This document shows positions 1 through 64,000 of a stretch of DNA of 64,000 nt, piece by piece. The notes beneath the pieces were generated by a model that was not told where the DNA came from, did no database searches, and worked only from the letters and a program-made list of their open reading frames with translations. Within the stretch, counting starts at the first letter, position 1, and each line of letters starts with the position of its first letter. This DNA comes from Lenzites betulinus (lineage: Eukaryota; Basidiomycota; Agaricomycetes; Polyporales; Polyporaceae): contig JABYQU010000017.1 of assembly GCA_022264855.1 (NCBI GenBank), positions 536,693 to 600,692 on the forward strand, written 5' to 3'. The position numbers were made by a program, and so were the translations under genes.

Positions 1-319
1 CCTGTCCATCGCGGCAGCGAACCTATCATATACTGCTCAGTCCTATGTATATCTAAGTTTCGGTTATCTGCACTGGACAAGTGTATGAGATGTTTAGTCG
101 ATGTGGCGAGTGATTGACACATCGAACGACGCGGTAACATATGGTCTAGTGTACAGGGGCTCACAGGAGTACAAACGATAGCATTGCTCGAGGGGAGATG
201 CAAAATGAGGTTGGGATGCGAGGGGAATCTTCATGAGGGTGACCGTTAACGACATAAACAGAGCATGCAGAAAAGTAAAACAGGACGCCACAACTAGTAA
301 CGACGGAAAGGGGGCAATT

Positions 320-1138
320 CTAATACTGGCGTATCAAGCTTGGCCCGAGGAATCTGGGGTATCGTACTGCCTCCGGCGATGAAGGAATAGAGAACCAAGC
401 AATCTGTTGGGGGAGGAACGCAACAGTATGAGCATACGGATTGAAAGAATCATGTAACCCTGGGGTGACATGCCTATTGGTGTCCTCGTATCGTTGGGTT
501 ACACGCTGCACCTCGCCGTAATCCACCATGTTTGCGTCTTTTGATGGAAGTGATATCGTGAAGGAGGGCATATGGGGGTGACTTTGAGCGTTGTCTGGTA
601 TACGCCCGCTGCTCTGCGATAGTGTGGGGATAGTCTTGTCCATCGTGGGGGATGAACCATGGTTGGCGTGTGGGTGTGCATGGGGAAAGGCGAGATCGGA
701 GGGAGGGAAGGGGGTAGAGAAAAGTAGGCGATGTCTCTGTTCTGCATGGAGGTCGTGAAGCAGCGTGTTCACGTTTCTGTAATCTCCTGCCTGCTCGAGG
801 CGCCGTGCTTGCTCCGAGGACTCCGCTTGACCAGGTGCATGCTCGTCGCCTTCTACGTCCTCTTCACCATCGGTCTCTTCTGTGGGCCACGGGCGACCTC
901 CATGGGTGGCAGCCCGACGCCGCAAGGGGGCAATTTGTCGTCTGCGCTTGGCTGCTCGCTCGAATGCATCGATAGCAGGATCGGGTGCCGCAGCGTAGGG
1001 TACGTCCGCTACGAACGATGGGGTAGACCTCTGACGTTTCAGCATCTTGACGTCGTGACAGGATTGTAAAGAGGTAGATTGAGAGGGGTGGAGAGTTTGC
1101 AAAGCGTCCTCCAGACAGAGAGAGTCGTGTTCAGCCAC
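320..1138 (-). CDS. Hypothetical protein, probably nuclear
   Basis: Single open frame of 272 codons. I do not recognise the family. The protein is hydrophilic and mostly low-complexity. It has a basic cluster AAKRRRQIAPLRRR near residues 63-76 that resembles a nuclear localisation signal, then an acidic patch (EETDGEEDVEGDE), and a more conserved-looking stretch EYGxVQRVTQRYEDTNR-like near residues 206-220 (here YGEVQRVTQRYEDTNR). No signal peptide or membrane segment is visible. The C-terminal 45 residues look less protein-like, so a final intron or a shorter end is possible. It is divergently arranged with the WD-repeat gene that starts at 1415. Codon use is ordinary for the region. That the gene is real is inferred from length, composition and arrangement, not from homology. 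Confidence 0.5.
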   Translation of the reverse strand: MAEHDSLCLEDALQTLHPSQSTSLQSCHDVKMLKRQRSTPSFVADVPYAAAPDPAIDAFERAAKRRRQIAPLRRRAATHGGRPWPTEETDGEEDVEGDEHAPGQAESSEQARRLEQAGDYRNVNTLLHDLHAEQRHRLLFSTPFPPSDLAFPHAHPHANHGSSPTMDKTIPTLSQSSGRIPDNAQSHPHMPSFTISLPSKDANMVDYGEVQRVTQRYEDTNRHVTPGLHDSFNPYAHTVAFLPQQIAWFSIPSSPEAVRYPRFLGPSLIRQY

Positions 1139-1414
1139 AACGAAAGCTGGTGGCTGTTGGATGAGGAGGCCCGTGAGCGCTTCTCACGCGCACGAATATG
1201 AGCGCGTCTCGGCAAGTCGCGCGTCCACGTAAGCGTGTAGGCGCCTGTGCCCCTCGAGAGTGCAGCACCGTGACCACTTGGAGTACTTACACCCGCTCAG
1301 TCTGCAGCATCCCTGGTCTCGCTACATTATCCTTGTCGCTGTGGCATTTCATCCCACCTTTATCTCTCATCGCTCTCTTCTCGCTGTCCAAAAGACTACT
1401 GTTATCTCGCTCCC
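1139..1414. promoter_or_regulatory. Divergent intergenic region
   Basis: This 276-bp gap lies between two divergently oriented genes and must hold both 5' ends. The part just before the + strand start is pyrimidine-rich (CT-rich runs around 1330-1410), as is common near basidiomycete transcription starts. I see no clear TATA box. Confidence 0.45.
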
Positions 1415-4118
1415 ATGTCCGGAATGGATGTCTTCGAGGCTATGGGTATAGCCGGGTTTGGTAAGAAGACCAAGCAACGCCAACTTGACCCTAATAGGTT
1501 TGACAAGAATAAGAGGGGTGACACGGTATGAGTATGGATACACGTAAAAGGGCCAGTGCTAATGTTTCATGCCAGGCTGCTTCGTCTTCAGTTGTGGCCA
1601 AGCAAGTCGAGAATGCACGACCAACGGAGGACCAGGAATCCGACTCCGACGAGATTGGGCCGGGTCCCCCTCCGCCTGGACTCCAGGACATCAATGCCGA
1701 GGAAGAACCCGAGTTTGATCCTTCGGACGACGACTCTGACGAACAACTATTTCCGGTTACACATGAACTTCTTCTCAAAGACCACACGAAGGTTGTATCT
1801 GCACTGACAATGGACCCGTCTGGCGCGCGAGTGCTCTCGGGGTCGCACGACTACGACTGTAAGCTGTGGGATTTCGGTGGAATGGACTGGAGGTGTAAGC
1901 CATTCAAGACTTGGGAACCTGCCGGCTCTTACTATGTGCGTCTCACTTCTAGCTCGTCTCGGACCCGGTCTCGTTTAACCCGACATCCGCGGTTAGGTAC
2001 ATGACGTGAAGTTCTCGAATGATGGGCAGCAGTTCCTTGCCATCTCGGGCACGACGCAAGCGAAGCTGTACGATCGTGACGGAGAGGAGCTGTAAGTTTA
2101 TCCTCCCTCGCAAGTGAACGGGCAGTCTGACCGACTGGCAGGGGCTCCTATGTAAAGGGGGATCCCTATATTCGTGACATGAAGAATACCGCGTACGTGA
2201 TTATCGTCTCACGTACATACGAGTAGAAGTCTGACCCACGGTCATGTGCATAGTGGCCACGTCGCAGAACTCACGTCTTGTGCGTGGCATCCGAAGGACC
2301 CCCAAACATTCATCACCAGCTCGCTTGACTCGACTATACGGTTCGTCTCAGGCTATGCTGCCTGCATTCCTCGCGCGCCTTGTTGACGTAACCGCAGCAT
2401 ATGGGACGTTGAGGACAGACGAAAACAGAAGACGGTGATCGTTGTCAAGTCAAAGGAGCGAGGTGCACGAACGAAGGTGAATTCGTGCGGCTACTCTCCC
2501 GATGGCGGGTTGATTGGCGGTGGTGCGTGTACGGTCCTTGCGATTATGACACCACCCTAATCGCTTTCGCACAGCATGCATGGATGGGGCACTACACATG
2601 TGGCAGACAAAGTCCAACTTTGTCCGACCAAGCATGAGCATCGAGGGCGCGCATGCGAAGGGCACAGAAACAGGGTCTGTAACGTTCTCCGTTGATGGGC
2701 GGACAGTCCTCACCCGTGGTGGCGACGACACGGTAAAGCGTTAGTCACCCGGCATGCCTGATAGGTGCTAGTACTGACGTCAAACTCAGTGTGGGATTTG
2801 CGCTCGTTCAAGAAGCCGCTCGTCACTCGTACCGGCTTGGCGACGCTATATCCGCAGACCAACGCCATCTTTAGCCCTGATAACAAGTATGTCGTGACCG
2901 GGGCTGGTGCATCGGCAAAAGGTGGCAGAGGCCATCTTCTGTTTATGCACAGGGATACACTGGAGACGGTGAAGGATCTTGAGGTTGACTCGACCCCAGT
3001 GAAGGTATATTGGCACTCGAAGATCAACCAGGTGAGTGGTGTAGAGGCTGTAATCCGACAGCGCTTTCTCATCGCAATACAGGTTCTCACAGGTTTATCG
3101 AACGGCCAAATATGCGTGCTGTACTCCCCTGATATGTCTCTGAATGGTGCGAAGCTGCTACTCAACAAGGGGCCTCCGAGGAAGGCCACGGTCGAAGACA
3201 TGTCGGATGCCGTGGCGGCTCCCACTATCATAACTCCGCACGCCCTACCGATGTTTCGCGACAGCGAGATCGGGCGCAGTACGAAACGCAAGAGGGAGAA
3301 GGAGCGGATGGACCCCCGAAAGAGCCATCGTCCAGAGCTTCCCGTCACGGGCCCGGGACGAGGTGGGCGTGTGGGTGCGAGCGCGACGCAACACGTTGTG
3401 CAGAATCTGGTCAGGGACACGACCCGCGACGAGGATGTGAGTGTTCTTTTCTACTTTCCCCGTAGGGTTTTTGGCTCGTCTTCGCCGGCGTCATTCCGGG
3501 CATCACCTTCTGCGATATCTCACATCTGCGATCCCCCATCCATCCATCCGATATCGCTGTCGGTGGATGGGAGGGTGGGGCGGATGCTCTAGGCATGCTA
3601 CGACATGTTATGCGGGTCATGGGCGCGCTATCTGCTCGTCGAGGGAGGCAGCGGGCGGGGATTGGGTTGGGCTTCCGGACGTGAGTCCAATCAGAGGAGT
3701 CCGCCGATTGCCGGTTGTGACACGCCGGCCGCGCGTTGCCACCCGGGAGAGGTCCGGGGTCCTATTCTGGCCCAGTCTCTCTTGTCCTTTCACCTTCCCA
3801 TCTTCCTCTCTGGCCACGACGACCGTCCCCCGTGCCTCGTCCTCTTTGGCTCTGGCATACTGACCATTCGGACCCTTCTAGCCACGCGAAGCACTGCTCA
3901 AACTCGCTGCCACTGCCGACGAGAACCCCGTTTGGACCGCAGGTGAGTCGGCCAAAATTTCAACGCTGATGGAGCCAGACTCTGTTTGGCGTTGCTTGCG
4001 GTCGGCTGTGATTGCTGACGTGTGAACCTTATTTTCGTACTCAGCTTGGCGCGCAAACCAGCCAAAGCCGGTGTTTGCGCCCGTCGAGGGCGAGCAGGAG
4101 GACGAGGAAAAGAAGTAG
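1415..4118 (+). CDS. WDR70: WD-repeat protein of the WDR70 family
   Basis: Multi-exon gene. The start ATG at 1415 opens MSGMDVFEAMGIAGFGKK, the N-terminus expected for this family. Exons I could place: 1415-1525, 1576-1935, 1997-2091, 2142 on, and a last exon 4045-4118; all joins keep frame. An acidic N-terminal region precedes WD repeats recognisable as ALTMDPSGARVLSGSHDYDCKLWDF, HDVKFSNDGQQFLAISGTTQ, TSCAWHPKDPQTFITSSLD, then VWDLRSFKKPL. The C-terminal third is charged and ends in an acidic lysine tail. WDR70 proteins are nuclear; human and fission yeast members act with the CRL4-Ddb1 ubiquitin ligase in histone H2B ubiquitination and DNA-break processing (family knowledge). One intron (3437-3881) is 445 nt, eight times longer than the others. 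Family assignment is firm; individual middle exon borders are less certain. Confidence 0.88.
3437..3881 (+). other. Unusually long intron in the WDR70-type gene
   Basis: The donor GTGAGT follows ...TRDED and the acceptor CTAG precedes PREALLKLAATADENP, giving an in-frame join. All other introns of this gene are about 50-60 nt. The insert is CT-rich, with a GC-rich centre around 3660-3780. Open frames inside it show no family resemblance. It may hold an old insertion; I see no terminal repeats. Confidence 0.7.
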
Positions 4119-4246
4119 ACAGATGCTGTAGACACAACCGCGGCCGAAAGAGACAACAAGGGGGGCAAGGGAGGGGAGGGCGGAGGTGCAAACGGGATAG
4201 GGAGGAAATTGAGGACGCGGGAGATCGAACCTTATTTCGTTGCACG

Positions 4247-4252
4247 TATAAA
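4247..4252 (+). promoter_or_regulatory. TATA-like box of the BET bromodomain gene
   Basis: TATAAA lies 105 bp upstream of the ATG at 4357 and is followed by a CT-rich stretch. The position fits a fungal core promoter; this is inference from sequence alone. Confidence 0.45.
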
Positions 4253-4356
4253 GACTCTAGCCCAACTTCGGATCTCCTGTCCCCCCAAATCTCACCTGCT
4301 CCCTTTGCCCTCTGTCACCCCTCCGTGACTGTCACGCGCCGCCTTGGCCGGAAACG

Positions 4357-6938
4357 ATGACCGACGCGCTCTCCACAACAAATCTCAATGCCGCCCACCC
4401 CGACGCGCCCTCTGCCCCAGACTCCCCCGCAGTAGACTCCGTGGCCACCCCCGTCAACAACTCCCTCGTGTCCGACATCAAGATCGACGTCGACTTCACT
4501 GAGCAGGAGAGCGACGCGCGACATGAACCCGTGCCCCCAAAGGCTGAGAAGGCGGAGGACGCGTCCGTCGTTCCCCAGGCTGGCACGCCCGTAGACCCTG
4601 GTGAGTTTATTTACGTGTTCGACGCGTCGTTCTTCCCTCACGTGTCGGAAGACTCCATTCCCATCGCGCCCCCACATGGCACGCCTCCTCCACCCCCTGG
4701 CGAGCTCCTGGAGGACGTGAAGATGGCCGAAGAAAACGCGTCTCAGAAAGGCGCAGACGTGGAGATGGCGGATGCGAGTGGCCAGACGAACGGTCTCCCT
4801 AACGGACAAAGTTCATACGCTAATTCTGTGCATGCTAATACCGATGACAATGATGATGATAAACCTCCGCCCGCTAAGAGAGCCCGGAAGTATTCGGATG
4901 CGGAGAGAGCGTCGCTCGCGAATGTAAGCACATCTCCTCCCCTGTGCGCCGCTATGGGGCGTGCTAATTGCCTTCTTCGCATCGCGTTCTGAAGACTGCC
5001 ACTCCACCTCCAGCATCCGTATCCCCACCTCCCGCCACGCCTCTTCCGCCATCTTCCTCGCCTACTCTCAGCGCTGGTCAATGGCGATTCTGCCAGTCGA
5101 CCGTTCGTACGCTCAAGCGGATGAAGGATGCAGGGCCTTTCCTCAACCCCGTCGATCCCGTCGCGCTCGCTATACCCCACTACCCCACAATAGTCAAGCA
5201 CCCGATGGACTTCTCCACCATCGAACGGAAGCTGACTGCGTCGAACCCCACGAAACCTGACCCCAATGCCGCGAACCCCCGCTACAACACCGCTGATGAG
5301 TTCATCGCAGACATACGTCTCATCTTCAAGAACTGTGTTGCGTTCAATGGCGTCGAGCATCCTGTGACACTCATGGGCAAGCGTGTCGAAGCAGTCTTCG
5401 ATAAGCAGATAAAACAGATGCCCGCCCCCGAGGAGGTAAGGCTGAACAAGTTGCCAGCGGCGAATTGGTCTAATGTCGTCCAGCCCAAGCCTCCAGCGCC
5501 TAAGAAGGTTGCGACACCCCCTCCGCCTCCTCCCCCTGCACCGCCGAAGAAAGCTGCACGCCGTCCCTCCGCCGCCGCCGTCCCTGTGATCCGACGCAAT
5601 GACGAGTCAGCGGGTGCCAGCCGGCCGAAGCGCGAGATCCATCCTCCCGCGCCGAAGGATCTCCCATATGCAGAGTCAACACGGAAACCTCGGAAGGCGA
5701 AGGCGCCGAGGGACGCTGCGGTCGCAGAACAGTTGAAGTACTGCGAGAAGATATGGAAGGACCTGCACCAGAAGCAGCACTACACCATCGCGCACCCGTT
5801 CTATGAGCCTGTCGGTACGTGCGCTTCCGTATGTCGTTTATACGCATGTCTCATGTTTCTTCTAGACCCGGTCAAGATGGGTATACCCGAGTATCCGAAG
5901 GTCGTCAAGAAGCCCATGGACTTGGCGACAATGAAGAAGAAACTCGACGCCGGCGAATATGCGACGGCAGAGAAGTTCCGCGACGACTTCAGGTTGATGA
6001 TCAAGAACTGCATGACCTTCAATCCAGCGGGCAATCCTGTCCATGAAGCTGGGAAGTCGCTACAGCAGCTCTTCGAGGAGAAGTGGAAGAATCTTCCTTC
6101 ACCACGAGCGCACGACTCTGATGACGAGGAAGACGAGGAGGAGGAAGAATTCGAAGACGACCGTGCTCGTGAGTGATTAGTATTCTGAAGTTGCCTACTT
6201 AACGATGCTGAGTGTAGCACGCCAACTCCAAGGCATGATCGCCGACATGGAGACACAGATCGAGAACATGAAGAACCATCTCGCGTCGCTGAAGCGTCCC
6301 ATGAAGGAGAAGAAGGAGAAGAAAGAGAAGAAGCCTCGCAAGCCTTCTCCTCCTGCCGCCTCGACATCAAAACCCACGCCGAAACAGACCAAAGCGCCTC
6401 CTGCTACCAAGAGCAAGAAGACGAAGAAGCCTGTTACAGACGACGATGTCCTCACCTTCGAGCAGAAGAAGGACCTCAGCGACACGATCAGCAAGCTCGA
6501 CGGCACGAAGCTCGAGCGGGTCATCCAGATCATCCACGAGGGCGTGCCCGAGATTCGCGACGTAAGTCAACTCACTATATGCGATGCAACACATATTGAC
6601 CGTGTCTACAGAGCACGGAAGAGATCGAGCTCGAGATCGATCAGCTTCCAGCCGCGGTCCTCACGAAGCTCTACAACTTCGTGATTCGACCACTCAGGCC
6701 GCCAGTCAAGCGACCCCGTACGGGGAAAGGCACAGGCACTGGCGGTCTGAAGCGAAAGAGCATGGACGAGGACGTGGAGACGAAGAAGATCCGCGCACTA
6801 GAAGAGCGGCTGAAGTCGTTCGAGCAGGGCGGTCGGGCTTCGGGTGGTGGGGCGAATGGCGGTGGGGGTGCAGAGGAGAGCGAGCACTCCTCAGCAGAGT
6901 CGAGTTCTGACGAGAGCTCGGCGAGCGATTCGGAGTGA
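4357..6938 (+). CDS. BDF1: BET family double-bromodomain protein (Bdf1 type)
   Basis: Five exons (4357-4923, 4995-5814, 5866-6168, 6218-6561, 6612-6938) join in frame to 786 codons. Two bromodomains are clear: the first near residues 218-325 (IPHYPTIVKHPMDFSTIERKL, then IFKNCVAFNG), the second near 437-545 (IPEYPKVVKKPMDLATMKKKL, then MIKNCMTFNP). The acetyl-lysine-binding asparagines are present in both (NCVAFNG, NCMTFNP). An acidic run, a lysine-rich linker and an extraterminal NET domain follow (LTFEQKKDLSDTISKLDGTK ... IRPLRPP), with a serine/acidic tail. BET proteins read acetylated histones and support TFIID-dependent transcription in the nucleus. A further 51-nt GT-AG stretch (about 4600-4650) could be an in-frame optional intron, since it is open in frame. 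Confidence 0.95.
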
Positions 6939-7199
6939 ACGCTTTTCTCTACGGACTCCAGACATACTCTCGTCGTAATCTTCCCGGTCTGCACGCGTTC
7001 ACCTCTGCTCGGTGGCCCCCCTTCTCCCCTCTGTTCTCTGTACTCTCGGTGTTTTTTCGCAGTCAAGTTATACACTTTGCCATCATCAGCGTACATAAAA
7101 TTACAGAACTCGACCATGTAGCTAGTTAGTACTATACGTTCATATGCATTTTCTTGCAGGCCTCCGTTACGTATGCGTACATTCGCAGCTGCAGGAAGA
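6939..7199. other. Convergent 3' region
   Basis: Gap between the stop of the BET gene (+) and the stop of the G-patch gene (-). It must hold both 3' ends. I see no coding signal; ACATAAAATTACAG near 7093 could serve as an A-rich polyadenylation context. Confidence 0.4.
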
Positions 7200-8876
7200 T
7201 CAGCGCCGGCGGCCAGGTGCTCCTGCGCGGAAGTTTTGCCATCCTGAACGCGACGCGTTGGGGGCCGAGGGTGGAGGAGGTCGTGCGGCAACAGGCGGGG
7301 GTCCAGGAGGGCCACCGAAAGACGCAGGCGGGGGCGGGGGTGGGTGCCCGGCAGGCTGGGCGTTTTGCCATCCGCCAGCACCGGGATAAGCACCAGCTTG
7401 TGCCCAGCCTCCTTGAGGTCCCATAGTTGGCGGAGGGGGAGGCGCGGGCGCGTACCCGCCAGGCGGCGGCGGAGCGTGCTGGGGAGGCACAGGAGACGGA
7501 GGAGGCGGCGGGACTGCGCCGCCCGTCTCGAGAGACGTCCAGCCGCCGGTTCTGAACGCTGGCGCAGTGTTGTAATTCGCCTGTACATGGGTTGGGGGAA
7601 CTGGAGGGCCCGGAGGATGCGCTGCGCTCGACGGTGTGGGGTTAGGCGCAGCAGGGGCCCATCCACCTTGAGCACCGGCACTGCTAGACGCAGCCTGTAC
7701 GTTGCTCGCTGAACCCCAGCCCGATTGCCTGGGGGGTTCTGCGGGAGGAGGCGGGGCTGTTCCACTAGGGCCAGATGCGGTTACAGTTGCCCATCCGCTC
7801 TTCTTGAAACCGGATGGTTTGGGCTCCGCAGATGCAGACGCTCCTTCGACCGGAGCGAGGGCAACGGGGGGCTTGGTCATCTTCACGCCTGCGGCCTTAG
7901 CGATCTTGCGGAGTTCCTTCTCCTCACGCTTCCGCTCCTTCTCCTTGCGCTTGTCAATCTCCTCTTTGGTATTGCGGCTCGCGCGCTGCGAGGCCTGCAT
8001 GTCCCGGAAGCGGACCTTGTGGTGGTGCGCGTACGAGTTGGTGTGCTCGTCGTACTGCGCGACGTTCTGGAACTGCTTCTCACAGACTTCGCAGTAGAAT
8101 GGACGGAGAACAGTCGAGAGCTCCGACTGCACTGCGGCGCGGCGTGCGACTGCTTCCTGGGTACGGGGTGCGTGATAAATGTGTGGTGTCGTGAAAGGGG
8201 TTGTGTAAGACACACCTCGCGTTGCTTACGCTGCTCCTCTGTTTCTTTTATTTGACGTTCGGAGTCCAATTCACGTCGCTGCGAGACCGTTGTCTCAACT
8301 GAGAGAAAATGTCGTGTGAGGCATGCATTGCGTACGGCAGCATACACACTCACTCATGCGAACATCTTGAGTAGACTTTCCCAGACCGGTGAGGTCATTC
8401 TTGACATAGAATGGAATGGGGTCAACGCGACCTTTTTACCTCATCAGTGAAGTCCAAAATTGTTGGAGGTACGAACATACCATCGCCTGAAAGACCGAGT
8501 GGAGACCCCTCTTTCCAGCCCATCTTTTCCAGCATAGAGAAGCCAATGTTGTTACTCTTGATTCTTGTTTCAACGGTTATCACCTCGCGCGCCGATGTCT
8601 TGGTGTAGTACTCGTCATATTTGTCTACATCCATCGCATCCGGCGGCGGGGGTGAGGGAGACCGAGATATCAAGGAGACATCGTCGTCGCTCTCGTGGTC
8701 ATCTTCGTCCGTGCGAGTGCGCTGGGTGGGATGTGGAAGAGGAAAGAAGCATGCAGAGTATGTTCGGGGTGCGGAGAATGCGCAACGAGTACCTTCAATG
8801 ACTGCTGAGCGGACTGGTCAGGGTTGGGGCGGTTGAGGGGAATGGCATTCCAGCGTGCGACCGTATCTGCAGACAT
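7200..8876 (-). CDS. G-patch and C2H2 zinc-finger protein (GPATCH8-like)
   Basis: Five exons on the minus strand. The start at 8876 gives MSADTVARWNAIPLNRPNP. After an acidic linker, the G-patch reads KSNNIGFSMLEKMGWKEGSP-LGLSGDG-RVDPIPFYVKNDLTGLGK, split by a 49-nt intron inside the motif. A single C2H2 finger follows (FYCEVCEKQFQNVAQYDEH-x5-H), then a charged helix (KEEIDKRKEKERKREEKELRK) and a long proline/glycine-rich tail. G-patch plus one jaz-type finger in this order is the arrangement of GPATCH8-like proteins, which are linked to RNA processing. G-patches often bind and activate DEAH RNA helicases, but that role is only inferred here. The tail (residues after about 180) is low complexity, so its exact end is less secure than the domains. 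Confidence 0.85.
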
Positions 8877-9190
8877 CTCAAGAAGATGTTTGTATAAAAG
8901 CAATAGAGAATATGAAGCAAACAGAATAGCACTGAGCAGAGTAGAGTGTACGGGAGATGGCCGTGGCGTGTGGTCGAGAGCAAGTGGCAAACGACGAAGC
9001 ATCTGGATTCGAGGCGCCTGGCAATGGGAGCAACCGGCGTCTGCTGCAGTTCGTACCACGTGACTGAGACGCGTTCTGTTCACGCGTCGCGTCTTGATCA
9101 TCTCTCGCCACAACGTCCTTCTCCTCCTCCTCCTCCCGCCTCCTCCATCCCTATCCCCGTCTCGCTTGTTGGGAAATCTCTCTCAACACT
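8877..9190. promoter_or_regulatory. Divergent promoter between the G-patch gene and the MPH1-type helicase gene
   Basis: This 314-bp region separates two divergent start codons. The side next to 9191 is strongly CT-rich (about 9113-9180), as expected for a basidiomycete transcription start. A TTTGTATAAAAGCAAT stretch near 8888 is the only TATA-like word; it would suit the + strand poorly and is noted only as a candidate. Confidence 0.4.
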
Positions 9191-12100
9191 ATGAGCGACG
9201 ATGAATACTTTGATGATGAACTAGACTCAGCGTTTCTCAATGAGCTCGACGCTATAGAGGCTGCACAAATCACTCCGTCTGCCCCGGCCCTGCCTGCGGC
9301 AAGGCAGTCAACGACCGCTGGTTCATCTTCAGCATCCGGGGTCAGGCCTGCTGCGTCGAATATTACCGCAGCGGTTCAGAACACTGGCAGACGCACTATC
9401 TCATCATACGCATCGAAACCAATTGCGTCCAAACCTCCCCCTCCCCCTCCCGCGCCTCGGGCTGCTCCCAACGTCATCGAGATTGGTGACTCCAGCGAAT
9501 ATGACGATGCTTTCGACGACATCATCGTAGATGAAGCTGCCCTCGCGAAAATAGACCAAGCTTGCGAACGAGAATACGGCAACATACGGCGCGGAAATGG
9601 CCAACAGCCCGCTCAGCCTGCCGCAGGCCCTTCGAGGGCGGGTGGGCTTGTGCGAAGACCGTCTAGGGGAGGGCAGCTGAATCTGTTTGGAGAGCTTGCA
9701 AGCGAAGCCGAACCTGCGAAGACTACCACGCATTCTACCAAGCAACCTTTCCAACGCACGCGCTCTAAACAGATGCCCCTCGCCGGTCAGGCCAAGAAGA
9801 CCAAGCAGTGGGATCGTACGGCTTATGCGAAGAGCGGTTGGCGTAAGCCTAAAGACAAGAACAAGGATCGGGCTTCAGGCGATGAGCATGAGGAGGAAAC
9901 CGTGGAGTTTGAGCAGTTCCCCGCCCCTCAGGTTCTTGTTGGGTGAGTCCTCTCTTTCCACGGGCTTGTAGCGAATAGTAACCATGACCTTCGTGTCACC
10001 TCGTCAGCCCGGTACGTACGCCCGTTCGGATATATGAACAGATCACCAACTTTGCTGTAGGCTCCTAGCATGAAACTGTCTGCAGATAGGCTGGCGGCCA
10101 AGACGTGGATCTATCCGCTGAACAAGCCAAAGCGAGACTACCAGTATAACATCGTCAAGAAGTGCTTGTTCGAGAACACCTTGGTCGCTCTTCCCACTGG
10201 CTTAGGGAAGACGTTCATTGCAGGCGTGGTAATGCTGAACTGTAAGTTTCTTACCTCTGGGGGATCACTGGATACTCAACCTAGTTCAGACTACAATTGG
10301 TTCCCGCAGGGGAAGGTCGTATTCGTTGCACCTACCAAACCTCTTGTGGCACAGCAGATAGATGCCTGTCACAAAACCTGCGGTATTCCAGGTAGCGTCG
10401 CCGCTGAGCTCACAGGGAATGTGACCAAAGACAGACGCATCAAAGCTGTAAGCCCGAATCATCCCCTTTAATTCACGCCCTCTAAACAACATCTTGCAGT
10501 GGAGGGATAAGCGTATTTTCTATGCCACGCCACAAACACTCTTGAACGACCTCATTAACCACCACGTTGACGCCATGGACATAGTGCTCATTGTGATCGG
10601 TACGCGCTCACGACGGTATACCTACGAAGGCGCGCAATGCTAACTTTCCGGGTAGATGAAGCTCACAGAGGAACAGGCGACTATGCCTACGCCCAAGTTG
10701 TGCGGTACATGATGCAGCATAACCCGCACTTCCGGATCATGGCTCTCACTGCGACGCCTGGAGGCAAGCCCGAGGTCGTTCAGGAGATCGTGGACGCGCT
10801 TCATATCAGTCACATCGAAATCCGCAGCGAGACCGACGCTGACCTCAAGAAGTATCTCCATACGAAACACGAGAAGGAGCATCACGTCCATATGACAGAG
10901 GACATTGTCGCTATCAAGGATGCAATAGCAGCCCTCATCACAGTTCGTACATGACCACAACGAGCGAAAGTGCTCTCTAAGCTAACGACTATATGCAGCC
11001 CATTCTCAAGCGAGTGCAAAGTGCCGGCTTCCTGAAAAATGGCAACGTAGCTCCAAGCATGTTGCACCCATTCAGATGCCAGTCGACTGTCTTCGAGATG
11101 TCGAAAGCCAAAGCCCCGCAACATGCCATAGGCGCAGCAGCACAGCTAGGCCCGTTGGCCAGGGCTATGGGCTACCTAGTACGTGCCGGCCCTACTTCTC
11201 CTCGATCATACTAATCACGATGCGCTGCAGATGGAGCAAAGCACCATGATGTGCTATGGATACCTGAAGGGCATCGCTGAGGGTCTCGATGACAGCTCGT
11301 CGAAGAAAGCGATACGCAAGATGGACGGTTTCTCCAGCCTTATGAAGGAGCTCGAGAAGCAGGCCGCACGCGGGTTCGCGATGCATCCCAAGATGGACAG
11401 TCTCCGCACGATCCTCATCGACCACTTCGCCAAGGAGCTACCCGATGGCGACGACGGTAATGATGGCGTTCGCCCCACGTCGCGTGCAATGGTCTTCGTC
11501 TCGTTCCGAGAGTGCGTAGAGGAAATCGTGGAACTGCTAAACAAGGAATCGCCTATCATTCGTGCGAAGGCATTCATCGGTCAGGGTACCGACAAGCAGG
11601 GAAAGAAGGGGTATGCGCAGAAGGAGCAGTTGGAGGCAAGTGCGGTCATTTCACTTCGTTGACATGCGCATTGACGCAGTGCCACAAGGTCATCGAACAA
11701 TTCAAGGCCGGGAAGTACAATGTCCTCGTCTCAACGTCCATTGGCGAAGAAGGTCTCGATATCGGTGAAGTGGATGTCATCGTCTGTTACGATGCACAGA
11801 AGACGCCAATCCGTATGGTGAGCAAGCTCATCGCTTATGTCCAATGTGGTCCTAAGCATATCACGAACAGCTCCAACGAATAGGTCGGACGGGCCGTAAA
11901 CAAGCAGGCTCGGTACATATCCTGCTCGCCCAGGGCCGCGAGGAGCACAATTGGCAGAAGGCCCAGTCCAACTACCAGGAGGTCCAGCACTTCATCGTGC
12001 GCGCGTCCGACCTTGAAGTGTACGGTGACGTCTCTCGCCTGATCCCCGACGACATCGACCCCGAGCCTGTCGAGATGGAAATGGAGATCGAAGAGTACGT

Positions 12101-13919
12101 CCGCGAGGAGCGTCCCTCGCGCAAGGGCTCGTTGGCGACGGGAGACTCCGTCGGGGATAAGGGGAAGAAACGCAAGCGCGACGATGACCCATTGCGAAAC
12201 GTCCCGGCGGCTGCAGCGAAGGGCTTCGTGAGCGTCAGAGAGCTGCTGGTCAAGAACGGCGGCGCGAAACGGACGAAGAAGCTGGAACAGGTGGATCTTG
12301 AGCATGCAGATGAGGACGATTCGGACGACGAAGAGATCGAAGCGGGCAGCGTGTTCGTTGGGCCACGGAGGGCCGCCTCGACGTCAGCGGTGACGGACAC
12401 GGGCAAGGGGAAGGGCAAAGGGACGAAAGCGTTGGCTCGAAGTAAGACCGCGACCGGTTCGAGCAAGAAGGCTGCAGCGAAACCTCGGAAGAAGCTCACG
12501 AAAGCCTCCACTTCGACTCAACTGGAGCGTGTATCCGAAGACGACTCTGACGACGAAGCCATTGAGCGCGGACTCAAGCTCGCCAAGTCTGCATCAGCCC
12601 AGCGCAAATCGTCATCCAAGAAGAAATCTGCATTTGCGGAGGAAGTTAGTGAACGATATAGCTCTCCCGATATACCCCTCGACCATTCTATCATCGACAT
12701 CACTACGCCGGACGTCCCGACAAAACGTTCAAACGCTGCGATGCTCTTCTCGTCCCCCGACCGCCCTATCAGGTCGAAGCGACCTGTATATCGCGATGGC
12801 CTGCGAAGTTCCTCGCCGGAACACCCTTTGCAGACCGCGTCGAGGAGTACAAGCATCAGCAAGAAACAATCTCAGTCAGGCGAAAGCTCACGCCCACCCG
12901 GCCGATCTACGACTCCGTCTTCCCGCGGCGTCTCATCTGAGGTGCTGGTCGACGACGCAGAACCAGAGAAGGCGGCAGGAGATGATAGCATGGCATGGCT
13001 CATCGAAGATGATGACGATCCGGACCTCGCATTGATGTCCTCCTCACCCTCTCAGTCTCGGAAGATAGCAGAAAGTCTTGCGTTATCCGACGACGAGCCG
13101 CTCTTCCTCGACTCATCCCCGCCTCGCAAGCGGTCACCTTCATCCGACTGGCCAGAGTTCCTCGATGACATCCCGGTCGATGACATCACGGAACCCAGCC
13201 CCTCACCACCAGACGGAGCGCAGCAAGCGCAAATGACTACAATGGGCCCTCCAGCACTACCAGCCCGCGTCCTCGCCAACCCCTCACCGTCGCGCTCAGA
13301 CGACCTACCGCCCGAACCCACCTTCGCCGTCCGCCGCCCCGGCGCCAACGCCAAAAAGCGCGTCGCCTCCGAAGCCCTCGACGTCGACTCCTCCCCCCTC
13401 AGCATGCCGCCCCCCTCACAACGGCGCCTCCGGCGCGAGCGCCCGCCCTCCCGCTCGCCCACCCCGCCCCCGCAACACCCGAAGCGGAAGAAGCGCAGGT
13501 TCGCGGACGCGATGGACGCGCAGCGGCACAACCCGTGGATCGACCTCGAGGCGACACACTCGGGCGACGAGCTCAGCGGCGGCGGCTCATCCGAGCCCGC
13601 GCTCGACAGCGACGACCGGATGTTCCTCGCGTCGCCCGGGCAGACGCAGCTCTCGCCGTCGTACGACCAGGCTGCGGTGTACCGCCGGAGTCTCCTCACG
13701 CAGGCCCCGGGGGCCGGCCCAGTGTTTGCGCGCGGGCCGGTGAGGCGCGGGCGTGCGGCGTTTGGTCCCAGTCGCGCGGGGCCGTCGCGCTATGGGAGGG
13801 CGGCGACGAGTTCGCCGGCGGGGAATGAGGAGGAGCCGGATGAGTACGAGTTTGGGAGCTTCGTGGTGGAGGACGATAAGGATGTTTCGATGTCGGGCGC
13901 GCCGTCGAGCGACTACTAA
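9191..13919 (+). CDS. MPH1: FANCM/Mph1 family DNA helicase
   Basis: Multi-exon gene of roughly 1,250-1,300 codons. An acidic N-terminus ([15 protein letters not shown]) precedes a superfamily 2 helicase core: [20 protein letters not shown] with motif I LPTGLGKT, motif Ia [13 protein letters not shown], motif II DEAH split by an intron after IVLIVI, motif III LTATPGG, then a helical insert (about 10,990-11,420), motif [21 protein letters not shown], motif [16 protein letters not shown] and motif [11 protein letters not shown]. This order and the [10 protein letters not shown] signature identify Mph1/FANCM, a nuclear 3'-5' translocase that remodels D-loops and stalled forks. The C-terminal 600 residues (12,100-13,919) are disordered, with many acidic SDDE patches and basic clusters, in one long exon. 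The join after 9942 appears to need a 4-nt microexon (10008-10011), described separately. Confidence 0.93.
10008..10011 (+). other. Candidate 4-nt microexon (CCCG)
   Basis: Exon 1 of the helicase ends at 9942 with two bases (GG) of a codon. Joining it directly to the exon at 10061 gives a stop within five codons. Using an acceptor at TCGTCAG (10001-10007) and a donor GTACGT (10012) includes only CCCG. It restores the frame into [20 protein letters not shown], which is conserved Mph1 sequence. Seen in sequence; not proven by transcripts. Confidence 0.55.
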
Positions 13920-14078
13920 TGTTTTGGGTCATAACTGAGTACTGAGAAGAGGGAATGTGAATTTGAATCGTGCGATCGTATGTTGTAGTATATTATACGT
14001 ATACCTATCCATTATATAGTTGAATATCGTACTCCGTGGCGTTTGAAGTGCACCTTGTACCGTACTAGAGGTCGCAGG
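13920..14078. other. Convergent 3' gap
   Basis: Short AT-rich region between the helicase stop and the stop of the Ind1 gene. It contains TATATAGTTGAATATC-type sequence near 14010-14030, suitable for 3' processing. No gene seen. Confidence 0.4.
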
Positions 14079-15411
14079 CTACTTCGACAAGAACTGCCAC
14101 ACTTTGCCTGCGACGCCCGCCATCGTCTCTCTCCACTCCTTCCCGCCAGGATCGATCGTCCCGTCTGCCCCCGCCGTGCTATGCAGCGCGTAGGGTACCC
14201 CGCAGTCGCCGCCCCGACTTACTCCGGGGACGAGCGGCAGCTCTCCGAGGACGTCCACCCCGAATTGCGCTGCTGTCGCGCGGAACGCCGCCGGGGGCCC
14301 GAAGAGCTCGTGCGGAGTCGTGCAGGACGGACAGATGAAGTGCGACTCGTTCAGGAGAAGGCCGACGATCTATGGTGTATACACTTAGTAAGATTCGTGA
14401 TATAGCGGGACAGGAGGAGAACGACGCACCGGCACGGACACCTTCTGGAACATGGACACGCCCTTCCGGACGTCGGTGAGCGCGACGTCCTGTGGCGTCG
14501 ACACGATCACAGCGCCTGCGGATCGCAGCCGTCAGTCTATACATCCATGTTCCACGTGGTGGGCGCACTGACCGTCGACGTTCACAAGCTGCCCGAGTGT
14601 GAGCGGGACGTCGCCCGTGCCTGGCGGCATGTCGATGACGAGGACGTCGAGGCCCGCGCCGCCGGCGGAGTCGCGCCAATCGACGTCGAACAGGAGCTGC
14701 TGCACGGCCTTTTGCACCATGAGCCCGCGCCAGACGACGGCGGTGTCTGCGGACGAGTCTGTGCCTGGGGCTTTCGGGAGGAGGAAGCCCATGGACATGC
14801 ACGGGAGCCCGTGGTTCACGATGGGCACAATCGCCCCGGCTGCACGAGGGGATTTTTGATTAGATGTGGGGCTAAGTAACGGTGGAGGCGGAGGCAGAGG
14901 AACGTACCGTCTGTGAGTTGGGGCTCCTCTGCGGTTTCGAGGGCCATGAGTTTCGGTATCGAAGGACCGAAGATGTCAAGGTCGAGGATGCCCACGCGGG
15001 GACGCTGCCGCGGTGCATGCTCCGCATTCATCGCCAACGCGAACGCCAGGTTCACTGTAGAATTGACGTGCGGAATGAACATCGTTGACAATTCGGGTAT
15101 TGAACGAGCGCATCTTACCAGCAACGGTACTCTTGCCCACGCCGCCTTTGCCGCTGGCGACAGCGAGCACTTTTGTGACATTGGGCAAGGATCGTTTCTG
15201 TATTGGGCCGCCTTTGCGGGGCATCTGGGGCGGAGGGCCCGGACGTCTTGGAAGGCCCTTCATTACTCAGTAGTCAGCGTATGCTGCATGACGTATGCCA
15301 AGTGCGCGAGCTCACTAGTGGATTTTCATGCTGTCGCGGTATTCCCGATGAGAAACATCGAACCGTCAGCCTGCTCGAGACTGCACGAGACGCGGTCTTT
15401 CTGGCGAACAT
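14079..15411 (-). CDS. IND1: Mitochondrial Fe-S P-loop protein Ind1 (NUBPL/Mrp family)
   Basis: Several exons on the minus strand. The ATG at 15411 opens [20 protein letters not shown], a basic serine-rich peptide typical of a mitochondrial presequence. It then continues [13 protein letters not shown] and [20 protein letters not shown]. The deviant Walker A is [10 protein letters not shown], followed by NLAFALA, then [13 protein letters not shown], the segment MSMGFLLP, the switch [39 protein letters not shown], and the Cys pair [14 protein letters not shown]. All these mark Mrp/NBP35 ATPases that carry and pass on a 4Fe-4S cluster. The presequence and the short form place it with Ind1, which helps assemble respiratory complex I, rather than cytosolic Nbp35/Cfd1. 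It ends GKVWQFLSK at 14079. One intron (about 15,260-15,310) lies between the presequence and the body. Confidence 0.92.
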
Positions 15412-15577
15412 ACTACTAACGCCGCGACAAGCTGGTCGCAACGAGAGTGAGACTCACGTGGTTCCTGCGCCACAACGCCTGCGACTGTAGCAGACGCTCA
15501 TCTTGAAAAGGCAACTCTCTAGGAACGTCTCCTCTGTCGGTGCGCTTCAGATGCCCAAGGCCCGCACAGATTATGTA

Positions 15578-16036
15578 TTATTGTATGCTGGCTGTATCAA
15601 AGGGCTGCGAGCTATGATTATGTTCACGAAGAGAAGAGGCACCATCGCGTTTTGATAAGACGGTGGCTGATGTGATGATACCTGTGGTAGAGCAGGAAGT
15701 TCGAACACTATCAGCACCGCCGCCCACAGCTCTCCTGCAGCGTTGGTGTGTCTCCGAGCCTGGGCATTGATGCGTGTATAGTACCTTCGGCTTGAGAGTG
15801 CCGTTGTGTGTCAGACCGCACCCGGCCTTGGCCGAGAAGGCACGGCAAGTATACTCAAGATTGGAGAGAAGTTCGTCGTGGTTGATGCGTCCGAGTACTG
15901 CTACCGATGTTCGTTCAAATTTCGAGGGGTCGTCCCCACCGTCCCACACACAGACGTAAGTAATGCCCTGCGCCGACGCTGCTGGGAATGTTGAGCCGGA
16001 GGGCAGAACACAGGGGGCGGGATGGAGTGTTGCCAA
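15578..16036 (-). CDS. Hypothetical small protein
   Basis: Open frame of 152 codons between the Ind1 gene and the LysM gene. I do not recognise it. The part MATLHPAPCVLPSGSTFP ... GITYVCVWDGGDDPSKF ... INHDELLSNLEYTCRAF looks protein-like. A 50-nt GT-AG candidate intron near 15,735-15,785 would replace the C-terminus with a short tail, KESCGRRC. No signal peptide or domain is evident. It could share a promoter with the divergent LysM gene at 16313. Reported because of length and composition only. Confidence 0.3.
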   Translation of the reverse strand: MATLHPAPCVLPSGSTFPAASAQGITYVCVWDGGDDPSKFERTSVAVLGRINHDELLSNLEYTCRAFSAKAGCGLTHNGTLKPKVLYTHQCPGSETHQRCRRAVGGGADSVRTSCSTTGIITSATVLSKRDGASSLREHNHSSQPFDTASIQ

Positions 16037-16312
16037 GGAGATATAGGGACGAGAGATTCGCGGGCGGCTGCGGGCTTATGAGGCGATCGAATCAGGAGAG
16101 TGCCCGGATAGCCTGCCAAGTGATCCCACAAGCGCCCATCTCAAAGTCTCCTCGCGCCGCCCTTCTCCTCCCTCTCATCTTCCCTCCATCCCCGACGCCT
16201 CCAGCGACGCCCCCGACGACTCCAGCGGCCTCCCGTCCCAGCTTCGTCCTTCGTTACTCGTACTGCTCGAACATATACACTCGTTACCCTTCGTCTTCTT
16301 CCCTCTGAAGCC

Positions 16313-17074
16313 ATGTTCGCCCGCTCCGTCGTCGCAGCTTTCGTTGCCGTCCCTTTTGTCGCCCAGGGTGCGTCATCCCCTAGTTTATGTGTTTGTGCAG
16401 GGCGGTCATACTAACATGCGGGCGGATTAGTTGCCTTCGCGGCTTCCTGCACCCGCTCGTACACCGTCAAGGAAGGTGACTGGTGCGACACCATCTCCGC
16501 TGCCAACAACGCCTCCACGTGCGTACACTGTGTTTGTTTGCTCGCGTCACCAAGCGATTGACGTCCTTCATCTCCAGCTACCAGCTCGCTGTCGTGAACC
16601 CTTCCATCGACTCGTCCTGCACGAACCTCGAGGTCGGCCAGACCCTCTGCCTCGGTACTGAGGGCGAGGACTGCCAGAACACCCACGTCGTCCAGTCGGG
16701 CGACGACTGCGATGTTCTGACCGGCACTTTCAACATCAACTCTACCATGCTCTACGCAAACAACCCGCAGATCGACTCGGAGTGCACCAACCTCTACGTT
16801 GGCGAGGTGCGTGCCGTCTTGGTCTCCCCGCACACCGCGCGCGGGCGCTGATCGTTGCTTGGCTCGGGCGTTTGTGCTGCGTTTTCAGGTTGTCTGCGTT
16901 GCGAACACCGTCGCCGTCCCTGCCGTCCCCTCCGGCAGCGCGACCCCTGCGGTGGTCATCCCCACCACGGCCGTCCCCGTCAAGACCACCAGCGTCGCGG
17001 CGACGTCGACTTCCGCGGCACCCGAGCCTACGGAGACCGACGACGAGGACTTGCCCTGGTGCGACGAGCTCTAA
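16313..17074 (+). CDS. Secreted protein with two LysM domains
   Basis: Four exons, with introns 16368-16430, 16519-16577 and 16807-16888. The product starts MFARSVVAAFVAVPFVAQVA, a clear signal peptide with likely cleavage near AFA-ASC. Two LysM (CBM50) domains follow: SYTVKEGDWCDTISAANNAS ... NPSIDSSCTNLEVGQTLCL, and THVVQSGDDCDVLTGTFNIN ... NPQIDSECTNLYVGEVVCV. Each carries the fungal-type paired cysteines. A Thr/Ser/Pro/Val linker, probably O-glycosylated, leads to the C-terminal end DEDLPWCDEL. Fungal LysM proteins bind chitin oligomers outside the cell; some protect hyphae from chitinases or mask chitin. Whether this one acts as an effector or as a wall protein cannot be told from sequence. 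Confidence 0.92.
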
Positions 17075-17466
17075 GCTGGTCGTCTCCTTTCTTGTCTCGG
17101 AGAGGCCGCTCTTCGCCGCCTTCCCTTCGTCTTGACGGCCGCTCGCCTCCCACGATCTCCTGTCTACCTTACAATCCCTCGCACTGTTTCTCCTCACATA
17201 CCCCCGCGCAGCGTTAGCCTGCTCGTTCGCCCTTTGTCATCCGATAATCGTGCATGTCGTGTAGATAGCTCTGAGGGCTCATCGGTCGGTTTGCATGCCA
17301 CAATGTTGAACATCGCCGGGGTCCGCGGTACCCCGGATTTCGAACGTCCCCGAGTAGCGTGATGTGTGCATGTTTGAGACCGAAAGCGAAGATGGATGCG
17401 AAGCTAGCAAATACAGTGAGAGAGCGGGAGCGTACACACCACATCGATTACATGTCCATCCCTGTG
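17075..17466. other. Convergent gap between LysM and PSF1 genes
   Basis: 392 bp with the two 3' ends. No conserved reading frame seen. The first half is CT-rich and is probably the 3' untranslated region of the LysM gene. Confidence 0.4.
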
Positions 17467-18261
17467 TCACGACTCCTCCAAGTAACCCTGCACGATGAGG
17501 TGCTCGATGTCCGACCTGCGCACCAGAAACCGATGTCCCCGCTTGAAGTCGATCGCCCCAAGCTCAGTGTGGACGACGCCGCAGTCGCGCACGACGCGCA
17601 CATGCACCTGCAGGTCCTTCGGCGGATGCGCGATCGGCGCGAGCAGATCGATGTCCTCCGTCACGCCGTCGCCCGCCCCGCCCCCCGCGCCCGCGAAGCC
17701 CCCAGCGGACGAGAACGCGTCGACGCGCAGCCGGAGAAGTGAATCCGCGTAGTTGCGCAGGAAATCCACCTCGTGTGGGGACAGCTTCGAGCGCACGTCC
17801 TGCGGTGCGGCGCCCGCGCCCATCGCAGCCGCGGTCGCCGCAGCAGCCGCCGCCTGCGCGTTCGCGTTCGGTCCTGCGTTCGCGTTCGCGGCGGCGGGGG
17901 GGAGGGAGAGGAGGAGCGGGAGCGCGCCGCCGACGGACCAGTAGAGGTCCTTGAGGAACTCGAGGCGGTGGTGGTGGTACGCGAGCAGGCAGCGCTTGTT
18001 GCGGAGGATCGCGGTCTGGTAGAGGAGCACGGTCGGCATGTACGCGTTTTCCGCGGGCGCGGGCGCAGGGTCGTCGCCGTCGGGGGCCGCGGCGGAGCGG
18101 GCGAGGGTGGCCTCGATGCGGGCCTCGAGGTCGCGCTGCTCGCGGACGATGGCGCGGACGAGGACGTCGTTGTATTTGAGGAGGCTGTTCGTCGCGGTCG
18201 ACCGGCGCGACTCGGTGAGCAGCTGGGTCGCGAGGTCGCCGTACTGGCTGGAGCTGTTCAT
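17467..18261 (-). CDS. PSF1: GINS complex subunit Psf1
   Basis: Single exon of 264 codons. It starts MNSSSQYGDLATQLLTESRR, continues KYNDVLVRAIVREQRDLEAR and YQTAILRNKRCLLAYHHHRL with EFLKDLYWSVGG, then LSPHEVDFLRNYADSLLRLR, and ends in a small beta domain with VVRDCGVVHTELGAIDFKRG and RFLVRRSDIEHLIVQGYLEE. These are the A- and B-domain hallmarks of Psf1, a subunit of the Sld5-Psf1-Psf2-Psf3 tetramer that activates the CMG replicative helicase. At 264 residues it is longer than the usual 200 or so because of an Ala/Asn/Pro-rich insert near residues 115-150 and a Gly-rich loop near 190. It is very GC-rich (some stretches over 75 percent), unlike its neighbours. Confidence 0.95.
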   Translation of the reverse strand: MNSSSQYGDLATQLLTESRRSTATNSLLKYNDVLVRAIVREQRDLEARIEATLARSAAAPDGDDPAPAPAENAYMPTVLLYQTAILRNKRCLLAYHHHRLEFLKDLYWSVGGALPLLLSLPPAAANANAGPNANAQAAAAAATAAAMGAGAAPQDVRSKLSPHEVDFLRNYADSLLRLRVDAFSSAGGFAGAGGGAGDGVTEDIDLLAPIAHPPKDLQVHVRVVRDCGVVHTELGAIDFKRGHRFLVRRSDIEHLIVQGYLEES

Positions 18262-18678
18262 CCGGGCGACGGCGTGGTGGCGGCGGGCGGGAGCAAAAGT
18301 ACTTGGGCGGCGCGTCGCGAGCCGTCACGCTGCATCACGTATCGTCACGCTACATCATCGCGCCCACATTGTCCTGAGGCGCCCGCTGCGCAGCGCCTTC
18401 GCCTACCACAACTGCAGGGTGTGAGGGACATCCCTGTCGTTGCAACGTATTGTTCGCGAGCCGGAAATTTTCAGGTTTAGAATACAGGTAAGCAGCACAG
18501 GTCAACTACTTCCGCTATCACACCCCTTAAGCCCACGACTGTATCATACACCATACAGAGAACAAAGGCACTGGTAGTGTGTCAGTGACCCTGCGCCGAG
18601 CTTATGCAACTGTCAGCTTGCTGTATGCATTTCAAGATAGGGATCTCGGACCTACCGTCATTGGCGACTGTTCAACGT
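18262..18678. other. Intergenic region
   Basis: 417 bp between the start of PSF1 (-) and the 3' end of the RBR gene (-). It must hold the PSF1 promoter. I see no coding signal and no TATA box. Confidence 0.4.
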
Positions 18679-19867
18679 TCATCTCTTGCAGATCCCACCG
18701 CATTTCCCCCACAGGCTTCCGCACAGGTAGCAGAATTGGGCCCCGCATATGCAGTTCATGTGCGGACAGCCTTCCCGGCGTTCTACCAGAAACTTGCACG
18801 AGACGCAACGCTGCCAGCCTCGCTCCGCGGCCATGTCCAGGACCGGTCCCTCTCCGGCCTCTTGGCAGGCCTCTCCCGGGTGCGCGTGCCCCCCGCAACC
18901 CGCGCATGTACGCTCCACGCAATTGACACAGCGCAGGGTGCTGGGGGCGAGACTGTGTGATCCGAGGAAGGACGAGCAACTATGGCAGTACACCCGGTCC
19001 CCGGCAGGCACTTGGAACTCGCGCATCTTCTCCTGGTATTCGCGGACGAGGACGCGGTCCAGGTGCTCATCGGCGATCGACAACTCGACCCGAACATGGC
19101 AGCACTGGGGAGGCTCGAAGAGCGATTTGGCCGCCACCGCGTTCTCGAACATCTCCCGCAGACAGGCCAGGTCCAGCGCGTGGGCGCAGTCAAGACGCAC
19201 AAACTTCCCGGAGATGCTGTCGCCGCAGATGGCGCAGGCCTCTGGCGGGGAGGGATCCTCTGTCGGGTATTCAGGTCCGTCGTATGATTGAGATTCTTGC
19301 TCCTCTTCTTCGACGGCGTCCTCGCATGACGAGGCGTCCCAACGATGTTCCGCAACCGTTAACATCACCTGAGTGCTCTGCGCCCGAAAGAGTGGCTGTT
19401 CGCTATATGTCGTTATCAGACGTTTCGATTCGCGAAGTGGGTATGATGGTTGCTCACTCGCCGCTGTATGCATTGTTCACCGAGCCGCGCCCCCGTCTCC
19501 CTAAACGAGGGGCCGCTCGCGGCGGCAGAGGCCTCCCTGCAGAAAGAGCGAGCGCGCACGCGTGATCGTGGCGCGCTGTCTCTTCCATCTCGAACAGCCT
19601 TTCCAGAAGTTCTTCGCTGTCGTAGCGTTCGCGCTTGTAGTCCTTGCATATGTTGAGCAGCCCCTCCGCTTCCTCTGAGAACAGGAGCAGCGCGACATCG
19701 CGGTCGCTGCGCGCTGCTGCTGCGGCTCCTTTCGCGTGTTGCTGCTGCAGATCGTCGATGTCGCGCACGCGAAGCTCAGAGATGTGCTCGAGCAGCTCAG
19801 AGATGCCGTCGAGGGGGGCCCGGGGGGAACCGCTCTGGGAAGAGGACGAAGTGGATGAGCTTGCCAT
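18679..19867 (-). CDS. RBR (RING-between-RING) E3 ubiquitin ligase, copy 1
   Basis: At least two exons on the minus strand: the first starts at 19867 (MASSSTSSSSQSGSPRAPLD), and an intron of about 55 nt near 19,405-19,457 follows NNAYSGE. RING1 is CAICGDSISGKFVRLDCAHA ... CLREMFENAV; the IBR part is RVYCHSCSSFLG ... LRCVNCVERTCAGCGGHAH; RING2 is WQRCVSCKFLVERREGCPHM with NCICGAQFCYLCGSLWGKCG. The cysteine of REGCPHM is where RBR ligases place their thioester-forming catalytic cysteine, so the enzyme looks active. RBR ligases accept ubiquitin from an E2 on that cysteine before passing it to the target. The N-terminal half is helical and Glu-rich. A relative lies at 30,017-31,413. Confidence 0.88.
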
Positions 19868-21851
19868 CCTGGTGGTGGTGCTTCAGGTTCGTGAGCGTGC
19901 TATGAATATGCAGGCGTGTTCCGTCTATAAGACGCCTACCGCAGCTTGAGGCTGCAGCTCCAAGCAGCAGGAGCTGCAGGTAGTACTGCAGCAGCAGCAT
20001 CGATGCCTGCCAGTGTACTCCTCCTTCTCACGCACGCGGTCCCGCAGCTCGCTATCGCAGGGCTGGCTGCTAGCACTGAATGGAATGCTACCGCAGCGCT
20101 TGCCTTTGGCGGTTCCTGCTAGTAAATTGGGCCCAGCCAAGAGCCTGGAGGTGATTTAATTGTAGCCCAATCTTTTACGGCGGATTCCGGCCCATGGAGT
20201 AAGTTTGGGCCTACGCTTGAACAAGGCCACAGTTGTGCATGTCAGCAAGTCACTTGTAGGTCAAAATATCCGTACCTTGAATCAGTCCGGTAACAGTACC
20301 TAGCTAGACGTACCCGTTGAACAGCTCCAACGCTATCACTGGCACCCTAAGTGGACAGGTGCTCCGCGCAATGCAATCGGCTCCTAATACGTTGCCTTTC
20401 GGTGACGCAACACATGATATACCAGATTGAAAGGCATGGAAGGATTTCCGTCGAAGGGGAAGAACGAGAGAAGAATGATGTTCACCCCCACAGTAGTACG
20501 AGTAATTATATCTACACCCACTAAGAAAAGAGGCTACTGAACTGCGCCAACTCCACAGGCTAGCCCGCACGCAAGCGTGGAAGTGCAGCGCTCCACCAAA
20601 AAACAACAACAAAAAAGTTGGCTCGCGCACGGCTGCTGTATCAAGCACATTCCGCCAGCTCAATCATAACTGTATGTTTCCCCGAGGCGAGACAGGACCC
20701 GATATGCGTCTAAAGTCTTCCGAGCCATCAATACATCATAACTTGAAGCGCGCACGTGGCAATATATAGATGCCTATTACTATTAGGCGCCTTTCCCGTT
20801 CTGGGTCGGACTCGGACTCGGGAGTATCGTTCTCTTTGAACGTGTGCTACATGCTGCTGTCTACACTCTACTCACTATGCACCGTCGCATCACCAACATC
20901 GTTGGTAGTCTCTGCGAGAGTGCGTCAGCGCACATTGATATTGTGACTCATGTCCATTTTTATGTTCACAAGCGTCGGCTGCCACGCGTGTTCACTCGAA
21001 CCTGAGGCCTGAAGGCCGACCTGATGCAACTTGAACTAGCAGCCAGCATTTTGAGCCGCCACCCCAAGTACCGCTCGCAAGTATATCTTATCGCGATGAC
21101 GTGCGGCGCGGTTCATTCTATGCGTGCTGTACGTAGCGGCCTCGGTCCCGCTGCGTTGTCGTTCAAGGAAGCCCCATGAGCGGTTCGAATCGATTCGCTA
21201 ACATCTTCAATGCCCTTCAGGACGGTCAAAACATGATTATGTACACAGCGTCGTCCCTAGATATTTACCATCGATCCTGTGGTCCTCAAGCGGGCGCGCT
21301 GCTCACCCGTATAGCAGCCGTCATCATCGACCGGCCGCGGGCGCAGGCAAGTGTCCGTGTATGTACCAGTGCTCCACGCATATTGTCTAACCAATAGACA
21401 GGAAACCAAATTTCATGGAAACAGCTTTGCAGGTGTCGACTCCTCCAGGGGGGGGGGCATTATCTTCACAGTACTGGTTCGCCGAGTTCAGATACCCTCG
21501 GTCTAACGGCTCTTCCCCGACATTCGCGCCGGGCTCACCGCCACCATTATTACTGGCCTATGACACTCTTCACGAAGGGCGCATGCGCTTAGGCTTCCGG
21601 GGCGGCATAGACGGTCCTTATGCAGCCGTTGACCCCAAGGCGCCGGGGCGGCCCTGGATGGTTGCGCCAGCTCTCGAATATGACAAGTCCGCAAGTTCGG
21701 CCGTTGCTCTCCCTCATCACTGCTTTCGTTTAACCTCCCCCAATTACTTTATAGCATCGGTCTCCAGCCCCTAGCTTCCCCTCCTTGTTGGTCCACCGTC
21801 CTACCTTGAAGCCCCCCCTCTACACCGACCTCCACCCCGGTAGACCCCGCC
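19868..21851. other. Intergenic region, nothing convincing
   Basis: About 2 kb between the RBR gene and the DUF6534 gene. Open frames here (for example 20,304-20,663 on minus and 21,415-21,774 on plus) show no domain, no splice-supported extension and unbalanced composition, so I do not call them. CTGCAG-rich words around 19,960-20,000 form a small local repeat. Confidence 0.5.
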
Positions 21852-24147
21852 ATGTCCTCTATTAGTACGACGTAAGTCGCCTTCCATGCATGCCTTAGAT
21901 TGTTCTTGATACCCCTCCCAAACAGCATAGGGCCTATGCTCGTTGGGGTTATCGTTGCTGGAATGTAGGTTTCGTATGCTTGTATGGTCCTGTATGCAGC
22001 TGACACGTTCAATATTTTAGCTTGTACGGAGGTGCTGAGTATGCATAAGACACGCTTGAACATGTTCTAACGTGTTATAGTCCCCTGCTCGCAGGCGTAC
22101 TTCTACTACACCGAGTACAAGCGTGATCACTGGGGTATCAAGCTACTGGTGAGCGCCTGCCGTTCATTAACCGCTATTGACCTACTAAATACCCGAGGGT
22201 CAAGGTTGCAGTAGTAATGATATCAGACGGTGTACACCAAGTGGGTCAGTTTTTGGTATATAGGTTCTGTTGTCTCATGTTCTGTCTGCTAGGCCTGTAT
22301 ATCGCAAGGCAGTAAGTCATCATCGCCTTCGGGTGGGATGTACCTTGCCGGAGCTCATATCCCTTGTCCTACAGTGTACTATTATCTGGTAACGCAATAC
22401 GGGAACCCGCAAGCATTGTTGCACTTGACTACGTACGCACTCTCATCTTGTTTCGCTTCTCCACTAACTGGATTCTGTCTAGATCTTACCTCGCTGAGGT
22501 GTTTTTCAATGTAAGCTTGTTCAACTTGGTGCAAGCCAGTCTGTGGGAGCGCTGACGCCTGTCACAAACCGCAGTACATCACAAGTTTCCTCGTCCAGGG
22601 GTAAGCGCCGCATTGCGAAACTTCGTCCTATACTGAGCCGGCTCGACTCATCGTATCACCCGCGTTAGTTTCTTCGTGGTACGCATCTGGCGACTGAGCG
22701 GTCAAAACGTCACCCTTGTGACCCCTATCGTACGTCGAGCCCCTCTGGCTGCCGCAGGCGCTGTCATCTTCCTCCGGTACTGACAATTTTGTCCCGCTAC
22801 CTTTACAGGCGCTGTTGGTCTTAGGCTCTTTTGGTAAGTTTAGCCCATAAGCTCGACCGTCCTCGACGTCTACGGAGTCTGATGAGTTGCAAACCGGGAA
22901 AAATAGCCACGGGATTGGGTAAGCACCCGTTCGTTCTCGCTCTATATTGGACGTACGGGCTGACGTTGCACGCATATTCGCAGTCTATGGCATCAAAGGG
23001 TAAGTGATGTCTTCGGCGGCACTGCGTGCTACGGTGCTTGTAGTACTGGCGCGGGGATCGAAGCTCACCTTCGGATTATAGCGTGCTGTTGATCAGCTCC
23101 TTCAACACGGCCAGTAAGCTCAAGGTGCGTAGGAGTTTCAAAGTGAACATCCATATGTGCATACGTTTTAACCGTTGGCCTGTGCACAGAACCTTTGGAT
23201 CATCTTTAACGGGCTAGCGGCGGCAGCCGACGTTGTTATCGCTGTTGTCCTCTGTGCGATCTTGCACAAGTCGCGTACTGGGTTCGCAAGGTACGTACAT
23301 TTTTCCACCCTGCCTAATGACATCAACGGTGCGGTCACTGACGGCGGCCGTAGGACGAATACGCTGATCAATAGGCTGGTGCGCATAATCTCTCTCCTCC
23401 ACCCGTCGCTATGATGGGCCGCCTCCACGTCTTTGTCCAGTGAGCGCGGAGCTGATGACGCCGGCCTTCTCCTTTTCAGATCATGTTCGCTGTAAACACC
23501 GGGCTGTTGACCAGGTACGTTCTTCCCCTCATTTGGATTCCCTCCTCAAATCATGAGGGGCGAGCTGACGAATCGATTACGGGTACAGTGTCTGCGCATG
23601 CCTCTCCTTGATCACCGTGATTGTACTCCCGAATACTTTCGTTTACATCTTCTTCTTCTTCATTATTGGCCGCCGTAAGCCCCTTCATCACCGTCGATCC
23701 ATGTTTCCAGCCTGTGCTGACGTTCGTTTTCTATGACGACTCGCTACGATATTCCTTCGTTCTTACGCCATGCTGACATGCTCGATCGCCCCATCCGAAC
23801 AATACTCGCCGCCAGTGTTCACAATCTCACTGCTCGCGACACTCAATGCGCGCAAAGACCTCCGAGGCAGCGGGTTGGATGAAATGTCGCACGACATGCA
23901 GCCCACCGCGAACTTCAGTTTCTCAAACGTACGTCCTTTCCGCTGCCCTTGATCCACGCCCTTACACATGCATATCACGCAGCGTCTCCCGGGCGGCATC
24001 GCGGTTCGCATCGATACCACAAAAGAGTCACGGCACGACGGCGAGGTGTGTCTTGCTTCCCCTCTTTCTACTACCGTCAGACCTGATGATGGGCAGTCGC
24101 AATATGCCGGTTCCGACAACATGAAGCATCCCGTCGAAGAGGTCTAA
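21852..24147 (+). CDS. DUF6534 family membrane protein
   Basis: About fifteen very short exons. The start MSSISTT at 21852 is followed by IGPMLVGVIVAGM, then AYFYYTEYKRDHWGIKLL, a later segment SYLAEVFFN, YITSFLVQ, FFVVRIWRLSGQNV, SSFNTASKLKNLWIIFNGLA with AAADVVIAVVLCAILHKSRT, TNTLINRL, IMFAVNTGLLT, SVCACLSLITVIVLPNTFVY, and FTISLLATLNARKDLRGSG. It ends GSDNMKHPVEEV. The order of seven hydrophobic segments and the signatures KSRTG, NTGLLT and SLLATLNARK are those of DUF6534 proteins. These seven-transmembrane proteins are greatly expanded in Agaricomycetes and of unknown function. Each membrane segment is nearly its own exon. Small exons at 22,200-22,330 and 22,800-22,990 are the least certain. 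Confidence 0.8.
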
Positions 24148-24620
24148 ACGGCATCCCCGATCCTCTATTGCGTCCCCGGTGCGCGCATCCTGCTGTCACT
24201 CTGCGGGCGTGTGAGTCCTCTGCGGCGCTGTTGATATTGAAGAATACAATCGTGCGCGCGCGGCGCGCCGTCGCCCTTCCTTATCCATACGCATACCCAT
24301 ACATTATGCCGCATGCATGCATGTCACGGTGGTGTATCTGACTGCTGTTGCGGCCCCCATATGTGTACGCGTGCATGTAATATTTACCGCCCCGCGGGGG
24401 CGGGGGGCTCTGTGGTGGTTAAATCTAGAATTCTAAAATGTGGACACTCTACTCTCCCTCGGCGATGATGTCTGCCTTCGAGCTCTCATATTGATGTGCC
24501 ATACTGATCGGTGCCATGTGGTACACATACTAGACTCAGGCGACACTGACACAGACGCCTGCGTGACCCCCAGCCTTCTCTCGCGCTCGTAGTTACGGTA
24601 GTATCACTTAGCTCACAACG
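24148..24620. other. Intergenic region
   Basis: 473 bp holding the 3' end of the DUF6534 gene and the promoter of the first kinase-like gene. A short GC palindrome (CCGCCCCGCGGGGGCGGGG, about 24,388-24,406) stands out. No gene seen. Confidence 0.4.
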
Positions 24621-25781
24621 ATGTCAACAGACCCCAACCCGCCCTGGTATGTTTTCTCTCCTGACGGCCGCTGTGACCCTGCGGGAATACCCGATCGCCT
24701 ACTGCATCACCCGACGATACAGGAACGGGGGCTGGTGCCCGCCAGACCCATAGTCCCCGTAGGACAACCTTCTTTACGCTCACTTTTAAACTGAATCAAT
24801 GGCTGCCAACAGGGTGTCGTGTTTGCTACTGTAGCGAACCCAGATTTCGTCATCAAGGTTCTCAATACGGACCGCGAAGAACATGCGATTTACAAGCGGC
24901 TGCTCAGCGATATGAACCGGTCCAACAACCACACTGTTCCTTTCGAACTGACGCAAACAGGCCATCCACTGCTGATAATGCCCTTTCTCGACCGCATGAG
25001 ATGGATTCACGAGGGAAGATGGTCTACCCCTGAAGCCATGGATGTCATACTGCAGTTCGTAGAGGTTCGTGACACGACAACACCCTTATCCGACATCCCT
25101 TAGCTTAACGGTCGTATCTAGGGCGTGGACTATCTGCATAGTCTGCACATCGTTCACATGGTACGTATATCTACTCACAATGTGGAATCCCTCATATCTG
25201 CTAAACATATGATTGTGTAGGATATATGCCAGATGAATGTCTTGGCCGGGCGGGAGCACTGCACGGCACCCTTGCACCAGGACGTCGTCGTAGACAGACT
25301 CTACATCATCGATTTCGACTCGTCAAAGCAGTTCGCGCTGGGCCCCGGTGTCCAGCCAGCGATCCTTCTCCCAGATACCCAGACGGATAAACCGAACGGC
25401 TTGGAACTTCTCGACCCATATTCCTGGGATGTATATTGCGTGGGGCGCACAATCGAGGAGGTCATGAAGGTAAGATACCATGAACCGAAGTGAGCGGATT
25501 TGGGCTCACTGAAGCGAGTCCAGGACCAATCTGAGTTCAGGAAAACACGGCCGCCGTGGATTGCTACAAAGTGTATCCAGTGGCTGATTGGGAACGAGCG
25601 TGGCTGCCCTGGGGTGTGCCGGTGTCGCCCAACAGCGCGTACTGCGCTGCGAGTCGTCAAGCTCCTCGTACGCGTCGTTTACGTCGTGGAAGGTTGTCGT
25701 TGGATGACCCGTACTATCCTGCGTTTGTGGCCGAGCTTGGCCTGGGTTGAGTCAAGGAGTGTGGCGCGTAGAACCTCATGA
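24621..25781 (+). CDS. Small protein-kinase-like protein, tandem copy 1
   Basis: Five or six exons starting MSTDPNPPWYVFSPDGRCDP. A 54-nt intron precedes GVVFATVANPDFVIKVLNTD (VIK is the likely ATP-anchoring lysine). Next come the hinge-like HPLLIMPFLDRM, the helix VILQFVEGVDYLHSLHIVHM and the catalytic loop HMDICQMNV, in place of HRDxxxxN. The metal-binding segment is YIIDFDSSKQF in place of DFG, followed by LELLDPYSWDVYCVGRTIEE. The last exon reads PPWIATKCIQWLIGNERGCP with GVCRCRPTARTALRVVKLLV. The catalytic Asp, Asn and metal Asp are all kept. The N-lobe is short and lacks a glycine loop. This is the lineage-specific small kinase-like family common in Agaricomycetes; substrates are unknown. 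The copy at 26,357 is about 1.74 kb downstream. Confidence 0.75.
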
Positions 25782-26244
25782 TCTGTTTTGGATTTCCTGC
25801 TTTCTTGCTTACTGTGAAAAGCCATCAGCTATGTGTGCCTTCGGAACGTATCCGCCTCCCCATCCCTGCAGCTCGCGAGGTGCATTTACCTAGCAACAGT
25901 CTCGCCCGATACTATTATTTCCGCAGCCTTGCGTATTCCCGGGTTGACTAGATTGAAATGAATGCGCACTAAATGTCAAACGTGCAAGACGGCGCGTGGC
26001 TCTAGGCGCCAAGCCGTCCACGTCAATCACGCGCACGCGTCACATTTGAATTAGTTAGAATCCACGGTCATACTACAAGTACGTATACTGGAGAACTGTA
26101 CGGCGGGATATCCACTCGATCATCATGTCGGGAGGGGCTATGGTGACTCCCGCACCACAACGTTCAAACTGAGTACTGAGCTCCGACTCTTCCTTGTTCC
26201 CCTATAGTATACCCACGAGCGCACTGGCGAGTCAAACGCAAGGG

Positions 26245-26250
26245 TATATA
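26245..26250 (+). promoter_or_regulatory. TATA-like box of kinase-like copy 2
   Basis: GGGTATATAGG lies about 107-112 bp upstream of the ATG at 26357. Position and sequence suit a TATA element. The first copy has no equally clear box, so promoter sequences of the two copies may have diverged. Confidence 0.4.
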
Positions 26251-26356
26251 GGCTCCAAGCGGCGGGACGTCCAATTCCCTGATCTATCTGTTAGCCCCAC
26301 TAGTGCTTCGCGGCCATCTCGTCACGCCAGTTACTCTTGCGGCCGGGCTCACAAAG

Positions 26357-27510
26357 ATGTCAACCGACTCCAACCCGCCCTGGTATGTTTACTCTCCGGA
26401 CGGCCGCTTCGAACCCGGAGGAATACCCGACCGCCTACTGCATCACCCGACGATACAGGAACGGGGGATGGTACCTGTCATGCCTCTAATCCCCGTAGGA
26501 CAACCTTCCTTACCCTTGGCATCCATAATCTGAATCAGTGGCTGCCAACAGGGCGTTGTGTTTAGCACCGCAACGGACCCAGATTTCGTCATCAAGGTGC
26601 TCAATACGGAGCGCGAAGAACTCGCAATTTACAAGCGGCTGCTCAGCGATATGAACTGGTCCAACAACCACACTGTTCCTTTCGAACTGACACAAACAGG
26701 CCACCCACTACTAATAATGCCCTTTCTCGACCGCCTGAGCTCGATTCACGGCGGACATTGGTCTCCTCGAAGCGCCATGAATGTCATACTACAATTCGTA
26801 GAGGTTCGTGACATAACGAGGCCTCACCCGACATGCCTTAGCTTAACGGCCGTAACCAGGGCATAGACTATCTGCATAGTCTGCACATCGTACACATGGT
26901 ACGTATATCGACTCAAAACATGGAATCCTTATAACATATGATCGTTCAGGATATATGCGAGATGAATGTCATGGTCAGGCAACGGCGTGGCGCAACACCC
27001 TTGCACCAGGACGTCGTCGAAAACAGACTTTACATCATCGATTTCGACTCGTCAAGACAGTTCACGCTGGGCCCCGGCGTCCAGCCAGCAATCATGCTCC
27101 CAGAGACCCAGACAGACAAACCGAACAGCTTGGAGCTTCTCGACCCTTATTCTTGGGATGTATATTGCGTAGGACGCACGATCGAAGAGTTCATGAAGGT
27201 AAAATACCATCAATCCTAATGCATGAATTTGGGGTTACTGAAGCAATCCCAGAACCGATATACGAAAAGGAACGAACGGCTGCCGTGGATTGCTGAACAG
27301 TATATCCAGTGGCTGATAGGAAACAAACGAGGATGCCCTGGGGTGTGCCGGTGTCGCCCAACAGCGCGTACGGCGCTGCGACTCATCAAGGTCCTCGTCC
27401 GTGTCGTTGACGTCATGGAGGGTTGTCGTTGGATAGCCCGTATCATCCTATCTTCGTGGCCGAGCTCGGCCCGGATTAAGCGGAAGGATACGATGCGTAA
27501 AACCTCATGA
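26357..27510 (+). CDS. Small protein-kinase-like protein, tandem copy 2
   Basis: Same exon plan as the copy at 24,621: MSTDSNPPWYVYSPDGRFEP, then GVVFSTATDPDFVIKVLNTE, NNHTVPFELTQTGHPLLIMP, DYLHSLHIVHM, DICEMNV in the catalytic loop, YIIDFDSSRQF and SLELLDPYSWDVYCVGRTIE. The last exon gives IQWLIGNKRGCPGVCRCRPT with ARTALRLIKVLV. Lysine, catalytic Asp, Asn and metal Asp are kept. The segment around NVMVRQRRGATPLHQDV differs most from copy 1. The two genes, their introns and part of the flanks (for example GTACGGCGGGATAT near 26,100 and GTACGGCAGGATAT near 27,840) align at a fixed offset, so this is a segmental tandem duplication. Confidence 0.75.
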
Positions 27511-27956
27511 TTTGTGATTGGATTCCTGAGTTCATGCTTCCGGTCAATGGTTATCCTAGTATGCGTGCTTGAATGTACGTATCCCCCTCCCGGTATAAAC
27601 TTTGAACCATGTAGCCCACAAGCTGCATCTACTAAGTAACAGTCTCGCTCGACGCTATTACTTCTGCAGCCCATACATGGTTGCGTATTCCGCCTGAGTT
27701 GACTGGATCGCGATTAATGTGCACTCTGTTAACTGTGGAGGAGGACGGTCAGGAATGGGGAGTCAATCACGCTATTTGCCCTCGTAGTAATGGTATCACA
27801 CATGAGTTTGTATCCCTGATCGTATTAGAACGTTAACCGTACGGCAGGATATTAGTGATAATCTACTATGTCACCAAAGTCGACATGCCGCTATCATGGA
27901 TCGGCATACCGAACACGTACTCTGGACATGTGCGAACACCGCTCGAGGAGCTTCAT

Positions 27957-29237
27957 CTACCACGGGATCTCCTTCCCAGTATACTCCAAGAATTTGCCGC
28001 TGTCTGCCTGCGTCGCATTGATGATCATATCCAGGCTCGTCTTAACGCTTTCCTCCGGCGTGATATGCGCCCCCTCGCCGCCCATGTCTTGCGAAAAGTG
28101 AGTTGAAGATCTATCGCAACAGCTGCATACACGACTTACCTGTCTTCACCCAGCCTGGGCAGACGCCTAGGATCGTCAAGTCCGGACGTTCCACGCTCTG
28201 GGTATGGAACTGGAACACAACAAAAACCCAGGGCACATTCATTGAAGTCAACACCTAGCCAGAATGGCATAAATTCATAGGAAGCACGCACGAGCACGTT
28301 CAGCGCGGTCTTGCTCATCCCATATGACAGGTGGGGCCTCAGCTTCATATTGGGATCGCTCGTCAGGCAGGCCAAACTGCCCGTCGTGCTCGACATGTAC
28401 AGGATCTTCTTCGCACGCCCACGTTCGAGGAACGGGAGCACAACCTGCGCAAGCAGTGCGGGCCCAAGCGTGTTCGTCCGCAGAAGCGAGAGCGTGTCTT
28501 CCGGGTCGCAATCGAACGCTGAGTCCCACACGACCTATAGCCAAGGACTATCAGCTTATGGGCTCGGGATGGAGACCGGGAATATAACATACGATTCCGG
28601 CGTTGCTGATGAAGTAGTCAAGCCCAGTGTCCCCGAGGATCCTGGTCAGTTCTGAAGCGGACGCGCGGATGTTGTCGAAGTCGCTCATGTCGATCTTGAT
28701 GATGTGGAGCGTCCCCTTCGCGCTCTTTTGCAATTCACAGAGTTCGGGAGCATCTTTGGGCTCGTCTCGGCACGAGGCGATTACGAGGTTGTCCGGGGAG
28801 GCAATCAGCTCCCGGACAAACGCAAGCCCTATCCCTTTTGATGTCCTGGGCAAGGATGAAAGTGGTGGGCGTACAGGACGCGGAAGCGCAATGGGGTGCG
28901 GCGGAAGGGCTTACCCCGTAATGAGCCATGTTGTGGGAGTACTGTAAAGATCAGTGCATAGCGGCGGCAGGTTTGGGTGTGACCGGCCTGGTACGATGCG
29001 GCGGAGCGGCGGGGGCCACGGTGACCGGTGACATCGCCGTACGGAGCGGCGATTGTGACACAACCTACCGCCGCCGCGGCAGCGGCGGCCGGCGCTACGG
29101 TGTTTCGTGCCTATGTCACCAGCGGCGGCGGCCTCGGTGACCGGTGACACAGGACCCAAATAGGGGCGGCGGAGGCCGCTGTGACCTGTGACCCGCCGCT
29201 ATGCACTGATCTTTACAGTAGTGGTGGAAGATGACAT
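27957..29237 (-). pseudogene. Short-chain dehydrogenase/reductase with a MITE in its first coding exon
   Basis: Minus-strand SDR related to those at 35,289 and 37,264. The body is intact: SKGIGLAFVRELIASPDNLV, LDYFISNAGI, DTLSLLRTNTLGPALLAQVV, MSSTTGSL (catalytic Ser), YGMSKTALNV (catalytic Tyr and Lys), ILGVCPGWVKTDMGGEG and the end KFLEYTGKEIPW. The N-terminus is split. The ATG at 29237 begins MSSSTTT; the TPTTWLITG nucleotide-binding start resumes at 28,939, beyond a 277-bp element with TA duplications. Taking the element and one TA away leaves one continuous frame that matches the paralogues' N-termini. A TATATA word lies about 66 bp above the ATG, so the element sits inside the transcribed first exon. 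Splicing at the element's own GT and AG leaves 4 extra nt and a shifted frame, so this allele is probably broken, and recently. Confidence 0.82.
28942..29218. mobile_element. MITE with 26-bp perfect terminal inverted repeats
   Basis: The left terminus 28,942-28,967 (CTGTAAAGATCAGTGCATAG then CGGCGG) is the exact inverse of 29,193-29,218. TA flanks both sides (28,940-28,941 and 29,219-29,220), the usual target duplication of Tc1/mariner-type elements. The 277-bp element is GC-rich inside, with several copies of GTGACCGGTGAC-like words and GGCGGCGG runs, and encodes nothing. TIRs without a transposase define it as non-autonomous. Confidence 0.93.
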
Positions 29238-30016
29238 GGTACGTACAACGCAGTTTTTGGACAGAAGGTAAGCTCTGGGGGGGCACACCCACCACACGGG
29301 AATATATATTGGTGCGGGACTCGGAGTTCATGTAGCGACCAAGTTTCGGGCTCAGAGTTCAGGTAGCGGCCATGCCTCGGCGATGCACTGATTTCAAATG
29401 GGGCCGCATGGTCCAGATAGTTGTGCATAAAGCCACGTCCTTATTCAAACAAACCAAAGCCTAGTGGTTGCATCTAGGTTGGAAGCGTTGGATGTCATGA
29501 TCAGACAGTGTTAGCGACGGGAATGACCAAGACCACTCACCCATTAATATTCATGCCGGATTTCACGGCCACACAAGCCGCATCTTTACATTTTACGTAC
29601 GTGCAAAACATAAGACAGACATGCTTGGTTGAGGTCTGGTCTAAGTCAGTATTAGTCACTGGCAGGAAGTCGGCTCTGACGAGTGCGCCGTCGTGGCGGC
29701 TCAGTGGAACATGCGCGCCTTTTTTTTGGCCGCCCGTCGTGTGTATACTTCATCGCATGGCGTCGGCAACCCCGGTTTACCTCAAATTCAACTCCAGTAA
29801 CTGATGATGTCTTGTCGCATTGCTGTTCATTAACATTCAAATACGAAGGCTGAGGTTCACTGTTTCTTGAGCTGCAGGTTGACTCGCCAACATCGACACG
29901 AACCAGTCCAGTGGTCATGCATTACAAGAACAATATCAAATGCAACAACATAACAGGTAGCTAGGGTTGGAGCATCAAACACGACTTATGGAGGGCCACT
30001 ACAAGCATCGCGGCAC
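29238..30016. other. Intergenic region
   Basis: 779 bp between the SDR start and the 3' end of the second RBR gene. It contains the SDR promoter and, near 29,335-29,370, two partial direct copies of a CAGGTAGCG/CATGTAGCG word. No gene seen. Confidence 0.45.
29303..29308 (-). promoter_or_regulatory. TATA-like box of the MITE-interrupted SDR gene
   Basis: AATATATATT at 29,301-29,310 lies about 66 bp upstream of the minus-strand ATG at 29237. It supports the view that transcription starts to the right of the MITE. Confidence 0.45.
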
Positions 30017-31413
30017 TCAGTCCTCCTCCGGCGGCACGTAGAACAAATCACAGTTGCACTGCTTCCACGGCGCCCCGCACAAGTAGCAGAACTGGTAGTT
30101 GCACCGACAGATGATGTGGTAGCAGCCGATCGAGAGCTCGACGAGGTGCTTGCACGCTGTGCAGCGCTGCCACCCATGCTCCTTCCCGAGATCGAGCACC
30201 GCGTCCTCCGCCTGGAAGTGGCACGGCACGCCCGGGTGCGTTTTCTCCTTGCACGCCGCGCACGTCCCCGCGCCGCACTCCGCGCAGCGTAGCGTCGGTG
30301 CGTCCGGCACATCGGTGGGCGCGGCGGGCCCGAGGAAGGCCGCGCATGCGGCGTCGTGGCAGTACACGCGGTCCACCGTGCTGAACTCGCGCGCCTTCTT
30401 CTGGAAGCGGGCGACGAGCGCGGGGCCGAGGTGCGGCTCGGCCGTCGAGAGCGCGACGGCGCCCTGGCAGCACTTGGGCGGGAAGAGCGTCTCGTCGACC
30501 GTCGCGCGCTCGAACATCTCGCGCAGGCAGCACACGTCGAAGGTGTGGCCGCAGTCCAGCCGGGCGACGGTGCCGGCGATGTCATCTCCGCAGATCGTGC
30601 AGCATTCCGGGGGAGGAGGGGGAGGCGGGGTAGGCGGCCGTGGAGGTGCGGTAGGGGCCGAGAGGCCCAATGAGTCGGCTCCTGCGAGGCGCATGCGCAG
30701 GCGGGAGAGGCGGGTACGTATGGCCGCATGGTAAACAGTCTCGAGGTCCTCTTCGTCCTCTGAACCTTCAGGTCCCCGTGAGGTCGGGGTTTGCAAATCC
30801 TGGTCTGCGTCGTCGTGCTGAACCGAGCCGTCCTGCTCTGCGCTGTGTTGTGTGGTAGACCCTGAAGATGTGCGTGACACGGGGCTGTCCGGCAAAGACG
30901 ATTCCCTGTAGCACCTGTAAGCTGGATAGACCCAGACCTTGTAGATAACACAACTACATACCAACCATCCTCATCCAGGGGCCATCCTCCTTCGAGGATC
31001 TCAGGCATAGGCGGCGGATCCTTCCCTTCAGCGAGGGCGACTGCTACCTCGTGATTGTAGCGGTCCATTTCTTCCTGCCAAATCAACTCATCGACAGCGT
31101 CCGCAGTCCTGTCTTCGTCGTCGAACCGCGCCGTCTCCTGAGCGTATAGCTGAAACGCCAGCTCCTCATCTTCGAGCACCCGGGCAACGGGCTTTGGGGA
31201 GGCTGGAACAGAGGCAGGGTTGGATGCAAGCCGCCGCTTACCGTCGCGCAACCGCAGCCTAGCGATGTGCGCGAGAAGCTTGGACACTGCTACATCGCCG
31301 TCCGGCGAAAAGAGAAGCGACGTTTCGTTCAAGGGCGGGGGACTGAGAGGGGCGGTTACAACTCTGAGCATGGCTAATGATGGCCTGTTGGGTAGCGAGT
31401 ACAGAGGGCACAC
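30017..31413 (-). CDS. RBR (RING-between-RING) E3 ubiquitin ligase, copy 2
   Basis: Two exons separated by a 47-nt intron (30,915-30,961) that joins DEDGW to CYRESS in frame. The start is MCPLYSLPNRPSLAMLRVV at 31413, or the inner MLRVVTAPLS at 31371; the latter may be the real start. RING1 reads CCTICGDDIAGTVARLDCGH ... CLREMFERATVDETLFPPKC; the IBR part is RVYCHDAACAAFLG ... TLRCAECGAGTCAACKEKTH; RING2 is WQRCTACKHLVELSIGCYHI with ICRCNYQFCYLCGAPWKQCN. The cysteine of IGCYHI is the expected thioester site, so the enzyme looks active. A proline-rich spacer precedes RING1. The zinc-binding half is plainly related to the ligase at 18,679-19,867, while the N-terminal halves differ. Confidence 0.88.
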
Positions 31414-32562
31414 TGAACCTTGCGTCGAATGCCAGGTATGTTGGATTTATAGTGCAACTCAAGATTTAATAAGGGCGTCCGCAGCACGGCGTGTCGTCCT
31501 GCACGGTCCCTCGAGGATGGGGTCGACGTGCAACGACATCGCCGTGTGATAGCCCAAAGTAGGGCCAGTGAAGAGTGCTGCAGCATTCTCCTTCGTTCAT
31601 TCAGTTCTGCTGGGAGCTGCGGTAGAAAATCGTCACGGGTTCGACAAGGAGGTGAAGCAATACAGATATTCACCGCGTGTTGCAAACATTGCTGATATTT
31701 TCACTGCCCAGGACTTCGCTCTTGGGTATAACTCTTTCACCAGAGGATGAGCAGATTGTGTGCTGTATGTATATATATTCTGAGAAACATTTGGGAGCAT
31801 TGACAGCTGTTAAAGGGGTGTGCGATGAGCGCATTGACGATGAGAGTATGTGTCACCGAGCCTTGGCCTCAGGCCTCAACGATGCCGCCGGATGCCATGC
31901 ACGTTGCGCGTTATCTTCGGAAAAACATGATTGATGGCAAAGCTAGCAAAGTCAGCAAGCTCATACTATCACTACTGTCGCAGTGAGTGAAAGACAGCTC
32001 GAGGCTGGATCAGCGGCCCGAGGGTAAGGGCAAGTTGAAGATGAAGAGGAGGGAACGTGTGATGTCACGCGTGTGCCTCGCTCGGCGTGGTGGCGGTGCG
32101 CGCCTCGGACTCCTCCATCGCGCCACGAGCGCCCGACTCCTTGAATCGGGACACTTCGGAGACGCTCTCTGTGCACATACATTATAGACTGGTACCAGGG
32201 CCTCTCCTGCCCCGCCTCGGCGCGATGCCTCCATGCGGTCTCTGTCCTTCGCATCTTCCTGCGGTCCGTCGCCGACCTCCACCAGGGTCATACGCTGTCC
32301 CTGTTTGCGTAAACACTGCAGGCGGGCGCGACCATCCAAGTCAGCTGCAATCGTCGGCCTGTCATCTGACCGCGATCCTACGCAGTGACGCCCCTCTCCG
32401 CCGATTCTGCGCGTGCATCCTCATCAATTTCCCGCCCGCATCAAACTTCACTGCACTCCGAACCTCGAAGCCCAGGTCTGACCTCACCACTTGTGCGGTC
32501 GCCGCTCGGCAGCCACTATATAAGCCTCGCAGACTCCCCTTCGTGCTACAGCATCCGAGACC
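31414..32562. other. Intergenic region with the alpha-galactosidase promoter
   Basis: 1.15 kb between divergent genes (RBR on minus, GH27 on plus). Open frames here are GC-driven and show no domains. A TATA box is given separately. Nothing else recognised. Confidence 0.45.
32517..32524 (+). promoter_or_regulatory. TATA box of the GH27 gene
   Basis: TATATAAG lies 39-46 bp upstream of the ATG at 32563. That is close but within the range of short fungal leaders. Confidence 0.55.
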
Positions 32563-34428
32563 ATGGCCCTCTCAGTCCTCGCCCTCGCACTCGCGCTGCC
32601 CGCAGCGTTCGCCTACGACAATGGTCTCGCGCGCACTCCCCAGATGGGTTGGAACACCTGGAACCACTTCGGATGCGGCATCAGCGAGGACACCATCCTC
32701 AGCGCGGCCAAGGCGATTGTGTCCAACAACCTGACCGCCTATGGCTACGAATGTGAGTTACAGCAGCGCATCGCTGCTCACCCAAGTGCTGATGAAATGA
32801 ACGCAGATGTAATTATGGATGACTGTAAGTCTGCTAAGCCCTAGTGCATGCACGTTCATGGTGCTCGAGCTGATCGTACTCAGGCTGGCACGCTGCTGCC
32901 CGCGACCCCGACACGAGCGCGCCTGTCGCAGACCCGGAGAAGTTCCCTAATGGGATTAAGGCACTTTCCGACGAAGTGCATAACCTGGGTCTCAAGGTAC
33001 GTTTACAGTTCGCGTCGGATCTTCTCCCCTTCTGATCTTTATTTAGTTTGGCATCTACAGCAGTGCCGGGACGTGAGTACTGGTGTCACCGCGACGTTCG
33101 ACAGAGCAGCTGAACTGATGATATACTACAGGTACACCTGTGGTGGAAGATTCGGTTCGCTCGACCACGAGGAGATCGACGCGCAGACGTACGCGTCTTG
33201 GGGCGTCGACTACCTGAAGTACGACAACTGCTACAACGAGGGTCGCGCCGGAACTCCGAAGATCTCCTATGACCGCTATGCGAACATGAGTCGTGCGCTC
33301 AATGCCACTGGGCGACCTATCTTGTACTCCATGTGTAACTGGGGAGAGGACGGTCCTTGGAACTTCGCCGTGGTACGTCCGACTGAGGGCAGTGCCTGAT
33401 GTGAGGAAAAGACTGATATATTTGGAATCTGTAGGACATTGCGCACAGCTGGCGTATATCTGGTGATATCCACGATGTATGTCTTGCTGTTCCACGAGAA
33501 TGCTTGCTTGAGGTCTCACATATTTGCAGGATTTCGATCGGTTCGACGACCGTTGCCCTTGCACGGACATCCTGGACTGCAAGCTCCCCGGATTCCGTAC
33601 GTCATCCCCAATATCGCTCCTCCTCTCGTTCTCATCATGTACCACTAGACTGCGCCATGTCCCGCATCATCGACTTCGCTGCGCCGGTCGGGCAGAAGGC
33701 CGGCCCCGGCAAATGGAACGACCTCGACATGCTCGAGGTGGGCAACGGAGGCATGAACTTCGACGAATACGGTGCGTAGCATCCATGCGCTGTCTACTTC
33801 CCTGCCCGCTGACGTACCTCATTCTGGGCAGTCACGCACTTCTCCATGTGGGCGCTTGTTAAGAGCCCTCTCATTCTCGGGAACGACGTGACGGACATGG
33901 TAAGAACAGAATTCGCCTTGTTTGTGGGGTTAGCGCGCTGACATTGTACAGACCAACGACACATTGTCGATCATCACGAACGACGCACTCATCGCTGTCA
34001 ACCAAGATCCGAACGGCTCGCCCGCGAACCGCATCTGGAAGCGCACGCTGTCCGAGGGCGGAAACCTCCAGCTGTGGGCCGGCAGCCTCGTCAACAAGTA
34101 CGCGCTTCCCCCTTCATTTACGTGTCTATGTTCATCTCCCATTCCCTCCAGCCAATTCGTGATCGCGCTCATGAATACGTCCCCGAACTCGCAAACGGTG
34201 AACGTCTCCTTCACGGACGTGTTCTTCGACCAGGGGTCCGCGTACCAGTCCGGCACGTACACGCTCTACGACCTCTGGCAGAAGGACGATGCGGGGAAGT
34301 GGGGGAAGAGCCTCGGCGACTTCACGGGCAGCGTGCCGGACGTGCAGGTCGGCACGCACCAGACGAAGGTGTGGAAGGCGGTCCCGGTGTCGACGAGCGG
34401 GCGACGGAGGGACGTGGCGGATTTATGA
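32563..34428 (+). CDS. Secreted alpha-galactosidase, glycoside hydrolase family 27
   Basis: About nine exons. The signal peptide MALSVLALALALPAAFA is followed by YDNGLARTPQMGWNTWNHFG, then VIMDDCWHAAARDPDTSAPV, FPNGIKALSDEVHNLGLKFG and IYSSAGTYTCGG. YASWGVDYLKYDNCYNEG carries the catalytic nucleophile Asp of KYDNC. WRISGDIHDDFDRF carries the acid/base Asp. GKWNDLDMLEVGNGGMNFDE and HFSMWALVKSPLILGNDVTD follow, then a C-terminal beta domain. These are the hallmarks of GH27, which removes terminal alpha-1,6-galactose from galactomannan, raffinose and melibiose. The enzyme is probably part of plant polysaccharide breakdown. The end is GRRRDVADL. It stands between SDR genes, but no functional link is implied. 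Confidence 0.95.
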
Positions 34429-35288
34429 CAAGTGCCGGTAGTGCTTGTCGGCGTCGCTGTCGGGGTGGGTGCGATGGTCTGGCTTGGGCGGCGGGAGAGG
34501 AAAAGGAGGATGGAAAAGAAAGTGTTGTAGCAGGATATTGGCCACTCGAGCAGCACTAGTAGCCTCCGTGTACTATGTATGTTACCGTGTCTGGTTTTAT
34601 ACCACAACAGACTGTTTACCGTAAACGATGAGTTAACAACATTGATCGTGAACGAGAAACTGAGTGCTGTAAGCGCGATACGGATGCAAGACAGTCGAAG
34701 AGCGACGCGTCGCCATCACGTGGAGTGTGACTGACGTGTGTGTACGTCACGCGTCAGCGCGTTTACCAAGTTGGCGAGAGAATCGTCGTGCAACCGCCGA
34801 CCGGGGATTCCGAAGCAAACTTGAATCTTCCCATGTCTTCCGATTCATTCACTGTCTGCGCCGCAAAGGACGCGCGTTCCTCTGGTGGCTTGCGTGGCAG
34901 CCCGGCATCGTTCTTCCACGACCAGCGGACACACGCTTCTGCTCGAGCTACCTACCGAGGTCAGAGTCGACCATTCGAACTTGCCAAGTGCGGGCACTAA
35001 CTCCGAGTATGATATTGACAATCATAGCTACGCAGTTCAGTGCGGTAGCAGATGCTGACGCTATCCGCTAGCTCAAAGCTCACACGAACGGGCCACTCGC
35101 CCCGAGCTTCTATCGCTCGCTATACGGGTGTCCTGCAAATTTCCAGAAGCCTACCGCTGCGTCGGCCCTGAGCAAGGAGCCACGCCATGGCAGAATGTGT
35201 ATATAAACACTGATGATGCTCTTGCAGTATCTGCATCATTCCCCTCTCCTCGCCAATCCAATCTTCAAGACGAACCAGTATACGCACG
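34429..35288. other. Intergenic region
   Basis: 860 bp. A segment near 34,690-34,760 (GCGACGCGTCGCCATCACGTG then GTCACGCGTCAGCG) resembles one near 36,470-36,520 in front of the next SDR copy, so parts of the flanks were duplicated with the gene. No coding signal. The SDR TATA box is given separately. Confidence 0.45.
35202..35207 (+). promoter_or_regulatory. TATA box of SDR copy 2
   Basis: GTGTATATAAACAC, with TATAAA 82-87 bp upstream of the ATG at 35289. The third SDR copy has the same motif at about the same distance. Confidence 0.55.
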
Positions 35289-36279
35289 ATGTCGACGACC
35301 GCTCGCCCCACCACTTGGCTTGTCACAGGGTAAGCAGCACAAGTAGTATGCGCTCGTAAGGATAGTCCGTGAATGCTCATGCTCCAACAGCGCGAACCGT
35401 GGAATCGGCCTGGAGATCGTACGGCAGCTTCTCGAGTCCCCCGCGAACCTCGTCGTTGCTGCCAGCCGTAAGCCCGAAGCCTCGTCAGCCCTCTCCGACC
35501 TAAAGAAGACGGCGAAGGGAACCCTGCATATCGTTCAGCTCGATATCGGCGACTTCGACAGCATCCGCACGTTGCCGAAAACGCTCGAGCCGATTCTGGG
35601 CGAAGTGGGCCTCGATTACCTGATCAACAACGCGGCTATCGTGCGTAGAACTCATCCTTCGCGTTGCGCTAGTACTGATATAATGTCTCTTCTGTAGTTC
35701 ATTAGGGAGACGGCATTCACCGTCGCTCCGGAGGATCTTCTCAACGTCTTGCGTGTGAACACCGTTGGCCCTGCGTTTGTCTCTCAAGTCCTGCTGCCGT
35801 TCCTGGAGAAAGGATCTACCAAGAAGATCCTGAACATCTCTAGCAGCGGGGGCAGTATTGAGATCGCTGGTCATCTTCAGGGATCGCCGTTCGAGTTGAC
35901 CACTGCATACGCGGTTAGCAAGGCTGGGCTGAACATGCTGGTACGTTGATGACCTGTTTAAAGGGCAAAGACGTGTCGGGTCGACTAATTTATGTTATCA
36001 TACTCTTATCGATAGACGTACAAGCAGAAGTTGGAGAAGCCCGATTTCACTGTAATCGCTTTGTGCCCCGGCTGGGTCAAGACAGGTAGATCTTTCGCAA
36101 TACGCGTCTGAATAGTGAACTCGGACACACTGTAACACGCTCAACAGATATGGGCGGCGACGGCGCCGTACTCGAGCCGCAGGAGAGCATCGCCGGCATC
36201 CTCAAGCTCATTACTTCGGCCACTCCCGCCGACAGCGGCAAGTATTTGCGGTACAACGGGGAAACGATCCCCTGGTAAA
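35289..36279 (+). CDS. Short-chain dehydrogenase/reductase, copy 2
   Basis: Five exons. MSTTARPTTWLVTG is joined over an intron to ANRGIGLEIVRQLLESPANL, giving the TGxxxGIG cofactor loop. Further marks are LDIGDFDSIRTLPK, LDYLINNAAI, EDLLNVLRVNTVGPAFVSQV, NISSSGGSI (catalytic Ser), YAVSKAGLNM (catalytic Tyr and Lys), KPDFTVIALCPGWVKTDMGG and the end KYLRYNGETIPW. This is a classical single-domain NAD(P)H oxidoreductase of the C-factor/sniffer-like group; the substrate is unknown. It lies head-to-tail with copy 3 (37,264) and is related to the MITE-interrupted copy on the other strand at 27,957. All catalytic residues are present. Confidence 0.9.
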
Positions 36280-37263
36280 GTGGAAACAACTTGAAATGAT
36301 CGTTGTCTTTATGTACTTACTATCCAGAGGCAAAATGTGCACATCCTCACATATGAGTGGCAGGCGGTGACAGCTGTCGTGCATTGCAAGTTGCTGCCGA
36401 TTCGAGTTACGATCGCGGCAGGCTTATCTGTTAGACCAAGTGGGTACTTCGTGTCGTCGCGGACTCGGAGGAGCGATGCGTTGTCGCCACGTGAAATGTG
36501 ACCGACGCGCGGGTTCGTCACGATATGCTGAGGGTGCACCGGGGCCGGTGAGTTAAACTTACCTGAGTACTAGCTTGAGTACACTCGTATCATACGTCAT
36601 GCATTCATGACTTAATGCGCGATTCTCGGACAAGCACGAACTATGGGCTTCAAGTTGCGTCTTCTTCCAGGTACGTACCAACGCTGTTTCCCAGTCCAGG
36701 CTTGATACCCAGACGCCTAGTCGCTCTCGTTAACTCCGGTTCTCGGTCATAGCTGACTCCATTGTGCAGTATAGGAGTGAGCCACCAGTTGTCTACCTCG
36801 TCCGATGCAAGCGGACGCATACAAGGCTCCCACGAACGTACTGTTCATGGCAGGTTTCTATCCTGCTATCTCCGTGGAAAGAGAGCATTCCAACATCTGC
36901 CCCACTTGGCATAGTAGTAGATCTCCAGACTTGAGCATCCGCGACCCTCCAATGACTAACACCCGCACGCTGCGTACAATTCGAAGACTCCCACGAACGG
37001 ACTTTGTGAGTGGGTCGCCTGTGCTGCTATCTCCGTGATCAGGTACCTGCGTTCCAACGCTTGTACCACTTGACCGAGTAGACTGCCAGTACCGCTTGCT
37101 CGAGCAGTTCTCCGGAACCTACTATGCTGCGCGCTTACCAAGGTGTTTCATATAATGCCTATATAAAAATTGCAACGCACGTCTAGCCTCTACACAATTT
37201 CTTTCCTCCTCCAAGTCCTATTCGACCCAACCATACACTCGAAGAAGTATCGGAACCACTACT
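36280..37263. other. Intergenic region with degenerate direct repeats
   Basis: 984 bp. Two diverged copies of a block (CTCCCACGAAC ... GCTATCTCCGTG ... TTCCAAC ... CCACTTG) start near 36,828 and 36,988, about 160 bp apart. No convincing gene. The TATA box of copy 3 lies at its right end. Confidence 0.5.
37162..37167 (+). promoter_or_regulatory. TATA box of SDR copy 3
   Basis: CCTATATAAAAATTG, with TATAAA 97-102 bp upstream of the ATG at 37264. Confidence 0.55.
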
Positions 37264-38250
37264 ATGTCTGCTACCACGCATCCGACAACTTGGCTCGTCA
37301 CAGGGTAGGTACTGAGGATTGTGTCCACAAGTCGAGAGTATTCCATGACCATATTCTCACCGCTCAACAGTGCGAACCGCGGAATTGGACTCGAGATCGT
37401 CCGGCAGCTTCTCGAGTCCCCCAACAACCTTGTTGTCGCCACCAGCCGCAAGCCCGAGTCCTCACCCGCGCTCTCCGACCTGAAGAAGACGGCGAAGGGG
37501 ACCTTGCATATCGTTCAGCTCGATATTGGTGACTTTGACAACATCCGTGCGCTGCCAAAGAAGCTCGAGCCAATTCTGGGCGAGGGAGGGCTCGACTACC
37601 TCATCAACAACGCGGCAATGGTGAGTCAATCTTCGTGGCGATATGCCTTCACCGGGACCGGTACTGACGTTCAGCGCTTCGACACCGCAGTTGATTAGAG
37701 ACACGGCCTTCACCGTTGCTCCTGAGGACCTCCTGAATATCTTGCGCGTGAACACCGTTGGTCCGACGCTGGCTTCCCAAGTGTGCCTGCCCTTCCTGGA
37801 GAAGGGCACTACCAAGAAGATCTTGAACATCTCGAGCGTAGGGGGGAGCATTGGATTTGCTGCCCTCCGTCAGCCCCATGAGTTCCAGCTGCTTACTGCG
37901 TACACGGCTAGCAAGGCTGCCTTGAACATGCTGGTAGGCATACGCCCTTGCCCAGAGCAGAGGCGTGCCGTGTTGACGCCTTGTTTTCCACGATAGACGC
38001 TCAGACAAACGTTGGAGAAGCCCGACTTCACTGTCATCGCCTTGTGCCCTGGATGGGTCAAGACAGGTAGGTCATCTGGGATGTGTCAGTGTTGTAAATT
38101 CTGACGTGACGCTTGGCAGAAATGGGTGGCTCCAACGCCGAGCTGGAACCGAAGGAGAGCGTCGCTGGCATTCTCAAGATTATCACTTCGGTGACCACAG
38201 CCGATAGTGGTAAATATCTGCGATACAACGGCGAAACAATTCCCTGGTAG
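37264..38250 (+). CDS. Short-chain dehydrogenase/reductase, copy 3
   Basis: Same five-exon plan as copy 2. MSATTHPTTWLVTG joins ANRGIGLEIVRQLLESPNNL, then LDIGDFDNIRALPKKLEPIL, LDYLINNAAM, EDLLNILRVNTVGPTLASQV, NISSVGGSI, YTASKAALNM, KPDFTVIALCPGWVKTEMGG and the end KYLRYNGETIPW. The catalytic Ser, Tyr and Lys and the cofactor loop are kept. Similarity to copy 2 extends through exons and intron positions, pointing to tandem duplication. The intron after NNAAM has one of the more diverged sequences. Reaction class (NAD(P)-dependent carbonyl reduction or alcohol oxidation) follows from the family; the substrate does not. Confidence 0.9.
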
Positions 38251-38664
38251 ACGGTGCTGGGGAGCGAAGTCGCACAGAGTCGGCCGATCGATCATCGGTG
38301 CATAGTACTCACTACTAGGGTCGTCGGCGTGGCGACGGCGCAGAGTAGACCAGACAAACAATGTGAAATTTAATCAGACAATGTATACAAGTCCCGAATG
38401 TACGTCAAGAGCAACACGCACCTTTTGAGTGTTGTATATCAACATGAGAGACACGCCTTCGGCTCGGTCGCATGCACCGCGAATACTACACCTTCCATAA
38501 GGGGGATGCTTTGTCAGACGAAGCGCGGGAGGCGAGGAAGTTTGCGCCACTTTGGGGACGCGCGCCTGGCGAGAGGCCAAGCACGAATCATCGTCCGCGA
38601 CCACGACTATCCCCTTCTTCCTTCCGGCCTCGTACATCCCCTTCCGTACCTTTGGCCGACGACG
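38251..38664. other. Intergenic region
   Basis: 414 bp holding the 3' end of SDR copy 3 and the promoter of the RNA-binding protein gene. A long minus-strand open frame here overlaps the start of that gene and has no protein-family features. Confidence 0.4.
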
Positions 38665-41558
38665 ATGCTTTACGACCCCACGACTGCCACACACCTGAAA
38701 CCATGGCTTGTCAGGACTCTTGAACCAATGTGCGTGGCGGCGCTCCGTCCGGTGCACAGAGATACTAATGTACAGGTCTCTCGTAGATGCGACGCCGAGC
38801 CCGGTGCGCTCGCGGACTATATTCTCGCTCTCCTGAAACACAACGCCCCAGAGACGGAGCTGCGGAAAGAGTTGACTGTACAGCTGGAGGAGTTCCTCGA
38901 GAAGGGTGCGTGCTTCCTCCCATCATGCCGTCGACTTCCTTGCTCATGCCGTACTCCGGACATAGAATGTTCGACATTTGTTGACACGCTCTTCACCGCA
39001 CTCCGGACAAAGTCGTACCTCCCGTATTCCGCTACTCCTGCTGCATCGTCCAGCACCTATCCTTCCTCCAGCACATCCGCCGACGTCGGCATCCCAATTC
39101 CCTTAGACGGCCTGTTGAACCCCACCCCGGTGTCGCCCGAAAGAACGCGCAAGCGTGGTATCGACAGCGACGACTACGACGCACATGGGCCGTCAAAAGG
39201 CTCTCGGCTAAACAACGATGGCCAGTTCTCGCGTTACGGACGCAACGACAGGTCTTCATGGGGAGGCCGGGGGGATCGTGCGGATCGTGGTGGAAGGATG
39301 AACGTCACAGGACGTCCGGACTTCATGGATGGCGGCATGGCGGGAATGGACATGGGTATGGGGATGAACGGCATGGACGGGCGTGGTCAGAACTACCGGC
39401 CACCAGAACGGCGCGGTATCTGCCGAGACTATCACAGTACGTTCGGTTGCTTTTCATATCATGACCACACTGCTTACAATCTTGCTGGGATATCCAGATA
39501 ATGGCTATTGTGCGCGAGGCGCGTTCTGCAAGTATAGCCATGGTGAAGACGCGGTCATACCCACACAGCTCTTCCCTATGGGTGGTGGCGCCCTGCCGTT
39601 CATGCCGATGCTTGGTGCCGGTGGTATGCCTTTCCCCATGAACGCTGCCGCAGCTGGCGGCGCTTACGACCCACACGAACGTATGGACATGCGCCCCTCC
39701 GCTCCGCGTCCCCCCAATGGGCGGCCAGCGGCAGTACCTCTGGACGACAACGAGGGCCAGAACGCCCGAAAACCTGGAGAGCTGTCCGTTATACAAGACC
39801 TTACCCCTCAAGTGCCCATCACAGACGTCTCACCGCATAACTCCGGGGAAGGTTTCCGCCCGCAGCCGAGAGCTCCCATGCCAGGACCGCCTGTATATGA
39901 CGCGCCTCCACATATGCCGCCTATAGACGGCGGTGCCGGCCCCCGGCCATACCCTCAAAACGGCCGTGGTCAGCCTCGCGGAGGACGGGGCCGTGGCGGG
40001 ATCTTCAACGGTGACGCACACAACTTTCGTCCGGAGAAGCGCAACGACAAGACACTTGTAGTGGAAAAGATCCCGGAAGATAAGCTTACGCTTGGCGCCG
40101 TGAACGAATGGTTCAGTAAGTTCGGTACCGTGACGAACGTCGCAGTAGATGCCCCGAGCTCCAAGGCCCTCGTCAGCTTCGCCGGCCACGATGAGGCATA
40201 CAAGGCGTGGAAGTCGGAGGAAGCCGTTTTCGGCAATCGGTTCGTCAAGGTCTTCTGGCACAGGCCGATGGAGGGCCACGGGCAAACCGGTCAGAGAATG
40301 CTTGCTGCGTCGGCACCGCTTGTCGCGAGGGTTACTGCTCAAACCACTGTCACCCCCGCTCCCCCCACTCTTGAAGGCTCGCCTGCTCCCCAAGCAGCTG
40401 CTCCAGTCGCCCCAGCATCCCGCAAACCCTCGACAACTTCGTCCGCCTCTGCCCTTGCTGCGAAACAGAAGCTCCTCGAACAACAGATCGCGGAGCAGAA
40501 GTCGCTCATGGGCCGTCTTTCCGCCGCCTCCCCCCAAGAGAAGAAAGACATCATGGCACGTCTACGGAAGCTGAACGAGGAGATGAAGCCTTCCGCTGTT
40601 GCCTCGACCTCATCTCAATCCCCACCTCCAGCTGTACCTTCGTCTACTCCCGCGAAACGCGCTGTCTCAACACCACGCACGGAGGACCACGAACGCTTGG
40701 AGCGCGAAAGGCTGGACAAGGAGCTCGAGCTGCATAGCGTCACCCCGGTTGGTGAAGGGGAAGAGGAGAGCACGGAGGAATTGAAGGCCAAGCTCGAAAA
40801 GCTTAAGGCTGAGGTTCGTTGCACCCCTCAAGTCATTAAATGTTTGCTCATACTGGCCTTGGCTTTTAGGCTGCCAGTCTGGGCATCACGGAGGCTTCCG
40901 AGGCCCCTGCGTACCCCAGCTCAACGTACCGCCCGTACCGTGGTCGTGCGCGTGGCCGCAGTTTCTTCCGCGGGGCGATGCGCGGTGGACCTCCCCGGAG
41001 CATGAAGCTCGATCTTCGTCCGAAGAAGCTGCTGGTGAAGGGCGCCCCGGCCGAGTCTCTGCAGGCTGTACGAGACTGGTATGAGGTGCGTCGCTCTGTT
41101 GTATACAACATTGTCGGGCGTGTGTTGATGCTGTTGCGCGATGTGTGTAGACCACGGGCCAGGTGGAATCCGTCGACACGTCGGACAACGGTGACATCGT
41201 CGTTTCCTTCTACAGCCGTGGTGCAGCGGAACAGGTTTGTCTTAATATCTTTCACCGCATGGGTAGCATTCTAACATCACTCTAGGGGCTCGCGAAGGGA
41301 GCGCACATCGCAACCGTCGGCCCTGTCCAGCTCTCCTGGCACACAGGTCAAACGACACAGCCCAGCATCACGGCCGCTTCCAAGTCTCCCGCTACGCTCG
41401 GGAAGCCGGCGATCACACCGAAGGAGGAGGACTCGGCGATGGACGGGAGCCTGCCCGAGCCCTCGGAATTGGAGGTCGGCGCGGACGACTCGCACATGCA
41501 CGAGGTGTCCGACTCCGCAGGCTGGGGCGCGGACGACGACGGCTTCGGCATGATGTGA
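38665..41558 (+). CDS. RBM26/27-type RNA-binding protein (PWI-like, CCCH finger, RRM)
   Basis: About seven exons. The ATG at 38665 opens MLYDPTTATHLKPWLVRTLE. An intron ending CTCGTAG joins to PICDAEPGALADYILALLKH, then LRKELTVQLEEFLEK and FVDTLFTALRTKSYLPY, the PWI-like N-terminal domain. A CCCH finger spans GICRDYH-DNGYCARGAFCKYSHG, with an intron inside. An RRM follows: KTLVVEKIPEDKLTLGAVNE, FGTVTNVAVDA, KALVSFAGHDEAYKAWKSEE and FVKVFWHRP. After a Glu/Lys-rich coiled coil (KAKLEKLKAE) comes a second RRM-like fold near the end. The domain order matches human RBM26/RBM27, nuclear proteins of the PAXT exosome-targeting connection and mRNA export. Fungal relatives take part in nuclear RNA surveillance. 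It ends DDDGFGMM. Confidence 0.92.
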
Positions 41559-42189
41559 AGACCCCGACGGGTCGACTAACTCCCTCGCTGTCTGCGGGAG
41601 CGTTTGTGCGTATGCATGCTAGTGTACAAAGGTTGTGCCCGCCGCCTGGTTCCGAGTTTCTGTCCTCTCGCACACGATGCTTTTTTTGTAACTTTTATCG
41701 CTTGGCTCAGCCAATAATTGGAGATCACGGCGGCCCCGACGGTGGGGGCCGCTGCACGCCCTCTGGCTACATCTCATCTCTGATCCCTGGTGTGCGTGTG
41801 CTTCACAGGCCTCAAATTGTTGAACAGTCAACATTCAGCGGTACCATAACCCACTGGCCAGGTTCTCTCTGGCGGTCGTATAAGAGGGGCAGACGGGTTA
41901 TGGGAGGAGGGTATGTTTCACAGGGAGTATGATTACTTTTGCTCTAAGTATTGTGCAATCTGTTCTCGGATCCTAGTCTTTAAGCGTCAAGGCTCATAGT
42001 CTCTTTACCGGACGCTATATTGATATTGTATGTTCACCAGCTCACGAGTGGACTGATACTCAGTGCGTAGTGCGCACGGGCGTAAAGTCTAGATACTAGT
42101 ATCCTGCGACAGGAAATGCAATAACGACACGGTATACAAACGTCACGCGTTGGCACTAGTCCGGATCCTCATTCACTGCGTAAAGCGCA
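41559..42189. other. Intergenic region, nothing seen
   Basis: 631 bp after the RNA-binding protein gene. It probably includes that gene's 3' untranslated region (TTTTTTTGTAACTTTTATCG near 41,680). No gene, no clear repeat. Confidence 0.5.
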
Positions 42190-42335
42190 AAATTGCACGC
42201 ACCAATTACCTTGAGGTAATGCAGGATTGCCCCAAATAACCCTGTGTCTACCTGGAGTAGCACACGCATAACAAGGAGGTGATGCAGAATAGCCCGAGCG
42301 CTGTAATCTTTGCATTACCTCCTCATTAGCCAGTG
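42190..42335. repeat. Cluster of GGAGGTAATGCA-like repeats
   Basis: Two direct copies (AGGTAATGCAGGATTGCCCC near 42,212 and AGGTGATGCAGAATAGCCC near 42,279) and one inverted copy (TGCATTACCTCC near 42,311) lie just outside the putative LTR start. The second and third can pair over 12 bp with one G-T wobble. They may be the outer part of the LTR or remains of another insertion. Confidence 0.5.
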
Positions 42336-42697
42336 TGTAATATCACATTACGCGCATCCCGGATTACGCGCGCGTGAGACGTCGTGTTTCCCTTGTACAC
42401 GGACATTTCCTTCGACATTACATTACCGTTCTCCTTGGGTAATGGAATGTGATGATCGCAAAGCTCTGGCTGAGGGTCTCCTGATTCATCGCATAAATAG
42501 CAGGCATACTCGAGCACCCTCCTTCTTCTCGTACTCTCATCTCCAAGTCTTCCGAGCCGCCTTTGTCCTTCCACCTATGGGCCCTACCTGAGAATTCGGC
42601 GCATTGAGTTCGTTCTCAATGACGACTGTGAGTTAGACCATCTCCATCTCTCTCTCTCTCCAGGTTTTGGATCTCGTACCTGTAGTGCAACTATGTA

Positions 42698-42896
42698 AGG
42701 AGCGCGTATCCTGCGCTCCTACAGGATCCTTTAGTTGTGCGAAACGCACAACTAAAATATACGGAATCGGACAATACGTACACGCGCGCATATTAGCGCG
42801 CGGATAGCCGCATGTATGTAATGCCACCGCGTACGGTGTCCCGAGTGTTCGGAACTCGGGCGCCTGGTGGAGGGTAAGTCCTTACTACCCTCCACC
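42698..42896 (+). repeat. Five consecutive perfect stem-loops in the leader of element B
   Basis: Stems and loops: 42,698-42,705 with 42,713-42,720 (8 bp); TTTAGTTGTGCG 42,730-42,741 with 42,745-42,756 (12 bp, 3-nt loop); CGCGCGC 42,783-42,789 with 42,796-42,802 (7 bp, AT loop); CCCGAGT 42,840-42,846 with 42,854-42,860 (7 bp); GGTGGAGGGTA 42,866-42,876 with 42,886-42,896 (11 bp). All are perfect and follow one another without overlap. Confidence 0.95.
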
Positions 42897-43094
42897 ATCC
42901 CTACGAGTACGCCGAGCCCAAATACGAGCCCGGACCAGAGTACCCAAGGGATAGGAGCCCAGTAAGGCACCTACCCCGTCATTCTTACACTTTTTTACTC
43001 TCCGTGATACTTACACGCCCATATTTGGGGCTCGACGTTACCACGTCATCAATCATCAACAACATCTGCCATAAACAACTCGACATCCTTCCAA

Positions 43095-46000
43095 ATGGAA
43101 GAATCCGCGCCAGGTTCCGGAAGCAAGCGGCCGAGTAGGCCTAATTCCCCCCCGCGAGCTTCTTCCCTCCCGCCACGCACTGATATCGGTGCTGGCGTGC
43201 CACGTCGCAACAACCCCCCCGTGCCAGTGTACTCACACCCGCATGCGGGCGCGCGACGGACTCGGAACGTAACTTCGCGTTCCGAGAATGTAAACGTGCC
43301 GGTCGAGACGACCGTACACCCCGCAGCGAACGTTTCTCGTGCGCCGTCAAGAGCTCACTCGCATACAAGTGTTATGCCCCCTCCAGTGACTCGGACAGGC
43401 CCGCCGTCTATGCGCGCGGATTCCCCGTTGTTGGAATACGTCAGCCAACCACGTAGTATCGTGGTTGGCTCAGTACGAGGCCCGGAATCGCCGCGGCCAG
43501 CGGCGAGTCAATTGCCGAGGTCAGCAAGTAGGAGTTCCCAGCTGTCGCTAGACTCGAAAGGTCTAGCGAAGGTCAGCAAACGGTGGCAAGGCGTTCGCGA
43601 CCGACATCGTCGCGACTCCATTGCCCCATCAACCTCGCTCGAGCTGCTCAGCGCACTGCAGCGGTCTGCAACCCGGTTCCGCGAATTACGGAACCAGATA
43701 TTGGACGCAGAAGACGAGCTGGCTGGCCACATTACAGGCCTGACCATATTACATGGATCCGACGGGCATGGACCGAATAGGTCCGAAATGGACAGCGATG
43801 TCGAGCTGCCAGCAGGTGAAGCTGCTGGCGACGAACACGAGGTCGAAGACGAGCTACTCGGATACGAGTCAGCCCCAGATCTCGAGGCGGAAATGGACGA
43901 ACAGCGTCGCTGGGAAGCCAGCCGGCGCGAACGACTGAAGAGGGCTGGACTCAGTGAATCCGACATAGAACGTAGACGTTCGCAGCCGGCGTTTGAGTCG
44001 ACACCGAGACCTATCGGTCAAGGCGGAGCATCGAATGCGATGCCTCGCAGGAACGTAGTGTTCGACCCGGAGGAACCGCGTTACGGTTCCATATCCAGGG
44101 CGAACGCCTGGCCCGATGCGGCCGCGCCTCTTACCAGAGGCCTGAATGCCGCGGGAGTTACGGGCCCTACGCTTCCTCCTGCAATGCCAGGACTACGACC
44201 TCGTCGGTCGATGGCCCCATCAGCCATGGGCGGGATGCACTACGCCCGCCCCGATAATGAGCGCGATGCCAACACGGCACATGATGTACCCGAGTTGGCG
44301 TATACGGGTCCCAGTCCTATCGCGCGAGATAGTTTTGGCGTCCAGCGATTGCTGGACATGATTGAGGAGATGGTAAGCGAGGAGGCTACCTCTCCTCCCC
44401 CAGCCTATCTCAAGATGTCCAAGTTGCCGCCGCCGAAATCGTACGACGGCAAAGACAATCTGGACGAGTTCGAGCTGTGGCTCCGCGGGCTACTGGAGTA
44501 TTTCCATACTCTCCGCATCACCGGAGACAGCATGGATGCAGACAGGTTACGTCTGCTCAGCTCGAGTCTCACGGACGAGGCGGCGCTGTGGTTTTACAAC
44601 ACGGTGCAGTCCACTTCTCGCGAGAAGAGAAACTGGCTCTTCTCCGAGGCCGTAATCGGGCTGTTCCGCCGGTTTATCCATCGGGATAATTACCTCTACG
44701 CGGCCCAGCAATTTGAACGTCTGAAATACGACGCTAGCAAGGGAGGAGTAGCCGCTCTGTATGAACGGCTACTATACATATCCGACAGGATGTGGGAGCG
44801 CCCTTCACGATACCAGATGAGGACCAAGTTCCTTGACGCATTGCCCGAGAGTTTCGAGCATGTGATAGCGGTAGTTAACGGCTTATCCGTTAAATACAAT
44901 ACCTTGACCGACCTGTACCATGCTGCTCTGGATATCGAGCAGAATACGCGCGCTATGCAGATGCGCAGGCGTGCCCGTGAAGGCCATAATACGGTCGCTT
45001 CAACTACGGTGACGCGCCCTACGAAGGACCTCTCCACTCGGAGGAAGCAAACTGCTCCTCCGAGTAAACCGACGCAACCTACGTCGGTCTCACGGCCTGC
45101 GCACTATGCGGCTAAGCCTGCCGAACAAGGACGGCCTCGCACCGGAGGTCCGTCTGGGGACAAGACACGTAACGTGCCTCACCCGAACAATCGTCCCAAC
45201 GGAAAGCAGGCCGCCACCAAAGCAGCGCAGACTTGCTATTCGTGTGGACAGATCGGACATTTCGCGTCCGATCCAGTCTGTCCGAACGCGGGTAAACGCG
45301 ACCACTCCGGTCCTCGCATGTTTGCTCAACGAGTATTGGACGATACGTCCGACCATGAACAGGCCGCGCACGACGAGCAAGTCGGCGTGGCTGATGACCA
45401 TGTACCCGAACCAGAGGAGGATGAAGCTCTGGTAGAGGACGAAACCGACCTGCAAGTCGTAGGGGATTACCCTCAGTCAGAATATGGCTGGGGAGGATCT
45501 CAGTATGAATCAGAGCACGAAGAAGTGTTCGACACCAATGATCACTACGATCAATTGGAGTTCGCAGGAATGCGCATAGAACCTTTGGCCGATGAAGTAT
45601 CGGATACGATACACATCCACAGCATGGCAGTAGGGCAAGACCGTGCTGCGAGACATGCGTGGATGTATGACGCCAAAGTACGGCGCATCGAGGATCCGCA
45701 GGCACAACCAGCACGTACGCTGGATACGCAACGCACGTTATGTGCCGAGCTCCCGATCAACGGAGTCAAGGGCTTAGTGCTCTTTGACTCCGGATGCACC
45801 ACGGACTCTATCACTCCGGAGTTCGCATATTTGTGCAAGGCAAGTCGTATCGACTTGAAGGAGCCAATGGGCCTACAGTTGGGCACCAAAGGCAGCCGCA
45901 CGAAGATAAACTTCGGGGCTCGAGCGTCAATAGCGCTCGGAAATATATGCGAAACGCATTATTTCGACGTCGTGGATATTGACAAATACGATGCCATATT

Positions 46001-46130
46001 AGGCACCGTATTCTGTCATCAATATGGCGTTGTTCTCGACTTCGCGAAGAACCGAGTAGTGATGAATGGGAAGGAGATCCCGTTATTCATTGAAGGAGGC
46101 AAATACGCCAGCCAGCGTGCGGCGTATTAG
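43095..46130 (+). CDS. Element B Gag with zinc knuckle and retropepsin
   Basis: One frame of 1,011 codons starting MEESAPGSGSKRPSRPNSPP. A Pro/Ser/Arg-rich N-terminus leads to a capsid-like helical region near residues 450-630 (PKSYDGKDNLDEFELWLRGL, WFYNTVQSTSREKRNWLFSE, YAAQQFERLKYDASKGGVAA). A CCHC zinc knuckle CYSCGQIGHFASDPVC lies near residue 714, with six residues rather than four before the last Cys. An acidic spacer precedes a retropepsin-like domain near residues 880-1,000 with the active-site motif LVLFDSGCTTDSI and the later DAILGTVFCHQYGVVLDF. The frame is unbroken, which suggests recent activity. It stops at 46,130, before the RT frame. Gag binds and packages the element RNA, and the protease matures it. 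Confidence 0.9.
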   Translation: MEESAPGSGSKRPSRPNSPPRASSLPPRTDIGAGVPRRNNPPVPVYSHPHAGARRTRNVTSRSENVNVPVETTVHPAANVSRAPSRAHSHTSVMPPPVTRTGPPSMRADSPLLEYVSQPRSIVVGSVRGPESPRPAASQLPRSASRSSQLSLDSKGLAKVSKRWQGVRDRHRRDSIAPSTSLELLSALQRSATRFRELRNQILDAEDELAGHITGLTILHGSDGHGPNRSEMDSDVELPAGEAAGDEHEVEDELLGYESAPDLEAEMDEQRRWEASRRERLKRAGLSESDIERRRSQPAFESTPRPIGQGGASNAMPRRNVVFDPEEPRYGSISRANAWPDAAAPLTRGLNAAGVTGPTLPPAMPGLRPRRSMAPSAMGGMHYARPDNERDANTAHDVPELAYTGPSPIARDSFGVQRLLDMIEEMVSEEATSPPPAYLKMSKLPPPKSYDGKDNLDEFELWLRGLLEYFHTLRITGDSMDADRLRLLSSSLTDEAALWFYNTVQSTSREKRNWLFSEAVIGLFRRFIHRDNYLYAAQQFERLKYDASKGGVAALYERLLYISDRMWERPSRYQMRTKFLDALPESFEHVIAVVNGLSVKYNTLTDLYHAALDIEQNTRAMQMRRRAREGHNTVASTTVTRPTKDLSTRRKQTAPPSKPTQPTSVSRPAHYAAKPAEQGRPRTGGPSGDKTRNVPHPNNRPNGKQAATKAAQTCYSCGQIGHFASDPVCPNAGKRDHSGPRMFAQRVLDDTSDHEQAAHDEQVGVADDHVPEPEEDEALVEDETDLQVVGDYPQSEYGWGGSQYESEHEEVFDTNDHYDQLEFAGMRIEPLADEVSDTIHIHSMAVGQDRAARHAWMYDAKVRRIEDPQAQPARTLDTQRTLCAELPINGVKGLVLFDSGCTTDSITPEFAYLCKASRIDLKEPMGLQLGTKGSRTKINFGARASIALGNICETHYFDVVDIDKYDAILGTVFCHQYGVVLDFAKNRVVMNGKEIPLFIEGGKYASQRAAY

Positions 46131-46250
46131 CACAGTGTAGTGGAATCCACCAAGGTGGAGCCTCCCCAAACCCGCTACGCGATGACTAGTATGTCACCGG
46201 AAGGGGGAGGGAACGACGGCGAAACCGTCGTAACTCCGGTACGACATTAA
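46131..46250 (+). other. Gag-pol spacer of element B
   Basis: 120 nt with stops in the frame of the RT (last one TAA at 46,248). It contains stem-loops TCCACC-AA-GGTGGA (46,146-46,159) and ACGACGG with CCGTCGT (46,213-46,231). How RT is translated downstream of gag is not evident; re-initiation is one option. Confidence 0.6.
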
Positions 46251-47915
46251 GGTCGGGCAGCGAATGCCGCTGTTCCCGACATACGAGAACGTAGTGTACC
46301 TACCGTACACTCACAATCGAGACCGAAATTGGTCAACAACTATGGCAAAGACCCATTCGGCATCCACGAGATGCTCGACCAGATAGCGAAAGAGCAACTG
46401 GAGGATGAAATAATCCGACGGACACACGTCGGATTTGTCATAGATGAATCAGAAGAAGAGCTGAATAGGCTCCGAGAACGGTGGTATAAAGAGACGGAGG
46501 ACATAATGCGTCCTGCGCCTGAGACCCTACCCCCGTATAGGGAGATCAATCATCGTATTCCGCTGATTGATGAGAAAAAACTATACAAGTATCATCTGCC
46601 GCGATGCGCGGAGGCGATCAAGGATGAGCTTCTTACGAAGATCAACCGGTATGTAAAGGCCGGCTGGTGGAGACCTGCTACGGTCACACAAGCCGCTCCG
46701 CTACTATGCGTAGCAAAGAAAAATGGCAAACTCCGAACTGTCATTGACGCAAGACAGCGCAATGACAATACTGTACATGATCTTACGCCATTTCCGGATC
46801 AAGATCAGATCCGGATGGACGTGGCACGAGCGAAATACCATTCGAAGATCGACTTATCCGACGCGTACGAGCAAATATGCATCGTAGCGGAGGATATCTG
46901 GAAAACCGCATTTTCCACTCCTTTCGGAACCTTCGTGAGCGAAGTAATGCAGCAGGGCGACACAAATGCACCCTCTACATTCCAAAGGCTAATGACCACG
47001 ATATTTCGTGAATTCATAGGCCGATTCGTTCACGTATACCTCGATGACATATTCGTCTTCTCGGATACTATCGAAGATCACGAGAAACACCTGAAATTGG
47101 TGTTTAACGAGCTTCGAAAGGCACAACTATTCCTTAGCAAGTCGAAATGCGACTTGTATTCTAAGGATCTGGACTGTTTAGGTCATCGCATAGATGACCG
47201 CGGCTTGCACGCTGATACAGACAAGATGAGCCGTATCCGTAACTGGAGAACCCCGCAGTCTTACAATGAAGTCCAGCGGTTTCTGGGACTAGTGAATTAC
47301 CTAGCCCATTTCATGCCAGATATATCGGCATACACATCTCCGCTTTCGGAGATGGTACACAACGATAGACCTTTCGTATGGCGAGCCTTGCACGAGAAAT
47401 GCTTCGAGTCCATTAAGACTCTAGCGTGCAAGGTCCCCATACTGAGACCAATAGACCCGCGCCGCAGTGAGCCGATATGGCTCATATGCGACGCCTCACT
47501 GTTTGGAATCGGGGCCTTATACGGCCAAGGCGAGGACTGGCAATCATGCCGTCCCGCTGGATTTCTATCGAAGAAGTTCACCAGTGCTCAGCGTGCATAT
47601 CACACGTATGAGCAAGAGACGCTTGCAATAATGGAAGGACTCCTGAAATGGGAGGATAAACTTCTCGGCCGCAAGTTACGTATCGTAACTGACCATAAGG
47701 CCTTAGAATTTATGAAAGGGGTCAAGAATCCGAATCGTCGCCAGATTCGCTGGTACGAATACCTAGCCAGATTTGACTACGATATTACCTACGTACCTGG
47801 GCGACTCAACAAAGTCGCGGACTGTCTATCTCGATACTACGAGATGGACTCCTTGCATGACACGACGCCGGAATACGACGTTGATGCACTGAAACCTGCT
47901 ATAACAGCAGGATAG
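46251..47915 (+). CDS. Element B reverse transcriptase and RNase H
   Basis: Open from 46,251. The first ATG is at 46,371 (MLDQIAKEQLEDE), so translation may start there. RT motifs in order: KKNGKLRTVIDARQRNDNTV, KIDLSDAYEQI, TPFGTFVSEVMQQGDTNAPS, the polymerase active site HVYLDDIFVFSD and LDCLGHRIDDRG. The connection and RNase H follow, with catalytic acids in IWLICDAS, YEQETLAIMEGL, IVTDHKALEF and NKVADCLSRYY. The frame stops 23 residues later at 47,915. Full-length gypsy pol would continue into an integrase of about 400 residues; none is present in any frame of the following 3 kb. The coding sequence is intact. The protein would make element cDNA, but integration would need an enzyme from elsewhere or another route. 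Confidence 0.92.
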   Translation, partial: GRAANAAVPDIRERSVPTVHSQSRPKLVNNYGKDPFGIHEMLDQIAKEQLEDEIIRRTHVGFVIDESEEELNRLRERWYKETEDIMRPAPETLPPYREINHRIPLIDEKKLYKYHLPRCAEAIKDELLTKINRYVKAGWWRPATVTQAAPLLCVAKKNGKLRTVIDARQRNDNTVHDLTPFPDQDQIRMDVARAKYHSKIDLSDAYEQICIVAEDIWKTAFSTPFGTFVSEVMQQGDTNAPSTFQRLMTTIFREFIGRFVHVYLDDIFVFSDTIEDHEKHLKLVFNELRKAQLFLSKSKCDLYSKDLDCLGHRIDDRGLHADTDKMSRIRNWRTPQSYNEVQRFLGLVNYLAHFMPDISAYTSPLSEMVHNDRPFVWRALHEKCFESIKTLACKVPILRPIDPRRSEPIWLICDASLFGIGALYGQGEDWQSCRPAGFLSKKFTSAQRAYHTYEQETLAIMEGLLKWEDKLLGRKLRIVTDHKALEFMKGVKNPNRRQIRWYEYLARFDYDITYVPGRLNKVADCLSRYYEMDSLHDTTPEYDVDALKPAITAG

Positions 47916-47960
47916 AGGGCGCGGCCGAGAGCCTAGGGGGCGAGGCCGGACGTAGTGCGG

Positions 47961-48661
47961 GGAGGGAAGGATAATGCCTGCGAGTAAGGGCCGGTTTCCC
48001 TTCACTGGGCTTCCACGAAGCGTCGCAGGTCGCAGTCGTCCTGCTATCGCAGAGGGAAGGTGGGTACGCGGTCCGCCGGTTCTATCGCAACCGGTCGCAG
48101 TGCCAGCAAATTGGTAAGGAGGCGTGGACGGGGCAGTCGCGATGGTCAGAGGAAGCCGCGATCGCGGTCACAAGTTCACGTCGCAGCTCGCGGTCGCAGT
48201 TCGCAGTTCGCAGTCGCCGTCGCAGTCGCAGTCGCAGTCGATACCAGGGCCGGTCTATGAGATCTGAGGGGTGGGGATTGCTTGCGTTCTGAAAACTACG
48301 GACTACGGAATATATACATGGACAATACCGGGTCGCTCTCCCAAAGTCCGAGATCAGCCGGTCGCACGGCCAGACTCCTCCTGCTGCGACTACCGCCCTC
48401 AGGCGCCCGCGACTCAGCCGGGCGTGCGACGGCTTGACGGCTTGCGACGGCTGCGCCTCAGCCTGCTACGCCCGCGCCTAGCTGTACCCTTCCGGTCTCA
48501 GCGGGCCGCAGGTCGCATCATCTCCCCCTCACTGAGATCCCGACCGCCCTCGGTCGGTCATCGATGCGATCGCGCGATAGACCCTGCGATAAAGGCTACC
48601 ATCTGCCCACTGGGGCCCACCTATCCTTTTCGCTCTCCCTCCTATGCGCGGTATTGCCACC
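47961..48661. repeat. GCGA/TCGCAG-rich low-complexity block, left part
   Basis: Dense runs of GCAGTCGCAGTCGCAGTCGC (48,210-48,241) and related words. No conserved protein. The last 80 bp lead into a gene start with a strong Kozak context (GCCACCATGG). Confidence 0.7.
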
Positions 48662-49323
48662 ATGGATAACTTGGTCGAAATCGAGGCCGCGTCGGCTCGC
48701 CTACGGCAGACTACCATCGCCCTAGCCCGTGCACAGGTCGAGGAACAGGCGGCCATTATGGAGGAGATGGTCGAGACCGGCTATAGTGTCGCAGATTGGG
48801 AGGACGCCATCGACCGCTTCTTGTATCACACGGTACGTCCTATCGGCCAGTCTCCTGCCCTGCGAGCGATGCGATACTGAGCCCGCCTTCCTAGGAGTCA
48901 TACTTCTTGATTTCCCTCGGCGATACCGTGATGACGCCCCTCCTTACTCGCGCCCGAGTGGCCTTGCGCGCCCTGGAACGACACAGCGAGTACCGCGGCG
49001 CGGTCGCAGACTTCGACCGACGGCTTTTTGCCATGTCGCGCGACCTGGAAGGTGTCTTCTTAGCTGCCGCCCGCCAACGCCTGGTCCTTCTACGCTCTCG
49101 CTCTTCTGCGATCCACAACGTTCTTGCGATCGCGGGCGCCGACCGGTCCGTGGACATGGCCCAGTCGCAGGATATCGCGGGCGCGATCGCCCGCCTCCAG
49201 CGCGACGTCGCGGCCGCCCAAGACGCCTATCACAGTGGGGAGCGCACGGTACTGGTCGACCGCCCTGAGGAGGCTGGGTGGGTCGCGGCCATGGAGGAGG
49301 TTGTGACTAGTCGATCGGGTTAG
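48662..49323 (+). CDS. Unknown small helical protein A (two exons)
   Basis: Exon 1 48,662-48,832 (57 codons), intron 48,833-48,894 (GTACGT ... CCTAG, 62 nt), exon 2 48,895-49,323. The join is in frame and gives 199 residues: MDNLVEIEAASARLRQTTIA, then AQVEEQAAIMEEM, ESYFLISLGDTVMTPLLTRA, ALERHSEYRGAVADFDRRLF, AAARQRLVLLRSRSSAIHNV, and the end AMEEVVTSRSG. I do not recognise it. It is Ala/Arg/Leu-rich and looks all-helical, without signal peptide or membrane segment. The start has a perfect Kozak context (GCCACCATGG). It lies between retroelements, inside GCGA-rich sequence whose composition it shares. A likely paralogue with the same intron position follows at 49,503. Confidence 0.6.
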
Positions 49324-49502
49324 GAGGGAGGGAGGGCACCTGGAGGCAGGAGACGGATTGCGATGTGTGTAGTCTAGCCCATCGATGGATTAGATACCTT
49401 GCGATCGTTTCCCGATTGCGACCTCGTGTGGCCCGCTTCCCCTATAAGTCTGCGACCTGCGATGCGACCAGCCTGGTATCGCACGCCCCGGTACTCCGCA
49501 CC

Positions 49503-50106
49503 ATGGATCCTCTTCCTGACCTGGTCCGCACTATAGACTCCCTTTGCGGCGAACTTGTCGATCCCGCCCTCTACCAGTTAGAGTCGCAGGTTGCGACCAT
49601 CGAGGCCGCCCCTTCTTCCGTGGACCCGCCCGATATCCGCCACTGGCATGTCCTTGCGACGCGTGTCCGGGTCGCTATAGTGCGTATGCTAACGGCTTCC
49701 CGGCGCGGTCATTGACTTGTAGTCGCAGGAAGCCTGTATTGCGATCGGTTGCGACCCAGCTCTTGTGGATGTTGCGACCACTCGCGCCCTCTCGGTCCTG
49801 CGATCGCAGGCCGCGTACCCCGACCTCGCCCCCTGGTTCCTGCGAGAGAGACTTCGGTACACAGCCGCTCAAGAATGCCTTACTCTCGAAGTGACTCGCG
49901 CCCAGCTACGTTTGTTGGTGTCACGGGCCGACGCGGCTCGCGGAGTGGCCAGTCGCGCGGGCGGAGCCGGGCATACATTGTCTTCTGCTCTTTCCAGCAT
50001 CCGAGGGGCTTCGGCGCGCGCCTTGCGGGGAACTGAACATGCGCTTACTGAATTAGGGGAGATGGAGGTCGTCGGCCTCGGTGCCGCGGGGGCGGGACTG
50101 GACTAG
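49503..50106 (+). CDS. Unknown small helical protein B (two exons)
   Basis: Exon 1 49,503-49,679 (59 codons), intron 49,680-49,722 (GTGCGT ... TTGTAG, 43 nt), exon 2 49,723-50,106. The product of 186 residues begins MDPLPDLVRTIDSLCGELVD and QLESQVATIEAAPSS. After the intron it gives ATTRALSVLRSQAAYPDLAP with WFLRERLRYTAAQECLTLEV and TRAQLRLLVSRADAARG. It ends AAGAGLD. The start context is CGCACCATGG, with a CCTATAAG word about 60 bp above it. Alignment by eye with protein A shows the same start (MDxL), a Gln-Glu helix, a Trp just before the intron, the intron at the same place, and an exon-2 helix pattern Rx(A/S)L...Y...F...R..L.LL.SR. No family recognised. Confidence 0.6.
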
Positions 50107-51140
50107 TCAGGGGAGGCGGGCCGCCCGAAACGGATGAGCAGGGAAGCCCGGCGCGGCCGCCGTTTGCCGTCTTCGGTGTATTTCTGGCGCTCCAATCATA
50201 GCTCTGGCATTTGCGGCCCGTTGCGATCGGGACACGATCTGGTGGGAACGCGTCGCGCGCCCCGCTGCGCTCTGAATGCACCCGCGTAGCGCCCGTTCGA
50301 CTGGGTCGCGGCGCGTCAGCGCTAAGTCTCCGTATGCTGGAAATTTTGCTTCCGCGATGCTTCGGCGCTTGACATGCCGCTGATACGCCCCGTGCCGAGC
50401 CAACGCCCGCGACCTACTCTTTTCGCGGTTTCCGCGAGTCCGAGGGCTTCGTGGTGCGGAGGACTCATCGCAGCGCAGGGGGCCTTGCCCGTATGCGGAC
50501 GGCTTATCGCGCGGTATCGCGAGGGCATGGGCCGATCCGCGCGCGAGGGCTTGCGTTCCGTGGCGCCGGTCCGTACGGAGCGCGATGGTACGTTCCGCGT
50601 TCCGCGTTACGCGTTAGCGTCCGGCGCATCGTGGCCTCGATCCCCTTCGCGATGGGCCTTCCGTAGAGACTTTCTGATGACATCGGACGTGCGGACTCTC
50701 CCTGTAAATACCTACGCCCTCGGGCCGTGACAATCAGACCCCCCCTTGGCTCAGAATCTCACTTTCCCTCGAAGAACCCAGCGACGACCCTGCGAACAGC
50801 GAACTGCGAACTGCGAACCCTGCGAACTCTGCGAACTGCGAACCCCTGCGATTTAGCGTTTAGCGTTGCGATTGCGTTACGAGTTTTCTGCGACGCCGAC
50901 ACCGGCTACGAAGCGACCCTCCTGCGTACTGCGGAAACGCCAGCTTAGCTGAGTCGTTGCGCACCTTCCGCCTTACCGCTACCCCTCCCCTCCCTCCGCG
51001 CTTCTCTGCGTACTGCGCCGCCGTAAGGGCACCCGACGCGAACCTTGCATCTCCTCGCGCTCCGCGAGACGTCTTCGCAGCCCGGTCTCGACCTTCTGGG
51101 CTCTCGACCGTCTCTTTCATCCGTCCTTACCGGTCGGTTG
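50107..51140. repeat. GCGA-rich region, right part
   Basis: About 1 kb with runs such as GCGAACTGCGAACTGCGAAC and related GCGAAC words (50,797-50,850) and GTTCCGCGTTCCGCGTTACG (50,590-50,612). It may include the 5' LTR of element C, because a primer-binding-like TGG follows at 51,153. No gene seen. Confidence 0.55.
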
Positions 51141-51152
51141 AGTGCATCATTC

Positions 51153-51170
51153 TGGTGACCACCGCAGGGG
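51153..51170 (+). other. Candidate primer-binding site of element C
   Basis: TGGTGACCACCGCAGGGG starts with the TGG complementary to a tRNA CCA end and follows CATCATTC, a plausible LTR end. The LTR itself cannot be confirmed because the other copy lies outside the window. Confidence 0.35.
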
Positions 51171-52635
51171 GTGTGTGTACAAGTTTCACTTGTCGGCTTC
51201 CTCCTTCGACGGCGATAGCGCCGTCTCACCCGCAATTCACCGCGTATCGCGTTCCGCGTCTCGGCAAAACGATACACTCTCAAGCGCCCTCCTACCCGAC
51301 CAGATCCGCGCCTTCGCAAAAAGGCTTCCGCGCTCCCTCAGTGAAGATCAGATCGACGCGCTCCTCCGTGCGGCACTGGCTGTTCTCGATACGGGCACCG
51401 CGATACTTCTGAACAAACCTGCTCCGCTCCGCGCCTCCACTGCAGCTAGAATCCGCTCGGACGCCCTCGCAGTCATCGCAACCGCCCCCCTACCTGAGTG
51501 GGCCTCAAACGCGACGCTCGCGAACGACGACGAGTCAAACCTCACTGCTCCTCAACAACAAGACTTCGTGGATCAGCTCCTACGAGGTGTCTCGCGACTT
51601 CGGAATCAACTGGTACTGGACTTGGTACCGGCGCTAGTAGACCCACTCTTTTCGCTACTCGCGAAAAGCATCCAGGCGCTTGAAACCGATCCGTCCGCGA
51701 CCCAGTGGCTACAGGACACGGCAGACGCTATCGTACACCGCGCGATTCTCTCGTCGCCGCCTCTCTTTCCCGAATCGCTCCCAGAAGGCGCCGAAGAGTC
51801 CTTCGTCAACTACGCGACGCCATACGGTAGCCCGCAATCCGCAGTCTCGAACCTCACTCCTTTAGAGCCATCGTCTTCAGACAGCAACGCGACGCGTAAA
51901 ACCCCCAGCGTATCCTCTCACTCGCGCGAGCCATCTATAGTCTCTTCGATGGCGGAACAGAACAACTTCGCGATGCGCCGTGCTATGCCGGCACGCGGTC
52001 ATGCGACCGCGCCCACCTTTGACTCTAGCGAGCCGCGGAACCTTCGCAGGTTCTTCCAGGACCTCGAGACCCTCTTCGAGATCGCGGGAATCACGGACCC
52101 CAACGTACAGAAGAAGTGGGTCACGCGCTACGTGCCGATCAGCGAGTCGGAGTTCTACGAGGAGATGGAGGAGTACAAGGACCAAACGAAGACCTTCGAG
52201 GAGTTCCGCGCGGCGATCTACGCTTCGCACCCCGGCGCTAGCGAGACGCGGAAGTTCTCCAATGCCGAAGTGGACAAGCTGGTCGAGTCGCGCCGTAAGG
52301 CTCCAATCACCACCAGTAGCGAACTCGGCGACTTCTATCGGCCGTTCTATGCCATGACGTCCTACCTGATTCAGCACAACAAGATGTCCACCTTCGAGCA
52401 GTCGAGACTATTCTTCAGCGGTCTCTGCAACCCCCTTCACGACCAGGTCGCGCAGCGCCTTCAGCTCAAAGACCCAGACCATCATCCAGACGAGGCCTAC
52501 GAGCTGGCCAAAGTCTACGAGGCCGCGAAATTCATCCTGCACGGAACGACGACGGCGTCGTACCAAGTGGCCCCGGCGGCCCCTACGACTACGACGCCCG
52601 CGGACTCTTCGACCATCAAAGTGGAGGATCTCGCG

Positions 52636-52640
52636 CCGCT
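52636..52640. repeat. Target-site duplication CCGCT, left copy
   Basis: CCGCT directly precedes the left LTR of element D; the same five bases follow its right LTR at 61,790-61,794. Confidence 0.93.
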
Positions 52641-53076
52641 GTTGTGAGCGCGGGAGTATGCGAGCGCTTTTCGGGTTATAGACGAATTAATCTCCTTCCT
52701 AACCGAGGGAATTCCGAGTAAGAGTCTCAAGCTAAGTAGGTTTAAGCAGCGCGCGGCAATGCTAACTCTTTACTTAGGTCGAAGTGGACTTGATCGCACT
52801 TCGAGGGCTCAAGTGGCTCACACTGGAGTTGCAGGGGTAGAAAAGTAGATAGATGGTCCGGTGTACAGAAGGAGCATATATATATACATGAAGACACTTC
52901 TTCGAGACAGTTCTGGGAGTCAAGGATGATGAATGGTCGGCCAAAGAGGAAAAGGAATCGAGTAAAGACTGTAGTAAGACCTAAGGAGTTGCAACGGCCA
53001 GCCGTTGTAGTGGGCGAATAAGGACTGATTCACTCTAAAAGCTCTAGCTACTTCTGGGGAAGTCCGTTACCACAAC
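52641..53076 (-). repeat. 3' LTR of element D (left copy)
   Basis: 436 bp, starts GTTGTGAGCGCGGGAGTATG on the + strand and ends GTTACCACAAC. It contains CATATATATATACATG (TATA-like in either direction) and the palindrome CAACGGCCAGCCGTTG. Confidence 0.96.
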
Positions 53077-53100
53077 ACGCGCCCCCCAGAGTGAACTCGG
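53077..53100 (-). other. Candidate polypurine tract of element D
   Basis: Read on the minus strand, CTCTGGGGGGCGCGTGT abuts the 3' LTR. A G-rich tract at this place is where plus-strand DNA synthesis is primed in LTR elements. Confidence 0.55.
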
Positions 53101-53121
53101 TCCGGTTGAGCCCCGAGTCGA

Positions 53122-54021
53122 CTACGGGTTCTCGTCATCGGAGTCTCCGCCGAAAATGTCTTCACCCGTGATGGGCGGCTCCCGAGATGCGACGGAGATA
53201 GAGTCGGGTGTATTGGCTGGCGTCGGCGGAGAGGGCCGGACGAGTCGCGGGTCCCAAGTGCGTTCCCGGTAGGGCACCAGTTGGTTGGCAGCGCCGCTGG
53301 ATAGAATGGGATGTAGGATGAGCTCTCGGCACAAGCTGGCGACTGTCACGCCTGGCTGCGCGGGTTCTTCGTCGAAGAGCGGCTCCGTAGGCCGGTACGG
53401 AGTGAGGGCCGCTTCTCCGTTGCTCCCGTAGGTAGGCCGTTCGGTTAGGGCCGTTCCCGCCGCCATGTCTCGAAGGCGTAGCAGTCGGGCGGTGAGGTCG
53501 TCGGAGTCCCAGACCCACTCGCTACATCCCTGGAGGCTGCGCGTCCGTCGAGTGGCGTGTCCTATCCATTCCATCGCTTCTCGTCCGATGATCTGCAGAT
53601 CCTCCCATATCTTCCACCAATCCGACGGAGTCCTTCGTCCGACGAGCGGGTTCGCTCCTTCGGCGACGCGAAGGATGCGCGGCTCTTCGAGGCTCAGCTC
53701 CGCGCAGGAGCCTTCGCGTAGCTTCGTCGGCATCCTTCCCATCGTAGTCCCCGGGAGGAAGGAATGCGAGGCGGCGACGATTTTCCCGGCTATGTCCTGT
53801 ATGTGAAACCATACCGCCTGAGCCAAGAGGTTATCAGCCTGGTAATAGCGTGTGCCACTGTCGGTGAGCTCCTGCTTGAGGTAACGCTGAACCAGGGGAT
53901 TGGAAGGGTCGAGGTAGATAGGATGAGTAAGAAAGGAGAAGCGAGGGATAGGGTTCGGAGTGTAGGGAACTATCTTCGTCTCGGAGGGGGTCGAGGGAGA
54001 CGCGGTCAGGAGGTGGTTCAT
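53122..54021 (-). CDS. Element D extra ORF between pol and the 3' LTR
   Basis: Intact frame of 299 codons starting MNHLLTASPSTPSETKIVPY. It continues FSFLTHPIYLDPSNPLVQRY, LLAQAVWFHIQDIAGKIVAA, SDWWKIWEDLQIIGREAMEW and SEWVWDSDDLTARLLRLRDM, and ends in a Pro/Ser-rich acidic tail ITGEDIFGGDSDDENP. No signal peptide, membrane segment or zinc motif is visible, so it is not envelope-like although it holds the envelope position. Tryptophan content is high in the middle (WFHIQ, DWWKIW, MEWIG, EWVWD). I do not recognise the family. It starts 145 nt downstream of the pol stop on the same strand. That it stays open while pol has frame breaks argues that it is a real gene. Confidence 0.7.
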   Translation of the reverse strand: MNHLLTASPSTPSETKIVPYTPNPIPRFSFLTHPIYLDPSNPLVQRYLKQELTDSGTRYYQADNLLAQAVWFHIQDIAGKIVAASHSFLPGTTMGRMPTKLREGSCAELSLEEPRILRVAEGANPLVGRRTPSDWWKIWEDLQIIGREAMEWIGHATRRTRSLQGCSEWVWDSDDLTARLLRLRDMAAGTALTERPTYGSNGEAALTPYRPTEPLFDEEPAQPGVTVASLCRELILHPILSSGAANQLVPYRERTWDPRLVRPSPPTPANTPDSISVASREPPITGEDIFGGDSDDENP

Positions 54022-54166
54022 TGTGCTGAGGAGAGGATGAATCGGAACCGGTCCGGTCGGTGAAGGATGGCAGAGAGGAGGAAGGCGTTCGTCGGGAGAG
54101 AGAAGTAGCTGCGAGTGTTGAGATGCTGTTGACTGTTGCGAGCTGCCGCGTTATATGTCGGACGCC

Positions 54167-57100
54167 TCAAAGGCCTTTCGCCTTTGACGGCGTCTTTGCC
54201 ATAGTCCGTTTGTCGTTTAGTCGATTGCTCTTCCTTATCCCGGACGGCTGCTGCGGACGAGTAACTTCAGCGTCTTTGGCAACTTGATACTTAGGGTGTG
54301 GCACCTTTGGCGCTTCGCTCGTTTGTCGATTTAGCCACTCTTTCAGTACTCTCGGGGCGTTTCGGAGCTCCTCCTTCGTTAGCCATTCGTCGTCTTCTGG
54401 TCCGAAGTTCGCGAAATGTACCTTGTACTGTACGATCCTTCGTCCTTGTCGTCCTTGTTTCCATCGTTGTCCTACGATCTTCTCGACCTCCATTTCTGGA
54501 AGAGTCTCGAAGTCGTCCCGGCTGAGTCGCTTCGTCGGGCGTTCGCCGAGTTCCACTGGTGATTTCCGGTATGGCTCTAGATGTGCTATGTTGAGGACGG
54601 GGTGAATGTTGTAAGATGTCGGTAGCCGCAGACGATAAGCTACTGGACTGATCTTCTGTAGTACCTCAAAAGGTCCGTCGTACTTCATGAGCAGTTTGCG
54701 TCCTCTCCCAGTTTCCTGTCTTAGGAGCTCGAGCGAATGAGGGTTGAGTACTACGAGATCTCCTCCCTCGAACTCATACCTTAGTCTTCCCTTGTTGTAC
54801 GCTTTCCGTTGGTGCGCTTGTCCCAGAGCTAAGGCGCGTTGAGCTTGTAGTCGATCTGCTGCGAAGTGTTCGGCCATCTCATCGGCGGCTCGATGAAGAG
54901 AAACGTCCTGATCCTCCCTCTCTCCCCCCCCAGTCGATCGCCGAGGGGTTGGCCGAGTAATAGCCGTGCCGGGGTTTACCATCGTCCCTGCCGTGATTGG
55001 GGTGTATCCGCGTAGGAGGTAGGCCGGCGCGAATGTGGTCGCAGTGTGCGGCGTGCTGTTGTACGAGAGCATCAATCCGTCGAGATGAGTCGCCCAGTCG
55101 TCGCGCGATTGAGAAACATACGCACGAAGCGCGATTTCCAGTGTTTGATTTAGCACCTCCGTTTGGCCGTCGCTCTGCGGATGATGCGCTGTCGTGAGTG
55201 CGCGTCGAATCCCCATGTGCTTGCAGAGCTGCCCCCAAAAATCGTGCCTCCATCGCGTGTCGCGGTCGGTGATCACCTGTCGAGGTAAACCAAAGTGAGC
55301 GACTATGTGATGAAAGAAGAGCTGAGCGGTGCCTTCTGCTGTGATCGTGGTCGTGGTAGGAATGAATAGGGCGTACTTAGTTAGCTTATCCACGATGACG
55401 AGGCAGTTGTCGTACCCATCAGACTTGGGTAGCTCCGGGATGAAGTCCATTGACACCACTTCGAATGGTCGGCTCGGAATAGGAATCGGTTGTAGAAGTC
55501 CTACCGGGGCGTGGCGGCGTGGCTTGGCCTTCTGACATATGTCACAGGTGGAAGTGTATTTCTTGATGTCGCGGGACATGCGTGGCCAATAGTACGTACT
55601 AGCTATGCGGTTGTATGTTCGATGAAATCCGCCGTGTGCGCCTTCCGTTTTCTCATCGTGAGCTTGCTTGATTACTTCGAGCCGTCGACTGGAAGGTACG
55701 CATAGGCGGCTGGCACCGTTCCAGTCTTCGAAATAAATTAGCCCTTCGTCGCCGAGATGATACTGGGGAAAGCTCACGGTGTCCGGATCGTCGGATTGAA
55801 AGGCGGTCAGAGCTTTTGCGAAGTCTGAATCTGCGAGGTAGTCCTGCCGCCAGGATCGCAGCTCATCTTCTTCGATTCCGATGATGAGGGCGCTGTTTAC
55901 GGCGGCGCAGTACGCAATCGAATCCTGGGGGTCGTCATCATAGGCGTTGATGAGTTCTGTAGTGTCCACGGCTTCGCTTCCGTGGTCCGTCTCGGACAGA
56001 CTTGACGCGTATCGGCTGGCGACTTGAAGAAGCCGTTCTTCAAACTGCGGGCCGAGTTCTTCGAAGGCGTTTCGCAAAGGGTCATTGGTTTGCTCCCCGA
56101 GTGTGAGTGCTGGCTGATCGATGATGGGTGGCCCGTCTTGGTGCGGGATTCTTCTGCGAAGGCGAGAGATCGGGTCGACGTTAGAGTGTACTCGTCCCGC
56201 GCGATGCACGATACGTAGCTTAGGATAAGCAGAAAACACGGTGCCCCAGGTTAGCAATCGACGATTGACGTTTTGAAACGTCCTACTCCAAGTTAGAGCT
56301 GCATGATCGGTGATAGCCAGAATGTCCTCACCCTCGATGTAGGGCTGAAACTTGATAAGTCCTTCTTTTAGGGCTAACGCTTCTCGCTCTGTCGGGGAGT
56401 AGTTTCGTTCTGCGGATTTCAGAATTCGCGACCAGTAAGCGATGATGCGCTCAATATGCACTATCGTGTCCTCGAAGTCATCCGCCCACGGCCCGGGATG
56501 TGGTACGTCCGGGTCTGTCTTTGCTACCTGAGTGACCAAGATTGGCACCTTCTCTCCGGCCTTGTACGCACGTGCGAGTCGGTCGTAGGTCCGAGTTCCT
56601 TTGAGATCGCGGATGGCGATCGGTTGCACCTGTTGAAGGATAGCTGCAAGTCCGTAGTCGCACGCGTCTGAGTATACGCGGTAGGGAAGCCCCGGGATGG
56701 CGTGCGCACGTACTGGGGCTTGAACGAGAACTTGCTTACATAGTTCGAAAGCTTCCTTGTGCACGGCGTCCCAGCGCCATTCGGCTTCCTTTTTCAAGAG
56801 ATCGAACAGCGGTGCGGCGATCCAGGCGTAGAACGGCACGTAAGCCGAAAAGTACACCATCATCCCTAGGAAAGTATGCAGTTCACTTACATTGCGCGGC
56901 TCCGCTAGATCGGTGATTGCCTTGACCTTGTCGTGGTGAGTAGACAACCCTAGTCGCGACACTTTCTGTCCTAACAGCATGAGGGAGCGATACGCGAAAT
57001 GACATTTGGTGGGCGACAGAGTGACGCCGGCGTCCGCAATTGCTCGTAGGACCTTATCCACATGTTCGATGTGTTCGTCCAAGGTTCTAGAGTATACGAC

Positions 57101-57910
57101 GATGTCGTCAATATAGACCAGGGTGAACATCCACAAGTACGGAGCAAGCACACCTTGCATGATTCGTTGAAAGATCCCTGGACCGTTGCGCAGACCGAAC
57201 GGCATTCGACGAAATTGGTGCAGTCCTCGATGTGTACGGAACGCTGTTTTCGGGCGATCCTCTTCTGCTATGACTGTCTGGGTGAATCCGGCGAGGGCGT
57301 CCATCGTGGAAAGCCACTGAGCTCCGGATAGCGCGTGCATGATGTCTTCTTGTCGCGGAAGAGGGAATTCGTCCGGAACGGTAAGCTCGTTAAGCTTCCT
57401 GTAGTCGACAACCATTCGCGGCTTACCGTTGCGGTAGACGATAAACGCGGGCGCCCCCCAGGGCGACACCGATGGCTCGATGACATCGAGAGCGATCCAT
57501 TTGTCCATCTGGGCGTCCATGACTTCTCGTTTCGCGGGGGATCCCGGGAATGGGGGTAGCGAGACTTCCTTAGAACCTTCTCGGAGGGGAATGGTGCAGG
57601 TGGCGTTCTTGACGGTCCCGAGACGTCCGTCTAACGAGAATGCGGCGCTATTCCTAGACAGGACCTGTAGTAATCGCTCGCGGTCTCTTCCTGTGAGCTC
57701 CTCCGAGACGTCGATTTCTCGGATCAGATCTGTAGTGGGAACGTCGTCAAGTGGGGTCTCCGCTGTTTTAGGCCCTCCCTCCAGTGGCGGCTCTGCGAGG
57801 GGGTCTTCCTCGATCGCGCGTGTCGCGTTGCCTAATGGTAGATCCACGGCGTGAGCTCGCGTGATCAGTCCTTGGGTTGGTAACTGCGAGTGGACGAGCT
57901 GCCGTACCAT
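54167..57910 (-). CDS. Element D Pol: RT, RNase H, integrase, chromodomain
   Basis: 1,247 codons in one frame. The RT part has KWIALDVIEPSVSPWGAPAF, MVVDYRKLNELTVPDEFPLP, STMDALAGFTQTVIAEEDRP, RMPFGLRNGPGIFQR and the active site LVYIDDIVVYSRTLDEH. RNase H has VYSDACDYGLAAIL, SPTEREALALKEGL, AITDHAALTWSR and SNVDPISRL. The integrase zinc domain is IKQAHDEKTEGAHGGFHRTY with CDICQKAK; the DDE core is VVSMDFIPEL, QVITDRDTRW and HHPQSDGQTEVLNQTLE. A C-terminal chromodomain reads EVEKIVGQRWKQGRQGRRIV, QYKVHFANFGPEDDEWLTKE and LKEWLN. Chromodomains of such elements steer integration to marked chromatin. All catalytic residues are present. Confidence 0.95.
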   Translation of the reverse strand: MVRQLVHSQLPTQGLITRAHAVDLPLGNATRAIEEDPLAEPPLEGGPKTAETPLDDVPTTDLIREIDVSEELTGRDRERLLQVLSRNSAAFSLDGRLGTVKNATCTIPLREGSKEVSLPPFPGSPAKREVMDAQMDKWIALDVIEPSVSPWGAPAFIVYRNGKPRMVVDYRKLNELTVPDEFPLPRQEDIMHALSGAQWLSTMDALAGFTQTVIAEEDRPKTAFRTHRGLHQFRRMPFGLRNGPGIFQRIMQGVLAPYLWMFTLVYIDDIVVYSRTLDEHIEHVDKVLRAIADAGVTLSPTKCHFAYRSLMLLGQKVSRLGLSTHHDKVKAITDLAEPRNVSELHTFLGMMVYFSAYVPFYAWIAAPLFDLLKKEAEWRWDAVHKEAFELCKQVLVQAPVRAHAIPGLPYRVYSDACDYGLAAILQQVQPIAIRDLKGTRTYDRLARAYKAGEKVPILVTQVAKTDPDVPHPGPWADDFEDTIVHIERIIAYWSRILKSAERNYSPTEREALALKEGLIKFQPYIEGEDILAITDHAALTWSRTFQNVNRRLLTWGTVFSAYPKLRIVHRAGRVHSNVDPISRLRRRIPHQDGPPIIDQPALTLGEQTNDPLRNAFEELGPQFEERLLQVASRYASSLSETDHGSEAVDTTELINAYDDDPQDSIAYCAAVNSALIIGIEEDELRSWRQDYLADSDFAKALTAFQSDDPDTVSFPQYHLGDEGLIYFEDWNGASRLCVPSSRRLEVIKQAHDEKTEGAHGGFHRTYNRIASTYYWPRMSRDIKKYTSTCDICQKAKPRRHAPVGLLQPIPIPSRPFEVVSMDFIPELPKSDGYDNCLVIVDKLTKYALFIPTTTTITAEGTAQLFFHHIVAHFGLPRQVITDRDTRWRHDFWGQLCKHMGIRRALTTAHHPQSDGQTEVLNQTLEIALRAYVSQSRDDWATHLDGLMLSYNSTPHTATTFAPAYLLRGYTPITAGTMVNPGTAITRPTPRRSTGGGEREDQDVSLHRAADEMAEHFAADRLQAQRALALGQAHQRKAYNKGRLRYEFEGGDLVVLNPHSLELLRQETGRGRKLLMKYDGPFEVLQKISPVAYRLRLPTSYNIHPVLNIAHLEPYRKSPVELGERPTKRLSRDDFETLPEMEVEKIVGQRWKQGRQGRRIVQYKVHFANFGPEDDEWLTKEELRNAPRVLKEWLNRQTSEAPKVPHPKYQVAKDAEVTRPQQPSGIRKSNRLNDKRTMAKTPSKAKGL

Positions 57911-59052
57911 GTTGGCATGCGCGGTACATTGCCGGCAGTTGTTCTTCCGAGTAATCGCGTTGATGGTCTAGCCAGGCGTCGGGGGCGTGAGCGGTGCCCA
58001 ACGCTTGTCCTCGCGCTATACGTACGGGCGTGTTAGCGAGGTTCGCGACATGCAGAACAGGTTGGTCGCGGTGCACAAGCGTATCGGGCGCACCATATAC
58101 GTCCTCCGCATTTCGCACGGACTGCAGCGAGCGTTCCACGTACATGGCGGCGACGTTCGCCAGGAATGGTACTCGAACATCTACGAGTCGCGATTCTCCA
58201 GGTGGAATGATGGTGTCGCCCACAGCGCGCACCGTGGGGTCTCGGGCCTTTCTCGCGTGTCGCTGCTTGACGCGCCGCAAACGGGTTTTCTTTTGACTGG
58301 AATTGGGCGTGCGCGGCTGTCGGACGCTGATTTGAAGGGCTTGACCTTCCTCGTCTCGTAGTCCTGCTCCGACGGAGTTGTGCGCCCGCACCGCGAGCTC
58401 TGGTCTGCCGAACTGCACGAATGTTTCATCCCTTTCGCGGATAATTGAGACTGCATATTGATCAGCGAAATCATTTCCCAATATCAGCGGCGTAGTCATG
58501 CCTTTGACAACATAGGCTTCTATGGACATCTTGATCGTCCCTCCTGCCGTGTCGATGAACAATTCCAGCGGGACGTAACCGGTAATCGTGGCGTTACGGT
58601 GACTTGAACGAGTCGCACCTTCTGTCCGGTCCTCGGCCGCGGAGGGTCTACGAGTTGACTCAGAGCGCGTTGCGAAATGAGGGTGATGTCGGATCCGGAG
58701 TCGATGATGATTGGGATAGTCGTCCCGCTTCTGGAGTTGAGTTGGCCGTCGAGGCAGGTGGCGTGTGCCCCCAAGAACGCGCATCCGGGTGGCCTCGCCA
58801 TTCGTCGCTTGAGCTCGACGAGGTCTCGCACGTCTTCGGACGTGTGGAACGTGGGCGTGGTGGTGGTAGCGATACGCAGGGCTCGAGCAACGCTTCGTCG
58901 CTGCGCTCGGTTGGGATTTCGTGTAGCTGTCTGCGAAGTCACGGAGTATACTTGTACGGGAGAGTCATTAATTGTTTCAGACGAATCCTTCGAACTTGCT
59001 TCGACTCGTCCTTCGGGGAAGCTGGACGAGGAGTCAGAGGCCGAAGGCGCAT
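57911..59052 (-). pseudogene. Element D Pol N-terminal part (protease), broken by two frame shifts
   Basis: From the end of gag, the -1 frame opens SGFLDAPSASDSSSSFP and runs through TFHTSEDVRDLVELKRRM to the retropepsin active site IIIDSGSDITLISQRALSQL. Near 58,597 the frame changes; the protease continues in another frame with NATITGYVPLELFIDTAGGT, VVKGMTTPLILGNDFADQYA and later AVGDTIIPPGESRLVDVRVP. Near 57,918 it changes again into the long Pol frame (ANMVRQLVHSQLPTQ). Both breaks look like one or two missing bases in short repeats (GG; CGCG). Taken as written, this copy cannot make a full Pol; assembly error is an alternative. Confidence 0.8.
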
Positions 59053-60888
59053 CTAAAAATCCTGAGTCTCTGTTTCGTCGTCTGAGTCAGATAACACTTC
59101 GTAGTACAAGGACTCGTACTCTTCCTGAGCGAGCAGTTCGTCTTCGACGACTTCTCCGGAAGCAAGATGAGCGCGTACTTTCTTCATCCCTTTCCGAGCG
59201 TGTTTGCAGTCGAAATCCCAGTGCTTCCCACTGCCACAGTGGCGGCAAGGTCGGGCGTTCAGCGATTCCGGCGTAGTCTTTGATACCACGCTGTCGTCCT
59301 TCGGAAACGCCGGTGCAGGCATATGTTTGGAGAATCCGGTTAGCCCTTGGTTAACTCGTGCGCGGTAGGGGACATTACCGGTGGCTCGTTGATCTCGCGA
59401 GTACCCTGACGGCGTGTGAGACTTGTTGCTAAGTAGACTGTCCATGGCGAGCAGGTCGTCCTCGTGAACCTTGATAGCTTCTTGGAGTTCACTCGTACTA
59501 GCGTAGGACTTGGGCGTGAGTAAAGTCCTCCATGCCAAGGGTGCACCCGTCATTATTTCGGTAATCAACTCACTTTCGGAATTGTCATAGACTAGCTCGA
59601 GAAGTTCCTTCTTTCGAATGAAATACTGACTGGGAGTTTCGTGCGCATGATTGGGCTCGCGGTAGCGGATGGCAAGAGCCTGCTTACGAGTGCGCTCGGT
59701 CCATGAGCGATTCATGTAGAACCTGCCAATCGTTTCTCGAATTTCGTCCCAGTCGCTCTCGCAGCGGTCGCGAACGTCTTCCGGTAGAGAGTAGTACCAA
59801 ACCATGGCGTCTCCGGAGAGTCGCTGCGGGACGATGGTTCCCAATTGCCTTCGTACGGTGGCGGATTTCTTTGCGATCGCGTTGACTCGTAAGATCCATC
59901 TTGCCAAAGTGTCATCCTTTCCGTCCCAAGAGGGTACGATCTCCATCTTCAGTTTGAAGTCGAAGTGGGCTTCTTGTACGTTTGGGCCATTGCGTCGCCC
60001 GTTCGAACTAGATCCGAATCCAGCTGGGTCTCCATCGGGCGGTCCTCCTCCCGGGGGGCCGCGCCCTGGTGGCGTCTTTCGCGGATATCCGGGAATCCCG
60101 TGATCTCGACGCGGCGGACGTCCTCCTCCTGCTCCTTCGTCGTCCGAGGGTTCGGAGCCACCACCTGGATTCCCGGGAGGCGGGCCTGAGCGACGACGAG
60201 GGGTTGGAACTGGTGATTGCGATGGTCGGAACAGTGCTCTCATTCCTGCCGTTGAGCCAAAAGCATCCGTAGTCGGGCCACTTTCGCGTTTAACGATGTC
60301 GCGGTCGATCGAGCTTCCGTGGTCGGAAAATGTTTTATCTTCTCGCGGGCGGTAGAGGAGAGGCATGTGAGGCGGAGGGTCTCTCTTAGGGGCTCGAGGA
60401 GGAGGCATTGGGGAGGATATGGGCGTCCGCAGCGCCGCTTGTTTCGCTTGTCTCCGTTCCTTTCGGCTCGCTTGATGTTCCGGTTCGTACTCTTGTTCGT
60501 TTGCCAGTTCGAGAATAGATGCTCCGTCGTCCCAGAAAGGCTCGTCGTCGAACTGATGTATCTCTGCGAGTCGATGCAAGAAAACCTCCACCTCTCTGCG
60601 GAAGCACACCCCTAGAGTCTCGAAGTCGTTGAGATTGTGAACGTATCCGGCCGCGGTAGTATCCCTTCCCCAGAACGGGACGGATGGCGGGGTCTTCCGC
60701 TGCAACCGGAAGTCTCCTTCGGCCGCGTAACGTCGGGCTTCTAACATGTCTCTCAGATCCTCAAGATCTCCATGATCCGGCCAGTACCCTTCTTTACTAG
60801 GGCGTACCTTCCAGGGGTGAAACAGGATACCCTCGAGCTTTCCCATTTCGATCGGGAACACAACTTCGCGTTGATGCTCGGTCAACAT
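59053..60888 (-). CDS. Element D Gag
   Basis: 611 codons, starting MLTEHQREVVFPIEMGKLEG. The middle is Pro/Gly/Arg-rich (RRSGPPPGNPGGGSEPSDDE). The capsid-like part follows near residues 320-480 (FDFKLKMEIVPSWDGKDDTL, RWILRVNAIAKKSATVRRQL, GDAMVWYYSLPEDVRDRCES, HETPSQYFIRKKELLELVYD). The CCHC zinc knuckle is CRHCGSGKHWDFDC. The C-terminus is acidic (VLSDSDDETETQDF). Gag ends at TTTTTAG, and the Pol frame is the -1 frame there. The frame is intact. The N-terminal 200 residues are unlike the usual gypsy Gag, and the homology there is unclear. Confidence 0.88.
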   Translation of the reverse strand: MLTEHQREVVFPIEMGKLEGILFHPWKVRPSKEGYWPDHGDLEDLRDMLEARRYAAEGDFRLQRKTPPSVPFWGRDTTAAGYVHNLNDFETLGVCFRREVEVFLHRLAEIHQFDDEPFWDDGASILELANEQEYEPEHQASRKERRQAKQAALRTPISSPMPPPRAPKRDPPPHMPLLYRPREDKTFSDHGSSIDRDIVKRESGPTTDAFGSTAGMRALFRPSQSPVPTPRRRSGPPPGNPGGGSEPSDDEGAGGGRPPRRDHGIPGYPRKTPPGRGPPGGGPPDGDPAGFGSSSNGRRNGPNVQEAHFDFKLKMEIVPSWDGKDDTLARWILRVNAIAKKSATVRRQLGTIVPQRLSGDAMVWYYSLPEDVRDRCESDWDEIRETIGRFYMNRSWTERTRKQALAIRYREPNHAHETPSQYFIRKKELLELVYDNSESELITEIMTGAPLAWRTLLTPKSYASTSELQEAIKVHEDDLLAMDSLLSNKSHTPSGYSRDQRATGNVPYRARVNQGLTGFSKHMPAPAFPKDDSVVSKTTPESLNARPCRHCGSGKHWDFDCKHARKGMKKVRAHLASGEVVEDELLAQEEYESLYYEVLSDSDDETETQDF

Positions 60889-61355
60889 GCGCTGGTTACG
60901 GGTGCTAGGTGCGGGCGGTCCAGGTACTTGTGTCCGTAGGCAAGCGCGAGGTAGAGTCGTTCGCGTAGCTGGGGTCTCTCACGGCGAGCTCGTAGGGCCC
61001 ACAGGAGGCGAAAGCTAGAGATCGGTCTACTCGTTCCCCTTGAAAGTATTCATTCTCCGGGGGAATCATCTCCAGTCTTCCGGTGACCGGTCTGAGCTTA
61101 GCAGTGTTGATGAAGTCCCCTCTCTCTGCGTTGGGAGTCCAGATATCGGGCTGGAATCCTTCGGGGCCATAGCCTCTTCATCGATGATCGGTGAGACGCG
61201 GCCTGCCATCGAGTTCTCAGGCGCTACGTTTTGTTCGGCGGGGGTGGCATATTTTTTGTTTATCACGCGTTGTATGAGAATGTCTCGAGGAAATGAGTGG
61301 TGAGGGAAATCTTTCGTCGTATTGCAGGAAGAGATTTCCCAGTGCGTCCACCAGT
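60889..61355 (-). other. Element D leader with candidate primer-binding site
   Basis: 467 bp between the 5' LTR and gag. On the minus strand the LTR end CACAAC is followed by AC and then TGGTGGACGCACTGGGAA (61,353 downward), a candidate primer-binding site since it begins with the complement of a tRNA CCA end. The tRNA is not identified. Confidence 0.6.
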
Positions 61356-61789
61356 GTTGTGAGCGCGGGAGTATGCGAGCGCTTTTCGGGTTATAGACGA
61401 ATTAATCTCCTTCCTAACCGAGGGAATTCCGAGTAAGAGTCTCAAGCTAAGTAGGTTTAAGCAGCGCGCGGCAATGCTAACTCTTTACTTAGGTCGAAGT
61501 GGACTTGATCGCACTTCGAGGGCTCAAGTGGCTCACACTGGAGTTGCAGGGGTAGAAAGTAGATAGATGGTCCGGTGTACAGAAGGAGCATATATATATA
61601 CATGAAGAACTTCTTCGAGACAGTCTGGGAGTCAAGGATGATGAATGGTCGGCCAAAGAGGAAAAGGAATCGAGTAAAGACTGTAGTAAGACCTAAGGAG
61701 TTGCAACGGCCAGCCGTTGTAGTGGGCGAATAAGGACTGATTCACTCTAAAAGCTCTAGCTACTTTCTGGGGAAGTCCGTTACCACAAC
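61356..61789 (-). repeat. 5' LTR of element D (right copy)
   Basis: 434 bp, same sequence as the left LTR except four one-base length differences. Ends GTTGTG...CACAAC. Confidence 0.96.
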
Positions 61790-61794
61790 CCGCT
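61790..61794. repeat. Target-site duplication CCGCT, right copy
   Basis: Identical to 52,636-52,640; directly follows the right LTR of element D. Confidence 0.93.
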
Positions 61795-62620
61795 CTTCCG
61801 GCTCCTCGCGCAGGTGGCAACAATGCGAATGCTTCCGCGACCGCGAATCGCTTTCTAGGACCTCCGAACGCCGGAGCGCGCCCCGCGCCTAACTACCAGG
61901 GCATGATGCAGGGAGCGCAAGGTTTCCAGCAGGGAGGGAAGGTTTCGCGGCGAACGCGCTACCAAACGGCTTCTGCCACTACTGCGGCGATGCGAACCCA
62001 TATGCTGCGGAACTGCCCGGCAGCGGAGACTGACATCCGCGAAGGGAAGTGCTCGCGTAACCCGGAAGGGCTGATTGTGCTCCCTACTGGTCAGTTCCTC
62101 CCGCGACAGCTCCCTGGGTTCGACGGTTTGACTATGCACGACCGACTCTACGAATGGCACCGACGGGAACGTGTTCGCCAAGGTCAGAACCCCGCGCAGG
62201 CAGCCCCAGCGGCCCAAATGGTATTTGCGATCGCGGAGGACATCGAACCGTGGATTAGTAGCTTCCAGTTCACCGCGGAGGACCGCATCCAACAGTTAGA
62301 GCACGAGCTGTACATGCTCAAGAAGGGGAAGGAACGCTTCGATGGCGTGGAGGTACCCTCGTTCCCAAAACCGCGCTCGCTGACCGGTATCGCGACCTGC
62401 GTCGCCAGGCCCTCAAAACCGCGAACGCTCCGCGGACTCGCGCCCGGGACCCTCGCGCTCCGCCAGCGGCCTTCGCGCCCCTAAGGCGAACGCCACTGGG
62501 CAACCCGCGCGACTGGTCCCTCCGCATCTCGAACCCGCTCTGCGTTTCCGCGAAACGGTAGCGACCGGGGACCGCGGAGCGACCCGTACACGACGCAACC
62601 ATCCGGACGACGGAGAACCA
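61790..62620 (+). pseudogene. Element C gag, 3' part, frame-broken
   Basis: Continuation of the gag at 51,142-52,640. It contains a Gly/Asn/Ala-rich linker and FCHYCGDAN, the first half of a CCHC zinc knuckle, in one frame. The second half (MLRNCPAAETDIREGKCSRN, then EGLIVLPTGQFLPRQLPG and LYEWHRRERVRQ) lies in another frame. An extra C among 61,997-61,999 separates them. Further frame changes occur before 61,900 and between 62,484 and 62,620. The C-terminal helix DRIQQLEHELYMLKKGKERF is clear. The element is therefore inactive as sequenced. Confidence 0.75.
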
Positions 62621-63624
62621 GGTGCCCGAGCCGCCGCGACAACAGGAACGCCCAGCGACGCCGTATCGCGCACCGGCGGACCAAGGCCAACCACCGCTAC
62701 CAGAACACCCTTTCGCGAAGGCGCGCGATGCGACTTACGCGCCCCCGAACGTACGCAACTTTGGGAGCGCCGCCCGCGAAGCCGAAGGAACAGGAGCGCG
62801 ACGGCGCCTTTCGCACGATTGCACCAGTCTACCAGCCAGGGCTCGCAGCCGCAGTCTTCGAGCGTATGATGAAGACTCCCGTGATCAATGTCTCAACGGA
62901 GGAGCTCCTCTCACTGGCGCCGGAGGTCCGCGCGAAGTTCCGCGAAGCGGTCACTCCGCGACGAGTCCCACCCACCGGCCAAAGGACCGTTGCCTTCGCT
63001 GGCGTCGAAGGATCCTCGACCGCGGACGGAGCAGAACCGGAAGAGCTCTCGTGCTTCGGAACACCTTTGGAGCCTGGCGGTTACGTTCTCCCTGACCTTT
63101 ACGATGTCTACCTTCGGGATGTTGCCCCGTCTGGTGAGAGCCCTCCTCTGAAGAACGCGAAGGAGTCGCATGCGCTGCGATCAATCGTTGGTCTCGTCGA
63201 CACCAAGGAGTACGTAGAAGCGATCGTCGACCCTGGTTGCATGATCGTCGCGATGTCGGAGCACGTCTGCCACCATCTTGGGCTCTCGTACGACCCCACG
63301 ATACGGCTGAATATGCAATCCGCGAACGGGGAGGTCGAGAAGTCGCTCGGTTTGGTGCGGAACATGCCGTTCAAGGTCTCGACAATTGTCCTATACTTGC
63401 AAGTCCACGTCGTTCGTAACGCGGCGTACGACATGCTCCTCGGAAGGCCGTTCGATGTCCTAACCAAGAGCGTCATCAAGAACTTCGACAACGAGGACCA
63501 GACCATCACCATCGAGTGCCCCAATACTGGACAAATCGCGACGATCCCCACCATTCCGCGGGGACGGGCTCGATTTCGTGCCCGTCCGAACCCCGAGCCA
63601 GTCCGACCCGAACCCACTATCTGA
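62621..63624 (+). pseudogene. Element C protease region
   Basis: Two overlapping frames carry one protein. EHPFAKARDATYAPPNVRNF ends near 62,762. After an extra base (A at 62,766 is a candidate) the protein continues APPAKPKEQERDGAFRTIAP, VINVSTEELLSLAPEVRAKF, TPRRVPP and the retropepsin-like core VEAIVDPGCMIVAMSEHVCH with LGLSYDPTIRLNMQSANGEV, YDMLLGRPFDVLT and NFDNEDQTITIECPNTGQIA. The active-site triplet is Asp-Pro-Gly in place of Asp-Ser/Thr-Gly, as in many relatives of this fungal group as far as I recall. It ends at 63,624 by a stop, with the next segment in another frame. Confidence 0.75.
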
Positions 63625-64000
63625 GGAAGGTAGTGACGACATCGCCGTTATCATAGAACTAGAAGGCGACGTTCCGCGCATTCGCGCTTATACCCTGCTC
63701 TCCGATCCTTCCCTCCCTATGCCTGCTCTCTATCTCTCCGCCTGCGATCAACTCCCGAGCCTAGCGAAAGCGTATTTCCACGCCCAAAACCCACAAAGCG
63801 AACCGTCCGATGACTCGTACTCTTGTCCTTCTCCCTCTCTCTTTCCTTCCTTCTCAGCCTCGACTGCTCGCGGGCCTATAGCCGTAAAACCCTTCTCTAG
63901 CTCAGCGCAGACTAGCGAAGGCGATACCCCGCGATATTCGCAATCAGCGCAACCCAATCCCCACTCCAGCGGTGTGTTCGCGTTCTCCTATAGAACGGAC
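63625..64000 (+). pseudogene. Element C pol, partial, runs off the window
   Basis: Open frame from about 63,620 to the window end in the frame next to the protease: EEGSDDIAVIIELEGDVPRI, YTLLSDPSLPMPALYLSACD, SLAKAYFHAQNPQSEPSDDS and so on. This is the linker expected between protease and reverse transcriptase; the RT itself would lie to the right. The frame change against the protease may be another indel or a programmed shift. Confidence 0.5.

Follow-up and report, generated by a model that had tools for sequence, protein, structure and literature searches.

A family of young Ty3/gypsy-type LTR retrotransposons in Lenzites betulinus, here called family B, is saturated with short perfect hairpins in coding and non-coding sequence alike, and the folding predicted for its RNA is roughly as strong as that of an RNA phage genome. 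The hairpin saturation is present in the family B copies examined and absent from the sister family S in the same genome, and the fold excess is independent of protein sequence and codon usage. On balance, we favour the view that B, in its coding and non-coding parts, has evolved a genome-scale ordered structure resembling GORS, in which folding is kept and individual pairings are not.

The window, the whole 64,000-nt stretch that was analysed (GCA_022264855.1, contig JABYQU010000017.1, positions 536,693-600,692, forward strand), contains one copy of B on its plus strand. The alignment begins at 42694 in ten of the 11 other fetched copies and at 42693 in the remaining one, and the match stops at 47881 in all five copies with a long enough stretch. 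A preliminary description had placed the element at 42190..47915; B itself does lie there, but its true extent is 42694-47881 and 42190-42693 is outside it. The 5' LTR (42694..42989, 296 bp) has TGTAAG...CTTACA ends and is defined by genome matches, copy starts and sequence, with 26 of 40 genome matches spanning only query base 1 to 296-303; older LTR copies, 86-94% identical, are also present in the genome. It is followed by a gag-protease ORF with a zinc knuckle (PF00098) and an aspartyl protease (PF08284) at 43095..46130, which ends in a TAG stop (46128-46130), and by pol in the same frame (46131..47881), where reverse transcriptase (RT; PF00078) and RNase H (PF17917) were recognized and the 3' limit is the end of homology. 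The window copy is truncated at 47881, so that the integrase and the 3' LTR are absent, and it carries an extra in-frame stop (46248-46250) that is absent from four other B loci. The Ty3/gypsy assignment is based on the TG...CA ends of the LTRs (only the 5' LTR in the window copy) and on the order of CCHC gag, aspartyl protease, RT, RNase H and integrase, which the window copy follows as far as RNase H. The integrase domains H2C2, rve and SH3_Tf2-1 were found in another B copy, L051 (C46); at its integrase C-terminus Pfam calls no chromodomain, and a 2.8-kb inverted-repeat insertion sits there with chromodomain-like residues on both sides, as judged by eye. Close relatives occur among Trametes proteins, at 80-83% protein identity, and a search of viral contigs for relatives found none.

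Perfect hairpins were defined as non-overlapping stems of at least 7 bp with loops of 3-10 nt. The preliminary description had counted at least 24 perfect inverted repeats in 42190-47915; our scan of that interval gave 34, two of them in 42190-42693 and hence outside B. The element itself (42694-47881) has 32, including seven with stems of at least 9 bp, whereas two sets of 300 dinucleotide shuffles gave means of 2.2-2.3 hairpins (maximum 8) and 0.13-0.16 long-stemmed ones (maximum 3); the earlier chance estimate of near 3 was right. Under synonymous-codon permutation (500 each), gag has 17 hairpins versus 1.66 and pol nine versus 0.68. The density in B is 6.17/kb, far above the 0.68/kb in the rest of the window (40 in 58,812 nt).

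Five of the hairpins fall within the first 204 bp of the LTR: 42698..42720 (8 bp), 42730..42756 (12 bp), 42783..42802 and 42840..42860 (7 bp each) and 42865..42897 (12 bp). Seventeen lie in the gag-protease ORF. Their stems are of 11 bp at 43443..43470, 10 bp at 45036..45065, 9 bp at 43261..43286 and 43545..43569, and 8 bp at 43808..43829 (9 bp in three copies), 44622..44644 and 45251..45273, the last over the zinc knuckle; 7-bp stems are found at 43488..43506, 43595..43615, 43675..43695, 44072..44090, 44228..44251, 44340..44357, 44875..44893, 45068..45088, 45410..45433 and, in the protease part, 45841..45857. The hairpins at 42730 and 43443 are intact in 12 of 12 copies. Just after the gag stop comes a 7-bp hairpin at 46213..46231. 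At 46128..46215, the prediction places a hairpin and a stem behind the in-frame gag/pol stop, and two of three folded sister loci give the same prediction. Further downstream are 46293..46311 (7 bp; of the eight copies that cover it, the window copy alone has the perfect stem), 46412..46435 (9 bp, pol), 46793..46815 (8 bp) and the 7-bp 46899..46917, 47085..47105, 47138..47156 and 47181..47199 in the RT, 47335..47354 (8 bp, pol) and 47674..47690 (7 bp, RNase H part). The stem letters at 47138 are identical to those at 45841, and at 47181 the sister family encodes the same peptide without the full stem. All 12 hairpins listed in the preliminary description were recovered, the one at 42865 proving one pair longer than stated, and its outer stem at 47131/47161 and G-T helix at 47824-47849 can both be seen by eye.

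The excess is mostly at loops of 3-8 nt, with a peak at 7, and concerns inverted repeats: 7-base inverted repeats number 68 versus 25.8 expected, whereas direct repeats show little excess (36 versus 29.2). The loop-closing pair is G-C in 37 of 42 cases (60% by chance) and the outer pair in 24 of 42 (57%). Continuation past the perfect stem is rare, only one B helix having at least three pairs beyond the first outer mismatch, and a search for regular hairpin spacing in B found it irregular (CV 0.79).

In 350-nt fragments, the folding-energy excess over shuffles was 20.9% for B gag and 29.7-30.0% for B pol, compared with 27.9% for MS2, 33.8% for Qbeta, 1-10% for the relatives of B, 0.5% for another LTR element in the window and values below zero for other window stretches. 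All B fragments were positive, the weakest reaching 13.3% among 16 in gag and 9.6% among 17 in the pol of copy L024; the 3' region folds less (12.8-13.7%, 120-nt windows). Against synonymous permutation (30 each), the excess was 23.5% for gag (z -11.3) and 32.5% for pol (z -13.3), versus 8.7-9.7% for the sister, 1.0-13.6% for outgroups, 0.6% for the pol of the other LTR element and -3.2 to -8.2% for four other window ORFs, whose status as genes is unchecked. Folding far beyond the shuffled range, as the preliminary description anticipated, also holds against codon-preserving permutation, and it is absent from the other window stretches and the other LTR element compared.

Sister family S, with a pol 72% identical to that of B, has only 0.8-1.2 hairpins/kb; together with the dinucleotide and synonymous permutations, this makes chance, base composition, codon usage or shared protein sequence almost certainly wrong as an explanation. 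Across S and the outgroup families O, perfect hairpins are at a background density of 0.3-1.7/kb, which separates them from B, although they share its gag/stop/pol layout and show a weak folding excess of 1-14%. Among the families examined, the strong excess is confined to B; elsewhere in the clade it is graded and weaker. The B protein is not faster-evolving, because its identity to the outgroup loci L036, L037, L040 and L043 (54-57%) is like that of the sister (54-58%).

The preliminary description took helices continuing through a G-T wobble as pointing to RNA. That argument failed: in family B (8,366 nt), helices with one G-T (13 versus 4.65 expected) are no more in excess than those with one A-C (15 versus 6.62), and in the window element alone the counts are 4 versus 2.9 and 11 versus 4.1. 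The comparison is non-diagnostic for RNA or DNA, since the RNA genome of MS2 gives the same symmetry (nine G-T and eight A-C helices). The minus strand of B has a folding excess nearly as large as the plus strand, with equally strong fold preservation, and G-U makes up 6.2% of pairs in B, 10.5% in MS2 and 11.4% in Qbeta. Given the near-equal minus-strand folding and the scarcity of G-U pairs, RNA is only a putative target of folding. Perfect Watson-Crick pairing and strand symmetry would also suit structure selected in DNA, for example hairpins formed in single-stranded cDNA at the stage of reverse transcription, integration or DNA-level silencing. We regard this as improbable, as strand symmetry of this kind in MS2, an RNA genome, means that it is not specific to DNA, and we know of no DNA-level process that requires five hairpins per kb.

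Variation among B copies was scored in columns with at least four copies and a clear majority (469 variants, 440 or 439 scorable); coverage is 12 copies over parts of the window element, eight over the next two pol pieces (some partly) and five over the 3' piece. Observed variants disturb the fold less than expected, with a mean ddG of 0.59 versus 0.97 at sites matched for trinucleotide and codon position (439 variants, z -4.15) and 0.46 versus 0.97 for third-position variants. Stem-breaking changes numbered 25 versus 39.4 expected (p 0.006), superseding an earlier count of 20 versus 44 that undercounted copies with two changes in one stem. Variable sites were not significantly depleted in stems (41 versus 48.3, z -1.16), and third positions varied at 9.8% when paired versus 11.6% when unpaired (p 0.18). 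An apparent lack of shared polymorphism in stems (0/506 sites) shrank once the hairpins of all copies were counted (3/540, p 0.083) and lost significance with more sequence; only the matched ddG, stem-breaking and third-position tests were kept.

Between families, the pairings are unconserved. The covariation proposed as a check in the preliminary description did not emerge: two compensatory pairs were found within B versus 1.3 in the null, at a divergence too low for a strong test, and comparisons between families gave no clear excess (4 of 24 with p 0.03-0.05), at a divergence too high for one. No pairings were shared by B and the sister beyond common descent. Conservation of sister-family stems of at least 5 bp gave z 2.7 to 5.1 for two of three references and 0.8 and 1.2 for the third, and failed for stems of at least 6 bp.

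The main rival to selection is templated mutation, in which the growing strand, during reverse transcription or host replication, would fold back at imperfect inverted repeats and copy one arm, so that hairpins are perfected without being used; the B enzyme would be unusually prone to this, and protein selection would purge harmful cases. Such arm homogenisation by template switching has been documented in yeast in the portions of PMC8604942 and PMC3820800 that we drew on. It would account for stems that are perfectly Watson-Crick, G-U-poor, short-looped and strand-symmetric and for a density that peaks in non-coding sequence, with five hairpins in the 296-bp LTR; fewer stem-breaking variants are likewise expected if breaks are re-copied. 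Hairpin gains were raised when each carrier served as its own background (15 versus 9.4 expected, p 0.035) but not with one real copy as background (11 versus 8.7, p 0.27). Against this process, the arms were not more unequally diverged from the sister than the control would allow (0.218 versus 0.168, sd 0.032), amino-acid changes were not significantly concentrated in stems (3/34 versus 26/443), and other RT-copied families lack hairpin saturation. We consider templated mutation rather unlikely. The ddG effect is also seen in private variants, many of them probably later than insertion, which selection alone does not predict; this slightly weakens the reading of an evolved ordered structure and slightly strengthens templated mutation.

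In the favoured reading, the ordered structure of B consists of many local, short-looped, GC-closed hairpins. The folded molecule would be the genomic RNA, and the benefit would lie there; most simply, the fold may compact the RNA and help to package it in Gag particles, or shield it from host nucleases and RNAi. Priming of cDNA was a further possible role suggested in the preliminary description. The host genome has Piwi-domain and RdRP-family matches. A more specific proposal, which we advance only tentatively, is that the genomic RNA of B was selected into a phage-like fold from a starting state represented by the sister families, its dozens of hairpins, spread over all its genes and with partly recurring loops, condensing the RNA for packaging and hiding it from RNAi. 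The data on B come from one host genome. In agreement with the preliminary description, a search limited to open-licence papers found no earlier description of such a fungal LTR element. RNA viruses are the setting in which genome-scale RNA structure has been discussed, and there it is difficult to tell replication, immune evasion and packaging apart; B, with a very strong form of such structure, beside its weakly structured sisters in one genome offers a natural paired system for asking what folding is for, and the B/S pair could also be used to ask whether folding is selected or made by templated mutation.

Among known systems, B works like GORS, by analogy, without being a member. Its mean folding excess of 20.9-30.0% lies above the 3% threshold given for GORS in the part of PMC3950689 consulted, is spread over the genome and goes with pairings that are unconserved between relatives, as GORS is described in the consulted part of PMC7642675. 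From the same part come published excesses of 7.5-10.7% for HCV and about 15% for SARS-CoV-2, and a highest quoted genome mean of 23.4%, which B pol (30%) exceeds and B gag (21%) falls slightly below. GORS viruses, as portrayed there, also share with B many local stem-loops and an under-representation of fold-disturbing variants; they are positive-strand RNA virus genomes associated with host persistence, whereas B is an LTR retrotransposon dominated by perfect, G-U-poor hairpins. Ty1 and Ty3 are likewise LTR retrotransposons whose genomic RNA has structured parts, but the consulted part of PMC11381356 describes them as A-rich mosaics in which stable structured regions occupy at most 30% of the RNA, and it mentions no hairpin saturation of the whole genome. 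MS2 and Qbeta, which have no kinship with B, match it in the size of the folding excess, and MS2 also in being near-equal on both strands; B differs from them in its fewer G-U pairs, in its perfect hairpins (6.2/kb versus 2.0 and 3.6/kb) and in its loops, which are of 5-7 nt in 22 of 32 hairpins in B, 2 of 7 in MS2 and 3 of 15 in Qbeta.

The preliminary description had portrayed retroelement B as saturated with perfect stem-loops, and this was upheld: between window positions 42694 and 47881 we found 32 perfect hairpins (stems of at least 7 bp and loops of 3–10 nt, unless stated otherwise), compared with 2.2–2.3 in shuffled sequences and a maximum of 8 in 300 shuffles. Two additional hairpins, at 42190–42693, fell outside the element. 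Gag contained 17 hairpins and pol contained 9, compared with 1.66 and 0.68, respectively, in synonymous-codon permutations, and elsewhere in the window (58,812 nt) the density was 0.68 hairpins per kb. In the pol frame, hairpin density was 5.2–5.5 per kb at five loci of the B family, 0.8–1.2 at six loci of its sister family S and 0.3–1.7 at six loci of outgroup families (O). The DNA flanking B copies mostly had an ordinary hairpin density, with denser spots in the stretches L015, L017 and L054. L017 is partly a B LTR, and L054 contains a different high-copy repeat (L054 716–2601 plus L025 1–725) that interrupts the integrase region of the B copy on contig C19; this repeat has 160 matches at 70–100% identity, is bounded by inverted ends roughly 0.9 kb long and carries its own perfect hairpins of 12–13 bp (3.7 per kb).

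The start of the window copy was placed at 42694 by 10 of the 11 other copies aligned and at 42693 by the remaining one, and homology stopped at 47881 in all five copies extending that far. The 296-bp LTR (TGTAAG...CTTACA) occupies 42694–42989, and 26 of the 40 genome matches of the element were LTR-only. Just past the LTR, the leader at 43024–43036 appeared by eye to be near-complementary, with one bulge, to the LTR end part at 42912–42925, and the two might make contact in priming or folding; no exact match of at least 9 bases was detected. Gag, which includes both zinc knuckle and aspartyl protease, spans 43095–46130, and pol follows a TAG in the same frame, comprising only RT and RNase H in the window copy. 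In the copy on contig C46, pol extends on into integrase domains, an extra ORF lies between pol and the 3′ LTR (from L051 4483 onward, continuing past the end of the stretch examined), and the 3′ LTR is found some 1.7 kb further on, past this ORF stretch. The ORF is by eye proline-rich and then coiled-coil-like; a Pfam scan covering 414 residues of it gave no match, and its region carries 3.4 hairpins per kb. Near the pol end of the same copy is an inserted 2.8-kb sequence (L051 1233–4041) which, from end to end, is 97.5% identical to its own reverse complement.

Gag and pol share one frame with an intervening stop in the B, S and O loci (L022–L032, L036–L043). This stop was TAG in all five B and all six S loci inspected; in six O loci it was TGA, with CTA, CTT or CTG as the next triplet; UGA-CUA is a stop-codon readthrough context, and the arrangement looks like stop-codon readthrough. 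The structures predicted 3′ of the stop (46128–46215), a small hairpin together with a longer stem, agree between B and two of the three S loci folded. The nearest named proteins came from Trametes species (69–83% identical), which points to a probable polypore host. In an RT tree of 30 rows, which took in 11 of the 120 listed proteins and in which the window's other element formed a very long branch, B and S each formed one group and clustered with four Trametes proteins (support 95/100). The B protein is not fast-evolving, because its identities to four outgroup loci (54–57%) resemble those of S (54–58%).

Folding in windows of 120 nt, the check proposed for the hairpin claim, also bore it out: B had a mean z of −2.75 against shuffles, three other stretches of the 64-kb window were at about 0, and the plus strands of S and O loci ranged from −0.7 to −1.1. 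Relative to synonymous permutations, the folding excess was 23.5% for B gag and 32.5% for B pol, 8.7–9.7% for S, 1.0–13.6% for O, 4.0–6.4% for L044 and the more distant L046, L048 and L049, and 0.6% for the window's other LTR element. Families S and O (L027–L043) combine a weak excess of 1–14% across the clade with no hairpin saturation. The C46 copy folded less strongly in its 3′ region (13.7% in 120-nt windows).

The excess hairpins mainly had loops of 3–8 nt, most often 7, and a G-C pair occupied the loop-closing position in 37 of 42 and the outer position in 24 of 42. Among coding hairpins, registers in which third positions meet second positions were commonest and those in which third positions meet each other were rarest; for stems of at least 6 bp, registers r0, r1 and r2 were observed 28, 9 and 16 times, compared with 3.46, 2.82 and 3.08 in permuted sequence. 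Several of the hairpins in pol fall within peptides common to S, such as GHRIDDR and FPDQDQIRM, with few and mostly synonymous differences, and others are located where the B and S proteins differ; amino-acid changes were not significantly concentrated in stems.

Such stems could be kept by selection for folding or generated by templated mutation between hairpin arms. The divergence of the two arms was not unequal beyond the control, B pairs were not retained in S above the level given by descent, and the covariation sought as support for the stems was not evident, compensatory changes being without clear excess. Of 469 derived variants among B copies, 440 were scoreable on one real copy as background. 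Stem-breaking changes numbered 25 against 39.4 expected (stems of at least 7 bp; p = 0.006), or 2 against 7.7 for variants common to several copies (p = 0.02), and hairpin gains numbered 11 against 8.7. The mean folding cost of variants was 0.59 kcal/mol, compared with 0.97 at control sites of the same trinucleotide and codon position (z = −4.15, n = 439); private variants also had a lowered cost (z = −2.5 and −2.7), and the effect was equally strong on the minus strand (z = −4.69). Plain site counts among B copies were below significance. These data provide moderate evidence that the folding of B is kept; alternatively, mutation that spares paired sites, or restores them, might account for the same variant pattern.

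G-T wobbles had been taken as a sign of structure in RNA rather than DNA, a reading that the mismatches do not favour: G-T and A-C single mismatches were both in excess, with G-T not above A-C, and the folding excess was nearly equal on both strands. Because the RNA phage MS2 behaves alike in both respects, neither test is decisive. G-U pairs made up 6.2% of predicted pairs in B, compared with 10.5% and 11.4% in MS2 and a second RNA phage, Qbeta.

If the RNA does fold, less single strand would be exposed, and compaction for Gag particles would be another simple benefit. The genome contains Piwi-domain and RdRP-family matches above curated cut-offs, and RNA silencing is therefore possible in the host; the hairpins would be too short to count as long double-stranded RNA. 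In an exploratory survey of 73 loops (stems of at least 6 bp), TATC occurred 10 times (1.4 expected) and GAAA 8 times (1.7). TATC/GATA and GAAA were more frequent in loops than in matched segments, but the finding was reproduced only in part. When 5-bp stems were taken instead (57 loops), TATC occurred once (1.1 expected) and its reverse complement GATA 6 times (1.3); S loops (stems of at least 5 bp) had 7 TATC (1.5 expected) and no GATA, and O loops had no excess. Since B loops are A-rich (34% A, compared with 26% in matched segments), we make no firm claim that TATC/GATA or GAAA is a common recognition motif.

Genome-scale RNA structure as such is already known. Searches of open-licence papers on genome-scale structure, retroelement folding energy and retrotransposon, fungal LTR, Ty and Polyporales RNA structure brought up no such element, and structure of this strength seems to be new for an LTR retrotransposon. 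In 350-nt fragments compared with dinucleotide shuffles, the folding excess was 7.0–10.2% in S, 0.8–9.1% in O, 20.9% in B gag and 29.7–30.0% in B pol; MS2 and Qbeta gave 27.9% and 33.8%. Among the virus values given in a coronavirus paper (PMC7642675), with which comparison is approximate because shuffling schemes differ in detail, unstructured viruses have an excess of 1.1%, HCV 7.5–10.7% and SARS-CoV-2 about 15%, and the highest genome mean is 23.4%.
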